The notes beneath the pieces are model-generated. The model was not told the origin of the DNA, made no database searches, and saw only the letters and a list, made by a program, of their open reading frames with translations. Shown here one piece after another: positions 1-64,000 of a stretch of DNA of 64,000 bases. Made by a program: the position numbers and the translations under genes. Each line of letters begins with the position of its first letter. Position 1 is the stretch's first letter. The stretch lies in the NCBI GenBank assembly GCA_014359765.1, contig JACIYT010000008.1:1-64000 (forward strand). The letters are read 5' to 3'. Origin of the DNA: Roseovarius sp. Lineage in GTDB: Bacteria > Pseudomonadota > Alphaproteobacteria > Rhodobacterales > Rhodobacteraceae.

Positions 1-312
1 ACGCGCGACGGCGGGCCGGTCAGCACCCGCTACTACCTCTCCTCCGCCCGCCTCACGCCCGAACGCTTCGCCCAGGCCGTCCGATCGCATTGGGCCATCG
101 AGAACAGCCTGCACTGGGTGCTCGATGTCACCTTTGACGAGGACCAGGCCCGAAACCGCGCCGATAACGGCCCCGAAAACCTCGCCATCCTCCGCCGCCT
201 TACCCTCAACCTCCTGCGAACCGCCCGCCCGAAACTCCCCATCTCGCGCAAAAGAAAGCGCTCCGGATGGTCCGACGCCTTCGCAAGATCCGTCATCGGT
301 CAAATGCGATAG
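1..312 (+). CDS. ISAs1-family transposase, C-terminal part (5' truncated by window)
   Basis: Frame 1 open from base 1: [73 protein letters not shown]...; HWxIENxLHWVLDVxFxEDxxR motif of ISAs1 transposases. Confidence 0.85.
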
Positions 313-317
313 CCCTG
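1..317 (+). mobile_element. Right end of an ISAs1-family-like insertion sequence (truncated by window start)
   Basis: Transposase C-terminus reads to a stop at 312; the sequence tcatcggtcaaatgcgatagccctg (293-317) reads on the reverse strand as cagggctatcgcatttgaccgatga, an ISAs1-like terminal repeat overlapping the stop codon. Left end not visible. Confidence 0.7.
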
Positions 318-401
318 CCCTATCGGGGCGCCGTGCTTGAACTTCGCGGTCGGGCTGGTATTGAGCAGGGCAATCACAGCCACACTCGAAGGACGCTCCC
401 C

Positions 402-2411
402 TTGGATATCGCCGCCCTGCGCGCCGCGCACCCCGATCACTGGATGAAGGCCGCCGCGATCCGCGCGCTCACCCTCGACGCCGTCGCCGCCGCCAATTCC
501 GGCCATTCCGGCATGCCCATGGGCATGGCCGACGTGGCCACCGTGCTCTTTGAGAAGCACATGAAATTCGACGCGGCCAACCCTGACTGGCCGGATCGTG
601 ACCGGTTCATCCTGTCGGCGGGGCATGGCTCGATGCTGCTCTATTCGCTGCTGCATCTGACCGGCCATGCCGACATGACGATCGACGAGATCCGCAATTT
701 CCGCCAATGGGGCGCGAAGACGGCAGGCCACCCGGAATACGGCCATGCAAGCGGCATCGAGACCACGACCGGCCCGCTCGGCCAGGGGATTTCCAACGCC
801 GTCGGCTTTGCCATGGCCGAGGAGAGCTTGCGCGCGCGCTTCGGCGCCAGGCTCATGGACCATTACACCTATGTGATCGCCGGTGACGGCTGCCTCATGG
901 AAGGCGTGAGCCAGGAGGCCATCGGGCTGGCCGGGCGGCATCAGCTGTCGCGGCTGATCGTGCTCTGGGACAACAACAACATCACCATCGACGGCACGGT
1001 GGATCTTGCCGATTGCACCGATCAGGTGGCGCGCTTCCGCGCCTCGGGCTGGGAGGTGATCGAGATCGACGGCCACGATCCGGTGGCCATCGACGCGGCG
1101 CTGACGGCGGCGAAGAAGAGCGCGCAACCCACGATGATCGCCTGCAAGACGCATATCGCGCTCGGCCACGCCGCGCAGGACACCTCCAAGGGGCATGGCG
1201 CGCTGACCGATGCGGGCCAGCTTGCCGCCGCCAAGGCCGCCTATGGCTGGAACTACGGCCCGTTCGAGATCCCCGCCGAGGTGAAATCGGCCTGGGAGGC
1301 CATCGGGCGGCGCGGGGCCGCGGCCCATGCCGAATGGCAGGCGCGGCTCGAAGCATCGCCCAAGAAGGCCGAGATCGCCCGCATCTTCGCGCGTGACGTG
1401 CCGGCGAGGCTCTCGGCCCGGATCAAGGCGCTCAAGAAGCAGATCAGCGAAGAGGCCCCCAAGGTAGCCACCCGCAAGTCGAGCGAGATGGTGCTCGAGG
1501 TGGTGAACCCGATCCTGCCCGAGACGATCGGCGGCTCGGCGGATCTGTCGGGGTCGAACAACACCCGCTCGGGCGACATGAGCGTGTTCGATGTGGACAA
1601 CCGGAAGGGCCGCTATATCCATTGGGGCATCCGCGAGCATGGCATGGCCGCGGCGATGAACGGCATGGCGCTGCATGGCGGCATCCGGCCCTATGGCGGC
1701 ACCTTCATGTGCTTTACCGATTACGCGCGGCCCGCGATGCGTCTGGCAGCACTCATGAAGATCCCGACCGTGTTCGTGATGACCCATGACAGCATCGGCC
1801 TGGGCGAGGATGGGCCGACCCATCAGCCGGTCGAGCATCTGGCGATTTCCCGCGCCACGCCCAATACCTGGGTCTTCCGCCCCTGCGACACGGTCGAGAC
1901 CGCCGAGGCGTGGGAACTGGCCCTCACCTCGAAAGAGACGCCGTCGGTCCTGTCGCTCACACGCCAGAACGTGCCGACGCTGCGTCGCGCGCACAAGGCG
2001 AAGAACCTCACCGCCCAAGGCGCCTATGTGCTGGCCGAGGCAGAGGGCAAGCGCCGGGCGATCCTTCTGGCCACCGGCTCGGAGGTGGCCATCGCCATGG
2101 CGGCGCGCGATCTGCTTCAGGCCGAAGGCATCGGCACGCGCGTCGTCTCCATGCCCTGCTGGGAACTCTTCGAGGCGCAGGACGAAACCTATCGCAGGCG
2201 CGTCCTGCCTGCGGGCCCGGTGCGCGTGGCCATCGAGGCAGGGGCGCGGTTCGGCTGGGATCGTTGGCTCCACGGCGAGCGCGGCCACCGCGACAAGGGC
2301 GATTTCGTGGGGATGCAGGGCTTTGGCGCCTCTGCCCCGGCCGAGGTCCTCTACGAGAAATTCGGCATCACCGCCGGGGCGGTGGCCGAGCGGGTCAAGG
2401 CGCTGCTCTGA
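402..2411 (+). CDS. tkt: Transketolase
   Basis: [77 protein letters not shown] start at 402 preferred over 267 because of the AAGGA RBS and homologue-like N-terminus. Confidence 0.95.
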
Positions 2412-2449
2412 GGGCAGGCGCGCGCCCCGGCCTCGGGCCGGGGCCGCCG

Positions 2450-3043
2450 TCAGCTGCCGAGGATGACCCGGACATAGGTGCGCGTCTCCTCGAACGGGGG
2501 CACGCCGCCGTATTTCTCGACCGCCTGCGGCCCGGCATTATAGGCCGCCAGCGCCAGCCGCCAGGAGCCGAACCTGCGGTATTGCTCGGCGAGGTAGCGC
2601 GCGCCGCCCTCGAGGTTCTGGCGCGGGTCGTGCGGGTTCACGCCCAGCATCTGCGCCGTGCCCGGCATGAGCTGCGCCAGCCCGATCGCCCCCTTGTGCG
2701 AGACCGCATCCGCCCGCCAGCCCGATTCCCGCTGCACGAGGCGCAAAAACAGGCTCTCGGGGATGTCGTGGCGCCGCGCGGCCTGTCTGGCCATTTCGAG
2801 ATAGGGGCCGCGATAGGTCCCGCGGAACATCGGCGAAGGGTCGAGATCGCCCCAGATGGTCGGGGTCACGAAGCTCTGTGGCTGGAGACGCACGGAATTG
2901 CGGTATTGCTCGCTCGCCCGGGTGTCGAGCACGCGGGTCTGCGACTTGAACACGCCGATCCGCCCCTTGGTCGAGAGCGTGTCCGCCCCTGCCATGGCCG
3001 GCCAGACGAGCCCCGCCACCAGCGCCAGAGTGATGCCGCGCAT
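2450..3043 (-). CDS. Lytic transglycosylase (SLT domain)
   Basis: [64 protein letters not shown]...LAAYNAGP; signal peptide at [20 protein letters not shown]. Confidence 0.9.
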
Positions 3044-3231
3044 CCGGTTATGTCCCCACCTTGTTCCCGGCGCGATAGTGTTAATTTCTGCCCCGCATTT
3101 CGAGCGATTTTCCACCATGTTACAGGGGGCGGGCAGAAAATCGCCGACTGCGCGCGCAATTTAAGCCTTTCTTCACCCTGTTGCGATGATGTAACCCGGC
3201 AAGGACAAATCGAAAGCCGCAGGAGGGAAAC

Positions 3232-3714
3232 ATGGCCGGGTCCGTCAACAAGGTTATCATCGTCGGCAATCTCGGCCGCGATCCCGAGGTGCGCACCTTT
3301 CAGAATGGCGGCAAGGTGTGCAACCTGCGAATCGCCACCTCCGAGACATGGAAGGACCGCAACACCGGCGAGCGGCGCGAAAAGACCGAATGGCATTCGG
3401 TGGCGATCTTCTCCGAGCCGCTGGCGCGCATCGCCGAGCAATACCTGCGCAAGGGCTCCAAGGTCTATATCGAAGGGCAGCTCGAGACGCGCAAATGGCA
3501 GGACCAGTCGGGGCAGGACCGCTATACGACCGAGATCGTGCTGCGCCCCTATCGCGGTGAGCTGACGCTGCTCGATTCGCGGGGCGGCGGTGGCCAGGGT
3601 CCGGATTATGGCGGCGGCCAGGATCAGGGTTACGGCGGCGGCGATTACGGCGGCGGCGCGCCCGCCAGCGCGGGCCGCCCCTCGCGCGATATCGACGACG
3701 AAATCCCGTTCTGA
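3232..3714 (+). CDS. ssb: Single-stranded DNA-binding protein
   Basis: [21 protein letters not shown]..., Gly-rich linker and acidic C-terminal tip DIDDEIPF. Confidence 0.96.
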
Positions 3715-3797
3715 CGCCGGCCTGCGGGCTTTGCCTCTGGCCTTTCTGCGCCGCGGCGTCTAAGGCGCGGGCGAAACAGCATCAGGACTCTGCCCAA

Positions 3798-5618
3798 ATG
3801 GATCTGCGCAATATCGCCATCATCGCCCATGTCGATCACGGCAAGACGACGCTCGTGGACGAATTGCTCAAGCAGTCGGGCGCGTTTCGCGCCGGGCAGG
3901 CGGTGGACGAACGCGCGATGGACAGCAACGATATCGAGCGCGAGCGCGGCATCACCATCTTTGCCAAGCCCACCTCGGTGGTGTGGAAAAACACCCGCAT
4001 CAACATCGTCGATACCCCCGGCCACGCCGATTTCGGCGGCGAGGTGGAGCGTATCCTGTCGATGGTCGATGGCGTGGTGCTGCTGGTGGATGCCGCCGAA
4101 GGGCCGATGCCGCAAACCAAGTTCGTCACCTCCAAGGCGCTCGCCCTCGGGCTGCGGCCGATCGTGGTGCTCAACAAGGTGGACAAGCCCGATGCCGAGC
4201 CCGACCGCGCGCTTGACGAATGTTTCGACCTCTTCGCCAATCTCGGCGCGAACGAGGATCAGCTCGATTTCCCGCATATGTATGCGAGCGGCCGCTCCGG
4301 CTGGGCCGATCACGAGCTTGACGGCCCACGCCGCGACCTCTCGGCGCTCTTCGAGCTGATCGTCAACCACGTTCCCGCGCCCCGGCAGATCACCCATATG
4401 GACGAGGATTTCCGGATGCTCGCCACCACGCTCGGGGCCGATCCCTTTGTCGGGCGGATCCTGACGGGGCGCGTCGAGTCGGGCCGGCTGCGCGTGGGTC
4501 AGACGGTGCAGGCCCTCTCGCGCGTGGGCCAGAAGATCGAACAGTTCCGCGTGACCCGCATCCAGGCCTTTCGCGGCCTGACCACGCAGGATATCGAGGA
4601 GGCGACAGCCGGCGATATCGTCAGCATCGCGGGGATGTCCAGGGCCACCGTGGCCGACACGATCTGCGCGCTCGCCGTGGACACGCCGCTTGCCGCGCAG
4701 CCCATCGACCCGCCCACCATCTCGGTCACCTTCGGGATCAACGACAGCCCGCTCGCGGGCCGCGACGGCAAGAAGGTCCAGAGCCGCGTGATCCGCGAGC
4801 GCCTGATGAAAGAGGCCGAATCGAACGTCGCCATCAAGGTCACCGATACCCCCGGCGGCGAGGCCTTCGATGTCTCCGGGCGCGGCGAATTGCAGATGGG
4901 CGTGCTGATCGAGAACATGCGCCGCGAGGGGTTCGAGCTCAGCATATCGCGCCCGCAGGTCCTCATGCGCGAGGGCGAGAATGGCGAGCGGCTGGAGCCG
5001 GTCGAGGAAGTCACCATCGACGTGGACGACGAATTCACCGGCGCGGTGATCGAGAAGATCACCGGCGCGCGCAAGGGCGATCTGGTCGAGATGAAGCCCT
5101 CGGGCGCGGGCAAGACGCGGATCGTGGCGCATGTGCCCTCGCGCGGCCTTATCGGCTATCACGGAGAATTCCTGACCGACACGCGCGGCACCGGCGTGCT
5201 CAACCGCGTGTTCCACGGCTGGGTGCCGCATCGCGGGCCCATTCCGGGGCGGCGCGCGGGCGTGCTCATCTCGATGGAAAACGGCGAGGCGGTGGCCTAT
5301 GCGCTGTGGAACCTCGAGGAACGCGGGCGGCTTTTCATCGGCGCGCAGGCCCCGGTCTATACCGGGATGATCATCGGCGAGCACAGCCGCGAGAACGATC
5401 TCGAGGTCAATCCGCTCAAGGGCAAGAAGCTCACCAATGTGCGCGCCTCGGGCACCGATGAGGCGGTGCGCCTGACCACGCCGGTCACGCTCAGCCTGGA
5501 AGAGGCGATCGCCTATATCAACGATGATGAGCTGGTCGAGGTGACGCCAAACGCGATCCGCCTGCGCAAGCGCCACCTCGACCCGCACGAGCGCAAGCGC
5601 GCCGCGAAACAGGGCTGA
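3798..5618 (+). CDS. typA: Ribosome-associated GTPase TypA/BipA
   Basis: IAHVDHGKTTLVDELLKQSG, DTPGHADFGGEVER, NKVDKPDA, C-terminal TypA domains. Confidence 0.96.
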   Translation: MDLRNIAIIAHVDHGKTTLVDELLKQSGAFRAGQAVDERAMDSNDIERERGITIFAKPTSVVWKNTRINIVDTPGHADFGGEVERILSMVDGVVLLVDAAEGPMPQTKFVTSKALALGLRPIVVLNKVDKPDAEPDRALDECFDLFANLGANEDQLDFPHMYASGRSGWADHELDGPRRDLSALFELIVNHVPAPRQITHMDEDFRMLATTLGADPFVGRILTGRVESGRLRVGQTVQALSRVGQKIEQFRVTRIQAFRGLTTQDIEEATAGDIVSIAGMSRATVADTICALAVDTPLAAQPIDPPTISVTFGINDSPLAGRDGKKVQSRVIRERLMKEAESNVAIKVTDTPGGEAFDVSGRGELQMGVLIENMRREGFELSISRPQVLMREGENGERLEPVEEVTIDVDDEFTGAVIEKITGARKGDLVEMKPSGAGKTRIVAHVPSRGLIGYHGEFLTDTRGTGVLNRVFHGWVPHRGPIPGRRAGVLISMENGEAVAYALWNLEERGRLFIGAQAPVYTGMIIGEHSRENDLEVNPLKGKKLTNVRASGTDEAVRLTTPVTLSLEEAIAYINDDELVEVTPNAIRLRKRHLDPHERKRAAKQG

Positions 5619-5630
5619 GGCGCGCGCGCC

Positions 5631-6071
5631 TCAGGAAGCGGCGATCGGGATCATCGTCCCGGTCATGAACGCGACATGGCTCGTGCGCCCGTCCTCCAGC
5701 GCGTGCACATCCGCCTGCACGATCACCAGGCGGCGGCCCGCGCGGATCACCCGGCCCGTAGCCACCAGCAGATCGCCCTTTGCCGGGGCGAGCAGGTGGA
5801 TCTTCATCTCGGAGGTGAGCACGTCATGCCCCTCGGGCACCACGCTCACCGCCGCATAGCCCGCCGCGCTGTCGCCGATGGAAAAGCTCAGCCCGGCATG
5901 GGCGAACCCGCGTTGCTGGCGGCTCCCCGGAAGGATCGGCGCCTCGATGCGCACCTCGCCATGGGCGATCCCCGTCATCCGCGCGCCCAGCGTCGTCATC
6001 ATCGTCTGCGACTCAAAGCTGGCGCGGATGCGCGCCGCCTGCTCGGGCGTCAGCACCCCGTCATCTGCCAT
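5631..6071 (-). CDS. PaaI-family thioesterase
   Basis: Hotdog fold: QQRGFAHAGLSFSIGDSAAGYAAVSVVPEGHDVLTSEMKIHLLAPAKGDLLVATGRV. Confidence 0.8.
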   Translation of the reverse strand: MADDGVLTPEQAARIRASFESQTMMTTLGARMTGIAHGEVRIEAPILPGSRQQRGFAHAGLSFSIGDSAAGYAAVSVVPEGHDVLTSEMKIHLLAPAKGDLLVATGRVIRAGRRLVIVQADVHALEDGRTSHVAFMTGTMIPIAAS

Positions 6072-6221
6072 GGCATTCTCCTCTCCCTCTGCCCGCTGCG
6101 GGATTGATGCACCGACAGGGCGGGAGGGACAAGAGCCATGCGCCACAGCGGAAACAAGCCTTTTGACAGGCGGGCGGGTGCGGTGTAGCTGAACGTGTGT
6201 TCATTTAACGGAGGATCCCTC

Positions 6222-6977
6222 ATGCGCATCACCGACACCGCAGCGATCATCACCGGCGGGGCCTCCGGGCTTGGCGAGGCGACGGCGCGGCATTTCCGGG
6301 CGCAGGGCGCGCAGGTCACGCTGCTCGACCGCGATGGCGCGCGCGGCGCCGAGGTCGCCGCCGAGATCGGTGCGCATTTCGCCGAGACCGACGTGACCGA
6401 CGAGGACTCCGTCGCGCGCGCCATCGCCGCCGCCAAGGAGGCCATGGGCCGGATCACCGCGGTGGTCAACTGCGCGGGCATCGCCACCGGGCTCAAGACC
6501 CTCGGGCGCGACGGGCCGCACCCTCTCGACGTGTTTCGCCGGACGATCGACATCAACCTCGTCGGCACGTTCAACGTCTCCCGCCTCGCTGCCGCCGAGA
6601 TGGCGGGGAATGCGCCCGACGCGGACGGGGCGCGCGGGGTGATCGTCAACACCGCCTCCGTCGCCGCCTTCGAGGGGCAGAAGGGCCAGGCCGCCTATGC
6701 CGCCTCGAAGGCGGGGATCGTCGGGCTGTCGCTGCCGATGGCGCGCGACATGTCGCGCGAGGGGATCCGCGTGATGGCGATCGCGCCGGGGATCTTCGCC
6801 ACGCCGATGATGCGCGGCCTGCCGCAGGAGGTGCAGGACAGCCTCGCCACCGAGGTGACATTCCCCAAGCGGCTCGGCGATCCGGCGGAATACGCCCGCC
6901 TCGCCGGTTTCATCGTCGAATGCGGCTATCTCAACGGCGAGGTGATCCGCCTCGACGGCGCGCTCAGGATGCAGTGA
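6222..6977 (+). CDS. SDR family oxidoreductase, 3-hydroxyacyl-CoA dehydrogenase type II-like
   Basis: TGGASGLGEATARHF, NCAGIATGLKTLGRDG, YAASKAGIVGLSLPMARDMSREGIRVMAIAPGIFATPM. Confidence 0.88.
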   Translation: MRITDTAAIITGGASGLGEATARHFRAQGAQVTLLDRDGARGAEVAAEIGAHFAETDVTDEDSVARAIAAAKEAMGRITAVVNCAGIATGLKTLGRDGPHPLDVFRRTIDINLVGTFNVSRLAAAEMAGNAPDADGARGVIVNTASVAAFEGQKGQAAYAASKAGIVGLSLPMARDMSREGIRVMAIAPGIFATPMMRGLPQEVQDSLATEVTFPKRLGDPAEYARLAGFIVECGYLNGEVIRLDGALRMQ

Positions 6978-6988
6978 GGCGCGGCGGC

Positions 6989-8803
6989 TCAGCCCTCGGC
7001 CTTCCCGGCAAGGGCGAGCCATTCCTCCTCGGCCTCGGCCAGCGCCGCCTGACGCTGGGCGAGGGCCTCGGTCGCGCGCCGGAACTTGACCGGCTCGCGG
7101 GCGAACAAATCCGGATCCGAGAGCAACTCGGTCAGCTTCGCGATCTCCGCCTCGAGCCGGGACATCACCTCGGGCAAAGCGTCGAGCCGGTGCCTCTCGG
7201 TAAAGCTGAGGCCGGAGGCGGCAGGCGCCGGTTGTTTCGGCGCGGGCTTTTTGGGCGCCGGCCTCTCGATCCTTTTCGGAGCCTCGGTCACATCCTCGCC
7301 GCGCTGTGCGCGGTAGTCGGACCAGCCCCCCGCATAGGCCACGGCGCGCCCGTCCCCCTCCATCGCGATGGTGGTGGTGGCCACCCGGTCGAGAAAATCG
7401 CGATCGTGGCTCACCAGCAGCACCGTGCCGTCATAATCGTCGAGCAGTTCCTGAAGCAGGTCGAGCGTCTCGATATCGAGATCGTTGGTCGGCTCGTCGA
7501 GCACCAGAAGGTTGCTCTCGCGCGCCATGATCCGGGCCAGCAGCAGCCGCGCCTTTTCGCCACCGGACAGGGATTTGACCGGCGCGCGGGCCTGCCGCTC
7601 ATCGAACAGGAAATCCTTGAGATACCCCACCACATGCCGCGGCGCCCCGCGCACCAGCACCTGATCGGCCTGCCCCGGCACGCGCATCTCGGGATCGCCC
7701 GTTAGGCTCTCCCAGAGGGTCATCTCCGGATCGAGCCGCGCGCGGGCCTGATCAAACACCGCCGGCACGAGATTGGTGCCATGGGTGACGGTGCCGGTAT
7801 CGGGCGGGATCTCGCCCATCAGGATGCGCAGCAGCGTCGTCTTGCCCACGCCATTGGGACCGACAAAGGCCACGCGCTCGCCGCGCATCACCCGCAGGCT
7901 GAACGGGCGCAGGATGAGCTTGTCCTCGTAGGACTTTGAAATATCTGTGGCTTCTATCACCTTGCGCCCCGAGGCAGGACCGGAATCGAGCGCCATCGCC
8001 GCCGTGCCCTGCCGCCGGATCTGGCGGCGCGCGGCGGCGCGCAGCTCCTGGAGCGCACGCACCCGGCCCTGGTTGCGCTTGCGCCGGGCGCTGATGCCCT
8101 CGACGGCCCATCGTGCCTCGGCGCGGATCTTGCGGTCGAGCTTGTGTCGGGCGATGTCCTCTTCTTCCCAGACCTTGTCGCGCCAGGCCTCGAAGCCGCC
8201 GAATCCCTCCTCCTGACGACGCACGATTCCCCTGTCTATCCAAAGAGTTGCGTGGGTAAGTTCACGCAGGAACGCGCGGTCGTGGCTGATCACCACATAG
8301 GCGCGGCGGGTGCTGCGCAACGTCTCTTCGAGCCAGCCGATCGCCTCGATATCGAGATGGTTCGTCGGCTCGTCGAGCAGCATCAGCTCGGGCGCCTCGG
8401 CCATCAGCCGCGCGAGCGCCGCGCGCCGCCGCTCGCCGCCCGAGGCGGTGGCGACCGGGCGGGCGGGATCGAATTTGAGCCCCTCGCCCGCCATCTCGAC
8501 GCGATACATCTCCTCGGGCCCGAGCGCCGCCGCGGCGTAATCGCCGAGCGTGGCGAAACCGGCCATGTCGGGCTCCTGCTCCATGTAGCCCACGCGCACC
8601 CCCGGCGCGACGATCCGTGTGCCGCAGTCGGGCTCGATCAGCCCGGCCATGACCTTCATCAACGTCGATTTGCCCGAGCCGTTGCGCCCCACCAGCGCCA
8701 CCCGGTCGCCGGGCTGGATGATGAGCGAGAGATCGTCGAAGACCGGCTCGCCCCCGAAGGTGAGCGAGATGTCGTTGAGCTGGAGAAGCGGTGCGCGTGC
8801 CAT
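6989..8803 (-). CDS. ABC-F family ATPase (Uup-like)
   Basis: Two ABC domains ([48 protein letters not shown]), no TM segments. Confidence 0.93.
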
Positions 8804-8851
8804 GCAGGCCCGGCTATCGCGGCCCCCGCGCGCCGTCAAGCCGTCACGCCG

Positions 8852-9607
8852 TCAGCCCGCGAGCGCCCGCAGCAGCCGCTGGCGCGCAGCGGGAATCGCC
8901 GCGACCTCCACCCCGGTGAAAACGTGCAGCGTGCCCATCTGCCGGTCGATCACCGCATGATCGCTGACCCGGCCGCCCATCATCAGATAGCTGCGCAGCA
9001 GCGGCGGCATGTGGCGCATCGCTCGTTTCATGTCGGGCTCATGGTGGCGCAGCTGGCGCGCAAACCGGAACACCGCCGGCGCCTTGATCCGCGGCCGCCA
9101 CCGGCGCGGCGCGAGGTGGCACTGACCCAGCACGGCAAAGGCATCGAGATAGGGCGCGGTCTCTACCCCCTTGAAGGACGCGCAACCAAAGAGCATCGCC
9201 ACCCCGTGCGCATCCACGAGCCGCGTCATCGCCGCCCAGGCGAGGCGCACGATGTCGGGATCGTGGCGATCGGGGGCGAGGCAGAAACGGCCCATCTCGG
9301 CCATGCGCCCCGCGAACCGCCCAAGCGCCGACAAATCGTAGAACTGCGCCGAATAGCTGCGCGCAATCCCGGCACCGCTGCCAAGGAGGAGCACCCGGAA
9401 ACAGCAGACCAGATCGCCGCGCGCCGCCTCCTCGACGAGCACATGCAGACAGGCCGCGTCATGGTCATCGGCGTCATCGGCACCTTCGGCATCGCGCCCG
9501 CCCCCCGCGCCGAGAAAGGCGCGCGCCCGCAGCGCCCGGGCGCGCGCGATATCGCCCGCCCCACATGCCAGCCGTGCCCGATAGCGCCCGTGCCGCAGCT
9601 CGATCAT
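8852..9607 (-). CDS. GNAT-fold N-acyltransferase, OlsB-like (L-ornithine N-alpha-acyltransferase)
   Basis: RYRARLACGAGDIARARALRARAFLG...ARSYSAQFYDLSALGRFAGRMAEMGRFCLAPD...; PPLLRSYLMMGGRVSDHAVIDRQMGTLHVFTGVE matches the OlsB pattern. Confidence 0.85.
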   Translation of the reverse strand: MIELRHGRYRARLACGAGDIARARALRARAFLGAGGGRDAEGADDADDHDAACLHVLVEEAARGDLVCCFRVLLLGSGAGIARSYSAQFYDLSALGRFAGRMAEMGRFCLAPDRHDPDIVRLAWAAMTRLVDAHGVAMLFGCASFKGVETAPYLDAFAVLGQCHLAPRRWRPRIKAPAVFRFARQLRHHEPDMKRAMRHMPPLLRSYLMMGGRVSDHAVIDRQMGTLHVFTGVEVAAIPAARQRLLRALAG

Positions 9608-9671
9608 GGCTCCGCCTCCCGAGACCGATCCCGACGCCATTCGGCACGATCACCGTGACAGCGCCATGATC

Positions 9672-10133
9672 CTAGCCGCCGCCAAAGGCATCGGCCGGGT
9701 TGAGCGCGCCGATATTGTCGAGAAGCTGCCGCAGGAACCCGGTCTTGACCACCGAATTGTCGGTGACGCGCCGCGCGAGCGGCACGATCTGCCCGTCTTC
9801 GAGGCCGAAGCGCTCGATATTGGCGATCGTGTCGTCATCGTTGAAGGAAATGGCGAGCACCTCCCGCTCCACCTCCCGCGGGCGCAACATGCCCCAGGTG
9901 CGCTTGCGCGAGCGGACATAGTAGTAATCCCCCTCGCCCGAGATCCCCGAGAGCGCGGGCGCGCCGATCAGGTCATCCACCGTGGCGCGGGTATCGACCC
10001 CGACGATCAGGTTGGCGAGATCCTCCTCGGGAGGGATATAGCCATGATTGCGGTAGGTTGGCGCGCAGGACGCGACCCCCAGCAATGCGCAGAACACCAG
10101 GCTGCGCATCAGAACGATCGGGAACGCTGTCAT
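9672..10133 (-). CDS. bamE: Outer membrane protein assembly factor BamE
   Basis: Lipoprotein signal LLGVASCAPTYRNHGYIPPEEDLANLIVGVDTRATVDDLIGAP; SmpA/OmlA fold. Confidence 0.88.
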   Translation of the reverse strand: MTAFPIVLMRSLVFCALLGVASCAPTYRNHGYIPPEEDLANLIVGVDTRATVDDLIGAPALSGISGEGDYYYVRSRKRTWGMLRPREVEREVLAISFNDDDTIANIERFGLEDGQIVPLARRVTDNSVVKTGFLRQLLDNIGALNPADAFGGG

Positions 10134-10221
10134 CTCTGCCCTCTTGCCTTGGCCGCGCGCGGCTTCTATCCCGCATACATCAATGCAGCTGACGGTTTCA
10201 AGAAAGGAAGACAGGCCCGCC

Positions 10222-10779
10222 ATGCCCCCGGACACGCCCGAAACGGGCCGCCTGCCGCTCGCGCGGATGCGGCGAGAGACGACCGCCTTCGAGATCGTGC
10301 CCGATGCGCAGGCGCGGCGCGCGCTGGCGGGGGCGCTCGCCCTTTCGGATCTGCGCAAGCTGCGGCTCGCGGGCGAGATCAGCCCCGAGGGCGCGCGGGA
10401 CTGGGTGCTGGAGGCCACGCTCGGGGCGACGGTGGTGCAGCCCTGCATTGTCACGCTCGCGCCGGTGACGACGCGCATCGACGAGCCGGTGGTGCGGCGC
10501 TACACCGACGCGGACGAGCCCGCCGTCGCCCCCGGCGAGGAGGTCGAGATGCCCGAGGACGACACCCGCGAGCCGCTTCCCGAGATGCTCGACCTCACGG
10601 AGGTGCTGGCCGAGGCGCTGGCGCTGGCGGTGCCGCAATATCCGCGCATCCCGGGCGCCGAACCGGGCGAGATGCGCGCCGCGCCCGCGGGCGTGCGCCC
10701 GCTGGAGGATGCGGACATGCGCCCCTTTGCCGGGCTGGCGGCGCTGCGCGACCGGCTGGAGGACGGCGAGGAGGGCTGA
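10222..10779 (+). CDS. DUF177 / YceD family protein
   Basis: Position immediately upstream of rpmF; LRLAGEISPEGARDWVLEATLGATVVQPCIVTLAPVTTRIDEPVVRRY. Confidence 0.85.
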   Translation: MPPDTPETGRLPLARMRRETTAFEIVPDAQARRALAGALALSDLRKLRLAGEISPEGARDWVLEATLGATVVQPCIVTLAPVTTRIDEPVVRRYTDADEPAVAPGEEVEMPEDDTREPLPEMLDLTEVLAEALALAVPQYPRIPGAEPGEMRAAPAGVRPLEDADMRPFAGLAALRDRLEDGEEG

Positions 10780-10943
10780 TCCACCCCGCAGCGTCCCAAG
10801 AATCGCTTGCCCCGGCACCGAAACCCTGTATTTTCGCGCTCTCATCGGAATTTGGGGTTGAACCGGCGGCTCGGTCAGGATTATGAGCCGCGAACACCCG
10901 TGAAACAGGGCCGCGCAGGCCCCTTAGGAATTGAGGTGGCAGC

Positions 10944-11150
10944 ATGGCCGTTCAACAGAACAAAGTCTCCAAGTCGCGCCGCAACATGCGCCGCGCGCAT
11001 GATTCGCTCGTGGCGGGCAATCCCAACGAATGCCCCAATTGCGGCGAGCTGAAGCGCCCGCACCACGTCTGCGCCGCCTGCGGCCACTACGCCGAGCGCG
11101 AGGTTGTGGCCATGGTTGACGAGATCGACCTGGAAGACGACGCCGCCTGA
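10944..11150 (+). CDS. rpmF: 50S ribosomal protein L32
   Basis: [22 protein letters not shown]...[20 protein letters not shown]. Confidence 0.97.
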
Positions 11151-11174
11151 ACTCGGGACGGGGGCAGCGGCTGA

Positions 11175-12275
11175 ATGGGCGCTCGGAGCGATCATACGGC
11201 AGTCGGCGCGGAGCGCATCATCATCTCGGTTGACGCCATGGGCGGCGATCAGGGGCCTGCCGCCGTGGTCGGCGGCATGGAGCATTCCGCCGCGCGCAAC
11301 CCCGATATCGGCTTCATCCTGCACGGGCCGCGCGCGGAGCTCGAACCGCTGGTCGCGCGCCGGCGCGCGCTCGCCGGACGGGTCGAGATCCGCGATGCGC
11401 CCCAGGTCGTCTCGATGAACGACAAGCCCAGCCAGGTCGTGCGCCAGGGGCGCGCCACCTCGATGTGGTCGGCGCTCGAATCGGTGCGCGCGCGCGAGGC
11501 CTCGGTCTGTGTTTCCTGTGGCAATACCGGTGCGCTCATGCTCATGTCGGTGATGCGCCTGCGCAAGCTGCCGGGGATCGCGCGGCCGGCGATCGCGGTG
11601 ATGTGGCCCTCGCAGAACCCGCAGCAGCACAACATCATGCTCGACGGCGGCGCCGATATCAGCGCCGACGCCCGCGATCTGATGCAATACGCGCTGATGG
11701 GGGCGTCCTATGCGCGCAACGGCTTTGGCCTTGCGCGGCCGCGCATCGGGCTTCTCAATGTCGGCACCGAGGAACACAAGGGCCGCGCCGAGCTGCGCGA
11801 AGCGCATGACCTCATCGCCGCCAACGCCGACGCCGCCGCTTATGAATTCGTGGGCTTCGTCGAGGGGCGCGACCTGCCCGGCACGGTCTGCGACGTGATC
11901 GTGACCGACGGTTTCACCGGCAATGTCGCGCTCAAGACCGGGGAGGGCACCGCCAAGCTGGTGGGCGATCTGCTGCGCGAGGCGTTCAACCATTCGCCGC
12001 TGTCGCGGCTCGCGGCGCTGCTGGCCTATACCTCGCTCCAACGCATGAGAAAGCGCGTCGATCCGCGCCGCGCCAATGGCGGCGTGTTCCTGGGGCTCAA
12101 CGGCACGGTGGTGAAATCGCACGGTGCGGCGGATGCCACCGGGGTTTCCTCGGCGATCAAGCTCGCCTTCGAACTGGCGCGCTCGCACTTTACCGAGCGG
12201 CTCGCCGCGCGCATCGCCGCAGCCACCCCGGCGGGCAACGAAATGACCGGCCCCGAGGAGGGCACATCCACATGA
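11175..12275 (+). CDS. plsX: Phosphate acyltransferase PlsX
   Basis: IISVDAMGGDQGPAAVVGGM..., located rpmF-plsX-fabH. N-terminus may start further downstream. Confidence 0.95.
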   Translation: MGARSDHTAVGAERIIISVDAMGGDQGPAAVVGGMEHSAARNPDIGFILHGPRAELEPLVARRRALAGRVEIRDAPQVVSMNDKPSQVVRQGRATSMWSALESVRAREASVCVSCGNTGALMLMSVMRLRKLPGIARPAIAVMWPSQNPQQHNIMLDGGADISADARDLMQYALMGASYARNGFGLARPRIGLLNVGTEEHKGRAELREAHDLIAANADAAAYEFVGFVEGRDLPGTVCDVIVTDGFTGNVALKTGEGTAKLVGDLLREAFNHSPLSRLAALLAYTSLQRMRKRVDPRRANGGVFLGLNGTVVKSHGAADATGVSSAIKLAFELARSHFTERLAARIAAATPAGNEMTGPEEGTST

Positions 12276-13246
12276 TTCTTCGCGCCGTGCCGATCGGTGT
12301 CGGGCATTACCTGCCCGCCCGGATCGTCCCCAATGCCGAATTCGAGCAGTCGCTCGACACGTCCGACGAGTGGATCCGCACCCGCTCGGGCATCGAGCGC
12401 CGTCGCTTTGCCGCCGAGGACGAGACCACGTCGCAACTCGCGATCCACGCCGCGCGCGCCGCGCTTGCGGATGCCGGGATCGGGGCGGGCGATATCGACG
12501 GGGTGATCGTCGCCACCTCGACGCCGGACCTGACCTTTCCCTCGGTCGCCACCATGGTGCAGAGCGGGCTCGGCATGGAGCGCGGCTTTGCCTTCGACGT
12601 GCAGGCGGTCTGCGCGGGGTTCATCTATGCGCTCTCCACCGCCAATGCGATGATCATGGCGGGTCAGGCCGAGCGGCTTCTGGTGATCGGCGCCGAGACA
12701 TTCTCGCGGATCATGGACTGGTCGGACCGCTCCACCTGCGTGCTCTTCGGCGATGGCGCGGGCGCGCTCATCCTCGAGGCGCAGCCGGGCAGCGGCGCCA
12801 ATACCGATCGCGGGATCCTGTCGGTCGATCTCAACTCGGACGGGCGCTATCGCGACATGCTCTATGTCGATGGCGGGGTCTCGACCACGGGCAGCGCCGG
12901 CAAGCTCAGGATGCAGGGCAACGCGCTCTTCCGGCAGGCCGTCGAGAAGCTCGCGGCCACCGCCGAAACGGCGCTCGGCAAGATCGGGCTCGCCGGGCAG
13001 GACGTGGACTGGGTGGTGCCGCACCAGGCCAATATCCGCATCATCCAGGGCACCGCCAAAAAGCTCAACCTGCCGATGGAGCGGGTGGTGGTCACGGTGC
13101 AGGATCACGGCAACACCTCGGCGGCGTCGATTCCCCTCGCCCTCTCGGTGGCGGTGGCCGAGGGGCGCATCCGACGCGGCGATCTGATCCTGTCGGAGGC
13201 GATCGGCGGCGGACTGGCCTGGGGCGCGGTGGTGCTGCGCTGGTAG
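12272..13246 (+). CDS. fabH: Beta-ketoacyl-ACP synthase III
   Basis: [28 protein letters not shown] (active-site Cys), [29 protein letters not shown] overlap with plsX. Confidence 0.96.
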
Positions 13247-13352
13247 GCGGCGCGGGCACGCAAAAAACCGCGCGCCAGCGGCATCGGCCAAGCCGTTGAC
13301 ATTGACTTGTAAATTGCTTCGCCGCAAACTGCGCCGAAAAAGCGGGGATGGA

Positions 13353-13655
13353 ATGACCAACAAGACGATCACGCGCATGGACCTGAGCGAGGCGGTTTTC
13401 CGCGAGGTGGGCCTGTCGCGCAACGATGCCGCACAGATGGTCGAGAGCGTGCTCGGCCATATATCCGACGCGCTGGTGCGCGGCGAACAGGTCAAGATCT
13501 CGTCCTTCGGGACATTCTCGGTGCGCGAGAAGACGGCCCGCGTGGGGCGCAACCCCAAGACCGGCGAGGAAGTGCCGATCGAGCCGCGCCGCGTGCTGAC
13601 CTTCCGGCCGTCGCACCTGATGAAGGATCGCGTCGCCCGCGGCAACAGGCGCTGA
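13353..13655 (+). CDS. ihfA: Integration host factor subunit alpha
   Basis: [28 protein letters not shown]...[40 protein letters not shown]. Confidence 0.95.
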
Positions 13656-13669
13656 GGACAGGCCCGCCG

Positions 13670-14338
13670 ATGGCCAAATCCGCCGATGCCTTTCGCACCA
13701 TCAGCGAGGTGGCCGAGTGGCTCGGGGTGCCGGCCCATGTGCTGCGCTTCTGGGAGAGCAGGTTCGCGCAGGTCAAGCCGGTCAAGCGCGCGGGCGGGCG
13801 GCGCTATTACCGGCCCGCGGACATGCGGCTTCTGGCGGGGATCCGGCGGCTGCTGCATGACGAGGGCATGACCATCAAGGCGGTCCAGACTCTCCTGCGC
13901 GAGAAAGGTGTGCAGCATGTCATCGACCTCGCCCCCGAGCCGGGCTTTGAGGCGACGATGGCGGAAGACGGCGCGCAGGTGATCCGTTTCACGCGCTCCG
14001 GGCCGGAACCGGCCGCGCCGGAGGCCGGGGCGGAACCGGAGGATGCCGAAGATGCCGAAGATGCCGAGGAACCGGAGGAAATCCCTCAGACCATGGCGGC
14101 CGCCCTGCCCGACAGCGGCGCCGATGCAGAGCGGCCAGGCCCACCAGAGGCGGCACAGCCCTCCGCGCCCCCTGCCCGACCGCCCCTGCCCGCGGATCAG
14201 CCCGAGCCCCCCCCCGCCGCCGGCCCCGGCCCGCTCGCCCGGCTTGCCGCCCTCGACCGGCCGATCCCGGCGCCGCTCGCACGGCGCCTTGCCGCGCTGG
14301 CCGACGATCTGCGCGCGCATCTCGGCGCAGGGCAATAA
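13670..14338 (+). CDS. MerR family transcriptional regulator
   Basis: [51 protein letters not shown]; directly downstream of ihfA. Confidence 0.9.
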
Positions 14339-14403
14339 GGCACGAGAAAATTGCAGCCAGCCCCTTGCCCCTGTCCGCAAAACCGGTATGAACGGCGCAT
14401 CGT

Positions 14404-14480
14404 CGGGCTATGGCGCAGCCTGGTAGCGCGTCCGTCTGGGGGACGGAAGGTCGCAGGTTCAAGTCCTGCTAGCCCGACCA
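14404..14480 (+). tRNA. tRNA-Pro (anticodon GGG)
   Basis: cgggcta...tagcccg acceptor with encoded CCA; anticodon stem-loop TCCGT-CTGGGGG-ACGGA gives anticodon GGG; T-arm GCAGGTTCAAGTCCTGC. Confidence 0.95.
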
Positions 14481-14535
14481 AAATCGCCGACGATCCCGCC
14501 CGGCGCGCCCCGTCGGGCCCGAACGGGAGACAGCG

Positions 14536-15609
14536 ATGACCGGCGTTCTGTCCATCCAGCAATTGCGCGGCCTGATCGCGGCGGGGGCCATTACCGGCGA
14601 TCCCGCGATCCTGCCCGATCAGCTCCAGCCTGCGAGCCTCGATCTGCGCCTCGGCCCCGTGGCCTACCGGGTGCGCGCCTCCTTCCTGACCGGGGCGGGG
14701 CGCAGTGTGGCCGACCGGCTGGAGGAATTCGGGATGCACAAGATCGACCTCGGCCCCGGCGCCCTGCTCGAAAAGGGGTGCGTCTATCTCGTGCCGCTGG
14801 TCGAGCATCTGGCGCTGCCCGAGGGGGTGCAGGCGGTAGCCAATGCCAAGTCTTCAACCGGGCGGCTCGACCTGTTGACGCGCACGATCACCGATGGCGG
14901 CACCGAGTTCGACCGCGTCGCGCCCGGCTATCGCGGCCCGCTCTATGCCGAGATCTGCCCGCGATCGTTTTCGGTGCTGGTGCGGCCCGGAATGCGGCTC
15001 AACCAGATCCGGTTTCGCTCCGGCCAGGCGGTCCTGCCGGATGCGGCGCTGCGCGCGCTCCATGCAGAGACGCCGCTGGTAGATGGGCCGGCGGTGATCG
15101 ACGGCGGGCTGGCCTTTTCGGTCGATCTGCGCCCCGCGCGCGGCACGCTCGCGGGCTACCGCGCCAAGCCGCATACCGGCGTGATCGACCTCGACCGCAT
15201 CGGCCATTACGCCCCCGCCGATTTCTGGGAAGAGGTGCACAGCACGACCGGCCATATCATCCTCGACCCCGGCGCGTTCTACATCCTCGTCAGCCGCGAG
15301 GCGGTGCATGTCCCGCCGACCTGTGCCGCCGAGATGGCGCCTTTCGTCGCCATGGCGGGCGAGTTCCGGGTGCATTACGCAGGCTTCTTCGATCCCGGCT
15401 TCGGCCATGCGGCGGCGGGCGGCGCAGGGTCGCGCGGGGTGCTCGAGGTGCGCTGCCACGAATCACCCTTTGTCCTCGAACACGGCCAGATCGTCGGGCG
15501 GCTCGTCTACGAGCACATGGACACCGTGCCCGAGCAGCTCTATGGCGCGGGGATCGCGTCGAATTATCAGGGACAGGGCCTGAAACTGTCCAAGCATTTC
15601 CGCGCCTGA
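14536..15609 (+). CDS. 2'-deoxycytidine 5'-triphosphate deaminase (long-form Dcd)
   Basis: LQPASLDLRLGPVAYRVRASFL; NAKSSTGRLDLLTRTITDGGTEFDRVAPGYRGPLYAEICPRSFSVLVRPGMRLNQIRFR. Confidence 0.88.
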   Translation: MTGVLSIQQLRGLIAAGAITGDPAILPDQLQPASLDLRLGPVAYRVRASFLTGAGRSVADRLEEFGMHKIDLGPGALLEKGCVYLVPLVEHLALPEGVQAVANAKSSTGRLDLLTRTITDGGTEFDRVAPGYRGPLYAEICPRSFSVLVRPGMRLNQIRFRSGQAVLPDAALRALHAETPLVDGPAVIDGGLAFSVDLRPARGTLAGYRAKPHTGVIDLDRIGHYAPADFWEEVHSTTGHIILDPGAFYILVSREAVHVPPTCAAEMAPFVAMAGEFRVHYAGFFDPGFGHAAAGGAGSRGVLEVRCHESPFVLEHGQIVGRLVYEHMDTVPEQLYGAGIASNYQGQGLKLSKHFRA

Positions 15610-15646
15610 GCCGCGCTCCGACCCGGGGCCCGCGTCGCGCGCGCGT

Positions 15647-15832
15647 TCACATGCGCCCGATCCGCCGGCCCAGTTTCATCGCCTGGCGCGCGCGCTGCGC
15701 GGTCTTGCGCCCATCGGGACCGGGGCGCGCGCCCCCGCCCCCCATCGCGCCAAAGCCCTTGTTGATGCCTTGCCGCAGGAACCGCTGCATGATCATGCGG
15801 ATCACCATGTTGATCATCTGATTGGCGTTCAT
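15647..15832 (-). CDS. Small basic hypothetical protein, 61 aa
   Basis: MNANQMINMVIRMIMQRFLRQGINKGFGAMGGGGARPGPDGRKTAQRARQAMKLGRRIGRM with a purine-rich RBS upstream (caagaggagcaac on the minus strand). Confidence 0.6.
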   Translation of the reverse strand: MNANQMINMVIRMIMQRFLRQGINKGFGAMGGGGARPGPDGRKTAQRARQAMKLGRRIGRM

Positions 15833-15944
15833 CCTGTTGCTCCTCTTGCCGGTCCCCTCCTCTTGTAAACCAAAGCCGCGTCGATTTCAGTGCATGATCG
15901 CCCGAATTCCTCAACAAATCGTCAACACCGCACGCAATCTTCGC

Positions 15945-16598
15945 TCAATCCTCGAAAAGTTCGCTCTGCCCCGGCGCGGCCTCGGTCTCTTCATCGGGGT
16001 CGGCGCGCGGCATCGCCCCCGGTGGCGGGCGGTTGTCGAGAAGCCCCGCAGCGCGCAATTCGTCGAGACCGGGGAGGTCGCGCACGCTTTCCAGACCGAA
16101 ATGGTCGAGAAACGTCCCGGTGACGACAAAGGTCACCGGACGCCCTGGCGTCATCTTGCGCCGGCCAAATCGAATCCATTCCATTTCAAGGAGTTGATCG
16201 ACGGTTCCGCGGCTGACCGAAACGCCGCGGATCTCCTCGATCTCGGCGCGGGTCACCGGCTGATGATAGGCGATGATGGCCAGCGTCTCGATCGCCGCGC
16301 GGCTGAGCTTGCGCGTCTCGACCACTTCGCGGCGCATGAGATGGCCCAGATCGGGGGCGGTGCGCATCGCCCAGCCCTCGCCCACGCGCACCAGTCGCAC
16401 ACCGCGCCCCTCGTAGCGTTTGCGCAACAGCACCAGCGCCTCGGCGGGATCGCTGCCATGGGGCATCCGGGCCGCCATTTCGCGCAGATCGAGCGGCTCG
16501 GAGGAGGCAAAAAGCATCGCCTCGATCATGCGCTCCTGTTCCGCGAGGGGCGGCGCGGAAAACAGGCTTTCATCATTATTTTCAATATTCTCCGACAC
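15945..16598 (-). CDS. scpB: Segregation and condensation protein B
   Basis: RMIEAMLFASSEPLDLREMAARMP..., IETLAIIAYHQPVTRAEIEEIRGV; adjacent to scpA. Confidence 0.93.
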   Translation of the reverse strand: MSENIENNDESLFSAPPLAEQERMIEAMLFASSEPLDLREMAARMPHGSDPAEALVLLRKRYEGRGVRLVRVGEGWAMRTAPDLGHLMRREVVETRKLSRAAIETLAIIAYHQPVTRAEIEEIRGVSVSRGTVDQLLEMEWIRFGRRKMTPGRPVTFVVTGTFLDHFGLESVRDLPGLDELRAAGLLDNRPPPGAMPRADPDEETEAAPGQSELFED

Positions 16599-16602
16599 GT
16601 TC

Positions 16603-17391
16603 CTAATCCTTTCGGCGCAGCTCTACCGGAGCGAATTCGCCGGCTTGCCGGATCTCGGCGCGCCCCTCCCGGACCAGTTCGAGCGCGGCCGCAAAGGTCG
16701 CCGCCGTGGCCGAGCGGCGGCGCGCCGGGTCGGTGGTGAACCCCTCGGGAAGGTAATGCGCAAGATCGGTCCAGTTCCCGGCAAAGCCGATCAGCTTGCG
16801 CAGCCGCTCGAGCGCCTGCTCCATCGTCTGGATCGCATCGCGGTCCATCACGAAGGGGCGGAATTCGTCGCGCGTGCGGATTCGCGCATAGGCCTGCATC
16901 AGGTCGAGCAGCGTCGCGGTGTAGCGCGTCGCGCGGCGGCGGGTCACGTCCTCGGGCAGGCCGCGGGCAAAGAAATCACGCCCCAGCCGGTCGCGCCCCA
17001 TCAGCCGCGCGGCACAATCGCGCATCGCCTGGAGGCGTTCGAGCTGAAAGGCCAGATGCGCGGCGAGCTCCGCGCCGGAGGGCCCCTCCTCGGTCGGGTC
17101 GGGCGGCAGCAGCAGGCGCGACTTGAGAAAGGCCAGCCAGGCCGCCATGACCAGGTAATCGGCGGCCAGTTCCAGCCGCAGCGCCTTGGCGCGTTCGACA
17201 AAGGCGAGGTATTGCTGCGCCAGTTGCAGCACCGAAATGCGCCGCAGATCGACCTTTTGCGTGCGCGAGAGGGTCAGCAGCAGGTCGAGCGGCCCCTCGA
17301 ACCCATCGACATCGACGATGAGCGTCTCGGCGGCCAGCCGCGCGGCCAGCGGCACCGCCTTTGCGCCCTCCTCGAACTCGTCCTCAGCCAT
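16603..17391 (-). CDS. scpA: Segregation and condensation protein A
   Basis: DVDGFEGPLDLLLTLSRTQKVDLRRISVLQLAQQYLAFVERAKALRLELAADYLVMAAWLAFLKSRLLLP. Confidence 0.93.
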   Translation of the reverse strand: MAEDEFEEGAKAVPLAARLAAETLIVDVDGFEGPLDLLLTLSRTQKVDLRRISVLQLAQQYLAFVERAKALRLELAADYLVMAAWLAFLKSRLLLPPDPTEEGPSGAELAAHLAFQLERLQAMRDCAARLMGRDRLGRDFFARGLPEDVTRRRATRYTATLLDLMQAYARIRTRDEFRPFVMDRDAIQTMEQALERLRKLIGFAGNWTDLAHYLPEGFTTDPARRRSATAATFAAALELVREGRAEIRQAGEFAPVELRRKD

Positions 17392-18391
17392 CCATGCGTC
17401 CGCCCGTCAGCGCATCAAGCTGCGCCTGGAGGGCGGAAATGTCAACCGGATCGGGGCATTTGCGGCAGGTGAGCGCCGCCTCGGCCCGGGCCTGCGCACG
17501 CGGCGCCATCGCGCCGGCGGCCTCGGCGACAGCCTGACGCTCGGCCAGCGTGCCGTTGCAATGCAGCACCACATCACAACCCGCCGCAAGCGCCTGCCGC
17601 GCGCGCGTGGCGAGATCGCCTGAGAGCGCCTTCATCGCGATATCGTCGGTCATGAGCAGCCCGTCAAAGCCGATCTCGTCGCGGATCATGGCGATCACCG
17701 GCGGCGAGAGGGTCGCGGGGCGGTCATCGAGCGCGCCGTAAACGACATGGGCCGTCATCGCCATCGGCAGGTCGTTCAGCGCCTTGAATGGTGCAAGATC
17801 ATTGGCTTGAAGATCGCTCTTCATGCAGTCCACGCGCGGCAGATCGTGGTGGCTGTCGGCTGCGGCGCGGCCGTGGCCGGGGATGTGCTTGACCACCGGC
17901 AGCACGCCGCCCGCCAGCAGCCCATCGGCCACGGCGCGGCCGATCGCGGCCACCTGCGCGGGGCTCTCGCCATAGCAGCGGTCGCGCAGGAACGGGTGCG
18001 TGGCGGGCCCGGCCACATCGACGAGCGGGGCGCAATTGCTGTCGATGCCGAGCGCGTGGAGCTCGGCGGCGATCAGCCGGTATCGCAGATACATCGCCTC
18101 CGCCGCGCGCGCCCCCGCCGCCGCGACATGATCGAGCGGCGCGGGCCAGCCCCGCCAGCGCGGCGCGCGCAGGCGCTGCACACGTCCGCCCTCCTGGTCG
18201 ATGGTGACAAGCGCCGCATGACCCGCAGCCTCGCGCATCTCCGAGACCAGCGCGCGCACCTGGTCGGGCGTGTCGATATTGCGCGCGAAGAGAATGAACC
18301 CGAAGGGGCGCGTGGCCCGAAACAGCGCCTTTTCGCCGGGCGTCAGCCGCAGGCCGGTCGCGTCGAGAATGACCGCGCCGAGGCGGCTCAC
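17384..18391 (-). CDS. nagZ: Beta-N-acetylhexosaminidase NagZ
   Basis: ILFARNIDTPDQVRALVSEMR, TIDQEGGRVQRLR, VVKHIPGHGRAAADSHHDLP; GTG start overlapping the upstream stop (GTGA). Confidence 0.93.
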   Translation of the reverse strand: MSRLGAVILDATGLRLTPGEKALFRATRPFGFILFARNIDTPDQVRALVSEMREAAGHAALVTIDQEGGRVQRLRAPRWRGWPAPLDHVAAAGARAAEAMYLRYRLIAAELHALGIDSNCAPLVDVAGPATHPFLRDRCYGESPAQVAAIGRAVADGLLAGGVLPVVKHIPGHGRAAADSHHDLPRVDCMKSDLQANDLAPFKALNDLPMAMTAHVVYGALDDRPATLSPPVIAMIRDEIGFDGLLMTDDIAMKALSGDLATRARQALAAGCDVVLHCNGTLAERQAVAEAAGAMAPRAQARAEAALTCRKCPDPVDISALQAQLDALTGGRMDG

Positions 18392-19287
18392 CGCGTCACC
18401 ACCGGGATGCATTCGACCTTTTCGGCCTGCAGGGCCGAACAGAAGCGCCGCGCATCGGGGAGATCCTCGAAGCCTGCGGCGCGCAGCCGCCAGAAGCTGC
18501 GCCCGCCAGTCTCGGCGCGCTGGATCACACGCGACTTGCCATCGAGCAGGTCACCGAGCCGCGCGCTCAGCCGGTCCCATTCGGCGCGCGCCATCTCGGG
18601 CGTCTCAAAGGCGCCGAGCTGGGCGAGGCGGCTGCCCGGCAACGGCCCGCCGGACGCGACCTCCGCTGTCGGGACAGCGGCGCCGGTGACGGCGGCGAGC
18701 GCAAAGGCCACGGGATCGGCATCGGCCGGGCGGGCACGCGGACGCAGCGACTGGCCGAGGCCGCCCGAGATTGCCGGGCGCGGGGCCAGGGCCGGCGCCG
18801 GGGCAGGATCGGGATCGGGATCGGTCGCCACCTCGCGCAGCACGGCGAGATGGACATCGGCGGGCTGCGGGCGGGGCTGCGGCAGCGGACGCGAGGCCGC
18901 CGCGGGCGGCGCGGCCTCGTCCCGGGCCTCCGTCTGCTCCGGCACCGCCATGTCCCCGGCCATGAGATCGAGCGGCCCCGGGGCGATGATGATCCGGTCG
19001 GGCGGCGGGGCGGCAGTGCCTTCGGCGGCGACCCGGTTCACCGACAGCCCCTGATTGGCGGCCGATCGCCCCCCCGGATCCTCGGGGGCCTCGCGCATCG
19101 GCCCCTCGAGCGCGCGCACCACCGGCACGCCCGAGACATCGCGCATCACCACCCCGTAGCCCCAGACACTGATCCCGCCGATCAGCGCCAGCGACACGAT
19201 CGCGCCGGCCATGTTGCTCAGCCCCGCCAGCGACAGCCGACGGGATTCGGGGGCGGGATGCCCCCCGGACATGTGAAAATCAGCCAT
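18388..19287 (-). CDS. SPOR-domain protein with single TM segment
   Basis: MADFHMSGGHPAPESRRLSLAGLSNMAGAIVSLALIGGISVWGYGVVMRD...; C-terminal SPOR repeat RLAQLGAFETPEMARAEWDRLSARLGDLLDGKSRVIQRAETGGRSFWRLRAAGF. Confidence 0.88.
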   Translation of the reverse strand: MADFHMSGGHPAPESRRLSLAGLSNMAGAIVSLALIGGISVWGYGVVMRDVSGVPVVRALEGPMREAPEDPGGRSAANQGLSVNRVAAEGTAAPPPDRIIIAPGPLDLMAGDMAVPEQTEARDEAAPPAAASRPLPQPRPQPADVHLAVLREVATDPDPDPAPAPALAPRPAISGGLGQSLRPRARPADADPVAFALAAVTGAAVPTAEVASGGPLPGSRLAQLGAFETPEMARAEWDRLSARLGDLLDGKSRVIQRAETGGRSFWRLRAAGFEDLPDARRFCSALQAEKVECIPVVTR

Positions 19288-19364
19288 GCTCTGCCTCTCG
19301 CTCTCCGGCGATACGTTGCCGCCGGGGATTATTGTCTGCCTGCTCGGTCCCCGGGCGGCGGCGG

Positions 19365-21110
19365 TCAGCGCATCTCGTCCACGGGGGTGACGCCAAGGAT
19401 AGCGAGACCCGCGCAAATCACAACCGTTGCGGCGCGCGCCAGCGCGATTTTCGCGGCGGATGTGGCCGGATCGCCCTCTTGCAGGAAGCGCAGGCCCGGC
19501 TCGTCATGGCCGCGGTTCCAGAGCGCGTGCAGTTCCGAGGCCAGATCGTAGAGATAGAAGGCCACGCGATGCGGCTCATGCGCGCGCGCCGCGATCTCGA
19601 CCTGGCGTGGCCATTCGGCGATCTTGCGCGCGAGGGTCAGTTCGGCCTCATGGGTCAGGATCGACAGATCCGCCGCCGCAAGCGCCGCGTCATCGGCGGC
19701 AATCCCGGCCTCGCGCGCCTTGCGCAGCACCGAATTCACCCGCGCATTGGCGTATTGCACGTAAAAGACCGGGTTTTCCCTGGATTGCTCCAGAACCTTG
19801 TCGAAATCGAAATCGAGCGCCGCGTCGTTCTTGCGGGTGAGCATGACGAAGCGGGTCACGTCCGGGCCGACCTCGTCCACCACATCGCGCAGGGTGATGA
19901 AGGTGCCCGCGCGCTTGGACATCTTGAAGGGCGCGCCGTTCCTGAAGAGCCGGACGAGCTGGCAGAGCTTGATATCGACCGGCACGCGCCCGTCCGAGAG
20001 CGCCGAGACGGCCGCCTTCATCCGCTTGACATAGCCGCCGTGATCGGCGCCGAACACGTCGATCAGCAGATCGAAACCGCGCTCGATCTTGTCATAATGA
20101 TACGCGATATCGGGGGCGAAATAGGTCCAGCTTCCATCCGATTTCATGATCGGCCGGTCCACATCGTCGCCATGCGCGGTCGATCTGAACAGCGTCTGCT
20201 CGCGCGGCTCCCAATCCTCGGGCATCTTGCCCTTGGGCGGCTCGAGCACGCCGCGATAGATCAGGCCCTTCTCGCGCAGCGCGTCGATCGCGCGCTCGAT
20301 GAGGCCGGTGCCATAGAGCGACTTTTCGGAAAAGAAGTGATCCATGTGGACACCGAGCAGGCCCAGATCCTCGCGGATGAGCGCCATCATCGCCTCGGTC
20401 GCGAAATCGCGCACCGGCCCGAGCCAGACCTCCTCGGGCTGGTCCAGATAGGCATCGCCCACCTTGTCGCGCAGCGCCTCGCCCACCTCGATCAGGTAAT
20501 CGCCCGGATAGGTGCCCTCGGCAAAGGCCACCTCCCGCCCATGCGCCTCGAGATAGCGCAGATAGACCGAACGCGCGAGCACATCGACCTGCGCGCCGCC
20601 GTCGTTGATGTAATATTCGCGCGTGACATCGTAGCCCGCAAAAGCCAGAAGGCTCGCCAGCGCATCGCCAAAGACCGCGCCGCGCGTATGGCCGACATGG
20701 AGCGGGCCGGTCGGGTTGGCCGAGACGTATTCGACATTGACCCGCCTGCCCTGCCCCATGTCCGAGCGCCCGAACGCCGCGCCCTGCACCAGCGCCGCGC
20801 GCAGCACCTCGTGCCAGAGCCCGGGCGCGAGCCGCAGGTTGAGAAAGCCGGGCCCGGCGACCTCGGCGGAGGTGATCCGCGGATCGGCGGCGAGCCGCGC
20901 GGCGAGCGCCTCGGCGATATCGCGGGGTTTCAGCCCGGCGGGTCTGGCCAGCACCATCGCGGCATTGGTGGCCATGTCACCATGGGCCGGATCGCGCGGC
21001 GGCTCGACCGCGACTGCACCCATGTCGAGCCCCCCGGGCAGCGCGCCTGCGGCCTGCATGTCCTTGAGCGCCTCGAGCACGAGCGCGCGGATATCGTCAA
21101 AGAGGTTCAT
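19365..21110 (-). CDS. argS: Arginyl-tRNA synthetase
   Basis: [45 protein letters not shown]-type anticodon domain. Confidence 0.97.
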
Positions 21111-21203
21111 GACACGCCTTTCTTCCTGCGATGCGCGCCGGTTTATCATCCCGCGCCCGCGCGTCAATCGCCGGGCAGCCCCGGCCGGGATCGCGCGCCG
21201 CGC

Positions 21204-23015
21204 TCAGCCATTCTTTCGCGCGGGGGCAAAGAAGATGAGGCGGGTCTCCTCGCCGCCCCTTGGTTCCTTGTCGCGGGGGATGAAGGTCAGCCCGCCCGTG
21301 GCGCGCATCTCGGCCAGCGGCACCGCCTCGGGATTGTCGGCGCGCCAGTCTTCCAGCGTGTAATCGGCGCTCAGCCGGGTGGTGCGCACGCCCCAGCCCT
21401 GCGCCATGCGCCGCGAGATTTCCGCATGATCGAACTCGCCGCCGATGCGCCGCCCGCCCAGCGTGGCGGGCAGGGCGTGGCGCGCGTCGTCCTCACGCGC
21501 GCGGCGCAGCTGAAAGACGTTCTCGCGGCCGAATTCGGGCGCGAGGTCGGTGGCCACCAGCGTGTTGTAGGCGTCATTGTCGGTCAGCGCCACGACCTGA
21601 CCATAGCTCACCACCTCGAGCCCGTGCTCGGCGGCCTCCGAGAGGATATCGCCGAAGAAGGTGCGCAGCCCCGCCTCCCGCGCCGAGCGCAGGCGGATAC
21701 GGTTCGGATCGGCCACCAGCACCGGCACCTCGAGATTTTGCAGCGCCTGCCCCAGCGCCGTGGAAAAGGCCGAGCCGCCAACGAGGATCACCCCCGGCGG
21801 CCCCTTCTGCGCCAGCCCCAGCGCGCGCCCCAGCGGCGCGAGCGAAAACCCGTGGAGCACCACCGTCGCCGCCACCAGCGCGAAGGCCAGCGGCGTGAGC
21901 CGCGCCGCATCCTCGAAGCCGAGCGCCACCAGCCGCTCGGCAAAGAGCCCCGCCACCGCCACCAGCACCACGCCGCGCGGTCCCGTGAGCGCGACCAGCA
22001 GCCGCTCGTTCATCGGCAGGCGCGTGCCGAGAAGCGACAGCAGCACCGTGGCGGGCCGCACCAGCAACACCGTGATCAGCACGAAGAGCGCCGCGCGCGC
22101 GTCAAGCAGCGCCAGCGTCTCGGCATTCATCGAGGCGGCGAGCAGGATGAACACCCCCGAGACAAGCAGCACCGTCGCGTGCTCCTTGAAGCGGCGCAGC
22201 TCGGCATAGCTCGGCAGGTCGGTATTGGCCATGTAGAGCCCCATCACCGTAACGGTGAGCAGCCCGCTTTCGTGCAGGACCGTATCGGCGAGGGCAAAGA
22301 CCCCCAGCAGAACGGCAAAGAGCACCGGCACCTTCATGAATTCGGGCACATGGCCCGCGCGGAACGCCCGCACCAGCCCCCAGCCCGCGCCAAGCCCCAG
22401 CACCAGCGCCACCGCGATGCCCCGCGCCATGGACAGCGCCGCGCCGCCCGCGCTCTCGGTGGCGGCGATCACCAGCACCACCTCAAAGGCGAGAACGGCG
22501 GCCAATGCGCCGACCGGGTCGTTGACGATCGCCTCCCATTGCAGCAGCTGCGCGGGCCTGCGCGCCAGCCGCGCCTGCCGCAGAAGCGGCGCGATCACCG
22601 TCGGGCCGGTCACGATCATGATGCCGCCGAACACCGCCGAGGCCTCCCATCCCAGCCCCGCCGCGTAATGCAGCGCCAGCGTCGAGCCGAGCCAGCCCAG
22701 CGGCGCGCCGAGAATGACCAGCCGCCACACGCCTTCGGCGGCGCCCCGCAGGCCCTGGATATTGAGGGTAAGGCCGCCCTCGAAGAGGATCACCGCCACC
22801 GCGATCGACACCATCGGCCCCATCAAGGGGCCGATATCGCGCGCCGGATCGAAGAGGCCCAGCCCCGGCCCCACGATCAGCCCCGCCGCCAGCATCAGCA
22901 CGATGGCCGGCATCCGCAGCCGCCAGGCCAGCCATTGCGCGCCCACACCCAGCACGCCCACCAGCGCGAAGATCATAACCGGCGAGAGCGCGCCCGCCTC
23001 CGGTCCTGCCGCCAC
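21204..23015 (-). CDS. CPA-type Na+/H+ antiporter with C-terminal TrkA-N domain
   Basis: Multiple TM helices, GPTVIAPLLRQARLARRPAQLLQWEAIVNDPVGALAAVL, GPRGVVLVAVAGLFAERL, Rossmann ILVGGSAFSTALGQALQ. Confidence 0.9.
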   Translation of the reverse strand: MAAGPEAGALSPVMIFALVGVLGVGAQWLAWRLRMPAIVLMLAAGLIVGPGLGLFDPARDIGPLMGPMVSIAVAVILFEGGLTLNIQGLRGAAEGVWRLVILGAPLGWLGSTLALHYAAGLGWEASAVFGGIMIVTGPTVIAPLLRQARLARRPAQLLQWEAIVNDPVGALAAVLAFEVVLVIAATESAGGAALSMARGIAVALVLGLGAGWGLVRAFRAGHVPEFMKVPVLFAVLLGVFALADTVLHESGLLTVTVMGLYMANTDLPSYAELRRFKEHATVLLVSGVFILLAASMNAETLALLDARAALFVLITVLLVRPATVLLSLLGTRLPMNERLLVALTGPRGVVLVAVAGLFAERLVALGFEDAARLTPLAFALVAATVVLHGFSLAPLGRALGLAQKGPPGVILVGGSAFSTALGQALQNLEVPVLVADPNRIRLRSAREAGLRTFFGDILSEAAEHGLEVVSYGQVVALTDNDAYNTLVATDLAPEFGRENVFQLRRAREDDARHALPATLGGRRIGGEFDHAEISRRMAQGWGVRTTRLSADYTLEDWRADNPEAVPLAEMRATGGLTFIPRDKEPRGGEETRLIFFAPARKNG

Positions 23016-23016
23016 G

Positions 23017-24180
23017 TCACACCCCCGCTTTCGTTTCCAGTCGCTTGCCGGTCAGCCGCGCATGGCTCTGGAGCGCGAAACGGTCGGTCATCCCGGCGAT
23101 GTAATCGGCTACCAGCCGCGCCAGTTCCGTGCGATCGCCCGCCCGCGCCACATCGGCGCGCCATTCCTCGGGCAGGTGCTCGGGCGCGTCAAGATAGATC
23201 GGGAACAGGTCGCGCACCACCTCATCCACCATGGCGCGCATCGCGTTGACGGCAGGCGCACGATACATGCGCGTGAAAAGAAACGCCCGGATCGCCTGCA
23301 AATCCTGCCAGAGCGCGGGCGAAAAGCGGATCACCGGCACGCCCAGCGCACGCAGCGCCGCCACATCGGGCGGCGCTGCACGGGCCAGGTGCGCGCGGCT
23401 CGTGGCGATCACGTCGCCCACCATCGCGCCGAAGACCCGGCGCAGCGCCTCGTGGCGGCGGCGCTTGGCTTCGAGGCCGGGCCAGAGCCGGTCCACCTCG
23501 GCGAAACAATCGCCCACCACCGGCAGCGTGGCGATTTCCTCATCCGTAAAGAGCCCCGCGCGCAGCCCGTCATGCAGATCGTGGTTGTTATAGGCGATAT
23601 CGTCGGCGATGGCGGCGGCCTGCGCCTCGGCCCCGGCATGGCTGTGCAGTTCGAGATCGTGGCGCGCATTGTAATGGGCCAGCGCATAGGGCAATGGCCC
23701 GGTGACCGGCCCGTTATGCTTGGCCAGCCCCTCGAGCGTCTCCCAGGTCAGGTTGAGCCCGTCAAACCCGGCGTAATGCCGTTCGAGCGCGGTGACGATG
23801 CGCAGCGCCTGCGCGTTATGGTCGAACCCGCCATGGGGCGCCATGAGATCCGCCAGCGTATCCTCGCCCGCATGGCCAAAGGGCGTGTGGCCCAGATCAT
23901 GCGCCAGCGCCACCGCCTCGGTCAATCCGGCATCGAGGCCGAGCGCGCCCGCGATCGTGCGCGCCACCTGCGCCACCTCGATCGAATGGGTGAGCCGGGT
24001 GCGGTAGTAATCCCCCTCATGGGCGACAAAGACCTGGGTCTTGTGCTTGAGCCGGCGAAAGGCCGAGGAATGGATGATGCGGTCGCGGTCGCGCTGAAAG
24101 GGGGTGCGAAAGGCGCTCTCCTCTTCGGCGACGCGGCGGCCGCGCGAGCGGGCAGGATCGGTGGCATAGGGGGCAGGCAT
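23017..24180 (-). CDS. dgt: Deoxyguanosinetriphosphate triphosphohydrolase-like HD protein
   Basis: HSSAFRRLKHKTQVFVAHEGDYYRTRLTHSIEVAQVARTIA, ALAHDLGHTPFGHAGEDTL, YNNHDLHDGL. Confidence 0.94.
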   Translation of the reverse strand: MPAPYATDPARSRGRRVAEEESAFRTPFQRDRDRIIHSSAFRRLKHKTQVFVAHEGDYYRTRLTHSIEVAQVARTIAGALGLDAGLTEAVALAHDLGHTPFGHAGEDTLADLMAPHGGFDHNAQALRIVTALERHYAGFDGLNLTWETLEGLAKHNGPVTGPLPYALAHYNARHDLELHSHAGAEAQAAAIADDIAYNNHDLHDGLRAGLFTDEEIATLPVVGDCFAEVDRLWPGLEAKRRRHEALRRVFGAMVGDVIATSRAHLARAAPPDVAALRALGVPVIRFSPALWQDLQAIRAFLFTRMYRAPAVNAMRAMVDEVVRDLFPIYLDAPEHLPEEWRADVARAGDRTELARLVADYIAGMTDRFALQSHARLTGKRLETKAGV

Positions 24181-24257
24181 CGGCGAGGTCCTTGTCGCGG
24201 CGCGCGTGATTCATATATGTCAGACTGCGAATTGAGATGAAACCGCCGAGGCCCGCA

Positions 24258-24581
24258 ATGCAACTTCCGCCCAAGGTCACCCCCCGCGCCTTTGCCCGCC
24301 TGGCCGAGATCGGCGCAGGCCAGCAGGGTCAGGCGCTGCGCATCGCCGTCGAAGGCGGCGGCTGTTCGGGGTTTCAATACGACATCCGCCTCGATACGCC
24401 CGCCGAGGACGACCTCATCCTCGAAGGCGACGGGCAGCGCGTGGTGGTCGATGCCGTCTCGCTGCCGTTTCTCGCGGGCGCGACCATCGACTTTGCCGAG
24501 GAATTGATCGGCGCGCGTTTCGTCATCGACAATCCCAACGCCTCCTCCTCCTGCGGCTGCGGCACGTCGTTCTCGATCTGA
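24258..24581 (+). CDS. erpA: HesB/IscA-family iron-sulfur cluster insertion protein (ErpA-like)
   Basis: VEGGGCSGFQYDIRLD...IDNPNASSSCGCGTSFSI (three conserved Cys). Confidence 0.92.
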   Translation: MQLPPKVTPRAFARLAEIGAGQQGQALRIAVEGGGCSGFQYDIRLDTPAEDDLILEGDGQRVVVDAVSLPFLAGATIDFAEELIGARFVIDNPNASSSCGCGTSFSI

Positions 24582-24667
24582 GCGCGACGGCGCGGCCGGA
24601 ACCACCCGAGCCTTGCGCCCTGCCCGCCCCCGCGCGATAGAGGGGCGTCGGATCGGAGGGACTGCCC

Positions 24668-25450
24668 ATGCGCATCGCCACGTTCAACATCAACGGCATC
24701 AAGGCGCGCCATGCCGCGCTCTGCGACTGGCTCGACGAGGCCACGCCGGAGGTGGTGCTGTTGCAGGAGATCAAGAGCCTCGATGCGGCCTTCCCGCGCG
24801 AGGCCTTCGAGGAGCGCGGCTATAATGTCGAAACCCACGGGCAAAAGGGATTCAACGGGGTGGCGATCCTGTCGAAGCGCCCGCTCGAGGACGTGACGCG
24901 CGGCCTGCCCGGCGACGCGAGCGACGAACAGGCCCGCTGGATCGAGGCCACGGTGATGGGCGAGACGCGCGCGCTGCGGCTCTGCGGGCTCTACCTGCCC
25001 AATGGCAACCCGGCGCCGGGCCCGAAATTCGACTACAAGCTGGCCTGGATGGCGCGGCTGCGCGCGCGCGCCGCCGAATTGCTCGCCACCGAGGAGCCAG
25101 TGCTGATGGGCGGCGATTACAACGTCATCCCCCAGGACGAGGATGCCGCCCGCCCCGAAGCGTGGCGCGCCGATGCGCTGGCGCGGCCCGAGAGCCGCGC
25201 CGCCTTTCGCCGGATCCTCCATCAGGGCTACACGGACGCGTTCCGCGCCCGCGTGCAGGGGCCGGGGCATTACAGCTTCTGGGATTACCAGGCCGGCGCG
25301 TGGGAACGCAATGACGGCATCCGCATCGACCATTTCCTGCTCAGCCCGCAGGCCGCCGACCTGATGACCGATTGCGGCATCGACACGGCCCTGCGCGGGC
25401 GCGACAAGCCCTCCGATCACGTGCCCGTCTGGGTCGAGATCGACGCCTGA
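24668..25450 (+). CDS. xthA: Exodeoxyribonuclease III
   Basis: MRIATFNINGIKARH, LQEIKSLDAAFP, LCGLYLPNGNP, GGDYNVIP, DGIRIDHFLLSP, PSDHVPVWVEI. Confidence 0.94.
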   Translation: MRIATFNINGIKARHAALCDWLDEATPEVVLLQEIKSLDAAFPREAFEERGYNVETHGQKGFNGVAILSKRPLEDVTRGLPGDASDEQARWIEATVMGETRALRLCGLYLPNGNPAPGPKFDYKLAWMARLRARAAELLATEEPVLMGGDYNVIPQDEDAARPEAWRADALARPESRAAFRRILHQGYTDAFRARVQGPGHYSFWDYQAGAWERNDGIRIDHFLLSPQAADLMTDCGIDTALRGRDKPSDHVPVWVEIDA

Positions 25451-25468
25451 CGCGCCCGCTGCCCCCGC

Positions 25469-26812
25469 TCACATTGCGCGCATCCGGGGTGCGCGCCACC
25501 TGGCGCCGGCCTCGACGATGAGATCGGTCAGCGCCCAGACCAGCGCATCGACGCGGTCGGGGCTGCCGCGCCCCTCATAGCCGCGCGCGGTCATGGCGCA
25601 CATCTGATCCTCGAGTGCCCCCAGCCCGCGCAGGTGGTGCACGCGCCCCTGTTCATAGAGCGCCGCCACCGGCTCGGCGCGCAGCACCTTGCCCCGGGTC
25701 GCGTGGACCTTGCGCAGGGGCACCAGCGGGTCGAGCTGGCGGATCACCTGTTCGACCAGATCGCCGCCCTGGTTGACCTCGGCCACCAGCCTTTCGGCAC
25801 CCCGGCGATCCATGGCCCGGATCGCGGCCTCGGCCCATTGCGCGGGGCTGGCGCCGGTGACGCTCGCATCCTCGAGCACATAAGCGCGCCAGTCCGAGAC
25901 CGGGCCGCGCATGAGCACACCCGCCACCACGATCCCGCAGGCATCCGACTTGCCATGCCCCGTCACCGGCGGGTCGATGGCGACCACGATCCGGTCGAGC
26001 GGCGGCGCGGCCTCCACGCGCCCCGCCTCGATCAGCGCCGGTGTCCAGAGCGCATCCTCGGCCTCGTCCACCAGCACACCGTCGAGTTCCTGCCGCCCGA
26101 GCCGCGTGCCCGCGTAGCGCGCGCGCACCTCCTCGAGAAAGCCCTGCGCGAGATTGGCGGCATTGGCCTCGGTCGGTGCACTGGTGACCACGGTCGTGTC
26201 GCGCTCCAGGATCTCCTTGAGCACCCCCACATTGCGCGGCGTGGTGGTGACGCAGACGCGCGGATCCTCGCCCAGCCTCAGGCCGAATTGCAGCATGTCC
26301 CAGGTCTCGCGCGCGCGTTTCCACTTGGCCAGCTCATCGACCCAGGCCCCGTCGAATTGCGGGCCGCGCAGGGATTCGGGCTCATGCGCGGAAAACACCT
26401 GCGCGGTGGCGCCGTTGGGCCAGAGGAGCCGCTTGCGCGTGGCCTGCCATTCGGGGCGGCGATCGGGGGGCGAACAGGCCATGATCCCGCTCTCGCCAAA
26501 GATCATCACCTCGCGCACCTGATCGACGGTCTCGCCCACCAGCGCGAGGCGATTGCAGCGCCCCGGATCGAGCGGGCGCGCGCCCTCGACCTGTGCGCGC
26601 ACCCATTCGGCGCCCGCGCGCGTCTTGCCCGCGCCGCGCCCGCCGAGGATCACCCATGTGCGCCAGTCGCCGTCGGGTGGCAACTGATGCGGCATGGCCC
26701 AGAACTCGAAGATCCAGGGCAGCGCAAAGAGCTCACCCTCCGTGAGGGCAGCGAGGAAGTCCTCCTGCGCATCGGGCCCTTCTGAGACGATCCAGGCGGC
26801 AGCCGATCTCAT
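25469..26812 (-). CDS. GTA-type terminase large subunit (RcGTA g2-like)
   Basis: Walker A WVILGGRGAGKTRAGAEWVR, Walker B FDGAWVDELAKWKR, TTTPRNVGVLKEIL, nuclease DPPVTGHGKSDACGIVVAG and SPDRVDALVWALTDL. ATG at 26812 chosen (ORF open to 26899). Confidence 0.88.
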   Translation of the reverse strand: MRSAAAWIVSEGPDAQEDFLAALTEGELFALPWIFEFWAMPHQLPPDGDWRTWVILGGRGAGKTRAGAEWVRAQVEGARPLDPGRCNRLALVGETVDQVREVMIFGESGIMACSPPDRRPEWQATRKRLLWPNGATAQVFSAHEPESLRGPQFDGAWVDELAKWKRARETWDMLQFGLRLGEDPRVCVTTTPRNVGVLKEILERDTTVVTSAPTEANAANLAQGFLEEVRARYAGTRLGRQELDGVLVDEAEDALWTPALIEAGRVEAAPPLDRIVVAIDPPVTGHGKSDACGIVVAGVLMRGPVSDWRAYVLEDASVTGASPAQWAEAAIRAMDRRGAERLVAEVNQGGDLVEQVIRQLDPLVPLRKVHATRGKVLRAEPVAALYEQGRVHHLRGLGALEDQMCAMTARGYEGRGSPDRVDALVWALTDLIVEAGARWRAPRMRAM

Positions 26813-27089
26813 GCCGGGCTGCGTCGAAATCGATGGCGTATCCGTGGGCGATGCCACGTTCCTGTTGTCTGCGTTTGTCAAGCTGCGCCTCCGCTTCAAT
26901 GGCGATCTTGAGCCATTGCCGGATCTCGGCGGTGGCCCGTGTTGCGTGTTTCAGTTCTCCGAGGTCCCCGGCCCGGATTTTCAGGTAAAGCTCTTCCAGT
27001 TCCTCGCGCATGTCCGCGAGTTGCTGCTCGAGCGCGTTGATCGAGGTGGTCAGCCCCGAAGGCCGCTCCTCCGGGGTGATCAGAACCAT
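26733..27089 (-). CDS. GTA-type small terminase (RcGTA g1-like)
   Basis: MVLITPEERPSGLTTSINALEQQLADMREELEELYLKIRAGDLGELKHATRATAEIRQWLKIAIEAEAQLDKRRQ...; short coiled-coil protein overlapping the g2-like start, as in RcGTA. Confidence 0.72.
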   Translation of the reverse strand: MVLITPEERPSGLTTSINALEQQLADMREELEELYLKIRAGDLGELKHATRATAEIRQWLKIAIEAEAQLDKRRQQERGIAHGYAIDFDAARHEIGCRLDRLRRARCAGGLPRCPHGG

Positions 27090-27150
27090 GCGTGTCGCTG
27101 CCTCATGCCGTTGCCTTTCTTGCCCAGGGGTCTCCGCCCGTGCCGACACG

Positions 27151-27183
27151 AAAAAGCGGCCTCCGGGGGGTCCCCGGGGCCGC
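27151..27183 (-). terminator. Rho-independent terminator (minus strand)
   Basis: Minus strand: GCGGCCCCGGGG-ACC-CCCCGGAGGCCGC-TTTTT; 12-bp GC-rich stem with one bulge and a T5 run, downstream of the 27875..27291 gene. Confidence 0.82.
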
Positions 27184-27290
27184 GTGCCCATCTCGTCCAG
27201 CATGGCAAAAGTCATACGACAAAGCGCACGCAATGTCAATGGCTTAGCGGCGATGCCTGCGCCCGGTGCGGGCGCGTCATTCACGGTTTT

Positions 27291-27875
27291 TCAGGGATTT
27301 TCTGCCCGCCAGGCGGCCCAGGCCTCGGGGGTATCGAGATCGGTTATGGCGCGCGCGCCGGGCAAGGGGCAGAGCGTCACGGGATGACGCGCAAGCAGCG
27401 CGCGCGCGCCCTCGTCCCCCGCGAGCGCGGCCATCTCGGGCAGGAGGGCGGCGGGAAAGATCACCGGGTGGCCGGGGCGGCCATCCCCGGAGGTGGCGCG
27501 CAGGATGGTCCCGCCGTCAAAGGCGCGCAGGGCGGTCTCGAGGTCCTCTGCCGTGAGGTCCGGCATGTCGGGCAGCACCACCATCAGCGCGCGCGCGCCC
27601 CGCGCCTGCGCCCAATCCGCCCCCGCCCGCAGCGAGGAGGCCATGCCTTCGGCGGCCTCGGGCACGGTGCGGCGCACCACCGCCAGCCCTTCGAGCGCCG
27701 CCGCGCGCGCATGATCATCGGGCGGCAGCGTCACGAGCACGTCGGGGCTCAGCCTCAGCGCCACCTCGGCCCGCTCGCGCAGGAGGGCACGCCCGCGCAC
27801 CACCTCCAGCAGCTTGTCGCGCCCGCGCATCCGCCGCGATGCCCCGGCGGCGGGCAGGAGGAGGACGACGGTCAT
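27291..27875 (-). CDS. NTP transferase domain protein (MobA/MocA-like molybdenum cofactor cytidylyl/guanylyltransferase family)
   Basis: VVLLLPAAGASRRMRGRDKLLEVVRGRALL, VVLPDMPDLTAEDLE, GRPGHPVIFPAALLPEM. Confidence 0.82.
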   Translation of the reverse strand: MTVVLLLPAAGASRRMRGRDKLLEVVRGRALLRERAEVALRLSPDVLVTLPPDDHARAAALEGLAVVRRTVPEAAEGMASSLRAGADWAQARGARALMVVLPDMPDLTAEDLETALRAFDGGTILRATSGDGRPGHPVIFPAALLPEMAALAGDEGARALLARHPVTLCPLPGARAITDLDTPEAWAAWRAENP

Positions 27876-27988
27876 TCCTGAACCGGGAGCCGCGCGGGTG
27901 CCCGACCGCGGGCGGGCGCCGAAACAGTTGTGGGGGGCGCTTTATGGTCGCCAGATACTGCCAGGCTTGCGCGGGTGTGTGACGTTGC

Positions 27989-28020
27989 AAAAGCGCCCGC
28001 CCATCCGGGCGGTCGGGCGC
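27989..28020 (-). terminator. Probable intrinsic terminator of the amino-acid ABC transporter operon
   Basis: Minus strand GCGCCCG...CGGGCGC stem (with inner GC pairs) followed by TTTT. Confidence 0.55.
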
Positions 28021-28092
28021 TCGCGCGGCGGCGTGCAAGCTCGCCTTGAGTCCGCGCGGGGAAGGCTCTGGAGCGCCGCATTCCCTGTCCAC

Positions 28093-28899
28093 CTACCGGA
28101 TCAGCCGCAGCCGCAGCCGCAAGCCCCGCCGCGCCTCTTGCGGCAGGTGGCGGTTGAGGCGACGGTTGACGAGGCCGAACAGCCCGATCACCACCAGCGT
28201 CAGCAGGATGAACCACGCCGCAAGGATCGGATAGGGCACGAAGGGGTTGAAGGTCTTGTCGGCGAAGAACTTCGCGTAATAGAGCGCGTCACCGCGCTGT
28301 CCCCGGGCGGGAAAGCCCGAGAAGAACACCAGCGTGGTGGCGTGAAAGAGAAAGATCGCCTCGTTGGTATAGGCCGGCCAGGCCAGCCGCAGCATCGTGG
28401 GCCAGACGATCCGGCGAAAGCGCGGCCAGCCCGAAAACCCATAGGCATCGGCCGCCTCCACATCGCCCTTGGGGATCGAGCGCAGCGCGCCATGGAAGAT
28501 CTCGCCCGAATAGGCAGCGGTGTTGAGAAACAGCACGATCAGCGCGCCCAGCCAGGCCGAGGTGAACGGATCGAAGAACGGATGCACCGATTTCAGCGAG
28601 AGGAACAGGAAATAGGCAAAGAAGAACTGGATGAAGAGCGGCGAGCCGCGAAACACGAAGATGAACCATTCCGACGGTTTGCGGATCAGCGCGCTGCGCG
28701 CCCCCTTGCCGAGCGCCACGGCAACGGCGAGGAAGAACCCGCAAAAGAGCGCCACCGCGCCGAAATAGATGTTCCAGATCATCCCCGACCCGATCAGGGT
28801 GATCTGCTCGCACAGCGTATAGCCCTCGCGCGGCAGGAGGCGTTCGCCATGGCCGAGCGAACGCAGGGCGTAATCCTGAACGGTCTGCCAGCAGCTCAT
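28093..28899 (-). CDS. Polar amino-acid ABC transporter permease (HisM-like)
   Basis: FRGSPLFIQFFFAYFLFLSL, SGEIFHGALRSIPKGDVEAADAYGFSGWPRFRRIVWPTMLRLAWPAYTNEAI. Confidence 0.9.
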   Translation of the reverse strand: MSCWQTVQDYALRSLGHGERLLPREGYTLCEQITLIGSGMIWNIYFGAVALFCGFFLAVAVALGKGARSALIRKPSEWFIFVFRGSPLFIQFFFAYFLFLSLKSVHPFFDPFTSAWLGALIVLFLNTAAYSGEIFHGALRSIPKGDVEAADAYGFSGWPRFRRIVWPTMLRLAWPAYTNEAIFLFHATTLVFFSGFPARGQRGDALYYAKFFADKTFNPFVPYPILAAWFILLTLVVIGLFGLVNRRLNRHLPQEARRGLRLRLRLIR

Positions 28900-29804
28900 G
28901 CCGCGGCCCTCCCGCCGGTGGTGGCCTGGCCGCGGCTGAGCCGCCGCATCACCCGCTCGAGCGCCAGTTCCGAGACGCGCGTCAGCCCGAGATAGAACAC
29001 CAGCAACGCCAGGAAATACCACATCCGCCAGTCGCCATGCGGATAGTCGGTAAAGCGCGGATTGGCCGTGCCGCCCAGTTCGCGCGCCCAATAGACGATA
29101 TCCTCCACCCCCAGCAGGAACAGCAGCGGCGTGGCCTTGGTCAGCACCATCCACAGATTGCCCAGGCCCGGCAGCGCATAGACCCACATCTGCGGCACGA
29201 GGATGCGCCGGAAGATCTGGTGGCGCGTCATGCCATAGGCCTCGGCGGTCTCGATCTGCGCACGCGGCACGGCGCGCATCGCGCCATGGAGCACATTCGC
29301 CGCAAAGGCCCCGAACACGATGGCAAAGGTCAGCACCGCAAGGCAGAAGCCATAGACGTCATGCACCCATTGCGGCGCATTGCCCGGGGGCAGCTTGGCC
29401 GCCGCGCAGACCACGAAATCGTTTCCCTGCCAGATCGCGGCCTCCCAGTCGGGGCAGCGGATCCTGTGGCGGATCACCTCCAACAGCTGATCGAGCGCGA
29501 TCACGAAGAACAGGAAAAAGGCGATGTCGGGCACGCCGCGCACGATGGCGATATAGCCCTTGCCGATCCAGGCGACCGGCCAGATCCGCGAGCGCGCGGC
29601 CATGGCCCCGCCGAAGCCAAAGGCCAGCGCGGCAGGCGCGGTGATCGCCAGCAGCAAGAGCACGGTGCCCACGGCCAGGTAGAGATTGGCGTGTTTCGGC
29701 GTGCTCAGGTAGCAGGCGAACCAGCGCCACCCCTCGAGCGTGGCGGGATCCGAGCAGAACGCGAAAATGGCAGCCTCCCTCGGGCAGGAGAGGCCCCCGC
29801 GCAT
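28896..29804 (-). CDS. Polar amino-acid ABC transporter permease (HisQ-like)
   Basis: IVRGVPDIAFFLFFVIALDQLL, LHGAMRAVPRAQIETAEAYGMTRHQIFRRILVPQMWVYALPGLGNLW; ATGA-type overlap with next gene. Confidence 0.9.
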   Translation of the reverse strand: MRGGLSCPREAAIFAFCSDPATLEGWRWFACYLSTPKHANLYLAVGTVLLLLAITAPAALAFGFGGAMAARSRIWPVAWIGKGYIAIVRGVPDIAFFLFFVIALDQLLEVIRHRIRCPDWEAAIWQGNDFVVCAAAKLPPGNAPQWVHDVYGFCLAVLTFAIVFGAFAANVLHGAMRAVPRAQIETAEAYGMTRHQIFRRILVPQMWVYALPGLGNLWMVLTKATPLLFLLGVEDIVYWARELGGTANPRFTDYPHGDWRMWYFLALLVFYLGLTRVSELALERVMRRLSRGQATTGGRAAA

Positions 29805-29826
29805 GGGCGCGCGGGGGCGTCTGGCA

Positions 29827-30546
29827 TCACTCGAAGGTCGAGGACACGTCCCATTTCTCGATCAGCGCGTTGAGCGTGCCATCCTCCTTCATCGACTGGA
29901 TCGCCGCGTCGAAGGTGGCGCGCAGTTCGTTGTCGGACTGGCGCAGCCCCATGCCGACGCCACCGCCAAGCGGCACATCCTCGCCGACGAATCGCAGCTC
30001 GGGATCGGCCTCGGCGATCGGCGCGAGATAGGACCTGTCGGCCAGAACCGCATCCGCCTCGCCGTTGCGCACGGCGGCGATGGCCTCCTCGGGGGTGGCG
30101 AATTCGACCAGCATCGCGCCCGATTCGGCCACATGACCCGCCTGGATCGTGCCGGTCTGCGCGGCGATCACCCCCCCTGCGAGATCCACATCCCCCGAGA
30201 GCGCGAGATAGGCCGAAGGGTCGGGCGGCGTGTAGTTTTGGGTAAAGGCGATCACCTGCGCGCGCTCCTCGGTGATCGACATGCCGGCCATGATCGCATC
30301 GTAATTGCCGGAGACGAGATTGGGGATGATGCTGTCCCAGTCATTCGTCACCCATTCGCAGGTGAGCTGCGCGCGCCGGCACAGCTCATCGCCGAGTTCG
30401 CGCTCGAACCCGTCCACCGCGCCCTGGTCATTGATGAAATTCCACGGCGGATAGGCGCCCTCGGTGCCCAGCCGCACCACGTCCTGCGCCAGCGCCCCGC
30501 CGGCCAGCACCGCCAGCGCGGCGGCGGAGATCAGAAGTCTTGTCAT
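29827..30546 (-). CDS. Periplasmic amino-acid-binding protein of ABC transporter
   Basis: Signal MTRLLISAAALAVLAGGALAQ; VRLGTEGAYPPWNFINDQGAVDGFERELGDELCRRA; SBP family 3. Confidence 0.92.
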   Translation of the reverse strand: MTRLLISAAALAVLAGGALAQDVVRLGTEGAYPPWNFINDQGAVDGFERELGDELCRRAQLTCEWVTNDWDSIIPNLVSGNYDAIMAGMSITEERAQVIAFTQNYTPPDPSAYLALSGDVDLAGGVIAAQTGTIQAGHVAESGAMLVEFATPEEAIAAVRNGEADAVLADRSYLAPIAEADPELRFVGEDVPLGGGVGMGLRQSDNELRATFDAAIQSMKEDGTLNALIEKWDVSSTFE

Positions 30547-30592
30547 CGGTTGCTCCCTCCTTGTCGATTGACGGCCCTTGCGGCCGGGGATG

Positions 30593-31369
30593 TCACGCGG
30601 CGGCGGTGGTGGCGCGCAGAAACCCGCGCAGCCGGTCGGATTGCGGATTGCCAAAGAGCGCCCCGGGCGGTCCCTCCTCCTCGATCAGGCCCTGATGGAG
30701 GAACACGACGTGATCGCTCACATCGGCGGCCATCTTCATGTCATGGGTGACGATCATCATGGTGCGCCCCTCAGCCGCCAGATCCCTGATGACACGGATC
30801 ACCTCCTGTTCCAGCTCGGGATCGAGCGCCGAGGTGGGTTCGTCGAACAGAAGCGCCTCGGGTTCCATGCAGAGCGCGCGGGCGATGGCCGCGCGCTGCT
30901 GCTGCCCGCCCGAGAGCTGCGCCGGCCAGGCGTCGCACTTGTCGCCGATGCCGACCTTGTCGAGATAGCCGCGCGCGGCGCGCTCCACCTCGGCACGGTC
31001 GCGCCCCAGCACCGTCACGGGGGCCTCCATCACGTTTTGCAGGATGGTCATGTGCGACCAGAGGTTGAACTGCTGGAACACCATGCAGAGCTTGGTGCGG
31101 ATGCGCAGCACCTGTTTGGGATCGGCAGGATGGCGGTGGAGCCCCTCGCCCTTCCAGCGCACCGGCTCGCCCTTGAAGAGGATATCGCCCTGCTGGCTGT
31201 CCTCGAGCAGGTTCGCGCAGCGCAAAATGGTGGATTTGCCCGAGCCCGACGAGCCGATGAGCGCGACGACATGCCCGCGCGGCGCGGCGATGCTCACGCC
31301 GCGGATCACCTCCTGCGCGCCATAGGCCTTGTGCAGGTTGCGAATCTCGATGACCGGCGGTTCCGACAC
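30593..31369 (-). CDS. Polar amino-acid ABC transporter ATP-binding protein (HisP-like)
   Basis: LIGSSGSGKSTILRCANLLE, LSGGQQQRAAIARALCMEPEALLFDEPTSALDPEL. Confidence 0.94.
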   Translation of the reverse strand: MSEPPVIEIRNLHKAYGAQEVIRGVSIAAPRGHVVALIGSSGSGKSTILRCANLLEDSQQGDILFKGEPVRWKGEGLHRHPADPKQVLRIRTKLCMVFQQFNLWSHMTILQNVMEAPVTVLGRDRAEVERAARGYLDKVGIGDKCDAWPAQLSGGQQQRAAIARALCMEPEALLFDEPTSALDPELEQEVIRVIRDLAAEGRTMMIVTHDMKMAADVSDHVVFLHQGLIEEEGPPGALFGNPQSDRLRGFLRATTAAA

Positions 31370-31527
31370 GCGCGCCCTCCCTGCTGGACGGTATCCCTGC
31401 TGTTACCCATCCGTGACATTAGGACATGTCGCGCCCGGGTGGAAACCTGTTTCAGACCGTCCGGCAGGCGAAATCGACGCCCCGGCGCGGATCGTGCCCA
31501 TGGACGGGGCAAGGCGCCCGGGCCGGA

Positions 31528-31974
31528 TCATCCCCGGGTTGTGCCCTGCACCCGCTGGCGGGCCTGCGCGCTCTCGATATCAGAAAGGCCGAGCAGGTTC
31601 GTCACCAGCCGGATGAGCGAATCCTCATGCGCCTCGCGCGCGCCATCGGCCAGCGCCACCTGCCAGAGCGCCTCGACCACCTCGGCGCGGGCCTCATGGG
31701 GCACGGCGTCCTTGATCGCGCGGGTGAAACGCACGGTGTCGGGCGCCTCGGCCTCGAGCGCCTCGGCGTCGGCGCGCAGCGCCTCGGCGGCACCGGGGCC
31801 GAGCGCGTAGCGCGCGGCGAGGATCGCCGTGATGCGCGCGCGCTCCTCGGCGTCGTAATGGCCATCGGCGCGCGCCAGCCGCACCATCAGCGCCGCAAGC
31901 GCCAGCCGTGCGTCGGCATCGGGAAGGGGATCGGGGGCGGGGGCCATCAGGCGCGAGAGGAAATCGGCAAACAT
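31528..31974 (-). CDS. TerB-family (tellurite resistance-like) protein
   Basis: ARLALAALMVRLARADGHYDAEERARITAILAARYALG...LWQVALADGAREAHEDSLIRLVTNLLGLSDIESAQARQRV. Confidence 0.82.
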   Translation of the reverse strand: MFADFLSRLMAPAPDPLPDADARLALAALMVRLARADGHYDAEERARITAILAARYALGPGAAEALRADAEALEAEAPDTVRFTRAIKDAVPHEARAEVVEALWQVALADGAREAHEDSLIRLVTNLLGLSDIESAQARQRVQGTTRG

Positions 31975-32013
31975 GGGGCCGATATAGCCCGGACACGCGC
32001 CCCCGCCAATGGC

Positions 32014-32787
32014 TCAGAGCGCGGTCCAGCCGCCATCGACGCTGATCGTGGTGCCGGTGATCTGCGCCGCCGCGTCCGAGCACAGGAACAGCGCCGTGCC
32101 GCCGATCTGTTCGGTGGTGGCGAATTCCTTGGAGGGCTGACGCTCGAGCATCACCTTTTCGATCACCTCCTCGCGGCCCATGCCGTATTTCTCCATCGTG
32201 TCGGGAATCTGCGCCTCGACCAGCGGGGTGAGCACATAGCCCGGACAGATCGCATTGGCGGTGATCGGCTCGCGCGCGGTTTCCAGCGCGGTGACCTTGG
32301 TCAGCCCGACGATGCCATGCTTGGCCGCGACATAGGCGGATTTGTAGGGGCTCGCCGTCAGGCCATGGGCCGAGGAAATATTGATGATGCGGCCCCAGCC
32401 GCGATCCCGCATCATGGGCAGCGCGGCGGCGGTGGTGTGAAAGGCCGAAGTGAGGTTGATGGCGATGATCGCATCCCATTTCGCGACGGGAAATTCCTCG
32501 ATCGGGGCGACATGCTGGATGCCGGCATTGTTGATCAGGATATCGCAGCCGCCGGCCTTCTCGATCAGCGCGCGGCACTCGTCGGCCTTCGACATGTCGG
32601 CCTTGATATAGCGCGCCTGCGTTCCGGTCTCTTCGGCGATTCGGCGCGCCAGCGCGTGATCCTCCTCCGAATCGGTAAAGGAATTGAGCACCACATGCGC
32701 ACCCGCGCGCGCGAGTTCCTCGGCGATGCCGAGGCCGATGCCCGAATTCGATCCGGTGATGACGGCGGTCTTGCCTTTGACACTCAT
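32014..32787 (-). CDS. bdhA: 3-hydroxybutyrate dehydrogenase
   Basis: SDR; MSVKGKTAVITGSNSGIGLGIAEELARAGAHVVLNSF, NNAGIQHVAPIEEFPVAKWDAIIAINLTSAFHTTAAALPMM, CPGYVLTPLVEAQIP. Confidence 0.9.
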   Translation of the reverse strand: MSVKGKTAVITGSNSGIGLGIAEELARAGAHVVLNSFTDSEEDHALARRIAEETGTQARYIKADMSKADECRALIEKAGGCDILINNAGIQHVAPIEEFPVAKWDAIIAINLTSAFHTTAAALPMMRDRGWGRIINISSAHGLTASPYKSAYVAAKHGIVGLTKVTALETAREPITANAICPGYVLTPLVEAQIPDTMEKYGMGREEVIEKVMLERQPSKEFATTEQIGGTALFLCSDAAAQITGTTISVDGGWTAL

Positions 32788-32875
32788 GCCCAGTCTCCCA
32801 ATGTTCAATGCACGCGCAGCATAGGTGCCGCATCTGCGAGATGCACGGGGAATACGCGGCCCGACCCCCGAGACC

Positions 32876-32903
32876 AAAAAAAACCCCGGCACAAGGCCGG
32901 GGT
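32876..32903 (-). terminator. Rho-independent terminator
   Basis: Minus strand ACCCCGGC CTTGT GCCGGGGT TTTTTTT; perfect 8-bp stem, long T tract. Confidence 0.88.
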
Positions 32904-32951
32904 ATAGTCATTGAGGCAGGTTTCATACAGGCAAGAAACCTATCGAGCAGT
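32876..32951 (-). ncRNA. Putative ~76-nt small RNA (or attenuated bdhA leader) with its own promoter and intrinsic terminator
   Basis: Minus strand: TTGGAC-17 nt-TATAAG promoter (32986..32958), stem-loop AGGTTTC-TTGCCTGTAT-GAAACCT (32941..32918), then ACCCCGGC-CTTGT-GCCGGGGT followed by a T-run reaching eight T (32903..32876). No coding gene on this strand between the promoter and terminator. Confidence 0.65.
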
Positions 32952-32957
32952 GCCCCT

Positions 32958-32986
32958 CTTATAATCCTTCGCGCAGCCCAGTCCAA
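32958..32986 (-). promoter_or_regulatory. Sigma70-like promoter
   Basis: Minus strand TTGGAC-(17)-TATAAG; -10 matches 5/6 and -35 4/6 of consensus. Confidence 0.6.
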
Positions 32987-33065
32987 GCTAAAAGTTTGAA
33001 AAGACGGGAATCCGGATTTACCCTGGCGCCCAATGAAACAAGGCAGGGCAGGAATCGTTGCGCAA

Positions 33066-34922
33066 ATGAGACCGGATTTTTTCCGCGCGGGCCGCGCGCT
33101 CATCGCCGTTCTGGCGCTCATCTGGGCCGCGCCCGTGGCGGGGGCCGGGCCGTCCCATGGCATAGCTATGTATGGCACCCCGGCCCTGCCACCGGATTTT
33201 GTGTCGCTGCCCTATGCCAACCCGGACGCGCCCAAGGGCGGGCGGATCGTCACCGGCAATGTCGGCAGCTTCGATTCGCTCAACCCGTTCATCCTGCGCG
33301 GGACCCCGCCCTGGCAACTGGCGCAGCTGACGCATGAGAGCCTGATGGGGCGATCCTTTGACGAGCCCTTCACGCTCTACGGGCTTCTGGCCGAATCGGT
33401 CGAGACCGACGCGGCGCGGACATGGGTCGAATTCACCCTGCGCGAGGAGGCGCGATTCTCCGATGGCAGCCCGGTCACGGTCGCGGATGTGATCTGGTCC
33501 TACGAGACATTGGGCAGGCGCGGGCATCCGCGCTATCGCGGCTTCCGGGACAAGGTGGCGGCGATCGAGGCGACGGGGCCGCGCTCTGTCCGCCTCACCT
33601 TTGCGGAAGAGGACCGAGAGCTGGCGCTGCTGGCGGGGCTGCGCCCGATCCTGCAAAAGGCGCAATGGGAGGGGCGCGATATTGCCGAGGCGGGGCTCGA
33701 CGATGTGCCACTCGGCACCGGACCCTATGTGGTGACGGATTACGAGGCGGGGCGTTTTGTCACGCTCACACGCAATCCCGACTATTGGGGCCGCGATCTG
33801 CCGCTCCGGCGCGGCACCGCCAATTTCGACGAGATCCGGATCGAGTTCTTCGGCGATGACACGGTGATGAAGGAGGCGTTCAAGGCCGGGCTTCTGAGCT
33901 ATGTGCGCGAGTTCAACGCCGAGGCCTGGGCCACGCAATACGATTTTCCCGCCGTCCGTCGCGGCGAGATCGTGCTGAGCGAAATTCCGCATGGCAAGCC
34001 CTCGGGCATGACCGGCTTCGTGATGAACACGCGGCGGCCTCCGCTCGATGACTGGCGGGTGCGCGAGGCGCTGATCACCGCGTTCAATTTCGAATACATC
34101 AACGACACGCTGACCGGCGGGCGACAGCCGCGCATCACCTCCTATTTCTCGGGCTCGGACCTGGCGATGCGGCCCGGCCCCGCGACGGGGCGCGTGCGCG
34201 ACCTGCTCCTGCCCTTCAGCGACACGCTCCTGCCCGGCACGCTGGAGGGCTATGCGCTGCCCGTGGGCGACGGCACCGCGCGCAACCGCGCCGCCCTGCG
34301 CCGGGCGCGCGCGCTGCTGGAGGAGGCGGGATGGCGCGTCAAGGGTGGCCGCCTCGTCAACAGTGACGGACGACCGCTGGAACTGACGGTGCTTTTGCAA
34401 CAGGACGGGCTCGTGGCGCAGACCGGGGCGATGATGGATATCTACGCCGCGGCCCTCGACCGGCTGGGGATCGGCCTGCGCGTCGAGACGGTGGATCGCG
34501 CGCAATATGCCGAGCGCGAGGCGCAGTTCGATTTCGACCTGACGATGATGCGCCGCGCGCTCTCGCTCAGCCCGGGCAACGAACAGTTCTTCTACTGGGG
34601 GGCGGAACATGCCGACACGCCAGGCAGCCGCAACCTGATGGGAATGCGCTCGCCCGCGGCCGAGGCGATGATCCGCGCCATGGTGACGGCGCGCACGCAG
34701 GAGGAATTCACCGCCGCCACCCGCGCGCTCGACCGGGTGCTGACGGCGGGGCGCTATGTCATCCCGATCCACCGATATGCCGAGGGCCGTATTGCCCACA
34801 GGGCCGATCTGACCTATCCTCGCGAGAACCTGCCGATCTATGGCGACGGGATCCACTTTCTCCCCGAGGTCTGGTGGCAGGAGACACAGGCGACGAAAGC
34901 CGGAAACGACGAAAGCCGGTAA
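33066..34922 (+). CDS. Peptide/oligopeptide ABC transporter substrate-binding protein (family 5, YejA-like)
   Basis: Signal peptide; HGIAMYGTPALPPDFVSLPYANPDAPKGGRIVTGNVGSFDSLNPFILRGTPP; LGTGPYVVTDYEAGRFVTLTRNPDYWGRDLP. Confidence 0.9.
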   Translation: MRPDFFRAGRALIAVLALIWAAPVAGAGPSHGIAMYGTPALPPDFVSLPYANPDAPKGGRIVTGNVGSFDSLNPFILRGTPPWQLAQLTHESLMGRSFDEPFTLYGLLAESVETDAARTWVEFTLREEARFSDGSPVTVADVIWSYETLGRRGHPRYRGFRDKVAAIEATGPRSVRLTFAEEDRELALLAGLRPILQKAQWEGRDIAEAGLDDVPLGTGPYVVTDYEAGRFVTLTRNPDYWGRDLPLRRGTANFDEIRIEFFGDDTVMKEAFKAGLLSYVREFNAEAWATQYDFPAVRRGEIVLSEIPHGKPSGMTGFVMNTRRPPLDDWRVREALITAFNFEYINDTLTGGRQPRITSYFSGSDLAMRPGPATGRVRDLLLPFSDTLLPGTLEGYALPVGDGTARNRAALRRARALLEEAGWRVKGGRLVNSDGRPLELTVLLQQDGLVAQTGAMMDIYAAALDRLGIGLRVETVDRAQYAEREAQFDFDLTMMRRALSLSPGNEQFFYWGAEHADTPGSRNLMGMRSPAAEAMIRAMVTARTQEEFTAATRALDRVLTAGRYVIPIHRYAEGRIAHRADLTYPRENLPIYGDGIHFLPEVWWQETQATKAGNDESR

Positions 34923-34954
34923 CTGAGCGGCAACCAGAGGCACAGGCGATCCAG

Positions 34955-35068
34955 ATGCGATTTCTTCTCCTTATTTCCCTGCTCGCGGGGCTCGCGGCCT
35001 GCAATACCGTCGAGGGCGTGGGGCGCGACATTTCCGGCGCGGCGCGCGGCGTCAAGAACGCGCTCTGA
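34955..35068 (+). CDS. Entericidin A/B-like small lipoprotein, 37 aa
   Basis: [37 protein letters not shown]; lipobox LAAC and entericidin-like [11 protein letters not shown]. Confidence 0.85.
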
Positions 35069-35133
35069 GCGGGCGGGCGCGCGCGGACGGCTTTCGCCTT
35101 GACGCCCCGCGCCATCGTGTCAGAACCACCCCC

Positions 35134-36171
35134 ATGAGCACCGCAACCCTCACCATCGACCTCGATGCGCTCGTCGCCAACTGGCGCGCGCTCGACGCCC
35201 GCAACAGCGGCGAGACCGCCGCCGTGGTCAAGGCCGATGCCTATGGCCTCGGGATGGCGCCGGTGGCGCGGGCGCTGATGCGCGCGGGCGCGCGGCAGTT
35301 CTTTGTCGCCGTAGCCGAGGAAGGCGCGGGCCTGCGCGAAATCCTGGGCGACAGCGTCACGATACACGTCTTTTCCGGCCATATGCCGGGGGATGCGGAC
35401 ATGATCGGCGATTGCGCCCTCGTGCCGATGCTCAATTCGGTCGAGCAACTCATCCGCCATGCCGAGGCGCTGCCGGGCGCGCCCTTTGGCATCCAGCTCG
35501 ACACCGGCATGAACCGGCTGGGGATGGAACCCGCCGAATGGCAGGCGGTGCGCGAGATCGCGCTGGCGCAATCCCCTGCCCTCATCATGTCGCACCTGGC
35601 CTGCGCCGATGAGCCCGATCATCCGATGAACGCGCGCCAGCTTGCCGCCTTTCGTGCGATGACCGACGGGCTCGGCATTCCCCGCAGCCTCGCCAATACC
35701 GGCGCGGTGCTGCTCGGGCCCGACTATCATTTCGACCTCGCCCGCCCCGGCATCGGGGTCTATGGCGGCGCGCCCTTTGGCGATGCGCGGCCCGTGGTGA
35801 CGCTCGACATTCCGGTGATCCAGTGCCGCGACCTCGAGCCGGGCGAGAGCGTGGGCTATGGCTGCGATTTCGTGGCCAGCCGCCCCACGCGCATCGCCAC
35901 GGTCGCGGCGGGCTATGCCGACGGCATCCTGCGCGCCATGGGGCCGCGAACGAGCCTCTGGGCCGAGGACACCCCCTGCCCCATCGCGGGGCGGATCTCG
36001 ATGGACCTGATCGGCGTCGATGTGACGGGTCTCGACCACGATCCCGGGAGCCTGCGCTTGCTGGGCGCGCAGCAGGGCATCGACGATCTCGCCGACAATG
36101 CCGGCACCATCGGCTATGAAATCCTGACCTCACTGGGGGCGCGCCATGCGCGGCGCCATATCGGCGGATGA
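35134..36171 (+). CDS. alr: Alanine racemase
   Basis: [18 protein letters not shown] (PLP Lys), [38 protein letters not shown]. Confidence 0.95.
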
Positions 36172-36953
36172 ACATGATCGCGGCCTTTCTCGCGGCGCTC
36201 GGCCGCAGCGTTCTGGCGGGGCTCGCCGGAATGGGGCGCTTTGCGCTCTTTGCGTCGGAGACCGTGAGCCACCTCGCGCGCCCGCCCTTCTACTGGCGCG
36301 AATTCGGCCATGCGCTGATGCAGATCGGCTGGCTGTCGCTGCCGGTGGTGGGGATGACGGCGCTGTTCACCGGTGGCGCGCTGGCGCTTCAGATCTATGC
36401 CGGCGGCGCGCGGTTCAACGCCGAGACGGTGGTGCCCTCGATCGTGGCCATCGGGCTCACGCGCGAGCTGGGGCCTGTTCTGGGCGGGCTCATGGTGGCC
36501 GCGCGCGTGGCCTCCTCCATCGCCGCCGAGATCGGCACGATGAAGGTGACCGAGCAGATCGACGCGCTGACCACGCTTTCGACCAACCCGATGAAATACC
36601 TCACCTTGCCGCGCGTGCTGGCGGCCACGCTCGCCGTGCCGCTGCTGGTGGGCGTGGGTGACGTGATCGGGATCATGGGGGGGTTCATGGTGGGGGTCGG
36701 GCGGCTCGATTTCGGGGCGGGCACCTATCTCAAGACCACGATTGATTTTCTCGAAACCTGGGATGTGGTCTCGGGGCTGATCAAGGGGGCGGTGTTTGGC
36801 TGCATCGTGGCGCTGATGGGGTGCTATCACGGGATGAATTCGGGCCGCGGCGCGCAGGGCGTGGGCGGGGCCACCAAGACGGCTGTGGTCGCAGCCTCGG
36901 TGCTGATCCTCGCCGCCAACTATGTGCTGACCGAGGTGTTTTTCTCCACATGA
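36168..36953 (+). CDS. MlaE-family ABC transporter permease
   Basis: [71 protein letters not shown]. Confidence 0.93.
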
Positions 36954-37696
36954 TCGAGCTGAGCGACGTTCACAAGGCCTTTGGCGCGAACCGCGTGCTG
37001 CGCGGGGTCAACCTGACGATCGACACCGGCACCTCCATGGTGATCATCGGCGGATCGGGCAGTGGCAAGTCGGTGCTGCTCAAGTGCATCCTCGGCCTGG
37101 TGCGCCCCGACAGCGGAACGATCACGCTCGATGGGCAGGACGTGACGCAGGGCGACCGCGACGCCTTTCTCGCCCGCTTCGGGATGCTGTTTCAGGGCGG
37201 GGCGCTGTTCGATTCGCTGCCGGTGTGGCAAAATGTTGCCTTTCGCCTGCTGCGCGGCTCGCTCAAGCGCCCGGCGAGCGAGGCGCGCGAGATCGCGCTG
37301 GAAAAGCTGCGCCGCGTGGGCCTCACCCCCGATGTCGCCGACAAGTTCCCCGCCGAGCTCTCGGGCGGGATGCAAAAGCGCGTGGGGCTCGCCCGCGCCA
37401 TTGCCGCCGAGCCCGAGATCATCTTCTTCGACGAGCCGACCACCGGCCTCGATCCGATCATGTCGGGCGTGATCAACGAATTGATCCGCGAGATCGTGGT
37501 GGAAATGGGCGCGACCGCCATGACCATCACCCATGACATGACGAGCGTGCGCGCCATCGCCGACAACGTGGCGATGCTCCATGACGGGGTGATCCAGTGG
37601 ACCGGGCCGGTGGGCAAGATGGACGATTCGGGTGATCCCTATCTCGACCAGTTCATCCACGGACGCGCCGAGGGGCCGATCGCGGCGGTGCGCTGA
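36950..37696 (+). CDS. MlaF-like ABC transporter ATP-binding protein
   Basis: IIGGSGSGKSVLLKCILGLVRPDSGTI, ELSGGMQKRVGLARAIAAEPEIIFFDEPTTGLDPIMSGVI. Confidence 0.93.
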   Translation: MIELSDVHKAFGANRVLRGVNLTIDTGTSMVIIGGSGSGKSVLLKCILGLVRPDSGTITLDGQDVTQGDRDAFLARFGMLFQGGALFDSLPVWQNVAFRLLRGSLKRPASEAREIALEKLRRVGLTPDVADKFPAELSGGMQKRVGLARAIAAEPEIIFFDEPTTGLDPIMSGVINELIREIVVEMGATAMTITHDMTSVRAIADNVAMLHDGVIQWTGPVGKMDDSGDPYLDQFIHGRAEGPIAAVR

Positions 37697-37748
37697 GCCA
37701 TGCGCCCGCGGCATTTGACGCGCGGCCCGCGCACTGGCATGTGAGGGC

Positions 37749-39113
37749 ATGGCGAAATCCTCTGCCTTTTCCTGCACCGCCTGCGGTGCCACGCATACCC
37801 GCTGGTCAGGGCGCTGCGAGGCGTGCGGCGAATGGAATTCCATCGTCGAGGAGGCCCCCCTCTCCGAAGGCCCCAAGGGGCGCGGCCTCGGCGCGCGGCG
37901 CGGCAGCGCCATCGTGCTCGGCGATCTGGCCGCCGACGAGCCGCCACCGCCGCGCACCCTCTCGGGGCTGGCCGAGCTCGACCGCGTGCTCGGCGGTGGC
38001 CTCGTGCCCGCCAGCGCCATCCTTGTCGGCGGCGATCCCGGAATCGGCAAATCGACGCTTCTGTTGCAGGCCGCCGCGCGCTTTGCCGGGGCGGGGCTGA
38101 AAACCGTCTATGTCACCGGCGAGGAGGCGCGCGCGCAGGTGCGGATGCGCGCCGAACGGCTGGGGCTGCGGCAGGCGCCGGTGCAGCTTGCCGCCGCCAC
38201 CAGCCTGCGCGACATCCTGACCACGCTGGAGACGGAGCGCCCCGATCTGGTGATCGTCGATTCGATCCAGACCATGTGGTCGGACATGATCGAGGCCGCG
38301 CCGGGCAGCGTGAGCCAGGTCCGCGCCGCCGCGCATGAGCTCACCAGTTTTGCCAAGCGCCGCGGCACCAGCGTGATCCTTGTGGGCCATGTCACCAAGG
38401 ACGGCCAGATCGCAGGCCCCCGCGTGGTCGAGCACATGGTCGATTGCGTGCTCTATTTCGAGGGCGAGCGCGGCCATCAGTTCCGCATCCTGCGCTCGGT
38501 CAAGAACCGCTTCGGCCCCGCCGACGAGATCGGCGTGTTCGAGATGACCGGCAGCGGTCTCGCGGAGGTCGCCAACCCCTCGGCGCTGTTTCTCGCGGGG
38601 CGCGGCGCGCCGGCGCCCGGCTCGGTCGTCTTCGCTGGCGTCGAGGGCACGCGGCCGCTGCTGGTCGAGCTTCAGGCGCTGGTCGCCCCCACTCCCCACG
38701 CCCAGCCCCGCCGCGCCGTGGTGGGATGGGACGGCGCGCGGCTGGCGATGATCCTCGCCGTGCTCGAGGCGCGCTGCGGCATCCCCTTCGCCGGGCTCGA
38801 TGTCTATCTCAACGTGGCGGGGGGCTTGCGCATCACCGAGCCTGCCGCCGATCTCGCCGTCGCCGCAGCCCTCCTGAGCGCGCGCGAGGATGTGGCGATC
38901 CCCCCAGAGACCGTGGTTTTCGGCGAAATCAGCCTCTCGGGCGCGCTGCGCCCCGTGGGCCAGACCGAAAACAGGTTGAAAGAGGCGCAAAAACTTGGTT
39001 TCACCAGCGCAATCGTGCCATCCGGGGGCAAACCCGGCGGCGCAAGCGGCCTCAGCCTGACCCGGATGGGCGATCTGGTGGCCTTCGTGGGCGAGGTATT
39101 CGGCGCAGGCTAG
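37749..39113 (+). CDS. radA: DNA repair protein RadA
   Basis: Zn finger CTACGATHTRWSGRCEACGEWN, GGDPGIGKSTLLLQAAA, KNRFGPADEIGVFEM, Lon-like domain. Confidence 0.95.
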   Translation: MAKSSAFSCTACGATHTRWSGRCEACGEWNSIVEEAPLSEGPKGRGLGARRGSAIVLGDLAADEPPPPRTLSGLAELDRVLGGGLVPASAILVGGDPGIGKSTLLLQAAARFAGAGLKTVYVTGEEARAQVRMRAERLGLRQAPVQLAAATSLRDILTTLETERPDLVIVDSIQTMWSDMIEAAPGSVSQVRAAAHELTSFAKRRGTSVILVGHVTKDGQIAGPRVVEHMVDCVLYFEGERGHQFRILRSVKNRFGPADEIGVFEMTGSGLAEVANPSALFLAGRGAPAPGSVVFAGVEGTRPLLVELQALVAPTPHAQPRRAVVGWDGARLAMILAVLEARCGIPFAGLDVYLNVAGGLRITEPAADLAVAAALLSAREDVAIPPETVVFGEISLSGALRPVGQTENRLKEAQKLGFTSAIVPSGGKPGGASGLSLTRMGDLVAFVGEVFGAG

Positions 39114-39137
39114 GCGCCCCAGGGGACAGGACGCGGC

Positions 39138-39701
39138 ATGGACGGCTTTACCATCATCGACGGGGTCGTGGGGATCTTCATTCTGGTCTCGGCGCTCCTG
39201 GCCTATTCGCGCGGGCTGGTGCGCGAGGCGCTGGCCATCGGGGGCTGGATCGTGGCGGGGATCGTGGCCTTTCTCTTCGCGCCGCAGGTGGAACCGCTGG
39301 TCAAGGAAGTGCCGGTGGTGGGCGAATTCATCGCCGACAGCTGCGAACTCAGCATGATCGGGGCCTTTGCCGCCGTCTTTGCCGTGGCGCTGATCGTGGC
39401 CTCGCTGATCACCCCGCTGTTTTCCTCGGTGGTTCAGCGCTCGGCCGTGGGCGGGGTGGATCAGGGGCTCGGCTTCGTCTTTGGCGTGGCGCGCGGCATG
39501 CTGCTCGTCGCCATCGCCTATTTCGTCTATGAAACGATGATCAGCGCGCAGAGCGTCGCCATGATCGACGACAGCCGCTCGGCGCGGGTCTTTGCGCAAG
39601 TCACCAACGCCGTGAGCGAGCGCGAGCCCGAACAGGCGCTGGGCTGGATCACCCGGCAATACGAGGCGCTCGTGGGCAATTGCGACGCCACCGATCTGTG
39701 A
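39138..39701 (+). CDS. cvpA: CvpA family protein
   Basis: IDGVVGIFILVSALLAYSRGLVREALAIGGWIVAGIVAFLFAPQVEPLV; directly upstream of purF. Confidence 0.9.
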   Translation: MDGFTIIDGVVGIFILVSALLAYSRGLVREALAIGGWIVAGIVAFLFAPQVEPLVKEVPVVGEFIADSCELSMIGAFAAVFAVALIVASLITPLFSSVVQRSAVGGVDQGLGFVFGVARGMLLVAIAYFVYETMISAQSVAMIDDSRSARVFAQVTNAVSEREPEQALGWITRQYEALVGNCDATDL

Positions 39702-39815
39702 GCGCGGGCGCCCCTGGCCCCGGGGGACGACGGGGTTCGTGATAGTTCCGTGACACTCGGGCCGTGAGGGCGTAAGAGAGGCCCCGAGCGACCTGCACGG
39801 ATTCGGAGCCTGCCC

Positions 39816-41294
39816 TTGTCCCCCCAGATGCCCCCCGAAATGCCCCCGGCCCATCCCTTCGACGATGACAAGCTGCGCGAGGAATGCGGCATATTCGGCG
39901 TGATCGGCCTTCAGGATGCCGCCAATTTCGTGGCGCTGGGGCTGCACGCCCTGCAACATCGCGGCCAGGAGGCCGGCGGCATCGTCAGCCATTGCCCCGA
40001 ACAGGGCTTCAACTCGGTGCGCCGCTTTGGCTATGTGCGCGACAATTTCACCCGCCAGTCGCTGATGGAGACGCTGCCCGGCCCGCTCGCCATCGGCCAT
40101 GTGCGCTATTCCACTGCCGGCTCCAAGGGCGCCGCGATCCGCGATGTGCAGCCCTTCTTCGGCGAGTTCTCGATGGGCGGCGCGGCGATCGCGCATAACG
40201 GCAACATCACCAATGCCGAGGCGCTGCGCCGCGAACTGATCGAGCGCGGCTCGATCTTTCAGTCGAGTTCCGACAGCGAATGCATCATCCACCTGATGGC
40301 CCGCTCGCTGCAACGCAACATCCCCGAACGGATGGAGGATGCGCTGCGCCGGGTCGAGGGGGCGTTTTCCGTCGTCGCCATGACCCGAACCAAGCTCATC
40401 GGCGTGCGCGATCCGCTGGGCGTGCGCCCGCTGGTGCTGGGCCAGCTGGGCGAAGGCTGGGTGCTCAGCTCGGAGACCTGCGCGCTCGACATCATCGGCG
40501 CAAGTTTCGTGCGCGAGATCGCGCCGGGCGAGATGGTCATCATCACCGCCGGCACCGGGGTCGAGAGCCATTTCCCCTTTCGCCGCCAGCCGGCGAAATT
40601 CTGCATCTTCGAGCATGTCTATTTCTCGCGCCCCGATTCGATCATCGGCGGGCGCTCGGTCTATGAGACGCGCCACCAGATCGGCGTGGAACTGGCGCGC
40701 GAGGCGCCTGTCGAGGCCGATCTCGTCTGCCCCGTGCCCGACAGCGGCACCCCCGCCGCGATCGGCTTCAGCCAGGAATCGGGCATCCCCTTCGCCATGG
40801 GGATCATCCGCAATCAATACATGGGCCGCACCTTCATCGAGCCGACCGAGCAGATCCGCAACATGGGCGTGCGCCTCAAGCTCAACGTCAACCGCGCGCT
40901 GATCCGGGGCAAGCGGGTGATCCTGGTGGATGACAGCGTGGTGCGCGGCACCACCTCGCGCAAGATCAAGGAAATGATCCTCGATGCGGGCGCCGCCGAG
41001 GTGCATTTCCGCATTGCCTCGCCCCCGACCGCCTGGCCCTGCTTTTACGGGGTGGACACGCCGCAGCGCGAGAAACTGCTCGCCGCCACCATGTCCGAGG
41101 AGGAGATGCGCGACCACCTCCAGGTGGACAGCCTGCGCTTCATCTCGCTCGACGGGCTCTATCGCGCGGTGGGCGAGGCGCAGGGCCGCGATGCGAAATG
41201 CCCGCAATATTGCGATGCCTGCTTCTCGGGGGATTATCCCGTGGCCCCCTCCGACATGATCGAAAAGGGCTTCGCGCTGAAAGCCGCCGAATAG
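39816..41294 (+). CDS. purF: Amidophosphoribosyltransferase
   Basis: REECGIFGVIG, HALQHRGQEAGGIVSH, VILVDDSVVRGTTSRKIKEMI. Confidence 0.96.
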   Translation: MSPQMPPEMPPAHPFDDDKLREECGIFGVIGLQDAANFVALGLHALQHRGQEAGGIVSHCPEQGFNSVRRFGYVRDNFTRQSLMETLPGPLAIGHVRYSTAGSKGAAIRDVQPFFGEFSMGGAAIAHNGNITNAEALRRELIERGSIFQSSSDSECIIHLMARSLQRNIPERMEDALRRVEGAFSVVAMTRTKLIGVRDPLGVRPLVLGQLGEGWVLSSETCALDIIGASFVREIAPGEMVIITAGTGVESHFPFRRQPAKFCIFEHVYFSRPDSIIGGRSVYETRHQIGVELAREAPVEADLVCPVPDSGTPAAIGFSQESGIPFAMGIIRNQYMGRTFIEPTEQIRNMGVRLKLNVNRALIRGKRVILVDDSVVRGTTSRKIKEMILDAGAAEVHFRIASPPTAWPCFYGVDTPQREKLLAATMSEEEMRDHLQVDSLRFISLDGLYRAVGEAQGRDAKCPQYCDACFSGDYPVAPSDMIEKGFALKAAE

Positions 41295-41461
41295 GCACAG
41301 AGGGCAGCGCCTGCCTGGGCGGGCGCTCATGCGCGGCGGCGCCGGGCCAGAGAGGATGACGAGGGCGCACAGGCGGAGTTTTGCCGCAGCGCGGCATCCC
41401 CCTTTTCCCGGCGCGCCCTTCCGGCTAGATCCCCGCCCGGCCACATAGTCACAGGCGCATC

Positions 41462-41725
41462 ATGACCGACGAGACCGAGACCCCCGCCGCCACCCTCGCG
41501 GCGGCCACCACCACGGCAGACCTCCCCCGGCGCGGCCCGGTTCTTCTGGGCACGATGCACGGGCCCGAGAGCGCCCGCGCGCTCCTGCGCCTCGCGAACG
41601 GCGAGATCCGCACCGTCGAGACCGGCGCCCGCATCGGCACGGCGCGGCTCGTCGCGATCGGCGAAGGGGTCGTGATCCTCGATGACCGGGGCCGCGCCGA
41701 GCGGCTCGAAATGCCCCGGGGCTGA
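41462..41725 (+). CDS. Small conserved protein, possibly PilP-like
   Basis: MTDETETPAATLAAATTTADLPRRGPVLLGTMHGPESARALLRLANGEIRTVETGARIGTARLVAIGEGVVILDDRGRAERLEMPRG. Confidence 0.6.
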   Translation: MTDETETPAATLAAATTTADLPRRGPVLLGTMHGPESARALLRLANGEIRTVETGARIGTARLVAIGEGVVILDDRGRAERLEMPRG

Positions 41726-41803
41726 TACCCGCGCGCCCTTGCCCCGCCCCCCCGCACCGCATAGACAGGGCGCGGGCAACCGGACGGGAGCGAGAGAACA
41801 GCC

Positions 41804-43642
41804 ATGGCAGGCAAGGGCATTGGCAAGGGCGCGATGTGGGTCCTGATGGGGCTTCTCATCATCGGGCTCGGCGGCTTCGGCGTGACCAATCTCGGCGGCA
41901 GTGTGCGCAGCGTCGGCCGTGTCGGCACGGCCGAGATCGAGGTGCACACCTATGCCCGCGCATTGCGCAACGAAATCAACGCCCTCGCTGCGCAGCGCCA
42001 GGCCCCGACGAGCTTTGCCCAGGCGCGCGAGGCGGGGCTCGATCAGCGCGTGCTCGCCCAGCTTGTCGCGCGCGCGGCGCTCGAACACGAGGCGGGCGCG
42101 CTCGGGGTCTCCGTGGGGGATGCGACGCTGCGCGACGAGATCCTGGGCATCCCCGGCTTTCGCGGTGCCGATGGCGGCTTTGACCGGCAGGCCTATCGCT
42201 TTGCGCTGCAACAATCGGGGCTGAGCGAAAGCCAGTTCGAGGAGAGCATCCGCGCCGAGACCGCCGCCACGCTGGTTCAGGCCGCAGCCCTCGCCGGGCT
42301 GCGCCCACCCGCCGCCTACACCGGCGCGATGATCGAATGGCTGGGCGAGAGGCGCAGCCTGAGCTATGCGACGATTGCGCGCGGCGACCTCCAGACCGGC
42401 CTGCCCGAACCTTCCGATGAGGATCTGCGCGCCTATCACGCGGCCAACGAGAGCGCCTTCACCACACCCGAGACCCGCCAGCTCGCCTATGTCTGGATCA
42501 CGCCCGAGATGCTGCTCGACACGGTCGAGGTGGACGAGGCGACGCTGCGCGCCGCCTATGAGGCCCGCGCCGGGGAATTCAACCTGCCCGAGCGACGCCT
42601 TGTCGAACGGCTGGTCTTTGCCGATAGCGCCGCCGCCAGCGCCGCGATGGCGCGCATCGCGCAGGGCGAGCCACTGGAAACGCTGGTCGCCGAGCGCGGC
42701 CTCGAGATGGCCGATATCGACATGGGCGATGTCACCGCCGCCGATCTCGGCCCCGCCGCCGAGGCCGTCTTTGCCGCCCCCGCGGGCGAGGTGGTGGGCC
42801 CCGTGGAGACCAGCCTCGGCCCGGCGCTGTTTCGCGTCAACGCGGTGCTCGCGGCGCAGTCCACCCCCTTCGAGGCGGCGCGCGACGAGCTTCGCGAGGC
42901 GCTCGCGCTCGACCGCGCGCGACGGCTGATCGACACGCTCGGCGAGCGCGTCGAGGACCTGCTCGCAGGCGGCGCGACGCTCGAGGATGTGGCGCGAGAG
43001 ACCGAACTGGAACTGGACCGGATCGACTGGCACGAAGGTCTTGCCGAGGGGATTGCCGGCTATCCCGCCTTCCGCCGCGCGGCCCGCGAGGCGCGCGAGG
43101 GCGGCTATCCCCGCGTCGAGACGCTCGAGGATGGCGGCATCTTCGCGCTGCGCCTCGACGGCATCCGCGCCCCCGAGCTCCAGCCGCTCGAGACGGTGCG
43201 CGCGGCGGTCACGGCCGCCTGGCGCGCCGAGGCGCTGGTGGCGGCGCTGCGCGCGCAGGCCGAACCGCTCGCCGAGGCGCTGCGCGCAGGACAGGATTTT
43301 GCCGATATGGGCCTTTCGGCCACCGAGATCGGCGATCTCACCCGCCGCGACCATCGCCCCGACATGCCCGCGGATTTCATCGAGACGATGTTCGCCATGG
43401 AAGAGGGCGAGGTGCGCGTGATCGCGGGAAATGGCCGGGTGTTTCTCCTCCGCCTCGACGCCATCGCCCCCGCCGACCCGACCGATCCCGACATCGCCCG
43501 CATCGCCGAGGCGCTCGGCGCGCAGGTGACCGCCGATCTCGGGCAGGACCTGTTCCAGCTTCTGGCCGACGATATCCGCACCCGCGCGGGCGTCACGCTC
43601 GATCAGGCGGCGCTCAACGCCGTGCACGCCAATTTCAACTGA
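41804..43642 (+). CDS. PpiD-like SurA N-terminal / peptidylprolyl isomerase protein
   Basis: N-terminal TM, SVRSVGRVGTAEIEVHTYARALRNEINALAAQ, QFEESIRAETAATLVQAA, parvulin-like region. Confidence 0.87.
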   Translation: MAGKGIGKGAMWVLMGLLIIGLGGFGVTNLGGSVRSVGRVGTAEIEVHTYARALRNEINALAAQRQAPTSFAQAREAGLDQRVLAQLVARAALEHEAGALGVSVGDATLRDEILGIPGFRGADGGFDRQAYRFALQQSGLSESQFEESIRAETAATLVQAAALAGLRPPAAYTGAMIEWLGERRSLSYATIARGDLQTGLPEPSDEDLRAYHAANESAFTTPETRQLAYVWITPEMLLDTVEVDEATLRAAYEARAGEFNLPERRLVERLVFADSAAASAAMARIAQGEPLETLVAERGLEMADIDMGDVTAADLGPAAEAVFAAPAGEVVGPVETSLGPALFRVNAVLAAQSTPFEAARDELREALALDRARRLIDTLGERVEDLLAGGATLEDVARETELELDRIDWHEGLAEGIAGYPAFRRAAREAREGGYPRVETLEDGGIFALRLDGIRAPELQPLETVRAAVTAAWRAEALVAALRAQAEPLAEALRAGQDFADMGLSATEIGDLTRRDHRPDMPADFIETMFAMEEGEVRVIAGNGRVFLLRLDAIAPADPTDPDIARIAEALGAQVTADLGQDLFQLLADDIRTRAGVTLDQAALNAVHANFN

Positions 43643-43654
43643 GGACCGCCCACC

Positions 43655-45160
43655 TTGGACCTGTTGCCCGATTACAAGAGCTTTGCCCGCGCCTACGAGG
43701 CCGGCGAGAACCAGGTGGTCCATACCCGCCTTGCCGCCGATCTCGACACGCCCGTGTCGCTCATGCTCAAGCTCACGGGGGCAGCGCGCGATGCCTTCCT
43801 GCTCGAATCGGTCACCGGCGGCGAGGTGCGCGGGCGCTATTCGATCATCGGCATGAAGCCGGACGTGATCTGGCAGTGCCACGGCCAGCGCAGCCGCATC
43901 AACCGCGCCGCGCGTTTCGACAGCGACGCCTTCGAGGATCAGCCCGGCGCGCCGCTCGACAATCTGCGCGCGCTCATTGCCGAGAGCCGCATCGCGCTGC
44001 CCGATGACCTGCCCGCCGCCAGCGCCGGGCTCTTCGGCTATCTCGGCTATGACATGATCCGGCTCGTGGAACATCTGCCCGACATGCCGCCCGACACGCT
44101 CGGCCTGCCCGACGCGGTTCTCCTGCGCCCCTCGGTCGTGGCGGTGCTCGACGGGGTCAAGGGCGAGGTGATCGTCGTGGCCCCTGCCTGGGCCGGGTCG
44201 GGCCAGTCGGCGCGCGCGGCCTATGCCCAGGCCGCCGAGCGGGTGATGGATGCCGTCCGCGATCTCGAGCGCGCCCTGCCCCGGACCAGCCGCAGCCTCG
44301 GAGCCGCGCATGAGGATGGTGTGCCGGTCTCGAACTTCACCCCCGAGGGCTACAAGGCCGCCGTCGAAAAGGCCAGGGCGTATATCCGCGCGGGCGACAT
44401 CTTTCAGGTCGTGCCGTCGCAGCGCTGGACGCAACCCTTCCGCAGGGCGCCATTTTCACTTTACCGATCGTTGCGGCGCACGAACCCCTCGCCCTTCATG
44501 TTCCATTTCAACTTCGGCGACTTCCAGGTGATCGGCGCGAGCCCCGAGATCCTCGTGCGCGTGTTCGGACGCGAGGTGACGATCCGCCCCATCGCCGGCA
44601 CCCGTCCGCGCGGCGCTACCCCCGAGGAGGATCGCGCGCTCGAGGCCGATCTGCTCGCCGATCCCAAGGAACGGGCCGAACATCTGATGCTGCTCGATCT
44701 GGGGCGCAACGATGTCGGCCGCGTGGCGCGTATCGGCACGGTCCGCCCGACCGAGCAATTCGTGATCGAACGCTACAGCCATGTCATGCATATCGTCTCT
44801 AACGTGGTCGGCGAATTGTCCGAGGAGCACGACGCGCTCTCGGCGCTGCTGGCCGGTCTGCCTGCGGGCACCGTCTCGGGTGCGCCCAAGGTGCGCGCCA
44901 TGCAGATCATCGACGAGCTCGAGCCCGAGAAACGCGGCGTCTATGGCGGCGGGGTGGGCTATTTCAGCGCCCGCGGCGACATGGATGTGTGCATCGCGCT
45001 GCGCACGGCGGTGATCAAGGACGAGAAACTCCATATCCAGGCGGGTGGCGGCGTGGTCCATGACAGCGACCCGGAGGCCGAATACATGGAGACGGTCCAC
45101 AAGTCGAACGCGATCCGCCGCGCCGCGGCAGATGCCGCGCGTTTCGACGGAAACGACTAA
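43655..45160 (+). CDS. trpE: Anthranilate synthase component I
   Basis: GDIFQVVPSQRWTQPF, RPIAGTRPRGATPEEDRALEADLLADPKERAEHLMLLDLGRNDVGRV, LPAGTVSGAPKVRAMQIIDELE. Confidence 0.95.
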   Translation: MDLLPDYKSFARAYEAGENQVVHTRLAADLDTPVSLMLKLTGAARDAFLLESVTGGEVRGRYSIIGMKPDVIWQCHGQRSRINRAARFDSDAFEDQPGAPLDNLRALIAESRIALPDDLPAASAGLFGYLGYDMIRLVEHLPDMPPDTLGLPDAVLLRPSVVAVLDGVKGEVIVVAPAWAGSGQSARAAYAQAAERVMDAVRDLERALPRTSRSLGAAHEDGVPVSNFTPEGYKAAVEKARAYIRAGDIFQVVPSQRWTQPFRRAPFSLYRSLRRTNPSPFMFHFNFGDFQVIGASPEILVRVFGREVTIRPIAGTRPRGATPEEDRALEADLLADPKERAEHLMLLDLGRNDVGRVARIGTVRPTEQFVIERYSHVMHIVSNVVGELSEEHDALSALLAGLPAGTVSGAPKVRAMQIIDELEPEKRGVYGGGVGYFSARGDMDVCIALRTAVIKDEKLHIQAGGGVVHDSDPEAEYMETVHKSNAIRRAAADAARFDGND

Positions 45161-45277
45161 GGGGAAAGAGTGGGCGATTGCCGGCCTGCTTCTGCCCGAG
45201 GCGAACCGTTCCCGGCGACCGCATCACGTTGACCTGCGCCGGATTTACAGCAGGCCGGGCGGCGGCCCCTCGGTGCA

Positions 45278-45307
45278 GGAATGCCCGCCGCGAGGGGCGG
45301 GCATTCC
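45278..45307. terminator. Strong hairpin between convergent trpE and dctP (possible bidirectional terminator)
   Basis: GGAATGCCCGCC-gcgagg-GGCGGGCATTCC, perfect 12-bp arms; no T tract on either strand. Confidence 0.45.
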
Positions 45308-45330
45308 GGTTCGTGTCGGGGATCGCGCTA

Positions 45331-46416
45331 TTATTTCACGCAATCGCGCAATGCATCCGCGCTCGGGCCATTCGGCGTGCGACCGAGGTTGAACGGCGCC
45401 GAGGCATCCCGCCACTGGGCATAGTCCTCGAGATATTCCACCATGCTCAGATAGACCCTGGCGGAATTGGGGTTTTCGCAGGCCGTCTGCACGATCACCT
45501 CGTTGGCCATCTCCTGAACGCGGGCGAGGGCCTCCTCGTCATAGCGGTTGATCTCGACCACCTCGCCGAACTGTGCATAGGCTTCGGTGGCGCGCTTTTC
45601 GGTGAAGGCCAGCGACCACAGCAGCGTCGCGTCCGCCGCGATCCTCAACTTCTCCTGCGCCTCGGGGCTGAGCGCATCCCAGGACGCCTTGTTGATCATC
45701 ACGCCGAAAACCGATGCCGACTGATGCCAGCCCGGCGTCGCCCAGTATTTCGTGACCTGCTGAAAACCCGCCGACCAATCGACATTCGGCGTCGAAAACT
45801 CCGCCCCGTCGATCACGCCGCGTTCGAGCGACTGATAGATCTCGCCGCCCGCCATCGAGACCTGGTTGCCACCCAGCTGTTCGAGCAGCCTGCCCTGCTC
45901 CAGCCCCGAGAGGCGCAGACGCTTGCCCTGAAGGTCGTCGAGGGTAACGATCGGCTCGTTGGTGCGGAAACCGGATTCGTTGTTGGTCACGCCATAGGGC
46001 AGATAGACCATGCCGAACTGACCATAGATTTCATTATAGAGCTCCGCCCCGCCCCATTGATGGATCCAGTTCACATAGTCCACCGCATTGAACAGGCTGG
46101 CGGTGGTGGCCAGCGGCGAGAACGCGGAATCGCGTCCGGCCCAGTAGCCCGGCCAGTCGCCGCCGGCCTGGATGGTGCCCGATTCGACCGCGCTGAACAC
46201 CTCGCCGGCCGGCACCAGCGCGCCGCCCTCGAAGAATTCGATCGTCAGTTCGTCGCCGACCAGCTTGTTGGCCAGTTCGACGAAATGCAGATCGGTCGCC
46301 ATCAGTTCCATCGACGAAGGCCAGGTCGATGTCATCGTCCATCGTTCCTGTGCCGCGACCGGCGCCGTCAGCGCCGCGACAACGGCGCCCGCAAGCAAAA
46401 AGGCCTTGTCAGTCAT
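45331..46416 (-). CDS. TRAP transporter substrate-binding protein, TakP/mannitol-chloroaromatic-like DctP family
   Basis: Signal AGAVVAALTAPVAAQ; ASLFNAVDYVNWIHQWGGAELYNEIYGQFGMVYLPYGVTNNESGF; DGAEFSTPNVDWSAGFQQVTKYWATPGWHQSASVFGVMINKASWDAL. Confidence 0.88.
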   Translation of the reverse strand: MTDKAFLLAGAVVAALTAPVAAQERWTMTSTWPSSMELMATDLHFVELANKLVGDELTIEFFEGGALVPAGEVFSAVESGTIQAGGDWPGYWAGRDSAFSPLATTASLFNAVDYVNWIHQWGGAELYNEIYGQFGMVYLPYGVTNNESGFRTNEPIVTLDDLQGKRLRLSGLEQGRLLEQLGGNQVSMAGGEIYQSLERGVIDGAEFSTPNVDWSAGFQQVTKYWATPGWHQSASVFGVMINKASWDALSPEAQEKLRIAADATLLWSLAFTEKRATEAYAQFGEVVEINRYDEEALARVQEMANEVIVQTACENPNSARVYLSMVEYLEDYAQWRDASAPFNLGRTPNGPSADALRDCVK

Positions 46417-46453
46417 CTGTCTCTCCCTTCATGGTTTGAGGTCATCGGGTAGG

Positions 46454-47779
46454 TCATCGGGTATAGAGCGCGTCCGGCAGCCAGGTGACGAGCGCGGGGA
46501 ACCACACCACCAGCAGACACATCGCCAGGATCAGCCCGATGAACGGGAGCACGCCCCGGACGATCGCGCCGGTGCGCAGGTCCTTCGGAGCGATGGCGCG
46601 CAGATAGAACAGCGCATAGCCGAAGGGCGGCGTCAGGAAGGATGTCTGAAGCACCACGGCCATCAGCACCACGAACCACAGCAGATTTATATCGGGCATT
46701 TCCTGAACGATCGGCAGGAAGATCGGGAAGGACAGCAACACGATCCCCGTCCAGTCCATGAACGCCCCGAGGATGAAGACGATCACCATCATCACCGTGA
46801 CCAGCATCCACGGCTCCATGTCCAGGGTGCGGATCAGATCCTGTGTGGCGCGCAACCCGCCGGTGATGTTGAACACCCCGGTAAACGCCGTCGCGCCGAC
46901 GATGATGAACAGGATCATTGCCGAGGTGCGCCCGGTCTCCAGCATCGCCCCGTAGAACGTCCCGAGCCGGAACCTGCCGCGCGCGACCACGATCAGCAGC
47001 GCCAGCGCCGCCCCGATGGCCGACGCTTCGGTGGCGGTCGCAATCCCCGCCAGGAGCGAGCCCAGGATGCCGAAGATCAGCACCAGCGGCGGCAGCGCCT
47101 CCACCAGCAGCATCCGCGCGAGTTCCCCCCGGCCAACCTTTTCGTCGGGCTCCACCGCCGGCGCCATTTCGGGCCGCAGCACCGAGATGACGAGGACATA
47201 GGCCGCGTAGCTCAACCCCAGAAGCAGCCCCGGCACCATCGCCCCCGCGAACAGCTCACCCACCGAAAGCGGCGAGTAGCTCGCCATCAGGATCAGCATG
47301 ATCGACGGCGGGATCAGGATGCCGAGACAGCCCGAGGCCGCGATCACCCCCGATGTCAGCGTCGGCGCATAGCCGTATTGCAGCATCGGCCGCAGCGCCA
47401 TCACCCCCATCACGGTAATGGAGGCCCCGATGATCCCCGTGGTGGCCGCGAGCAGGATGGAGATGAACACCACCGCCAGCGCCAGCCCTCCCCGCACCCG
47501 GCCGAGCATGAGGCGCAGGGTTTCGAACATCCGGTCGGTCACCCCTGAATCCGACAGGAACCGCGCCATCAGAACGAAGAGCGGAATCGCGATCAGGGTG
47601 TAATTGTCGAGAACATCGCCGAAGATGCGGTTGATGGTGATGCCCAGCACCATGGGCTTGTCCACGATGAAGGCCGTCAGAACCGCCGTGCCACCCAGCA
47701 CGAAGGCGAGAGGATGCCCCATGAACAGCCCCGCCACAAGCAGGCCGAACATCAGGAGGGCGATGAGTTCGGGGTTCAT
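46454..47779 (-). CDS. TRAP transporter large permease (DctM)
   Basis: MNPELIALLMFGLLVAGLFMGHPLAFVLGG..., IPLFVLMARFLSDSG, ATTGIIGASITVMGVMALRPML, GCLGILIPPSIMLILMA. Confidence 0.93.
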   Translation of the reverse strand: MNPELIALLMFGLLVAGLFMGHPLAFVLGGTAVLTAFIVDKPMVLGITINRIFGDVLDNYTLIAIPLFVLMARFLSDSGVTDRMFETLRLMLGRVRGGLALAVVFISILLAATTGIIGASITVMGVMALRPMLQYGYAPTLTSGVIAASGCLGILIPPSIMLILMASYSPLSVGELFAGAMVPGLLLGLSYAAYVLVISVLRPEMAPAVEPDEKVGRGELARMLLVEALPPLVLIFGILGSLLAGIATATEASAIGAALALLIVVARGRFRLGTFYGAMLETGRTSAMILFIIVGATAFTGVFNITGGLRATQDLIRTLDMEPWMLVTVMMVIVFILGAFMDWTGIVLLSFPIFLPIVQEMPDINLLWFVVLMAVVLQTSFLTPPFGYALFYLRAIAPKDLRTGAIVRGVLPFIGLILAMCLLVVWFPALVTWLPDALYTR

Positions 47780-48270
47780 TCGGCCACCTCCTGCCGGTCG
47801 AGCAACAGCTTGATCACCTCGGCAACCCCCTGCAGCAGCAACAGCCCCGCCGCGACACACATCGCCATCTTCAGCGGATAGACCGGCATCTGGATCGCGC
47901 CATAGGTCACCTCGCCCTGTTTCCACGACCGCAGCGCGAATTCCCACGACCGGGTCAGGAAAACCCAGGCAAAGGGGAAGAAGAAGACCAGATATCCCAG
48001 AAGGTCGATCCCCCGCTGCGCGCGCGCGCTCAGCCGCTCGGTCAGCATATCGACCCGCACATGCGCCCCATGACGCAGCGCGTAGCCCCCGAGCATGATG
48101 AAATAGAATCCGAAAATCTGCTTCGAGACGTCAAAGGCCCATCTCGTCGGGTCACTGAACACATAGCGCAGGACAACATCGTAGATGATGATCGCCGCGA
48201 ACAGCACGGCCAGAACCGACACCACCCGCCCCACGATCTCGTTCAGACCGTCGATTGCCCGTGCAATCAT
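47776..48270 (-). CDS. TRAP transporter small permease (DctQ)
   Basis: 4-TM protein, YDVVLRYVFSDPTRWAFDVSKQIFGFYFIMLGGYALRHGAHVRVDML; overlaps dctM start. Confidence 0.92.
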   Translation of the reverse strand: MIARAIDGLNEIVGRVVSVLAVLFAAIIIYDVVLRYVFSDPTRWAFDVSKQIFGFYFIMLGGYALRHGAHVRVDMLTERLSARAQRGIDLLGYLVFFFPFAWVFLTRSWEFALRSWKQGEVTYGAIQMPVYPLKMAMCVAAGLLLLQGVAEVIKLLLDRQEVAE

Positions 48271-48423
48271 TGCCGCCCCCCCGTTTTCCAGCCTCCCGCC
48301 GCGCAGAGGCGATGGCCGACATTGCAGGAACACTGACCTGTCCGGGCCGGGAATTCAAGCGGCGTCACACCCCGGCCCGCGCATCCGCACCTGACCGGCG
48401 CACAGCCCCCACGGCGTCCCTTG

Positions 48424-49248
48424 TCAGGAGACCGCGCGCAAGGCGTGGCTGGCTTTTGGCTGGGGCGCCTGTGTGCCCAGATGGGCCATGATCTCTTCGC
48501 GCATGATCGCCACGATCTCGGCCTCCGCGCGCAGGATGACCTCGCTGGGGGCGGCGACACCGACCGCGAAGATGCGCGAATCGAGATGGTTCGGGAAGGG
48601 CATCGAGATCAGCCCGGCCCCTTTCACCACCTGGTCGGTCGAACGGTAATACCCCTTGGCGCGGGTCTCGGCCAGCGAGGCGAGGAACGCCTTGACATCG
48701 ACCGGCGGCGTGCCCGGCTCGCGATAGGCGTTGACCTTGCGCAGCAGGCGGCACACGTCCTCGTCGTCGAAGCGGCTCATCAGGACGCGGCCGACGCCCG
48801 AGTTGCCCAGCGGCCGCCGCGTGCCGAGCGCGACATGGTGGATCGACGATTTTCGCGGCCGGATGACCTGGATGTATTGCGCCTCGTCGCCGTTCTTCGT
48901 CGCCAGCAGCACGACATGACGGGTGCGTCGGGAAATCGCCTTGAGCAGCTTCTGCACCGCGCCTTCGCCGAACAGATCCGGGTTCATCCACGATCCCAGC
49001 AAGGGCACCTGCTCGGTCGGGAAATAGCTCTTGCGCCGGGCATCATGGGCCAGGAAGCCGAGCTTCACGAGGCTCTTGAGCAGGGCGGAGGTGCTCGACT
49101 GCGGATAGCCGAGATGCCGCGAGATTTCCACCACCGTCAGCGGTCTGCGCATCTCGTCGAAAAAGACCAGGGTCTCGCAGGTGCGTGCGACCGACTTCAC
49201 GATGTGACTGTCTCCCGCGCATCTCGTGGATCGCTGCCGATGCTCCAT
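48424..49248 (-). CDS. IclR family transcriptional regulator
   Basis: HIVKSVARTCETLVFFDEMRRPLTVVEISRHLGYPQSSTSALLKSLVKLGFL; effector domain GNSGVGRVLMS, KGYYRSTDQVVKGAGLISMPF. ATG at 49248 preferred; 49284 also possible. Confidence 0.9.
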   Translation of the reverse strand: MEHRQRSTRCAGDSHIVKSVARTCETLVFFDEMRRPLTVVEISRHLGYPQSSTSALLKSLVKLGFLAHDARRKSYFPTEQVPLLGSWMNPDLFGEGAVQKLLKAISRRTRHVVLLATKNGDEAQYIQVIRPRKSSIHHVALGTRRPLGNSGVGRVLMSRFDDEDVCRLLRKVNAYREPGTPPVDVKAFLASLAETRAKGYYRSTDQVVKGAGLISMPFPNHLDSRIFAVGVAAPSEVILRAEAEIVAIMREEIMAHLGTQAPQPKASHALRAVS

Positions 49249-49369
49249 GGTCCCCGCCCTCCCGTGCGAATATATGAACAGCATTCCATGGAGGATGCAC
49301 GGGCGCGCAAACCCTGTCAACGATTTCGCGACGACCGGCGGCCCGCCGCCGGGGCGCGACAGGGGCGTA

Positions 49370-51484
49370 TCAGCGATCCGCAGCCCCCGAAGGGATGATG
49401 ACGGCATCCGCGGCCACCGCCCCCTGACCGCGCGCCCCGACGATCAACGGGTTCACATCGATCGATTCGAGCGCCGCGCCGTGATGCGCCGCGAAGGCCG
49501 ACAGCCGCGCCAGCGATTCGGCCAGGGCCTCGATGTCGCGCTCGGGCGTCCCGCGGAACGCATCGAGCAGCTTCCGGCCGCGGATCTCGTCGATCATGCG
49601 TCGCGCCTCTGCGGGTCCGAAGGGCGCCACGCGGAACGACACGTCGCCCAGCGCCTCGACCAGCACCCCGCCCAGGCCGAACATGACCACCGGACCAAAG
49701 GCCGGATCCTGCGTCACGCCGAGAATCGCCTCGAGCCCGGGGGCGGCCTGCTCGGCGACCACCAGCCCGTCGATCCGGGCGCCGGGCGCCTTTTCGGCGG
49801 CCAGATCCAGAATGCGCGCGCCGGCGGCGCGGACCTCCTCGGCCGAACGCAGGTTGAGCGCCACGCCGCCGATATCGGACTTGTGGAGGATATCGGGCGA
49901 GGCGATCTTGAGAACCACGGGATAGCCCATGGTCTCGGCCGCCGCAGCCGCCTCGTCCGGGGTTCGGGCGAGGGTCTCGCGCACGATCGCGATGCCGGCC
50001 TCGGCGAGGAGGGCCTTGGCCTCGATCTCGTTCACCATTCCCCCGGGCAAGGGCGACAGCGCCGGCAGGTCCGGCACGGGATCGGCGGCTCCGGCGCGCG
50101 CGAAGGAGCGCGCGAAATAGCGCAGCGCGGCCATCGCGCGCACCGCGCGGGTCGGCTCCTCGAAGACGATGAAACCGGACCGCTCATAGGCGGCGCGCCC
50201 CTCCGGTTCGGTCAGCGAGCAGAACAGCATCGGCCGGCCCGGATATTTCGCCCGCGCACGTTCGAGCCCGGTCCGGATCCCCTCGTTGAGATCCGCCGAG
50301 AGGCCGACCGTGGACATGAAGATGATGGCGGCATCGATATCCCCGTCACCGAACAACACATCCATGTTGGTTTCGAGCAGGTCGATCTGGTTCACCAGCT
50401 GCGCCGTCACATCCACCGGGTTGCGCACACCGGCAAAGGGCAGCACCTCCTTGAGCTTCTTCTGCGCCGCCTCCGGCAGCGCCGGCACATCGAGCCCGAC
50501 CTTCTCGGCCTCGTCCGCCATCAGCACGCCCACCCCGCCCGAGACCGTCACAAGACCGAGCCGGTCGCCCTGCATCAGCGATCCGCTTTCCGAACAGGCA
50601 TAGGTCACGTCGAACATCTCATCGACCGATTGCGCGCGATAGACCCCATACTGGCGAAAGGCCGCGTCATAGATGGCATCGGCACCCGCCAGCGACGCGG
50701 TATGCGACTGCGCGGCCTCGGCGCCGACCGCGCTGCGCCCGACCTTCATCATCACCACCGGCTTGGAGCGGGCGCGCGCGAGTTCCAGCGCCTCGACCAG
50801 CCGGTCGCGATCGGTCGCGCCCTCGAGATAGCCCATGATCACGCGGGTCGCGTCATCCTGCGCGCAATAGGCCACGGCATCGGCGAAATCCACGTCACAG
50901 GAATTGCCCGTCGTCGCCCAGAGATTGACCCCCAGCCCCCGCATCCGCACCAGCGTCATGCAGTAGGAGCCGAAGGCGCCGCTCTGGCTGACGATCGACA
51001 CGCCGCCGGGGCGCGGCAGGTGGTCCTGCACCCCCGGCGTGAAGGTGGCGTAGAGATTGTGGCGCACATTGGCAATGCCGAGACAGTTCGGCCCGACCAG
51101 CCGCATTCCGGCCTCGCGCGCGATATCGACCATGCGCGCCTGAAGCGCCGCCCCCTCGGCATCGACCTCCGAGAAGCCGGAGCTGAAGATCACCGCGCCC
51201 CGCACCCCGCGCGCCGCGCAATCCTCGATCGCCTTGACGGCCAGCGGCGCCGGCAGGGCGATCACCGCCAGGTCGGGAACCAGCGGCGCCTCGGAAATCG
51301 ACGGATAGGCCGGCAGCCCCTGCACCTCGGCCGATTTCGGATTGATCGGCAGGATCGGCCCGGCAAAGCCGTGCCGCCGGAGGAAATCCACCGGCCTGCC
51401 GCCGATCCGCCTGGGATCGCCCGAGGCGCCGATCACGGCAACCGAACGCGGGGAGAAAATGGCATCCATTCCGTCGATACGCAT
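49370..51484 (-). CDS. Fused ADP-forming acyl-CoA synthetase (acetate-CoA ligase family, alpha+beta)
   Basis: CoA-binding FSPRSVAVIGASGDPRRIGGRPVDFLRRHGF, phospho-His region AAQSHTASLAGADAIYDAAFRQYG, ATP-grasp EIEAKALLAEAGIAIVRETL...LKIASPDILHKSDIGGVALNL. Confidence 0.92.
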   Translation of the reverse strand: MRIDGMDAIFSPRSVAVIGASGDPRRIGGRPVDFLRRHGFAGPILPINPKSAEVQGLPAYPSISEAPLVPDLAVIALPAPLAVKAIEDCAARGVRGAVIFSSGFSEVDAEGAALQARMVDIAREAGMRLVGPNCLGIANVRHNLYATFTPGVQDHLPRPGGVSIVSQSGAFGSYCMTLVRMRGLGVNLWATTGNSCDVDFADAVAYCAQDDATRVIMGYLEGATDRDRLVEALELARARSKPVVMMKVGRSAVGAEAAQSHTASLAGADAIYDAAFRQYGVYRAQSVDEMFDVTYACSESGSLMQGDRLGLVTVSGGVGVLMADEAEKVGLDVPALPEAAQKKLKEVLPFAGVRNPVDVTAQLVNQIDLLETNMDVLFGDGDIDAAIIFMSTVGLSADLNEGIRTGLERARAKYPGRPMLFCSLTEPEGRAAYERSGFIVFEEPTRAVRAMAALRYFARSFARAGAADPVPDLPALSPLPGGMVNEIEAKALLAEAGIAIVRETLARTPDEAAAAAETMGYPVVLKIASPDILHKSDIGGVALNLRSAEEVRAAGARILDLAAEKAPGARIDGLVVAEQAAPGLEAILGVTQDPAFGPVVMFGLGGVLVEALGDVSFRVAPFGPAEARRMIDEIRGRKLLDAFRGTPERDIEALAESLARLSAFAAHHGAALESIDVNPLIVGARGQGAVAADAVIIPSGAADR

Positions 51485-51507
51485 GAGACTTTCCTTGATG
51501 GTCTGGG

Positions 51508-52674
51508 TCAGTAGGACTTGGGCAGGCCGAGCGCCCTCTCGGCGATGAAGGAGAGGATGAGCTGCGGTGTCACCGGCGCGATGCGGAACAGGATGGCCTC
51601 GCGCACGAGGCGCTCGACATGGTATTCCTTGGCATATCCGAAGCCGCCAAAGGTCAGCTGCGCGGTCTGCGTCGCCTTCACCGCCGCTTCGCCGGCGAGG
51701 TATTTCGCGGCATTGGCCTCGTTGCCGCAGGGCTTGCCCGCGTCATAGAGCGCGCCGCCATGCATCGCCATCAGGTTCGCGGCCTCCAGCTCGGCCCAGC
51801 AGGCGGCCAGCGGATGCTGCACGCCCTGATTCTGGCCGATCGGCCGGCCGAAGACGACCCGCTCGTTGGCATAATCGGCCGCCCGCCTGATCGCGTTGCG
51901 CCCGATGCCGACCGCTTCGGCGGCGATCAGCACCCGCTCGGGGTTCAGCCCGTGCAGGATCTGGCGAAAGCCCTGCCCCTCCTCTCCGATCAGATCCGCC
52001 GCCGGAATCGGCAGGCCGTCGATGAACAGCTCGTTCGAATCCACGCATTTGCGGCCCATCTTCTCGATCTCGCGCACGGTGACGAAATTGCGGTCGAGAT
52101 CGGTATAGAACAGGCTCAGCCCCTCGGTCGGCTTCGACACCTCCTCGAGCGGCGTGGTCCGCGCCAGCAGCAGGATCTTGTCCGCCACCTGGGCGGTCGA
52201 GATCCACACCTTCTGGCCATGCACGACATAGCGATCGCCCTGGCGCACGGCGCGGGTCTTGAGCCGGGTGGTGTCAAGCCCGGTGGTCGGCTCGGTCACG
52301 CCGAAACAGGCCCGCTCCTCGCCGGCCACCAGCGGCGGCAGGTATTTGCGCTTCTGTTCCTCGGTGCCAAAGCGCACGACCGGGTTCAGCCCGAAGATGT
52401 TCATGTGCACGGCCGAGGCCGCGCTGTTGCCGCCGCCCGATTCCGCGATGGCCTGCATCATGATCGCGGCATCGACGATGCCGAGACCGGCGCCGCCATA
52501 TTCCTCGGGAATGGCAATGCCGAGCCAGCCGTCGCGGGCGAGCTTCTGGTGAAGCTCGACCGGAAAGCCGCCCTCGCGATCCTTGCGCAGCCAGAATTCG
52601 TCGTCGAACTCGGCACAGATCCGCAGGATCGCGTCGCGGATCCCCTGCTGTTCGGGCGTCATCTGATAGGTCAT
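51508..52674 (-). CDS. Acyl-CoA dehydrogenase family protein
   Basis: AIPEEYGGAGLGIVDAAIMMQAIAESGG, ACFGVTEPTTGLDTTRLKTRAVRQGDRYVVHGQKVWIS, GFGYAKEYHVERLVREAILFRIAPVTPQLILSFIAERALGLPKSY. Confidence 0.93.
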   Translation of the reverse strand: MTYQMTPEQQGIRDAILRICAEFDDEFWLRKDREGGFPVELHQKLARDGWLGIAIPEEYGGAGLGIVDAAIMMQAIAESGGGNSAASAVHMNIFGLNPVVRFGTEEQKRKYLPPLVAGEERACFGVTEPTTGLDTTRLKTRAVRQGDRYVVHGQKVWISTAQVADKILLLARTTPLEEVSKPTEGLSLFYTDLDRNFVTVREIEKMGRKCVDSNELFIDGLPIPAADLIGEEGQGFRQILHGLNPERVLIAAEAVGIGRNAIRRAADYANERVVFGRPIGQNQGVQHPLAACWAELEAANLMAMHGGALYDAGKPCGNEANAAKYLAGEAAVKATQTAQLTFGGFGYAKEYHVERLVREAILFRIAPVTPQLILSFIAERALGLPKSY

Positions 52675-52704
52675 GGTCTTCTTCTCCTGTCTCGCGGCGC
52701 GCGC

Positions 52705-53919
52705 TCAGCGGCCGGGTTCGCCCAAAATGCCCTTGTCGATCAGGGCGTCGATTTGCCCGGCATCGAATCCGAGCTCATCGAGAACGGCGCGGCTGTCCGC
52801 CCCCAGATCCCGGCGCCCGAGCCAGCGCAGGCGGCCGGGCGTCCGGTCGAGCCGGGGCACCGGGCCGACAACCTTCGTGTCGTCCCCCTCGACGCCCACG
52901 ATATCGCCCCGCGCCGCGATCTGGGGATCGGCCAGGATGTCATCGACATCATAGATCAGCGCCGCCACGGCATCATGCTTGCGGAAGATGTCGATCGCCT
53001 CCTGCGCGTCGTGCCGGGCGACGAAGGCGCCGAGGCGTTCCACGATCTCGTCCATATGCTCGGCAAAGCCCTCGAGCGTCCGGAATTGCGGCTGTTCGGC
53101 CCAGTCCTTGCCGCCCGCCGCCGCCAGCAGGCGCCGCCCGGTCTCGGCGCTTCCTGCGGTGATCGTCACCCATTTTCCGTCCCGGGCGCGGAAAACGCCG
53201 GCCGGCGCGTAGGAATTCGGCGCCTGGAGCCCGTTGCGATCGACCCGCAACCCGGCACCGGTGCGCGTCGGCACATGATAGTCGATCAGGCGCAACAGCG
53301 GCTCGAAGATCGCCAGATCGACGACCTGGCCGCGCGCGGTGCCGCTCTGCACCGCGTGCAGCGCGATCATCGCCCCGTAGGCCGCCATCAGGCCGGTGGT
53401 GGAATCGGCGGCCGGAAAACCGGGATGCATCGGCGCGTTGTCAGGAAAGCCGGTGATATGGGCGAGCCCGCTCATCGCCTCGCCCGCCCGGCCAAAGCCC
53501 GGCCAGGACGCCCGCGGCCCCGTCTGGCCATAGCCCGAGATCCGCACGATCACCAGATCGGGGTTCCAGCCATGCAGGACCTCCGGCCCCAGCCCGGCCC
53601 GCTCCAGCACGCCGGGGCGGAAATTCTCGATCAGCACATGCGCACCGGTCACCAGGCGGCGCAGCACCTCGCGCCCCTCCTCCGATTTCCAGTCCAGCGC
53701 GACGAGCCGCTTGTTGCGGGCCAGCGTCTTCCACCAGACGCCCACCCCGTCGCGGGCGCGCGCGCTCAGGACCCGCAGCATGTCACCCTCGCCGGGGCGC
53801 TCGATCTTGACCACATCGGCGCCGAAATCGGAGAGCAGCGCGCCGCACATCGGCGCGGCGATCACATGCCCCATTTCAATGACCTTCAGATCGCCAAGCG
53901 GTCCGTCTTTCGTGCTCAC
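52705..53919 (-). CDS. CaiB/BaiF family (type III) CoA-transferase
   Basis: LGDLKVIEMGHVIAAPMCGALLSDFGADVVKIERPGEGDMLR, ALDWKSEEGREVLRRLVTGAHVLIENFRPGVLERAGLG. GTG start with GGAGG RBS at 53919 preferred over 53940. Confidence 0.94.
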   Translation of the reverse strand: MSTKDGPLGDLKVIEMGHVIAAPMCGALLSDFGADVVKIERPGEGDMLRVLSARARDGVGVWWKTLARNKRLVALDWKSEEGREVLRRLVTGAHVLIENFRPGVLERAGLGPEVLHGWNPDLVIVRISGYGQTGPRASWPGFGRAGEAMSGLAHITGFPDNAPMHPGFPAADSTTGLMAAYGAMIALHAVQSGTARGQVVDLAIFEPLLRLIDYHVPTRTGAGLRVDRNGLQAPNSYAPAGVFRARDGKWVTITAGSAETGRRLLAAAGGKDWAEQPQFRTLEGFAEHMDEIVERLGAFVARHDAQEAIDIFRKHDAVAALIYDVDDILADPQIAARGDIVGVEGDDTKVVGPVPRLDRTPGRLRWLGRRDLGADSRAVLDELGFDAGQIDALIDKGILGEPGR

Positions 53920-54015
53920 GCAGTTGCCTCCATCCATCAATTTCCAGTCGTCAAGCCCGAATTTTCCGGGCTGGCGCGGTCATCTTGCGCAAAAGAGAAA
54001 TCCATTGCGAGAACA

Positions 54016-54033
54016 ATCTAACATTCGTTAGAT
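54016..54033. promoter_or_regulatory. Candidate operator palindrome in divergent promoter
   Basis: ATCTAAC-ATTC-GTTAGAT, perfect 7-bp arms with 4-bp spacer, in the 155-bp space between divergently transcribed genes. Confidence 0.55.
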
Positions 54034-54074
54034 CGCCGCGATCAGCGCCGAATTCAGACTTGACGGAGGAAAAC

Positions 54075-55490
54075 GTGACAGGAAACGAGACGAATCAACA
54101 GGCGGGCCGCCGGCCCCCGGTCGCCGAGGCGCTCGATGCGTTGTTCGATCCCGAAACGATTGCCGTGGTCGGGGCGTCCCGCACCAGGGGCAAGCTCGGC
54201 CAGCAGGTTCTCGCCCTGCTCAGGAGCAACGGCTATGCGGGGCGGATCATTCCCGTGAACCCTTCGGGCGGAGAGATCGAAGGCCTCCCCGCCGCGCGCA
54301 GCCTCGAGGAGATCGACTGCCCGATCGACGTGGTCATTCTGGCGACACCGGTCAACATCGCCCTCGACGCGCTGGAGACCTGCGCCCGGCTCGACGTGAA
54401 GGCGGTGGTCGGCGTGACCTCCGGCTTCTCGGAGGCGGGCGGTGACGGCCATGCCAACGAGGCGCGGCTGCGGCGGATCCTGCGCGATGCGCCGTTCCGG
54501 CTGATCGGGCCGAATTGCGAGGGCGTGGTGCGCCCCGCGGCCAATCTGCAACTGACCTTCAGCCCGATGTTCAACGGCCTGCGGCCCGGCCCGGTGGCGA
54601 TGATCTCGCAGTCCGGCGCGCTGGCGGGCCTGATGGCGCTGCGGCTGGGGGAACGGGGCGTGGGCATCAACGCCATCGTCTCCAGCGGCAACGAGAGCGA
54701 CCTGACCGCGGCGGACCTGCTCGAACATCTCGGCAACGATCCGCAGACCGCCGTCGTGCTGTGCTATGTCGAGGAGTTGCGCGACGGGCGCCGCTTTGCC
54801 GAAGCGGCACGGCGCCTCGTGCAGGCGGGCAAGCATGTCGTCGCGGTCAAGGGCGGGCGCAGTCGCGCCGGCTCGCGCGCGGTGCAGTCGCATACCGGCG
54901 CAATGGCCGGCGATGACCGCGTCATCAGCGCGATCTTCCGCGAAACCGGAGTGATCCGGGCGCAGGAATCGGTCGCCGCCGTCGATGCCGTGACCGCGCT
55001 GGCCGCCGGTCGGCGCCCCGCGGGCAACCGGGTCGGCATCATTTCGGTCACGGGCGGACTCGGCGTCGAGATGACCGATCTCGCCGAGAGCGCGGGCTTC
55101 GAGGTTCCGGTGCTGGCCGAAACGACGCAGCAAGCGCTGTCGCAATATGTGCCGTTTTACGGATCGGTGACGAATCCGGTCGATCTGACCGGCGTGGTGC
55201 TGGCGAATCCGACCTATGTGGGGCGCTGTCTTGCGGCGGTCGCCGCCGATCCGGGGGTGGATATCGCCATCGCAATCATCACATTCGTGCCGGATCAGCA
55301 GTTCATCGAGGCCCTGGCCGAGGCCTACGAAGGCACCGACAAGCCGGTGCTGATCGTCTGGACGGGGGCCGCGCGCAGCAGCGCCTCGGGCGATTCGCTG
55401 CGCGACCGGGCCGTGCCCGTCTATGATTCGCCGGCGCGCGCCGCATCGGGCCTCACGGCCCTCCTGCCCATGAAAGGAGAAGTGCGATGA
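54075..55490 (+). CDS. ADP-forming acyl-CoA synthetase, CoA-binding (alpha-like) subunit
   Basis: ALFDPETIAVVGASRTRGKLGQQVLALLRSNGYAGRIIPVNPSGGEIEGLPAARSLEEI, FRLIGPNCEGVVRP, RAVQSHTGAMAGDD. GTG at 54075 with GGAGGA RBS. Confidence 0.9.
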   Translation: MTGNETNQQAGRRPPVAEALDALFDPETIAVVGASRTRGKLGQQVLALLRSNGYAGRIIPVNPSGGEIEGLPAARSLEEIDCPIDVVILATPVNIALDALETCARLDVKAVVGVTSGFSEAGGDGHANEARLRRILRDAPFRLIGPNCEGVVRPAANLQLTFSPMFNGLRPGPVAMISQSGALAGLMALRLGERGVGINAIVSSGNESDLTAADLLEHLGNDPQTAVVLCYVEELRDGRRFAEAARRLVQAGKHVVAVKGGRSRAGSRAVQSHTGAMAGDDRVISAIFRETGVIRAQESVAAVDAVTALAAGRRPAGNRVGIISVTGGLGVEMTDLAESAGFEVPVLAETTQQALSQYVPFYGSVTNPVDLTGVVLANPTYVGRCLAAVAADPGVDIAIAIITFVPDQQFIEALAEAYEGTDKPVLIVWTGAARSSASGDSLRDRAVPVYDSPARAASGLTALLPMKGEVR

Positions 55491-56158
55491 CCCCCCGCGA
55501 GACCCTCGAAGCCTGGCAGCGCGCCGGGCGCCGCGTGGTTCACGAGGCGGATGCGAAGGCGCTGCTGGCGCGGATCGGCGTGCCGGTGCCCGAACGCGAC
55601 CCCGCCGGCGGGCGCTGTGTCGCCAAGCTGTGCCATGACGGCTATCCGCACAAGTCCGACCACGGTCTCGTGCGGCTCGGCCTCACCCCGGAGGAGGCCG
55701 TGGCGGCGGTCGCCGAAATGGCGGCGCGGATCCCCGGCGGCACCCCGCTGATCGAGGCGATGGAACAGGGCGCCGTGGCCGAGTGGATCGTCGGCTGCAA
55801 GCGCGACGACACCTTCGGCCCGATCGTCCTCGCCGGCCCCGGCGGGATTCTCGTGGAACTGATCGACGCGGCGGAGATCCGCCTCGCCCCGGTCACGCAG
55901 GAGGGTGCCGCGGCGATGCTGGGCACGGGTCCCGGTGCACGGCTGCTCGAGGGGCTGCGCGGCGCCCCGGCGGCCGACCGCGCAGCCCTCGCCCGGCTGA
56001 TTTCGCGCGTATCTGTTTTCTTCGCCGAGAACGCCGATCTGGTCTCGGAAATCGAGATAAATCCTGTGATGGTTCGCGCCGACGGCAAGGGGCTGGTCGC
56101 TGCCGATGCGCTGATCGTCCTGGCGCCCGCGGTGGGAAACAAGGAGCACGACGCATGA
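55487..56158 (+). CDS. ADP-forming acyl-CoA synthetase, ATP-grasp (beta-like) subunit
   Basis: VHEADAKALLARIGVPVPERDPAGGRCVAKLCHDGYPHKSDHGLVRLGLTPEEAVAAVAEMAARIPG...EIEINPVMVRADGKGLVAADALIVL. Confidence 0.88.
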   Translation: MTPRETLEAWQRAGRRVVHEADAKALLARIGVPVPERDPAGGRCVAKLCHDGYPHKSDHGLVRLGLTPEEAVAAVAEMAARIPGGTPLIEAMEQGAVAEWIVGCKRDDTFGPIVLAGPGGILVELIDAAEIRLAPVTQEGAAAMLGTGPGARLLEGLRGAPAADRAALARLISRVSVFFAENADLVSEIEINPVMVRADGKGLVAADALIVLAPAVGNKEHDA

Positions 56159-56655
56159 TACGCAAGCCATTCGGCGCATTGTCCATCGGCGAGACCGGCG
56201 TCTCGATCGGCCGCACCATGACCGAAACCGACGTGGTCAATTTCTGCATGTTGACCGGGAACTGGCTCGAGCTGCATTCCAATGTCGAGCACGCCCGCAG
56301 CTCGCTCTATGGCCAGCGCCTCGTGCAGGGCAGCCTCGTGTTCTCGATCGTCAACGCGATGATCCCCTTCGAGAGCTCGGTTCTCGCCGCCTTCTACGGC
56401 TGCGACAAGCTGCGCTTTCTGCGGCCCACATTCATCGGCGACACGCTCTGGGCGCGCGCCGAGATCGTGGACCTCAAGGACCACGACGACAGGCACGGCG
56501 TGGTCACCAACAAGCTGGAGGGCATCAACCAGCGCGACGAAACGGTGATGCGCTGCCTGTTCAGCCTGCTGATCCGCAAGACCCCGCTCGACCATCCCGG
56601 CGAGCCGCCCGCGATCAAGGCCGCCCGCGCCGCAACCAGGGGAGAAACGGCATGA
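56155..56655 (+). CDS. MaoC-like hotdog-fold protein
   Basis: SIGRTMTETDVVNFCMLTGNWLELHSNVEHARSSLYGQRLVQGSLVFSIVNAMI. Confidence 0.85.
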   Translation: MIRKPFGALSIGETGVSIGRTMTETDVVNFCMLTGNWLELHSNVEHARSSLYGQRLVQGSLVFSIVNAMIPFESSVLAAFYGCDKLRFLRPTFIGDTLWARAEIVDLKDHDDRHGVVTNKLEGINQRDETVMRCLFSLLIRKTPLDHPGEPPAIKAARAATRGETA

Positions 56656-57794
56656 ACTTCCTGACACCCGAACAGGAGATGTGGCGCGCCACCGTCGGAC
56701 GGTTCGTCGATGAGGAAATCGGCCGCGATTATATCCGCAAATGCGACCGCGAGCGCGCCTATCCCTACGAGGCCTATGAAAAGGTGGCCCGGCAGGGCTG
56801 GCTCGGCATCCTGTTTTCGGAGGAGAGCGGCGGGCTGGGCGGCGACATCGTCGATTACGCGCTGATGTGCGAGGGGCTGGCGAAATACGGCTTCGACTTC
56901 GCGACCGGCCTGATGGTGGCGACCTTCACCGCGATGAATATCGAGAAATTCGGCACGCCCGAGCAGAAGGAACGCTATATCCAGCCGTTCCTCGATGGCG
57001 ACATCCGCTTTTCGATCTCGATTTCCGAGCCGGGCGCCGGATCGGATGCCGCCTCGACCAGGACACGCGCCCGACGCGAGGGCAACGGCTGGGTGGTCAA
57101 GGGGCAGAAGCTCTGGTGCTCGGGGGCGGCGGCGGACAATGCGATCCTCGCCATGCTGACCCGGACCGACCCCGACGCGCCCAAGCACAAGGGCCTGTCG
57201 GTGTTCCTGATCCCCAACGATACCGAGGGGCTCGATATCCGCAAGTTGCCGACGATGGCGCGGCGCGCGACCGGCACCACCGAGATCTTCGTGGACGACG
57301 TGAAACTGCCCGCCGACGCCCTTCTGGGCCAGGAGAACGAGGGCTGGAAGATCATCACCGACCACCTCGAGCTGGAGCGGGTGGCGGTCGCCGCGGCCTA
57401 TGTCGGCAATGCCCAGACCGCGGTGGACGACGCCCTGCGCTATGCCCATGAGCGGATTCAGTTCGACCGGCCGATCTTTGACTTCCAGGTGATCCGCCAC
57501 ATGCTTGCCGACATGCAGACCCAGGTGGACGCCGCGCGGCTGCTGGTCTATCGCGCCGCAAACATGGCCGCCGCAAGGCAGCCCTGCATGCGCGAGGTCT
57601 CGATGGCAAAGCTCTTTGCCTCCGAGACCCTGCAAACCGTCACGCGCAACGGGATGCAGATCCTCGGCGGTCATTCCATGCTGCCCGAGGCGGACATGGA
57701 ACGCTATTTCCGCGAGGGCATGCAGAGCACGATCGGCGGCGGCACCTCGCAGATCCAGCGCACACTCATCGCCAAGACCATGCGCCCGGGCTGA
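56652..57794 (+). CDS. Acyl-CoA dehydrogenase family protein
   Basis: LFSEESGGLGGDIVDYALMCEGLAKYGFDFATGLMV, FSISISEPGAGSDAASTRTRARREGNGWVVKGQKLWCSG, MERYFREGMQSTIGGGTSQIQRTLIAK. Confidence 0.94.
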   Translation: MNFLTPEQEMWRATVGRFVDEEIGRDYIRKCDRERAYPYEAYEKVARQGWLGILFSEESGGLGGDIVDYALMCEGLAKYGFDFATGLMVATFTAMNIEKFGTPEQKERYIQPFLDGDIRFSISISEPGAGSDAASTRTRARREGNGWVVKGQKLWCSGAAADNAILAMLTRTDPDAPKHKGLSVFLIPNDTEGLDIRKLPTMARRATGTTEIFVDDVKLPADALLGQENEGWKIITDHLELERVAVAAAYVGNAQTAVDDALRYAHERIQFDRPIFDFQVIRHMLADMQTQVDAARLLVYRAANMAAARQPCMREVSMAKLFASETLQTVTRNGMQILGGHSMLPEADMERYFREGMQSTIGGGTSQIQRTLIAKTMRPG

Positions 57795-57841
57795 GGCCGG
57801 GGCCGGATCGGCCGCGATCGGAGAACAAGGAGAAAGAGCAC

Positions 57842-59014
57842 ATGAAGAACGGACGCGATCCGGTGATCGTCGGGCTGGCCGATGCGCCCCTCGAGGACGG
57901 GAAATTCGTCACCAGGGCCTCGGTCCTGGGACATGCCGCCCTCGTCGCCAAGGCCGCCGTCGAGGAGGCGGGTCTGACGCTGGACGATGTGGATGGCCTG
58001 CTGACCGCCGGCATGTGGGGGGTGCCGGGGCCCGGACAGCTCGCGACGGTGACGCTGGGCGAATATCTCGGCATCATGCCGAGCTTCGTGGACGGCACCA
58101 ATATCGGCGGTTCGGCCTTCGAGGCCCATGTCGCCCATGCCGCCATGGCGCTGCGCGAGGGCTATTGCGAGGTGGCCCTGATCGTTTACAGCTCGGACCA
58201 GAAATCGCTGCGCAGCCGCAATCTCGGCGGCCGCCCCTCGGTCCTCTCGATGCAGCACGAGACCCCCTACGGGATGCCGACCCCCGTGGGCGGCTACGCG
58301 ATGGCGGCACAACGGCACATGCACGAATTCGGCACCACCTCCGAGAATCTGGCCGAAATCGCCGTCGCCACCCGGAAATGGGCACAGCTGAACCCGGCAG
58401 CCACGCGGCGCGATCCGCTCTCCGTCGAGGACGTGCTGTCGAGCACGATGATCTCCGAACCGCTGCACCTTCTCGACTGCTGCCTCGTCACCGACGGGGC
58501 GGGCGCGATCGTCATGACCACGGCGGAACGGGCAAGGGACCTCCGGACCCGGCCGATCGCCGTCAAGGGCCATGGCGAGGCGCATACCCACTGGGCGATC
58601 GGCGAGATGCCCGACCTTGCCCGCCTGCTGCCGGCGCAGAAGGCCGGCGAAAAGGCGATGAAGATGGCCGGGCTGCGCCATTCGGATATCGACGTGGTCG
58701 AGATCTACGACAGTTTCACCATCACGGTCCTGCTGACGCTCGAGGCGCTGGGCTTCTGCGGGATCGGCGAGGGGGGGGATTTCGTCTCGGGCCAGCGCAC
58801 GGCGCCCGGCGGCGCCTTTCCCATGAACACCAATGGCGGCGGCCTGTCGGCGCTGCATCCGGGCATGTACGGGATTTTCCTGCTGATCGAGGCCACCCGG
58901 CAGCTGCGCGGCGATTGCGGCGCGCGGCAGGTCGAGGGCGCCGAGACCGCGCTGGTGCATGGCACGGGGGGCACGCTGTCCTCCGGCGCGACCGTGATCT
59001 TGCAGAAGGACTGA
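57842..59014 (+). CDS. Thiolase-superfamily (SCP-x/lipid-transfer-type) protein lacking the nucleophilic Cys; Ltp2-like
   Basis: Thiolase fold DGTNIGGSAFEAHVAHAAMALREGYCEVALIVYSSD; DIDVVEIYDSFTITVLLTLEALGFC; NTNGGGLSALHPGMYG; HGTGGTLSSGATVIL. Confidence 0.88.
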   Translation: MKNGRDPVIVGLADAPLEDGKFVTRASVLGHAALVAKAAVEEAGLTLDDVDGLLTAGMWGVPGPGQLATVTLGEYLGIMPSFVDGTNIGGSAFEAHVAHAAMALREGYCEVALIVYSSDQKSLRSRNLGGRPSVLSMQHETPYGMPTPVGGYAMAAQRHMHEFGTTSENLAEIAVATRKWAQLNPAATRRDPLSVEDVLSSTMISEPLHLLDCCLVTDGAGAIVMTTAERARDLRTRPIAVKGHGEAHTHWAIGEMPDLARLLPAQKAGEKAMKMAGLRHSDIDVVEIYDSFTITVLLTLEALGFCGIGEGGDFVSGQRTAPGGAFPMNTNGGGLSALHPGMYGIFLLIEATRQLRGDCGARQVEGAETALVHGTGGTLSSGATVILQKD

Positions 59015-59018
59015 ACCG

Positions 59019-59423
59019 ATGAGCACTGAGAAACCGCTTCCGGTGATCGACCACGACAGCGCTCCCTACTGGGAGGCGGCGCGCGACGGCCGCCTCGACA
59101 TCCCGCTCTGCGGGGATTGCGGGCGCCATCATTTCTACCCGCGCGCGATCTGCCCGCATTGCCATTCCGACAGGCTGCGCTTCGACACGGTCAGCGGCCG
59201 CGGCACGGTGCATACCTTTACCGTGGCCCGGCGCCCGGCGGGCCCCGCCTTTGCCGAGGATGTGCCCTATGTGGTCGCGCTGATCGAGCTGGCGGAAGGC
59301 CCCCGGATGATGAGCCGGATCGTGACCGACGACCCCGGAAAGGTGCGCATCGGCGCCCCCGTGGAGGTGACCTTCGTCAAGGCCTCGGAGGAGATCACCT
59401 TTCCGTTTTTCAGGCTGGCGTGA
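59019..59423 (+). CDS. DUF35 Zn-ribbon/OB-fold protein
   Basis: DIPLCGDCGRHHFYPRAICPHCHSDRLRFDTVSGRGTVHTFTV; 4 bp after the thiolase stop. Confidence 0.92.
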   Translation: MSTEKPLPVIDHDSAPYWEAARDGRLDIPLCGDCGRHHFYPRAICPHCHSDRLRFDTVSGRGTVHTFTVARRPAGPAFAEDVPYVVALIELAEGPRMMSRIVTDDPGKVRIGAPVEVTFVKASEEITFPFFRLA

Positions 59424-59465
59424 CGGCGGACAGCGCCGGGCCATCCTGTTTCACGTCGATGCAAG

Positions 59466-59494
59466 GGGCCGCCGCGGGCAATCCGCGGCGGCCC
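59466..59494. terminator. Hairpin between convergent DUF35 gene and TAXI-TRAP permease
   Basis: GGGCCGCCGCGG-gcaat-CCGCGGCGGCCC, perfect 12-bp arms. Confidence 0.6.
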
Positions 59495-59515
59495 TTCGCG
59501 TGACCCGGCCGGGCA

Positions 59516-61474
59516 TCAGCGCGAGGGAATTCCCTGCGGCTCTGCGCGCAGAAGCCGCCAGGCCAGAAGCCCGAGCAGCGCCACCCCGCCGATGATGTCA
59601 GCCATCGGCGCGGCGTAGAACAGGACCGCGGCCGCGGCGAGGAACAGCCCCCGGCCGACGAACGAGAGCCTGCCCCGGAACCAGCCGGTCAGCCCGACGC
59701 TCACCGCAAACACCGCCGCCGAGGCGATGCCGAGGTCGTGGATGACCGCCCCCGCCCCGCCCTGCGCCAGGATCCCCGGCCGAAACACGAACAGGAACGG
59801 CACCACATAGACCGCCCCGGCCAGCATCAGCGCGCGGCCCGCCACCTTCCAGAAATTGGCGCCCGCCAGCGCCGCCGCCGCATAGACGCTGGCACAGACC
59901 GGCGGCGTGATCGCCGACAGGATCGCGTAGTAGAAGACGAACAGATGCGCCGTCATCTCCGGCAGCCCGAGCCGCACGAGGCTCGGCGCGGCAATCGCCG
60001 CCGCGAGAACATAGGAAGCGGTGGTCGGCACATCCATGCCGAGCACGATCGCCAGCACCGCTGCCAGCAGCAGCGCCACGATCAGCCCCTGCCCCGAGAC
60101 GGAAAACAGCAGGTTCGATATCTTCACGCCCGCGCCCGTGGCGGTCAGGACCTTGACGACAATGGCGGCGCAGGCCAGCAGCGCGGCGATCATCACCAGC
60201 GCGCGCCCGGCCTCGACCATCCCGTCGAACACGTCACGCGCCACCCCGACCCAGCAGGCCGCCAGGCCCTGCGCCCGGGTCTCGCGGGCGAACGGTCGGA
60301 CCACGAGGCACGCGAGGATCAGCGCGATGATCGCCGCAGCCCCGGCAAAGCTCGGCGTGTAGCCATCAAACAGGAAATAGATCAGCGTGCCGATCGGCAC
60401 GAACAGCGGGATCGACTTGTCCGGCGCGAGGAAATCCGCCGGCCCCGGCATCTCGCTGCGCGGTGTCGGTTGCAGCCCCGCCCTGCGCGCATAGAGATCC
60501 ACCCCCAGCCAGACGGCGAGATAATAGAGAAACGCCGGGCCGATCGCGGCAATGGCGATCTGGGTGTAGGGGACGTTGAGGAACTCGGCCATGATGAAGG
60601 CGGCCGCGCCCATGATCGGCGGGGTGAGTTGCCCCGCCGAAGAGGCGACCGCCTCGACCGCGCCGGCAAAGGCGGGCGGATAGCGCAGCCGCTTCATCGT
60701 CGGAATGGTGATCGATCCCGTCGCCATGACATTGGCCACCGCCGATCCGGTGACCGTCCCGAACATCGCCGAGGAAAGCGCGCAGACCTTCGCCGGCCCG
60801 CCAAAGCTGCGCCCGGCGATCCAGGTGGCCATTTTCATGAACACGTCGGTCGCCCCCGTGGACAGCAGAAGCGCCCCGAACAGCACATAGATGACGATGA
60901 CCCGCGCCCCGATATCGGCGAGATAGCCGAAGATGCCGGTGGTGGAGCTGTAGAAGGTCTCGACCGCGGTGCGGGCCGAGACGCGCGGAGGGCGCCAGTT
61001 GCCGTCGATCAGGTCGTAACCGAAGTAGAAATAGATCACCGTGAACAGCGCCAGCAAGGGCAGGAACCAGCCGATCACCCGCCGCGCCGCCTCGAGCGTC
61101 AGCAGCACGGCGAGCAGGCCCGCAGCCTTGTCGAGCGGCCCGTAGCGAACCATGATATCGGCAAAGCGGTCCCGGTTCACGATCACGTAGAGGCAGACGC
61201 CAAAGGCCAGCAGCCCGAGCGCGATGTCGATGGCCAGTTCGGCGCTGCTGCGCCGACCGGTCCGCGACGCGCGCGCGGCATAGAGGAAAAAGGCACCGCC
61301 GATGCCGAAGCCCACGAAGATCGGGCGCTGCACCAGCGGATCGAACTGCCCGAACAAGGCCGTGTAGAAATGCAGCGCGACGAAGGCCGCGAACAGCACC
61401 TTGAGCGCCAGCGCGCCGCGCGGCTCCCGCAGCGGGGTCTCGCCCGCACGCCTCATCTCGCCCGAAGTCATCAC
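59516..61474 (-). CDS. TRAP transporter fused permease (4TM/12TM, TAXI type)
   Basis: FGTVTGSAVANVMATGSITIPTMKRLRYPPAFAGAVEAVASSAGQLTPPIMGAAAFIMAEFLNVPYTQIAIAAIGPAFLYYLAVW. Confidence 0.94.
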   Translation of the reverse strand: MMTSGEMRRAGETPLREPRGALALKVLFAAFVALHFYTALFGQFDPLVQRPIFVGFGIGGAFFLYAARASRTGRRSSAELAIDIALGLLAFGVCLYVIVNRDRFADIMVRYGPLDKAAGLLAVLLTLEAARRVIGWFLPLLALFTVIYFYFGYDLIDGNWRPPRVSARTAVETFYSSTTGIFGYLADIGARVIVIYVLFGALLLSTGATDVFMKMATWIAGRSFGGPAKVCALSSAMFGTVTGSAVANVMATGSITIPTMKRLRYPPAFAGAVEAVASSAGQLTPPIMGAAAFIMAEFLNVPYTQIAIAAIGPAFLYYLAVWLGVDLYARRAGLQPTPRSEMPGPADFLAPDKSIPLFVPIGTLIYFLFDGYTPSFAGAAAIIALILACLVVRPFARETRAQGLAACWVGVARDVFDGMVEAGRALVMIAALLACAAIVVKVLTATGAGVKISNLLFSVSGQGLIVALLLAAVLAIVLGMDVPTTASYVLAAAIAAPSLVRLGLPEMTAHLFVFYYAILSAITPPVCASVYAAAALAGANFWKVAGRALMLAGAVYVVPFLFVFRPGILAQGGAGAVIHDLGIASAAVFAVSVGLTGWFRGRLSFVGRGLFLAAAAVLFYAAPMADIIGGVALLGLLAWRLLRAEPQGIPSR

Positions 61475-61564
61475 CTCTCCTCCATGAAAGGCAGGGCGCG
61501 CGACGCGCCCCGCCCGGCCGGTCCCGAAGGCCGGCCCCGATCAAGTGGTCGTCGCCGGCCCGGC

Positions 61565-62536
61565 TCAGCTGCCGGCGGCCTCCTTCCAGTAGCGCACCGC
61601 GCCGGGGTGATAGGGGATCCCGGCCTCGATCGTCGCAAGGGCGTCGGCGGCGATGTCGTAATCCGCCAGTTGCGGCCAGGCCTCGATCAGCAGGTCCATG
61701 TGCTGATGGATGCTGCGGGCGACGCCATAGGCGGTCTCGTCATCCATCACGCCGGTGCGGGTGAGAAAGAAGACATCGAGGCGCGGCACCAGGATCGCCT
61801 CCGAGCCGGGGATCAGCCCTTCGGGCAGCGTCGTGAAGGCCACCCCCTCCATCGCCTCCGTGGCCGCGGCCGCCTGTTCCTCGGTGAACCCGAGCAGGCG
61901 CATCGGGGTGGTCGCCATCAGTTCCTGAAGGGTCGCGTCCACCGAATTCGACGCGCCATACTTGCTGTAGCCGATGATCTGGCGGTTCTTGATGCCCTCG
62001 ACCGCGTCACCGACGGAGCCATGCACCAGATCAGCCTTGATGTCGAACATCGACAGCACATTGGTCGTCAGCGTTTCGGCGGAGGAGCCGCGGATGCCGG
62101 GATTGAATTTCCTGCCGTCCAGCTCTTCGAGCGTCGTCACACCCGAATCTTCAGTCACGGCGATCAGCAGCACCGAGGCGCTGTAGGGATAGAGCGCGAC
62201 CAGATCGGGAACGGCATTGCCGTCGAACTTGTCGGCCCCGTTGCGCGCCGCGATCAGGATGTCGGTGGTCGCAAGCCCGAGGTCGATTTCCCCACGCGCG
62301 AGGCGCAGCACATTGTCCACGCTGGCCCCGGTCTCGATCACGTTGACGGTCGTGCCTTCCATGCCGGTCTCGATGGCCTTGCTCATCGCCACCGAGATGG
62401 TGAAATGGCTCGATGTGGGGCTCGTCGTGCCCATGGTCAGGTCCTTTGCCGACACCGCCGCGCCCATGCCCATGGCGGCGAGGGCCGCAACGGCGCTCAG
62501 CGCCGCCCGGTATCCGGTCCACTTGCGTTCGAACAT
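61565..62536 (-). CDS. TAXI family TRAP transporter solute-binding protein
   Basis: DLTMGTTSPTSSHFTISVAMSKAIETGMEGTTVNVIETGASVDNVLRLARGEIDLGLATTDIL. Confidence 0.9.
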   Translation of the reverse strand: MFERKWTGYRAALSAVAALAAMGMGAAVSAKDLTMGTTSPTSSHFTISVAMSKAIETGMEGTTVNVIETGASVDNVLRLARGEIDLGLATTDILIAARNGADKFDGNAVPDLVALYPYSASVLLIAVTEDSGVTTLEELDGRKFNPGIRGSSAETLTTNVLSMFDIKADLVHGSVGDAVEGIKNRQIIGYSKYGASNSVDATLQELMATTPMRLLGFTEEQAAAATEAMEGVAFTTLPEGLIPGSEAILVPRLDVFFLTRTGVMDDETAYGVARSIHQHMDLLIEAWPQLADYDIAADALATIEAGIPYHPGAVRYWKEAAGS

Positions 62537-62595
62537 GTCATCCTCCCTGTTTGCTGTTCATTGGTCTTCTCATTGGTCCTCGTTCCCGGCCACGA

Positions 62596-63363
62596 TCAGG
62601 CGCGCAGGGCGCCGGTCGTGTCGATCCGCTCCCGCAGGATGCGCAGTTCCGCATCCGTGGGGGGCGCTGTCTGCGGCACCTCGCCGGTGATCGCCAGATC
62701 GAAGCCGGTGTGCCGCTGGACCTCTGCGGCGCCATGGCCCGCGTGGACCGATTTCAGCCGCATCCGCAAGGTGACCGGGTCGAAATCGAGGACCGCGCGC
62801 GGCGTCACGACGAGCCGCGGCCCTTCCCGCACCAGGCCGGCGGCGCGCTTTGCCTCGGGGCCGGACAGGTGCCCCGGAATGGTGATGAAATCCACCTTCT
62901 CCACGAAATTCCGGGCGGAATGGTGGGTGGGGCAGATGTAGAATCGCGTCGATGTGTGACAGTAGGACAGGTTCGCGGCCCCCGGCCCCCGCATCCCCGG
63001 CGCGTGCAGCGTCCCGCCGACATGATGGAGGTTGATGTTGCCGAATGCGTCGTGCTGCAACCCGCTGTGAAAGAAGAAATCGAGGCCGTGATGGCTGTGG
63101 CCGAAAAGCTCGATGAAGGTCTCGGCAGCCTCGCAGCGGCCAAGCGCGCGATCGTCGAGCATCGACGCAAAGAGCCGCCCGGGCCGCGGATTGAAGAACA
63201 TCTCGCCGCCGATCGTCAGGTTCGGCGCGTGCATCTCGCGCGCCAGCATGATCGCGGCCATCGGGACCAGCGCCGCGGCCCCCGCCGCGCCCAGCTCGCC
63301 ATCGGCGAGATCGCGCGCCAGCACCACGACCATCTGCTCGAGAGGAGAGACCGCGCCGCTCAT
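62596..63363 (-). CDS. CoA-transferase subunit B (IpdB/GctB-like)
   Basis: SPLEQMVVVLARDLADGE..., FFFHSGLQHDAFGNINLHHVGG, CHTSTRFYICPTHHSARNFVEKVDFITIPGHLSG, PTDAELRILRERID. Confidence 0.85.
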   Translation of the reverse strand: MSGAVSPLEQMVVVLARDLADGELGAAGAAALVPMAAIMLAREMHAPNLTIGGEMFFNPRPGRLFASMLDDRALGRCEAAETFIELFGHSHHGLDFFFHSGLQHDAFGNINLHHVGGTLHAPGMRGPGAANLSYCHTSTRFYICPTHHSARNFVEKVDFITIPGHLSGPEAKRAAGLVREGPRLVVTPRAVLDFDPVTLRMRLKSVHAGHGAAEVQRHTGFDLAITGEVPQTAPPTDAELRILRERIDTTGALRA

Positions 63364-64000
63364 CGCGCCCGCGCCTGCGCTTCGAGGCGGGCGAGGCGGG
63401 CGGCCCCGCCAATCGCCGCGAGATAGTCATCCTGGCCTTTGGGCCCGGTCACATGCCGCGCGATATAGGCCGCCAGCCCCCCGCCGTCGCCGGCGCGCGC
63501 GGCATCGCCCAGATCGGCATAGGCGTCGATATGCTCCTCATCCATCGCGTAATGCGGAAAGCTGGCGGTCGGATGCGCGCCAAAGGGCACCTCGACCACC
63601 GCATCGACATAATGGGACGGCACGCTGACCCGCGTCGGATCGTCGAGAATGACATCGTCCGGCACGATCCGGTCCACGCTCGCGATCACCAGATCGGACG
63701 CGCGCGCCATCAGCTGATCGGCATAGACCATGGTGCTGAGATGGCGCAGATTTCCCCAGCGATCGGCCTCCTGCGCGTGCAGGAATGTGACGCGGGGGCG
63801 GATCGGGCCGACCGCGTGAATACGGCGCCCGGTGAACGGGCAGTCGATCTCGCGCAGGAGGGGATTGTGGCGCAGCACGTCGGAGCCGCGCAGCGCATCG
63901 ATCGGCTGGAACGGCACACCGTGGGCCGCGGCCATGAGCCCGCCCACGACGGTCAGCGCATCGAGGGCATGGGCCGTCACCTGCCCCGACTCGACGGCGC
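63360..64000 (-). CDS. CoA-transferase subunit A (IpdA/GctA-like), 5' end beyond window
   Basis: GQVTAHALDALTVVGGLMAAAHGVPFQPIDALRGSDVLRHNPLLREIDCPFTGRRIHAVGPIRPRVTFLHAQEADRWGNLRHLST...; frame open to the window end. Confidence 0.85.
   Translation of the reverse strand, partial: AVESGQVTAHALDALTVVGGLMAAAHGVPFQPIDALRGSDVLRHNPLLREIDCPFTGRRIHAVGPIRPRVTFLHAQEADRWGNLRHLSTMVYADQLMARASDLVIASVDRIVPDDVILDDPTRVSVPSHYVDAVVEVPFGAHPTASFPHYAMDEEHIDAYADLGDAARAGDGGGLAAYIARHVTGPKGQDDYLAAIGGAARLARLEAQARAR

Follow-up and report, generated by a model that had tools for sequence, protein, structure and literature searches.

A probable stand-alone small RNA gene beside bdhA, conserved across the Rhodobacteraceae

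Introduction

In a Roseovarius sp. genome (assembly GCA_014359765.1, contig JACIYT010000008.1), the region between the 3-hydroxybutyrate dehydrogenase gene bdhA and a divergently oriented solute-binding protein gene contains a short minus-strand stretch in which a promoter, a stem-loop and an intrinsic terminator directly succeed one another. This arrangement raises the question of whether the stretch constitutes a small RNA (sRNA) gene of its own or the leader of bdhA, in which transcription would end prematurely. An initial reading of the window (the whole 64,000-nt stretch of DNA that was analysed), made from its sequence alone, named both options and favoured an sRNA. Here, the minus-strand unit is confirmed as real, far beyond chance. 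Our overall reading, to which we assign a probability of about 0.68, is that of a self-contained, family-wide sRNA gene whose product would be bound by Hfq and would pair in trans through UGCCU motifs, with clpP as the best conserved candidate target.

Anatomy of the transcription unit

Direct reading of the minus strand returns TTGGAC-17-TATAAG, the first stem, the linker and the terminator, all at the coordinates that the sequence-only reading had assigned to them (Table 1). It had also pointed out that the terminator has no upstream minus-strand gene to serve, and indeed the neighbour at 33066 lies on the plus strand. The unit thus has its own promoter and its own intrinsic terminator, independent of its neighbours. 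Among four terminator-like sites in the 6 kb scanned, the terminator of the unit ranks first, and the promoter scores under the cut-off of a strict sigma-70 scan. A promoter alone is no proof, and it is the comparison across genomes that decides. The predicted 5′ end derives from the promoter spacing and the conservation of the region. Folding of the resulting 76-nt RNA gives a minimum free energy of −24.9 kcal/mol (z −3.7), with none of 200 shuffled sequences being equally stable, and the 5′ tail ACUGCUCGAU, the loop UUGCCUGUAU and the linker are predicted to be unpaired.

The RNA also contains an ATG frame starting with MKPAS (ATG AAA CCT GCC TCA...), which on inspection has neither a Shine-Dalgarno sequence nor a conserved end. 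Its stop comes after 5 codons in Paracoccus and after 7 codons in Rhodobacter sphaeroides and others, and none lies inside the RNA of the window. A small open reading frame was rejected on both grounds, and judged by its sequence the RNA is non-coding.

Table 1. Features of the sRNA locus and its neighbours, in window coordinates
Feature	Position	Strand	Remarks
bdhA, 3-hydroxybutyrate dehydrogenase	32014..32787	−	TIGR01963, 372 bits vs cut-off 307; downstream, outside the unit
Family-5 ABC solute-binding protein gene	33066..34922	+	PF00496; divergent neighbour
Upstream promoter block TTTTCAAACTTTTAGC	32987..33002	−	Conserved in relatives
−35 element TTGGAC	32986-32981	−	Read from sequence; family consensus CTTGG
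−10 element TATAAG	32963-32958	−	17-nt spacer from −35
sRNA gene	32876..32951	−	Predicted 76-nt transcript
Predicted +1	A32951	−	A of ACTGCTCG; promoter spacing and conservation
5′ module ACTGCTCGATAGGTTTCTTGCCTGTATGAAACCTGCCTCA	32912..32951	−	40 nt, near-invariant
Stem-loop 1	32918..32941	−	AGGTTTC 32941-32935, loop TTGCCTGTAT 32934-32925, GAAACCT 32924-32918
First UGCCU motif		−	Inside the 10-nt stem 1 loop TTGCCTGTAT
Second UGCCU motif CCTGCCTC	32920-32913	−	End of stem 1 and linker
Linker GCCTCAATGACTAT	32904..32917	−	Predicted single-stranded
Intrinsic terminator	32876..32903	−	8-bp stem and 8 T
Terminator hairpin ACCCCGGC-CTTGT-GCCGGGGT	32903-32883	−	T run 32883-32876

Conservation and distribution

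The unit is widespread among relatives. With a 161-nt query it is found in 82 of the 85 genomes of the window's genus, including all 73 good assemblies, and a 151-nt query recovers it from 392 of 397 Rhodobacteraceae genomes representing 396 genera (349 of 350 good assemblies). A query taken from Paracoccus detects it in 124 of 125 genomes of that genus. In at least two of the weakest genomes, a contig edge falls inside the RNA (G476:C129:2-42 and G321:C161:1-26). Nearly all genomes searched have one strong match, present as a single copy. From 31 sequences a covariance model was built; applied to 387 genomes sampled across the class, it assigned 103–108 bits to all five Rhodobacteraceae drawn, among them the window's own genome; outside the family this class sample yielded at most 35 bits, with the core absent on inspection, and no credible match. 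The GenBank phage collection contains no copies of the RNA. On this sequence distribution, the RNA is both family-wide and family-restricted, with the limits of the family being those of the Rhodobacteraceae as delimited by GTDB.

The alignment of the 31 sequences contains an uninterrupted block of 39 invariant columns. The promoter spacer, the end of the linker and the terminator vary while the 40-nt module stays constant, and the most divergent members carry few base changes in the module, with a rewritten linker end and terminator and a promoter reduced to CTTG...TAT. The family consensus keeps the promoter block CAAACTTTTAGCTTGGA, the 17-nt spacer (the commonest length among relatives) and TATAA; of the upstream promoter block, many Paracoccus retain just CAAACTT and some relatives nothing. 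Loop, stems and promoter are conserved in relatives, and the outcome that the sequence-only reading had named as refuting its claim, a lack of conservation of both stems and promoter, did not materialise. Within the family, Paracoccus, Thioclava and several Rhodobacter (L083–L180, mostly Paracoccus) have a linker that is one base shorter (CTCATGACTTG) together with a reduced promoter block, a combination that serves as a clade marker, and the CAAACTT block is missing in a subgroup with TGTTGGACTCGG.

Compensatory change, which the sequence-only reading had proposed to look for in the first stem, is found in the terminator stem and is missing from the invariant stem 1. Across 32 sequences, all nine modelled pairs of the terminator stem show two-sided changes, and the 52 covarying cells compare with 12.5 in shuffled alignments (0 of 500 shuffles reach 52), in an alignment that was fitted to the structure of the model and is hence biased towards it. 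In the same 32 sequences, stem 1 never changed on both sides and gains no covariation support; it rests on folding energy and invariance, not on covariation. Such an invariant, perfect 7-bp inverted repeat near a promoter is also what a pure DNA element would look like, with AGGTTTC/GAAACCT serving as the operator of a transcription factor and the terminator being incidental. We give this reading hardly any credence, as conservation extends beyond the repeat arms over the whole transcribed module, and a transcript is indicated by the covariation of the terminator at the RNA level and by the nearly constant distance at which it lies.

Relation to bdhA

Another alternative is a 5′ leader or attenuator of bdhA, transcribed from 32951 and subject to conditional termination before the gene. 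bdhA lies on the same strand and directly follows the sRNA in about 80% of loci; in the window, its ATG (32787) follows the end of the terminator by 89 nt, close to the 90 nt or so that had been estimated. Synteny across 189 loci argues against this reading. The solute-binding gene adjoins the sRNA in 179 of them, while 37 have no bdhA within ~0.9 kb downstream and still contain an intact sRNA and terminator, a count that includes a few loci that stop early at the end of the fetched stretch. Of these 37 loci, 35 have the solute-binding gene and two lack it; some have an intervening gene, and several extend for more than 5 kb downstream without bdhA. Conservation also ends at the T run, falling from 1.85–2.0 bits per column in the core to 0.09–0.29 in the stretch leading to bdhA. 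Furthermore, no alternative antiterminator pairing was seen, and the terminator stem is preserved everywhere by compensatory change. The attenuator was rejected on the basis of synteny and the unconserved gap before bdhA, and we regard it as very improbable, although partial read-through into bdhA is possible. Because many loci retain the RNA without bdhA directly downstream, the unit is better described as an independent sRNA gene. The stand-alone gene favoured by the sequence-only reading is thus strongly supported by synteny, conservation and terminator covariation.

Relation to known small RNAs

The same reading had called the RNA undescribed, which is correct with respect to Rfam and probably incorrect with respect to the transcript itself. 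At the sRNA in the window and in 20 homologous loci, all Rfam families score below their thresholds. The best score belongs to SorX (RF02784; 29.1 bits, gathering 46.6), and suhB/mmgR (RF00519) and SorY obtain 18.4 bits (41 needed) and 15 bits (111 needed), respectively. Membership in SorX, mmgR or a dozen weaker families was rejected, as all scores are below gathering and most of the weak matches rest on the terminator. Within the window, a single Rfam match clears its threshold, a tRNA gene at 14404-14477. SorY-like RNAs (RF02651; e.g. L080, L081, L082) occur in 365 of the 397 Rhodobacteraceae genomes at E <= 1e-4, and just one of these genomes passes the 111 bits that Rfam requires for gathering, a cut-off that appears far too narrow.

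Among alphaproteobacterial sRNAs, suhB/mmgR limits PHB granules. It is a stand-alone sRNA, like the window RNA, which adjoins a 3-hydroxybutyrate dehydrogenase gene; however, the GCCC/GGGC stem and the CUCCCU motif of the suhB/mmgR model are absent from the window RNA. The best suhB/mmgR-like match of the genome (G000:C40:96162-96241, 31.3 bits with a cut-off of 41) lies on the same contig outside the window and is possibly an mmgR relative. The AbcR and CcsR types are alphaproteobacterial anti-ribosome-binding-site sRNAs with pyrimidine-rich unpaired motifs. The window RNA likewise exposes unpaired pyrimidine-rich motifs of the kind that pair with ribosome-binding sites, but these are UGCCU in loop and linker instead of CUCCUCCC or CUUCCC, and no sequence relation between these types and the window RNA was found in Rfam. 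SorX of R. sphaeroides shares the general layout of hairpin, CU-rich linker and terminator. It differs in locus and biogenesis, being released from an ompR-like 3′ UTR by RNase E (PMC6238624), whereas the window RNA has its own promoter.

The closest counterpart is Intergenic 134 of Paracoccus denitrificans, an 84-nt intergenic RNA (759993-760077, minus strand) that was seen in RNA-seq data and confirmed by RT-PCR (Gaimster et al. 2016, PMC5107571). It was reported to be conserved across the Rhodobacteraceae, with the same gene context shared by R. sphaeroides, and to have matches in Rhizobiales and Actinobacteria as well (PMC5107571). Its numbering suggests a location on chromosome 2, and the RNA described here is encoded by the second, large replicon of P. 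versutus, P. pantotrophus and P. kondratievae. The two RNAs are of similar length (84 vs 76 nt) and both are conserved in the Rhodobacteraceae, whereas outside this family Intergenic 134 has reported matches and the window RNA has no credible one in the class sample. They are probably the same RNA. A literature search with the core sequence found no relevant paper.

Another candidate for identity is StsR (RSs0827), an Hfq-associated sRNA of 72 nt from R. sphaeroides that is linked to stress and stationary phase (PMC8307010). It is similar in size to the 76-nt window RNA and comes from the same family, and R. sphaeroides carries the window-type RNA. One of the genomes could be recognised as R. 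sphaeroides 2.4.1 by its SorY match at 1,632,645, the published position being 1,632,642 (PMC6238624). In this genome, the RNA is found on the minus strand of chromosome 1 near 1,444,000, in the same gene context as in the window, and gene order and context are also shared between R. sphaeroides and P. versutus. As the RSs numbers of SorY (RSs1543), RSs1624 and SorX (RSs2461) scale with position, StsR would be expected near 0.86–0.88 Mb, about 0.57 Mb from the locus of the RNA. Judged by this position, the RNA is probably not StsR, and SorX and SorY are other loci with scores well short of their thresholds; its identity with StsR or any other named, characterised sRNA of the Rhodobacteraceae is therefore improbable. 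RSs numbers of the range expected for the RNA were not found in the literature. A stretch with a strong terminator in an R. sphaeroides-like genome (L184:3030-3139, around L184:3115; about 858,030-858,139), unlike the window RNA in sequence, would fit the expected place of StsR as a candidate.

Possible mode of action and targets

We infer that the RNA acts in trans. The genome encodes Hfq (G000:C37:5112, 114 bits) and the RNA gene ends in eight T, giving a U tail that suits Hfq; binding is predicted to occur through this tail and the linker. The two exposed UGCCU motifs, one in the loop (UUGCCUGU) and one in the linker (CCUGCCUC), would pair with purine-rich stretches containing AGGCA. These stretches would lie at or close to ribosome-binding sites, with repressed translation as the main outcome.

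Target searches in the window's own genome (about 2.28 Mb reassembled, 2193 genes called) gave little guidance. Duplex ranking with the whole sRNA placed the native sequence no better than shuffles, 7-mer seed enrichment near start codons did not exceed a z of about 2, and scans with tail, loop and linker segments found partners that were neither clearly more numerous nor clearly better than in shuffled controls. Loop partners with low opening cost include clpP, at its ribosome-binding site (−15 to −4), and valS, a second target candidate. For clpP, which was chosen after the fact from this loop pairing in one genome, RGGCAG is found just upstream of the start codon in most of 30 genera. Pairing of these start regions with the linker has a mean of −13.5 kcal/mol, with 15 of the 30 genera at or below this value, and lies 5.8 SD below shuffled linkers, in orthologues that are not independent of each other. 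The corresponding means are −10.1 kcal/mol for clpX (1 of 29 at or below −13.5) and −8.7 kcal/mol for other starts in the same loci (0 of 23). The neighbours bdhA (−8.9 kcal/mol) and the solute-binding gene (−8.2 kcal/mol) fall, together with random genes of the own genome, in a range of −8.2 to −9.7 kcal/mol (z −2.3 to −2.8). Within the own genome, 193 of 2188 starts pair at −13.5 kcal/mol or better. This genome uses AGGCAGG fairly often as a variant of the ribosome-binding site, and inherited ribosome-binding-site sequence could therefore account for the clpP signal. By this pairing analysis, clpP is the best conserved target lead, with perhaps one chance in five of being a true one. Most clpP upstream regions (L350–L377) also share a common CACTAAGACT element about 45–70 nt before the start codon, an arrangement suggestive of a conserved promoter or regulator site.

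For simple seed pairing, an sRNA would not require a 40-nt module that is nearly fixed as a whole, down to both stem arms. The RNA might instead act mainly via a protein or large ribonucleoprotein, in the manner of a decoy or of a 6S-like regulator, for instance. This would account for the joint fixation of loop, both stem arms and flanks over 39 consecutive invariant columns without compensatory exchange in the stem, and would agree with the lack of a clear excess of mRNA partners for tail, loop and linker in the own genome. We nonetheless consider it unlikely, as the RNA is short and combines a simple hairpin with long single-stranded stretches, shows no likeness to the protein-binding RNAs of Rfam, such as 6S or CsrA sponges, and contains conserved single-stranded UGCCU repeats that suit base-pairing.

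Significance for the Rhodobacteraceae

Base-pairing sRNAs usually keep just a short seed over such evolutionary distances. Here, in contrast, an unbroken run of 39–40 bases has hardly changed in almost 400 genera. Among these are major marine bacteria of the Roseobacter group, denitrifiers (Paracoccus) and phototrophs (Rhodobacter). Because the RNA has no Rfam family, it is not routinely annotated; the covariance model now detects it in nearly every Rhodobacteraceae genome. Model hosts such as R. sphaeroides, R. capsulatus and Paracoccus carry it, mostly as a single copy, so it can be deleted and its role tested directly. A tentative and rather doubtful extension of the sRNA reading is that this is a core, family-defining RNA, in which the 40-nt module is constrained like a housekeeping RNA because one surface serves many partners. 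If so, these partners would be several mRNAs (e.g. clpP), contacted via the two UGCCU motifs, and possibly a protein. The RNA would then be a global regulator through which a basic process (proteolysis or translation, for instance) is tied to growth state, in a family that ranks among the most abundant of marine and soil bacteria.
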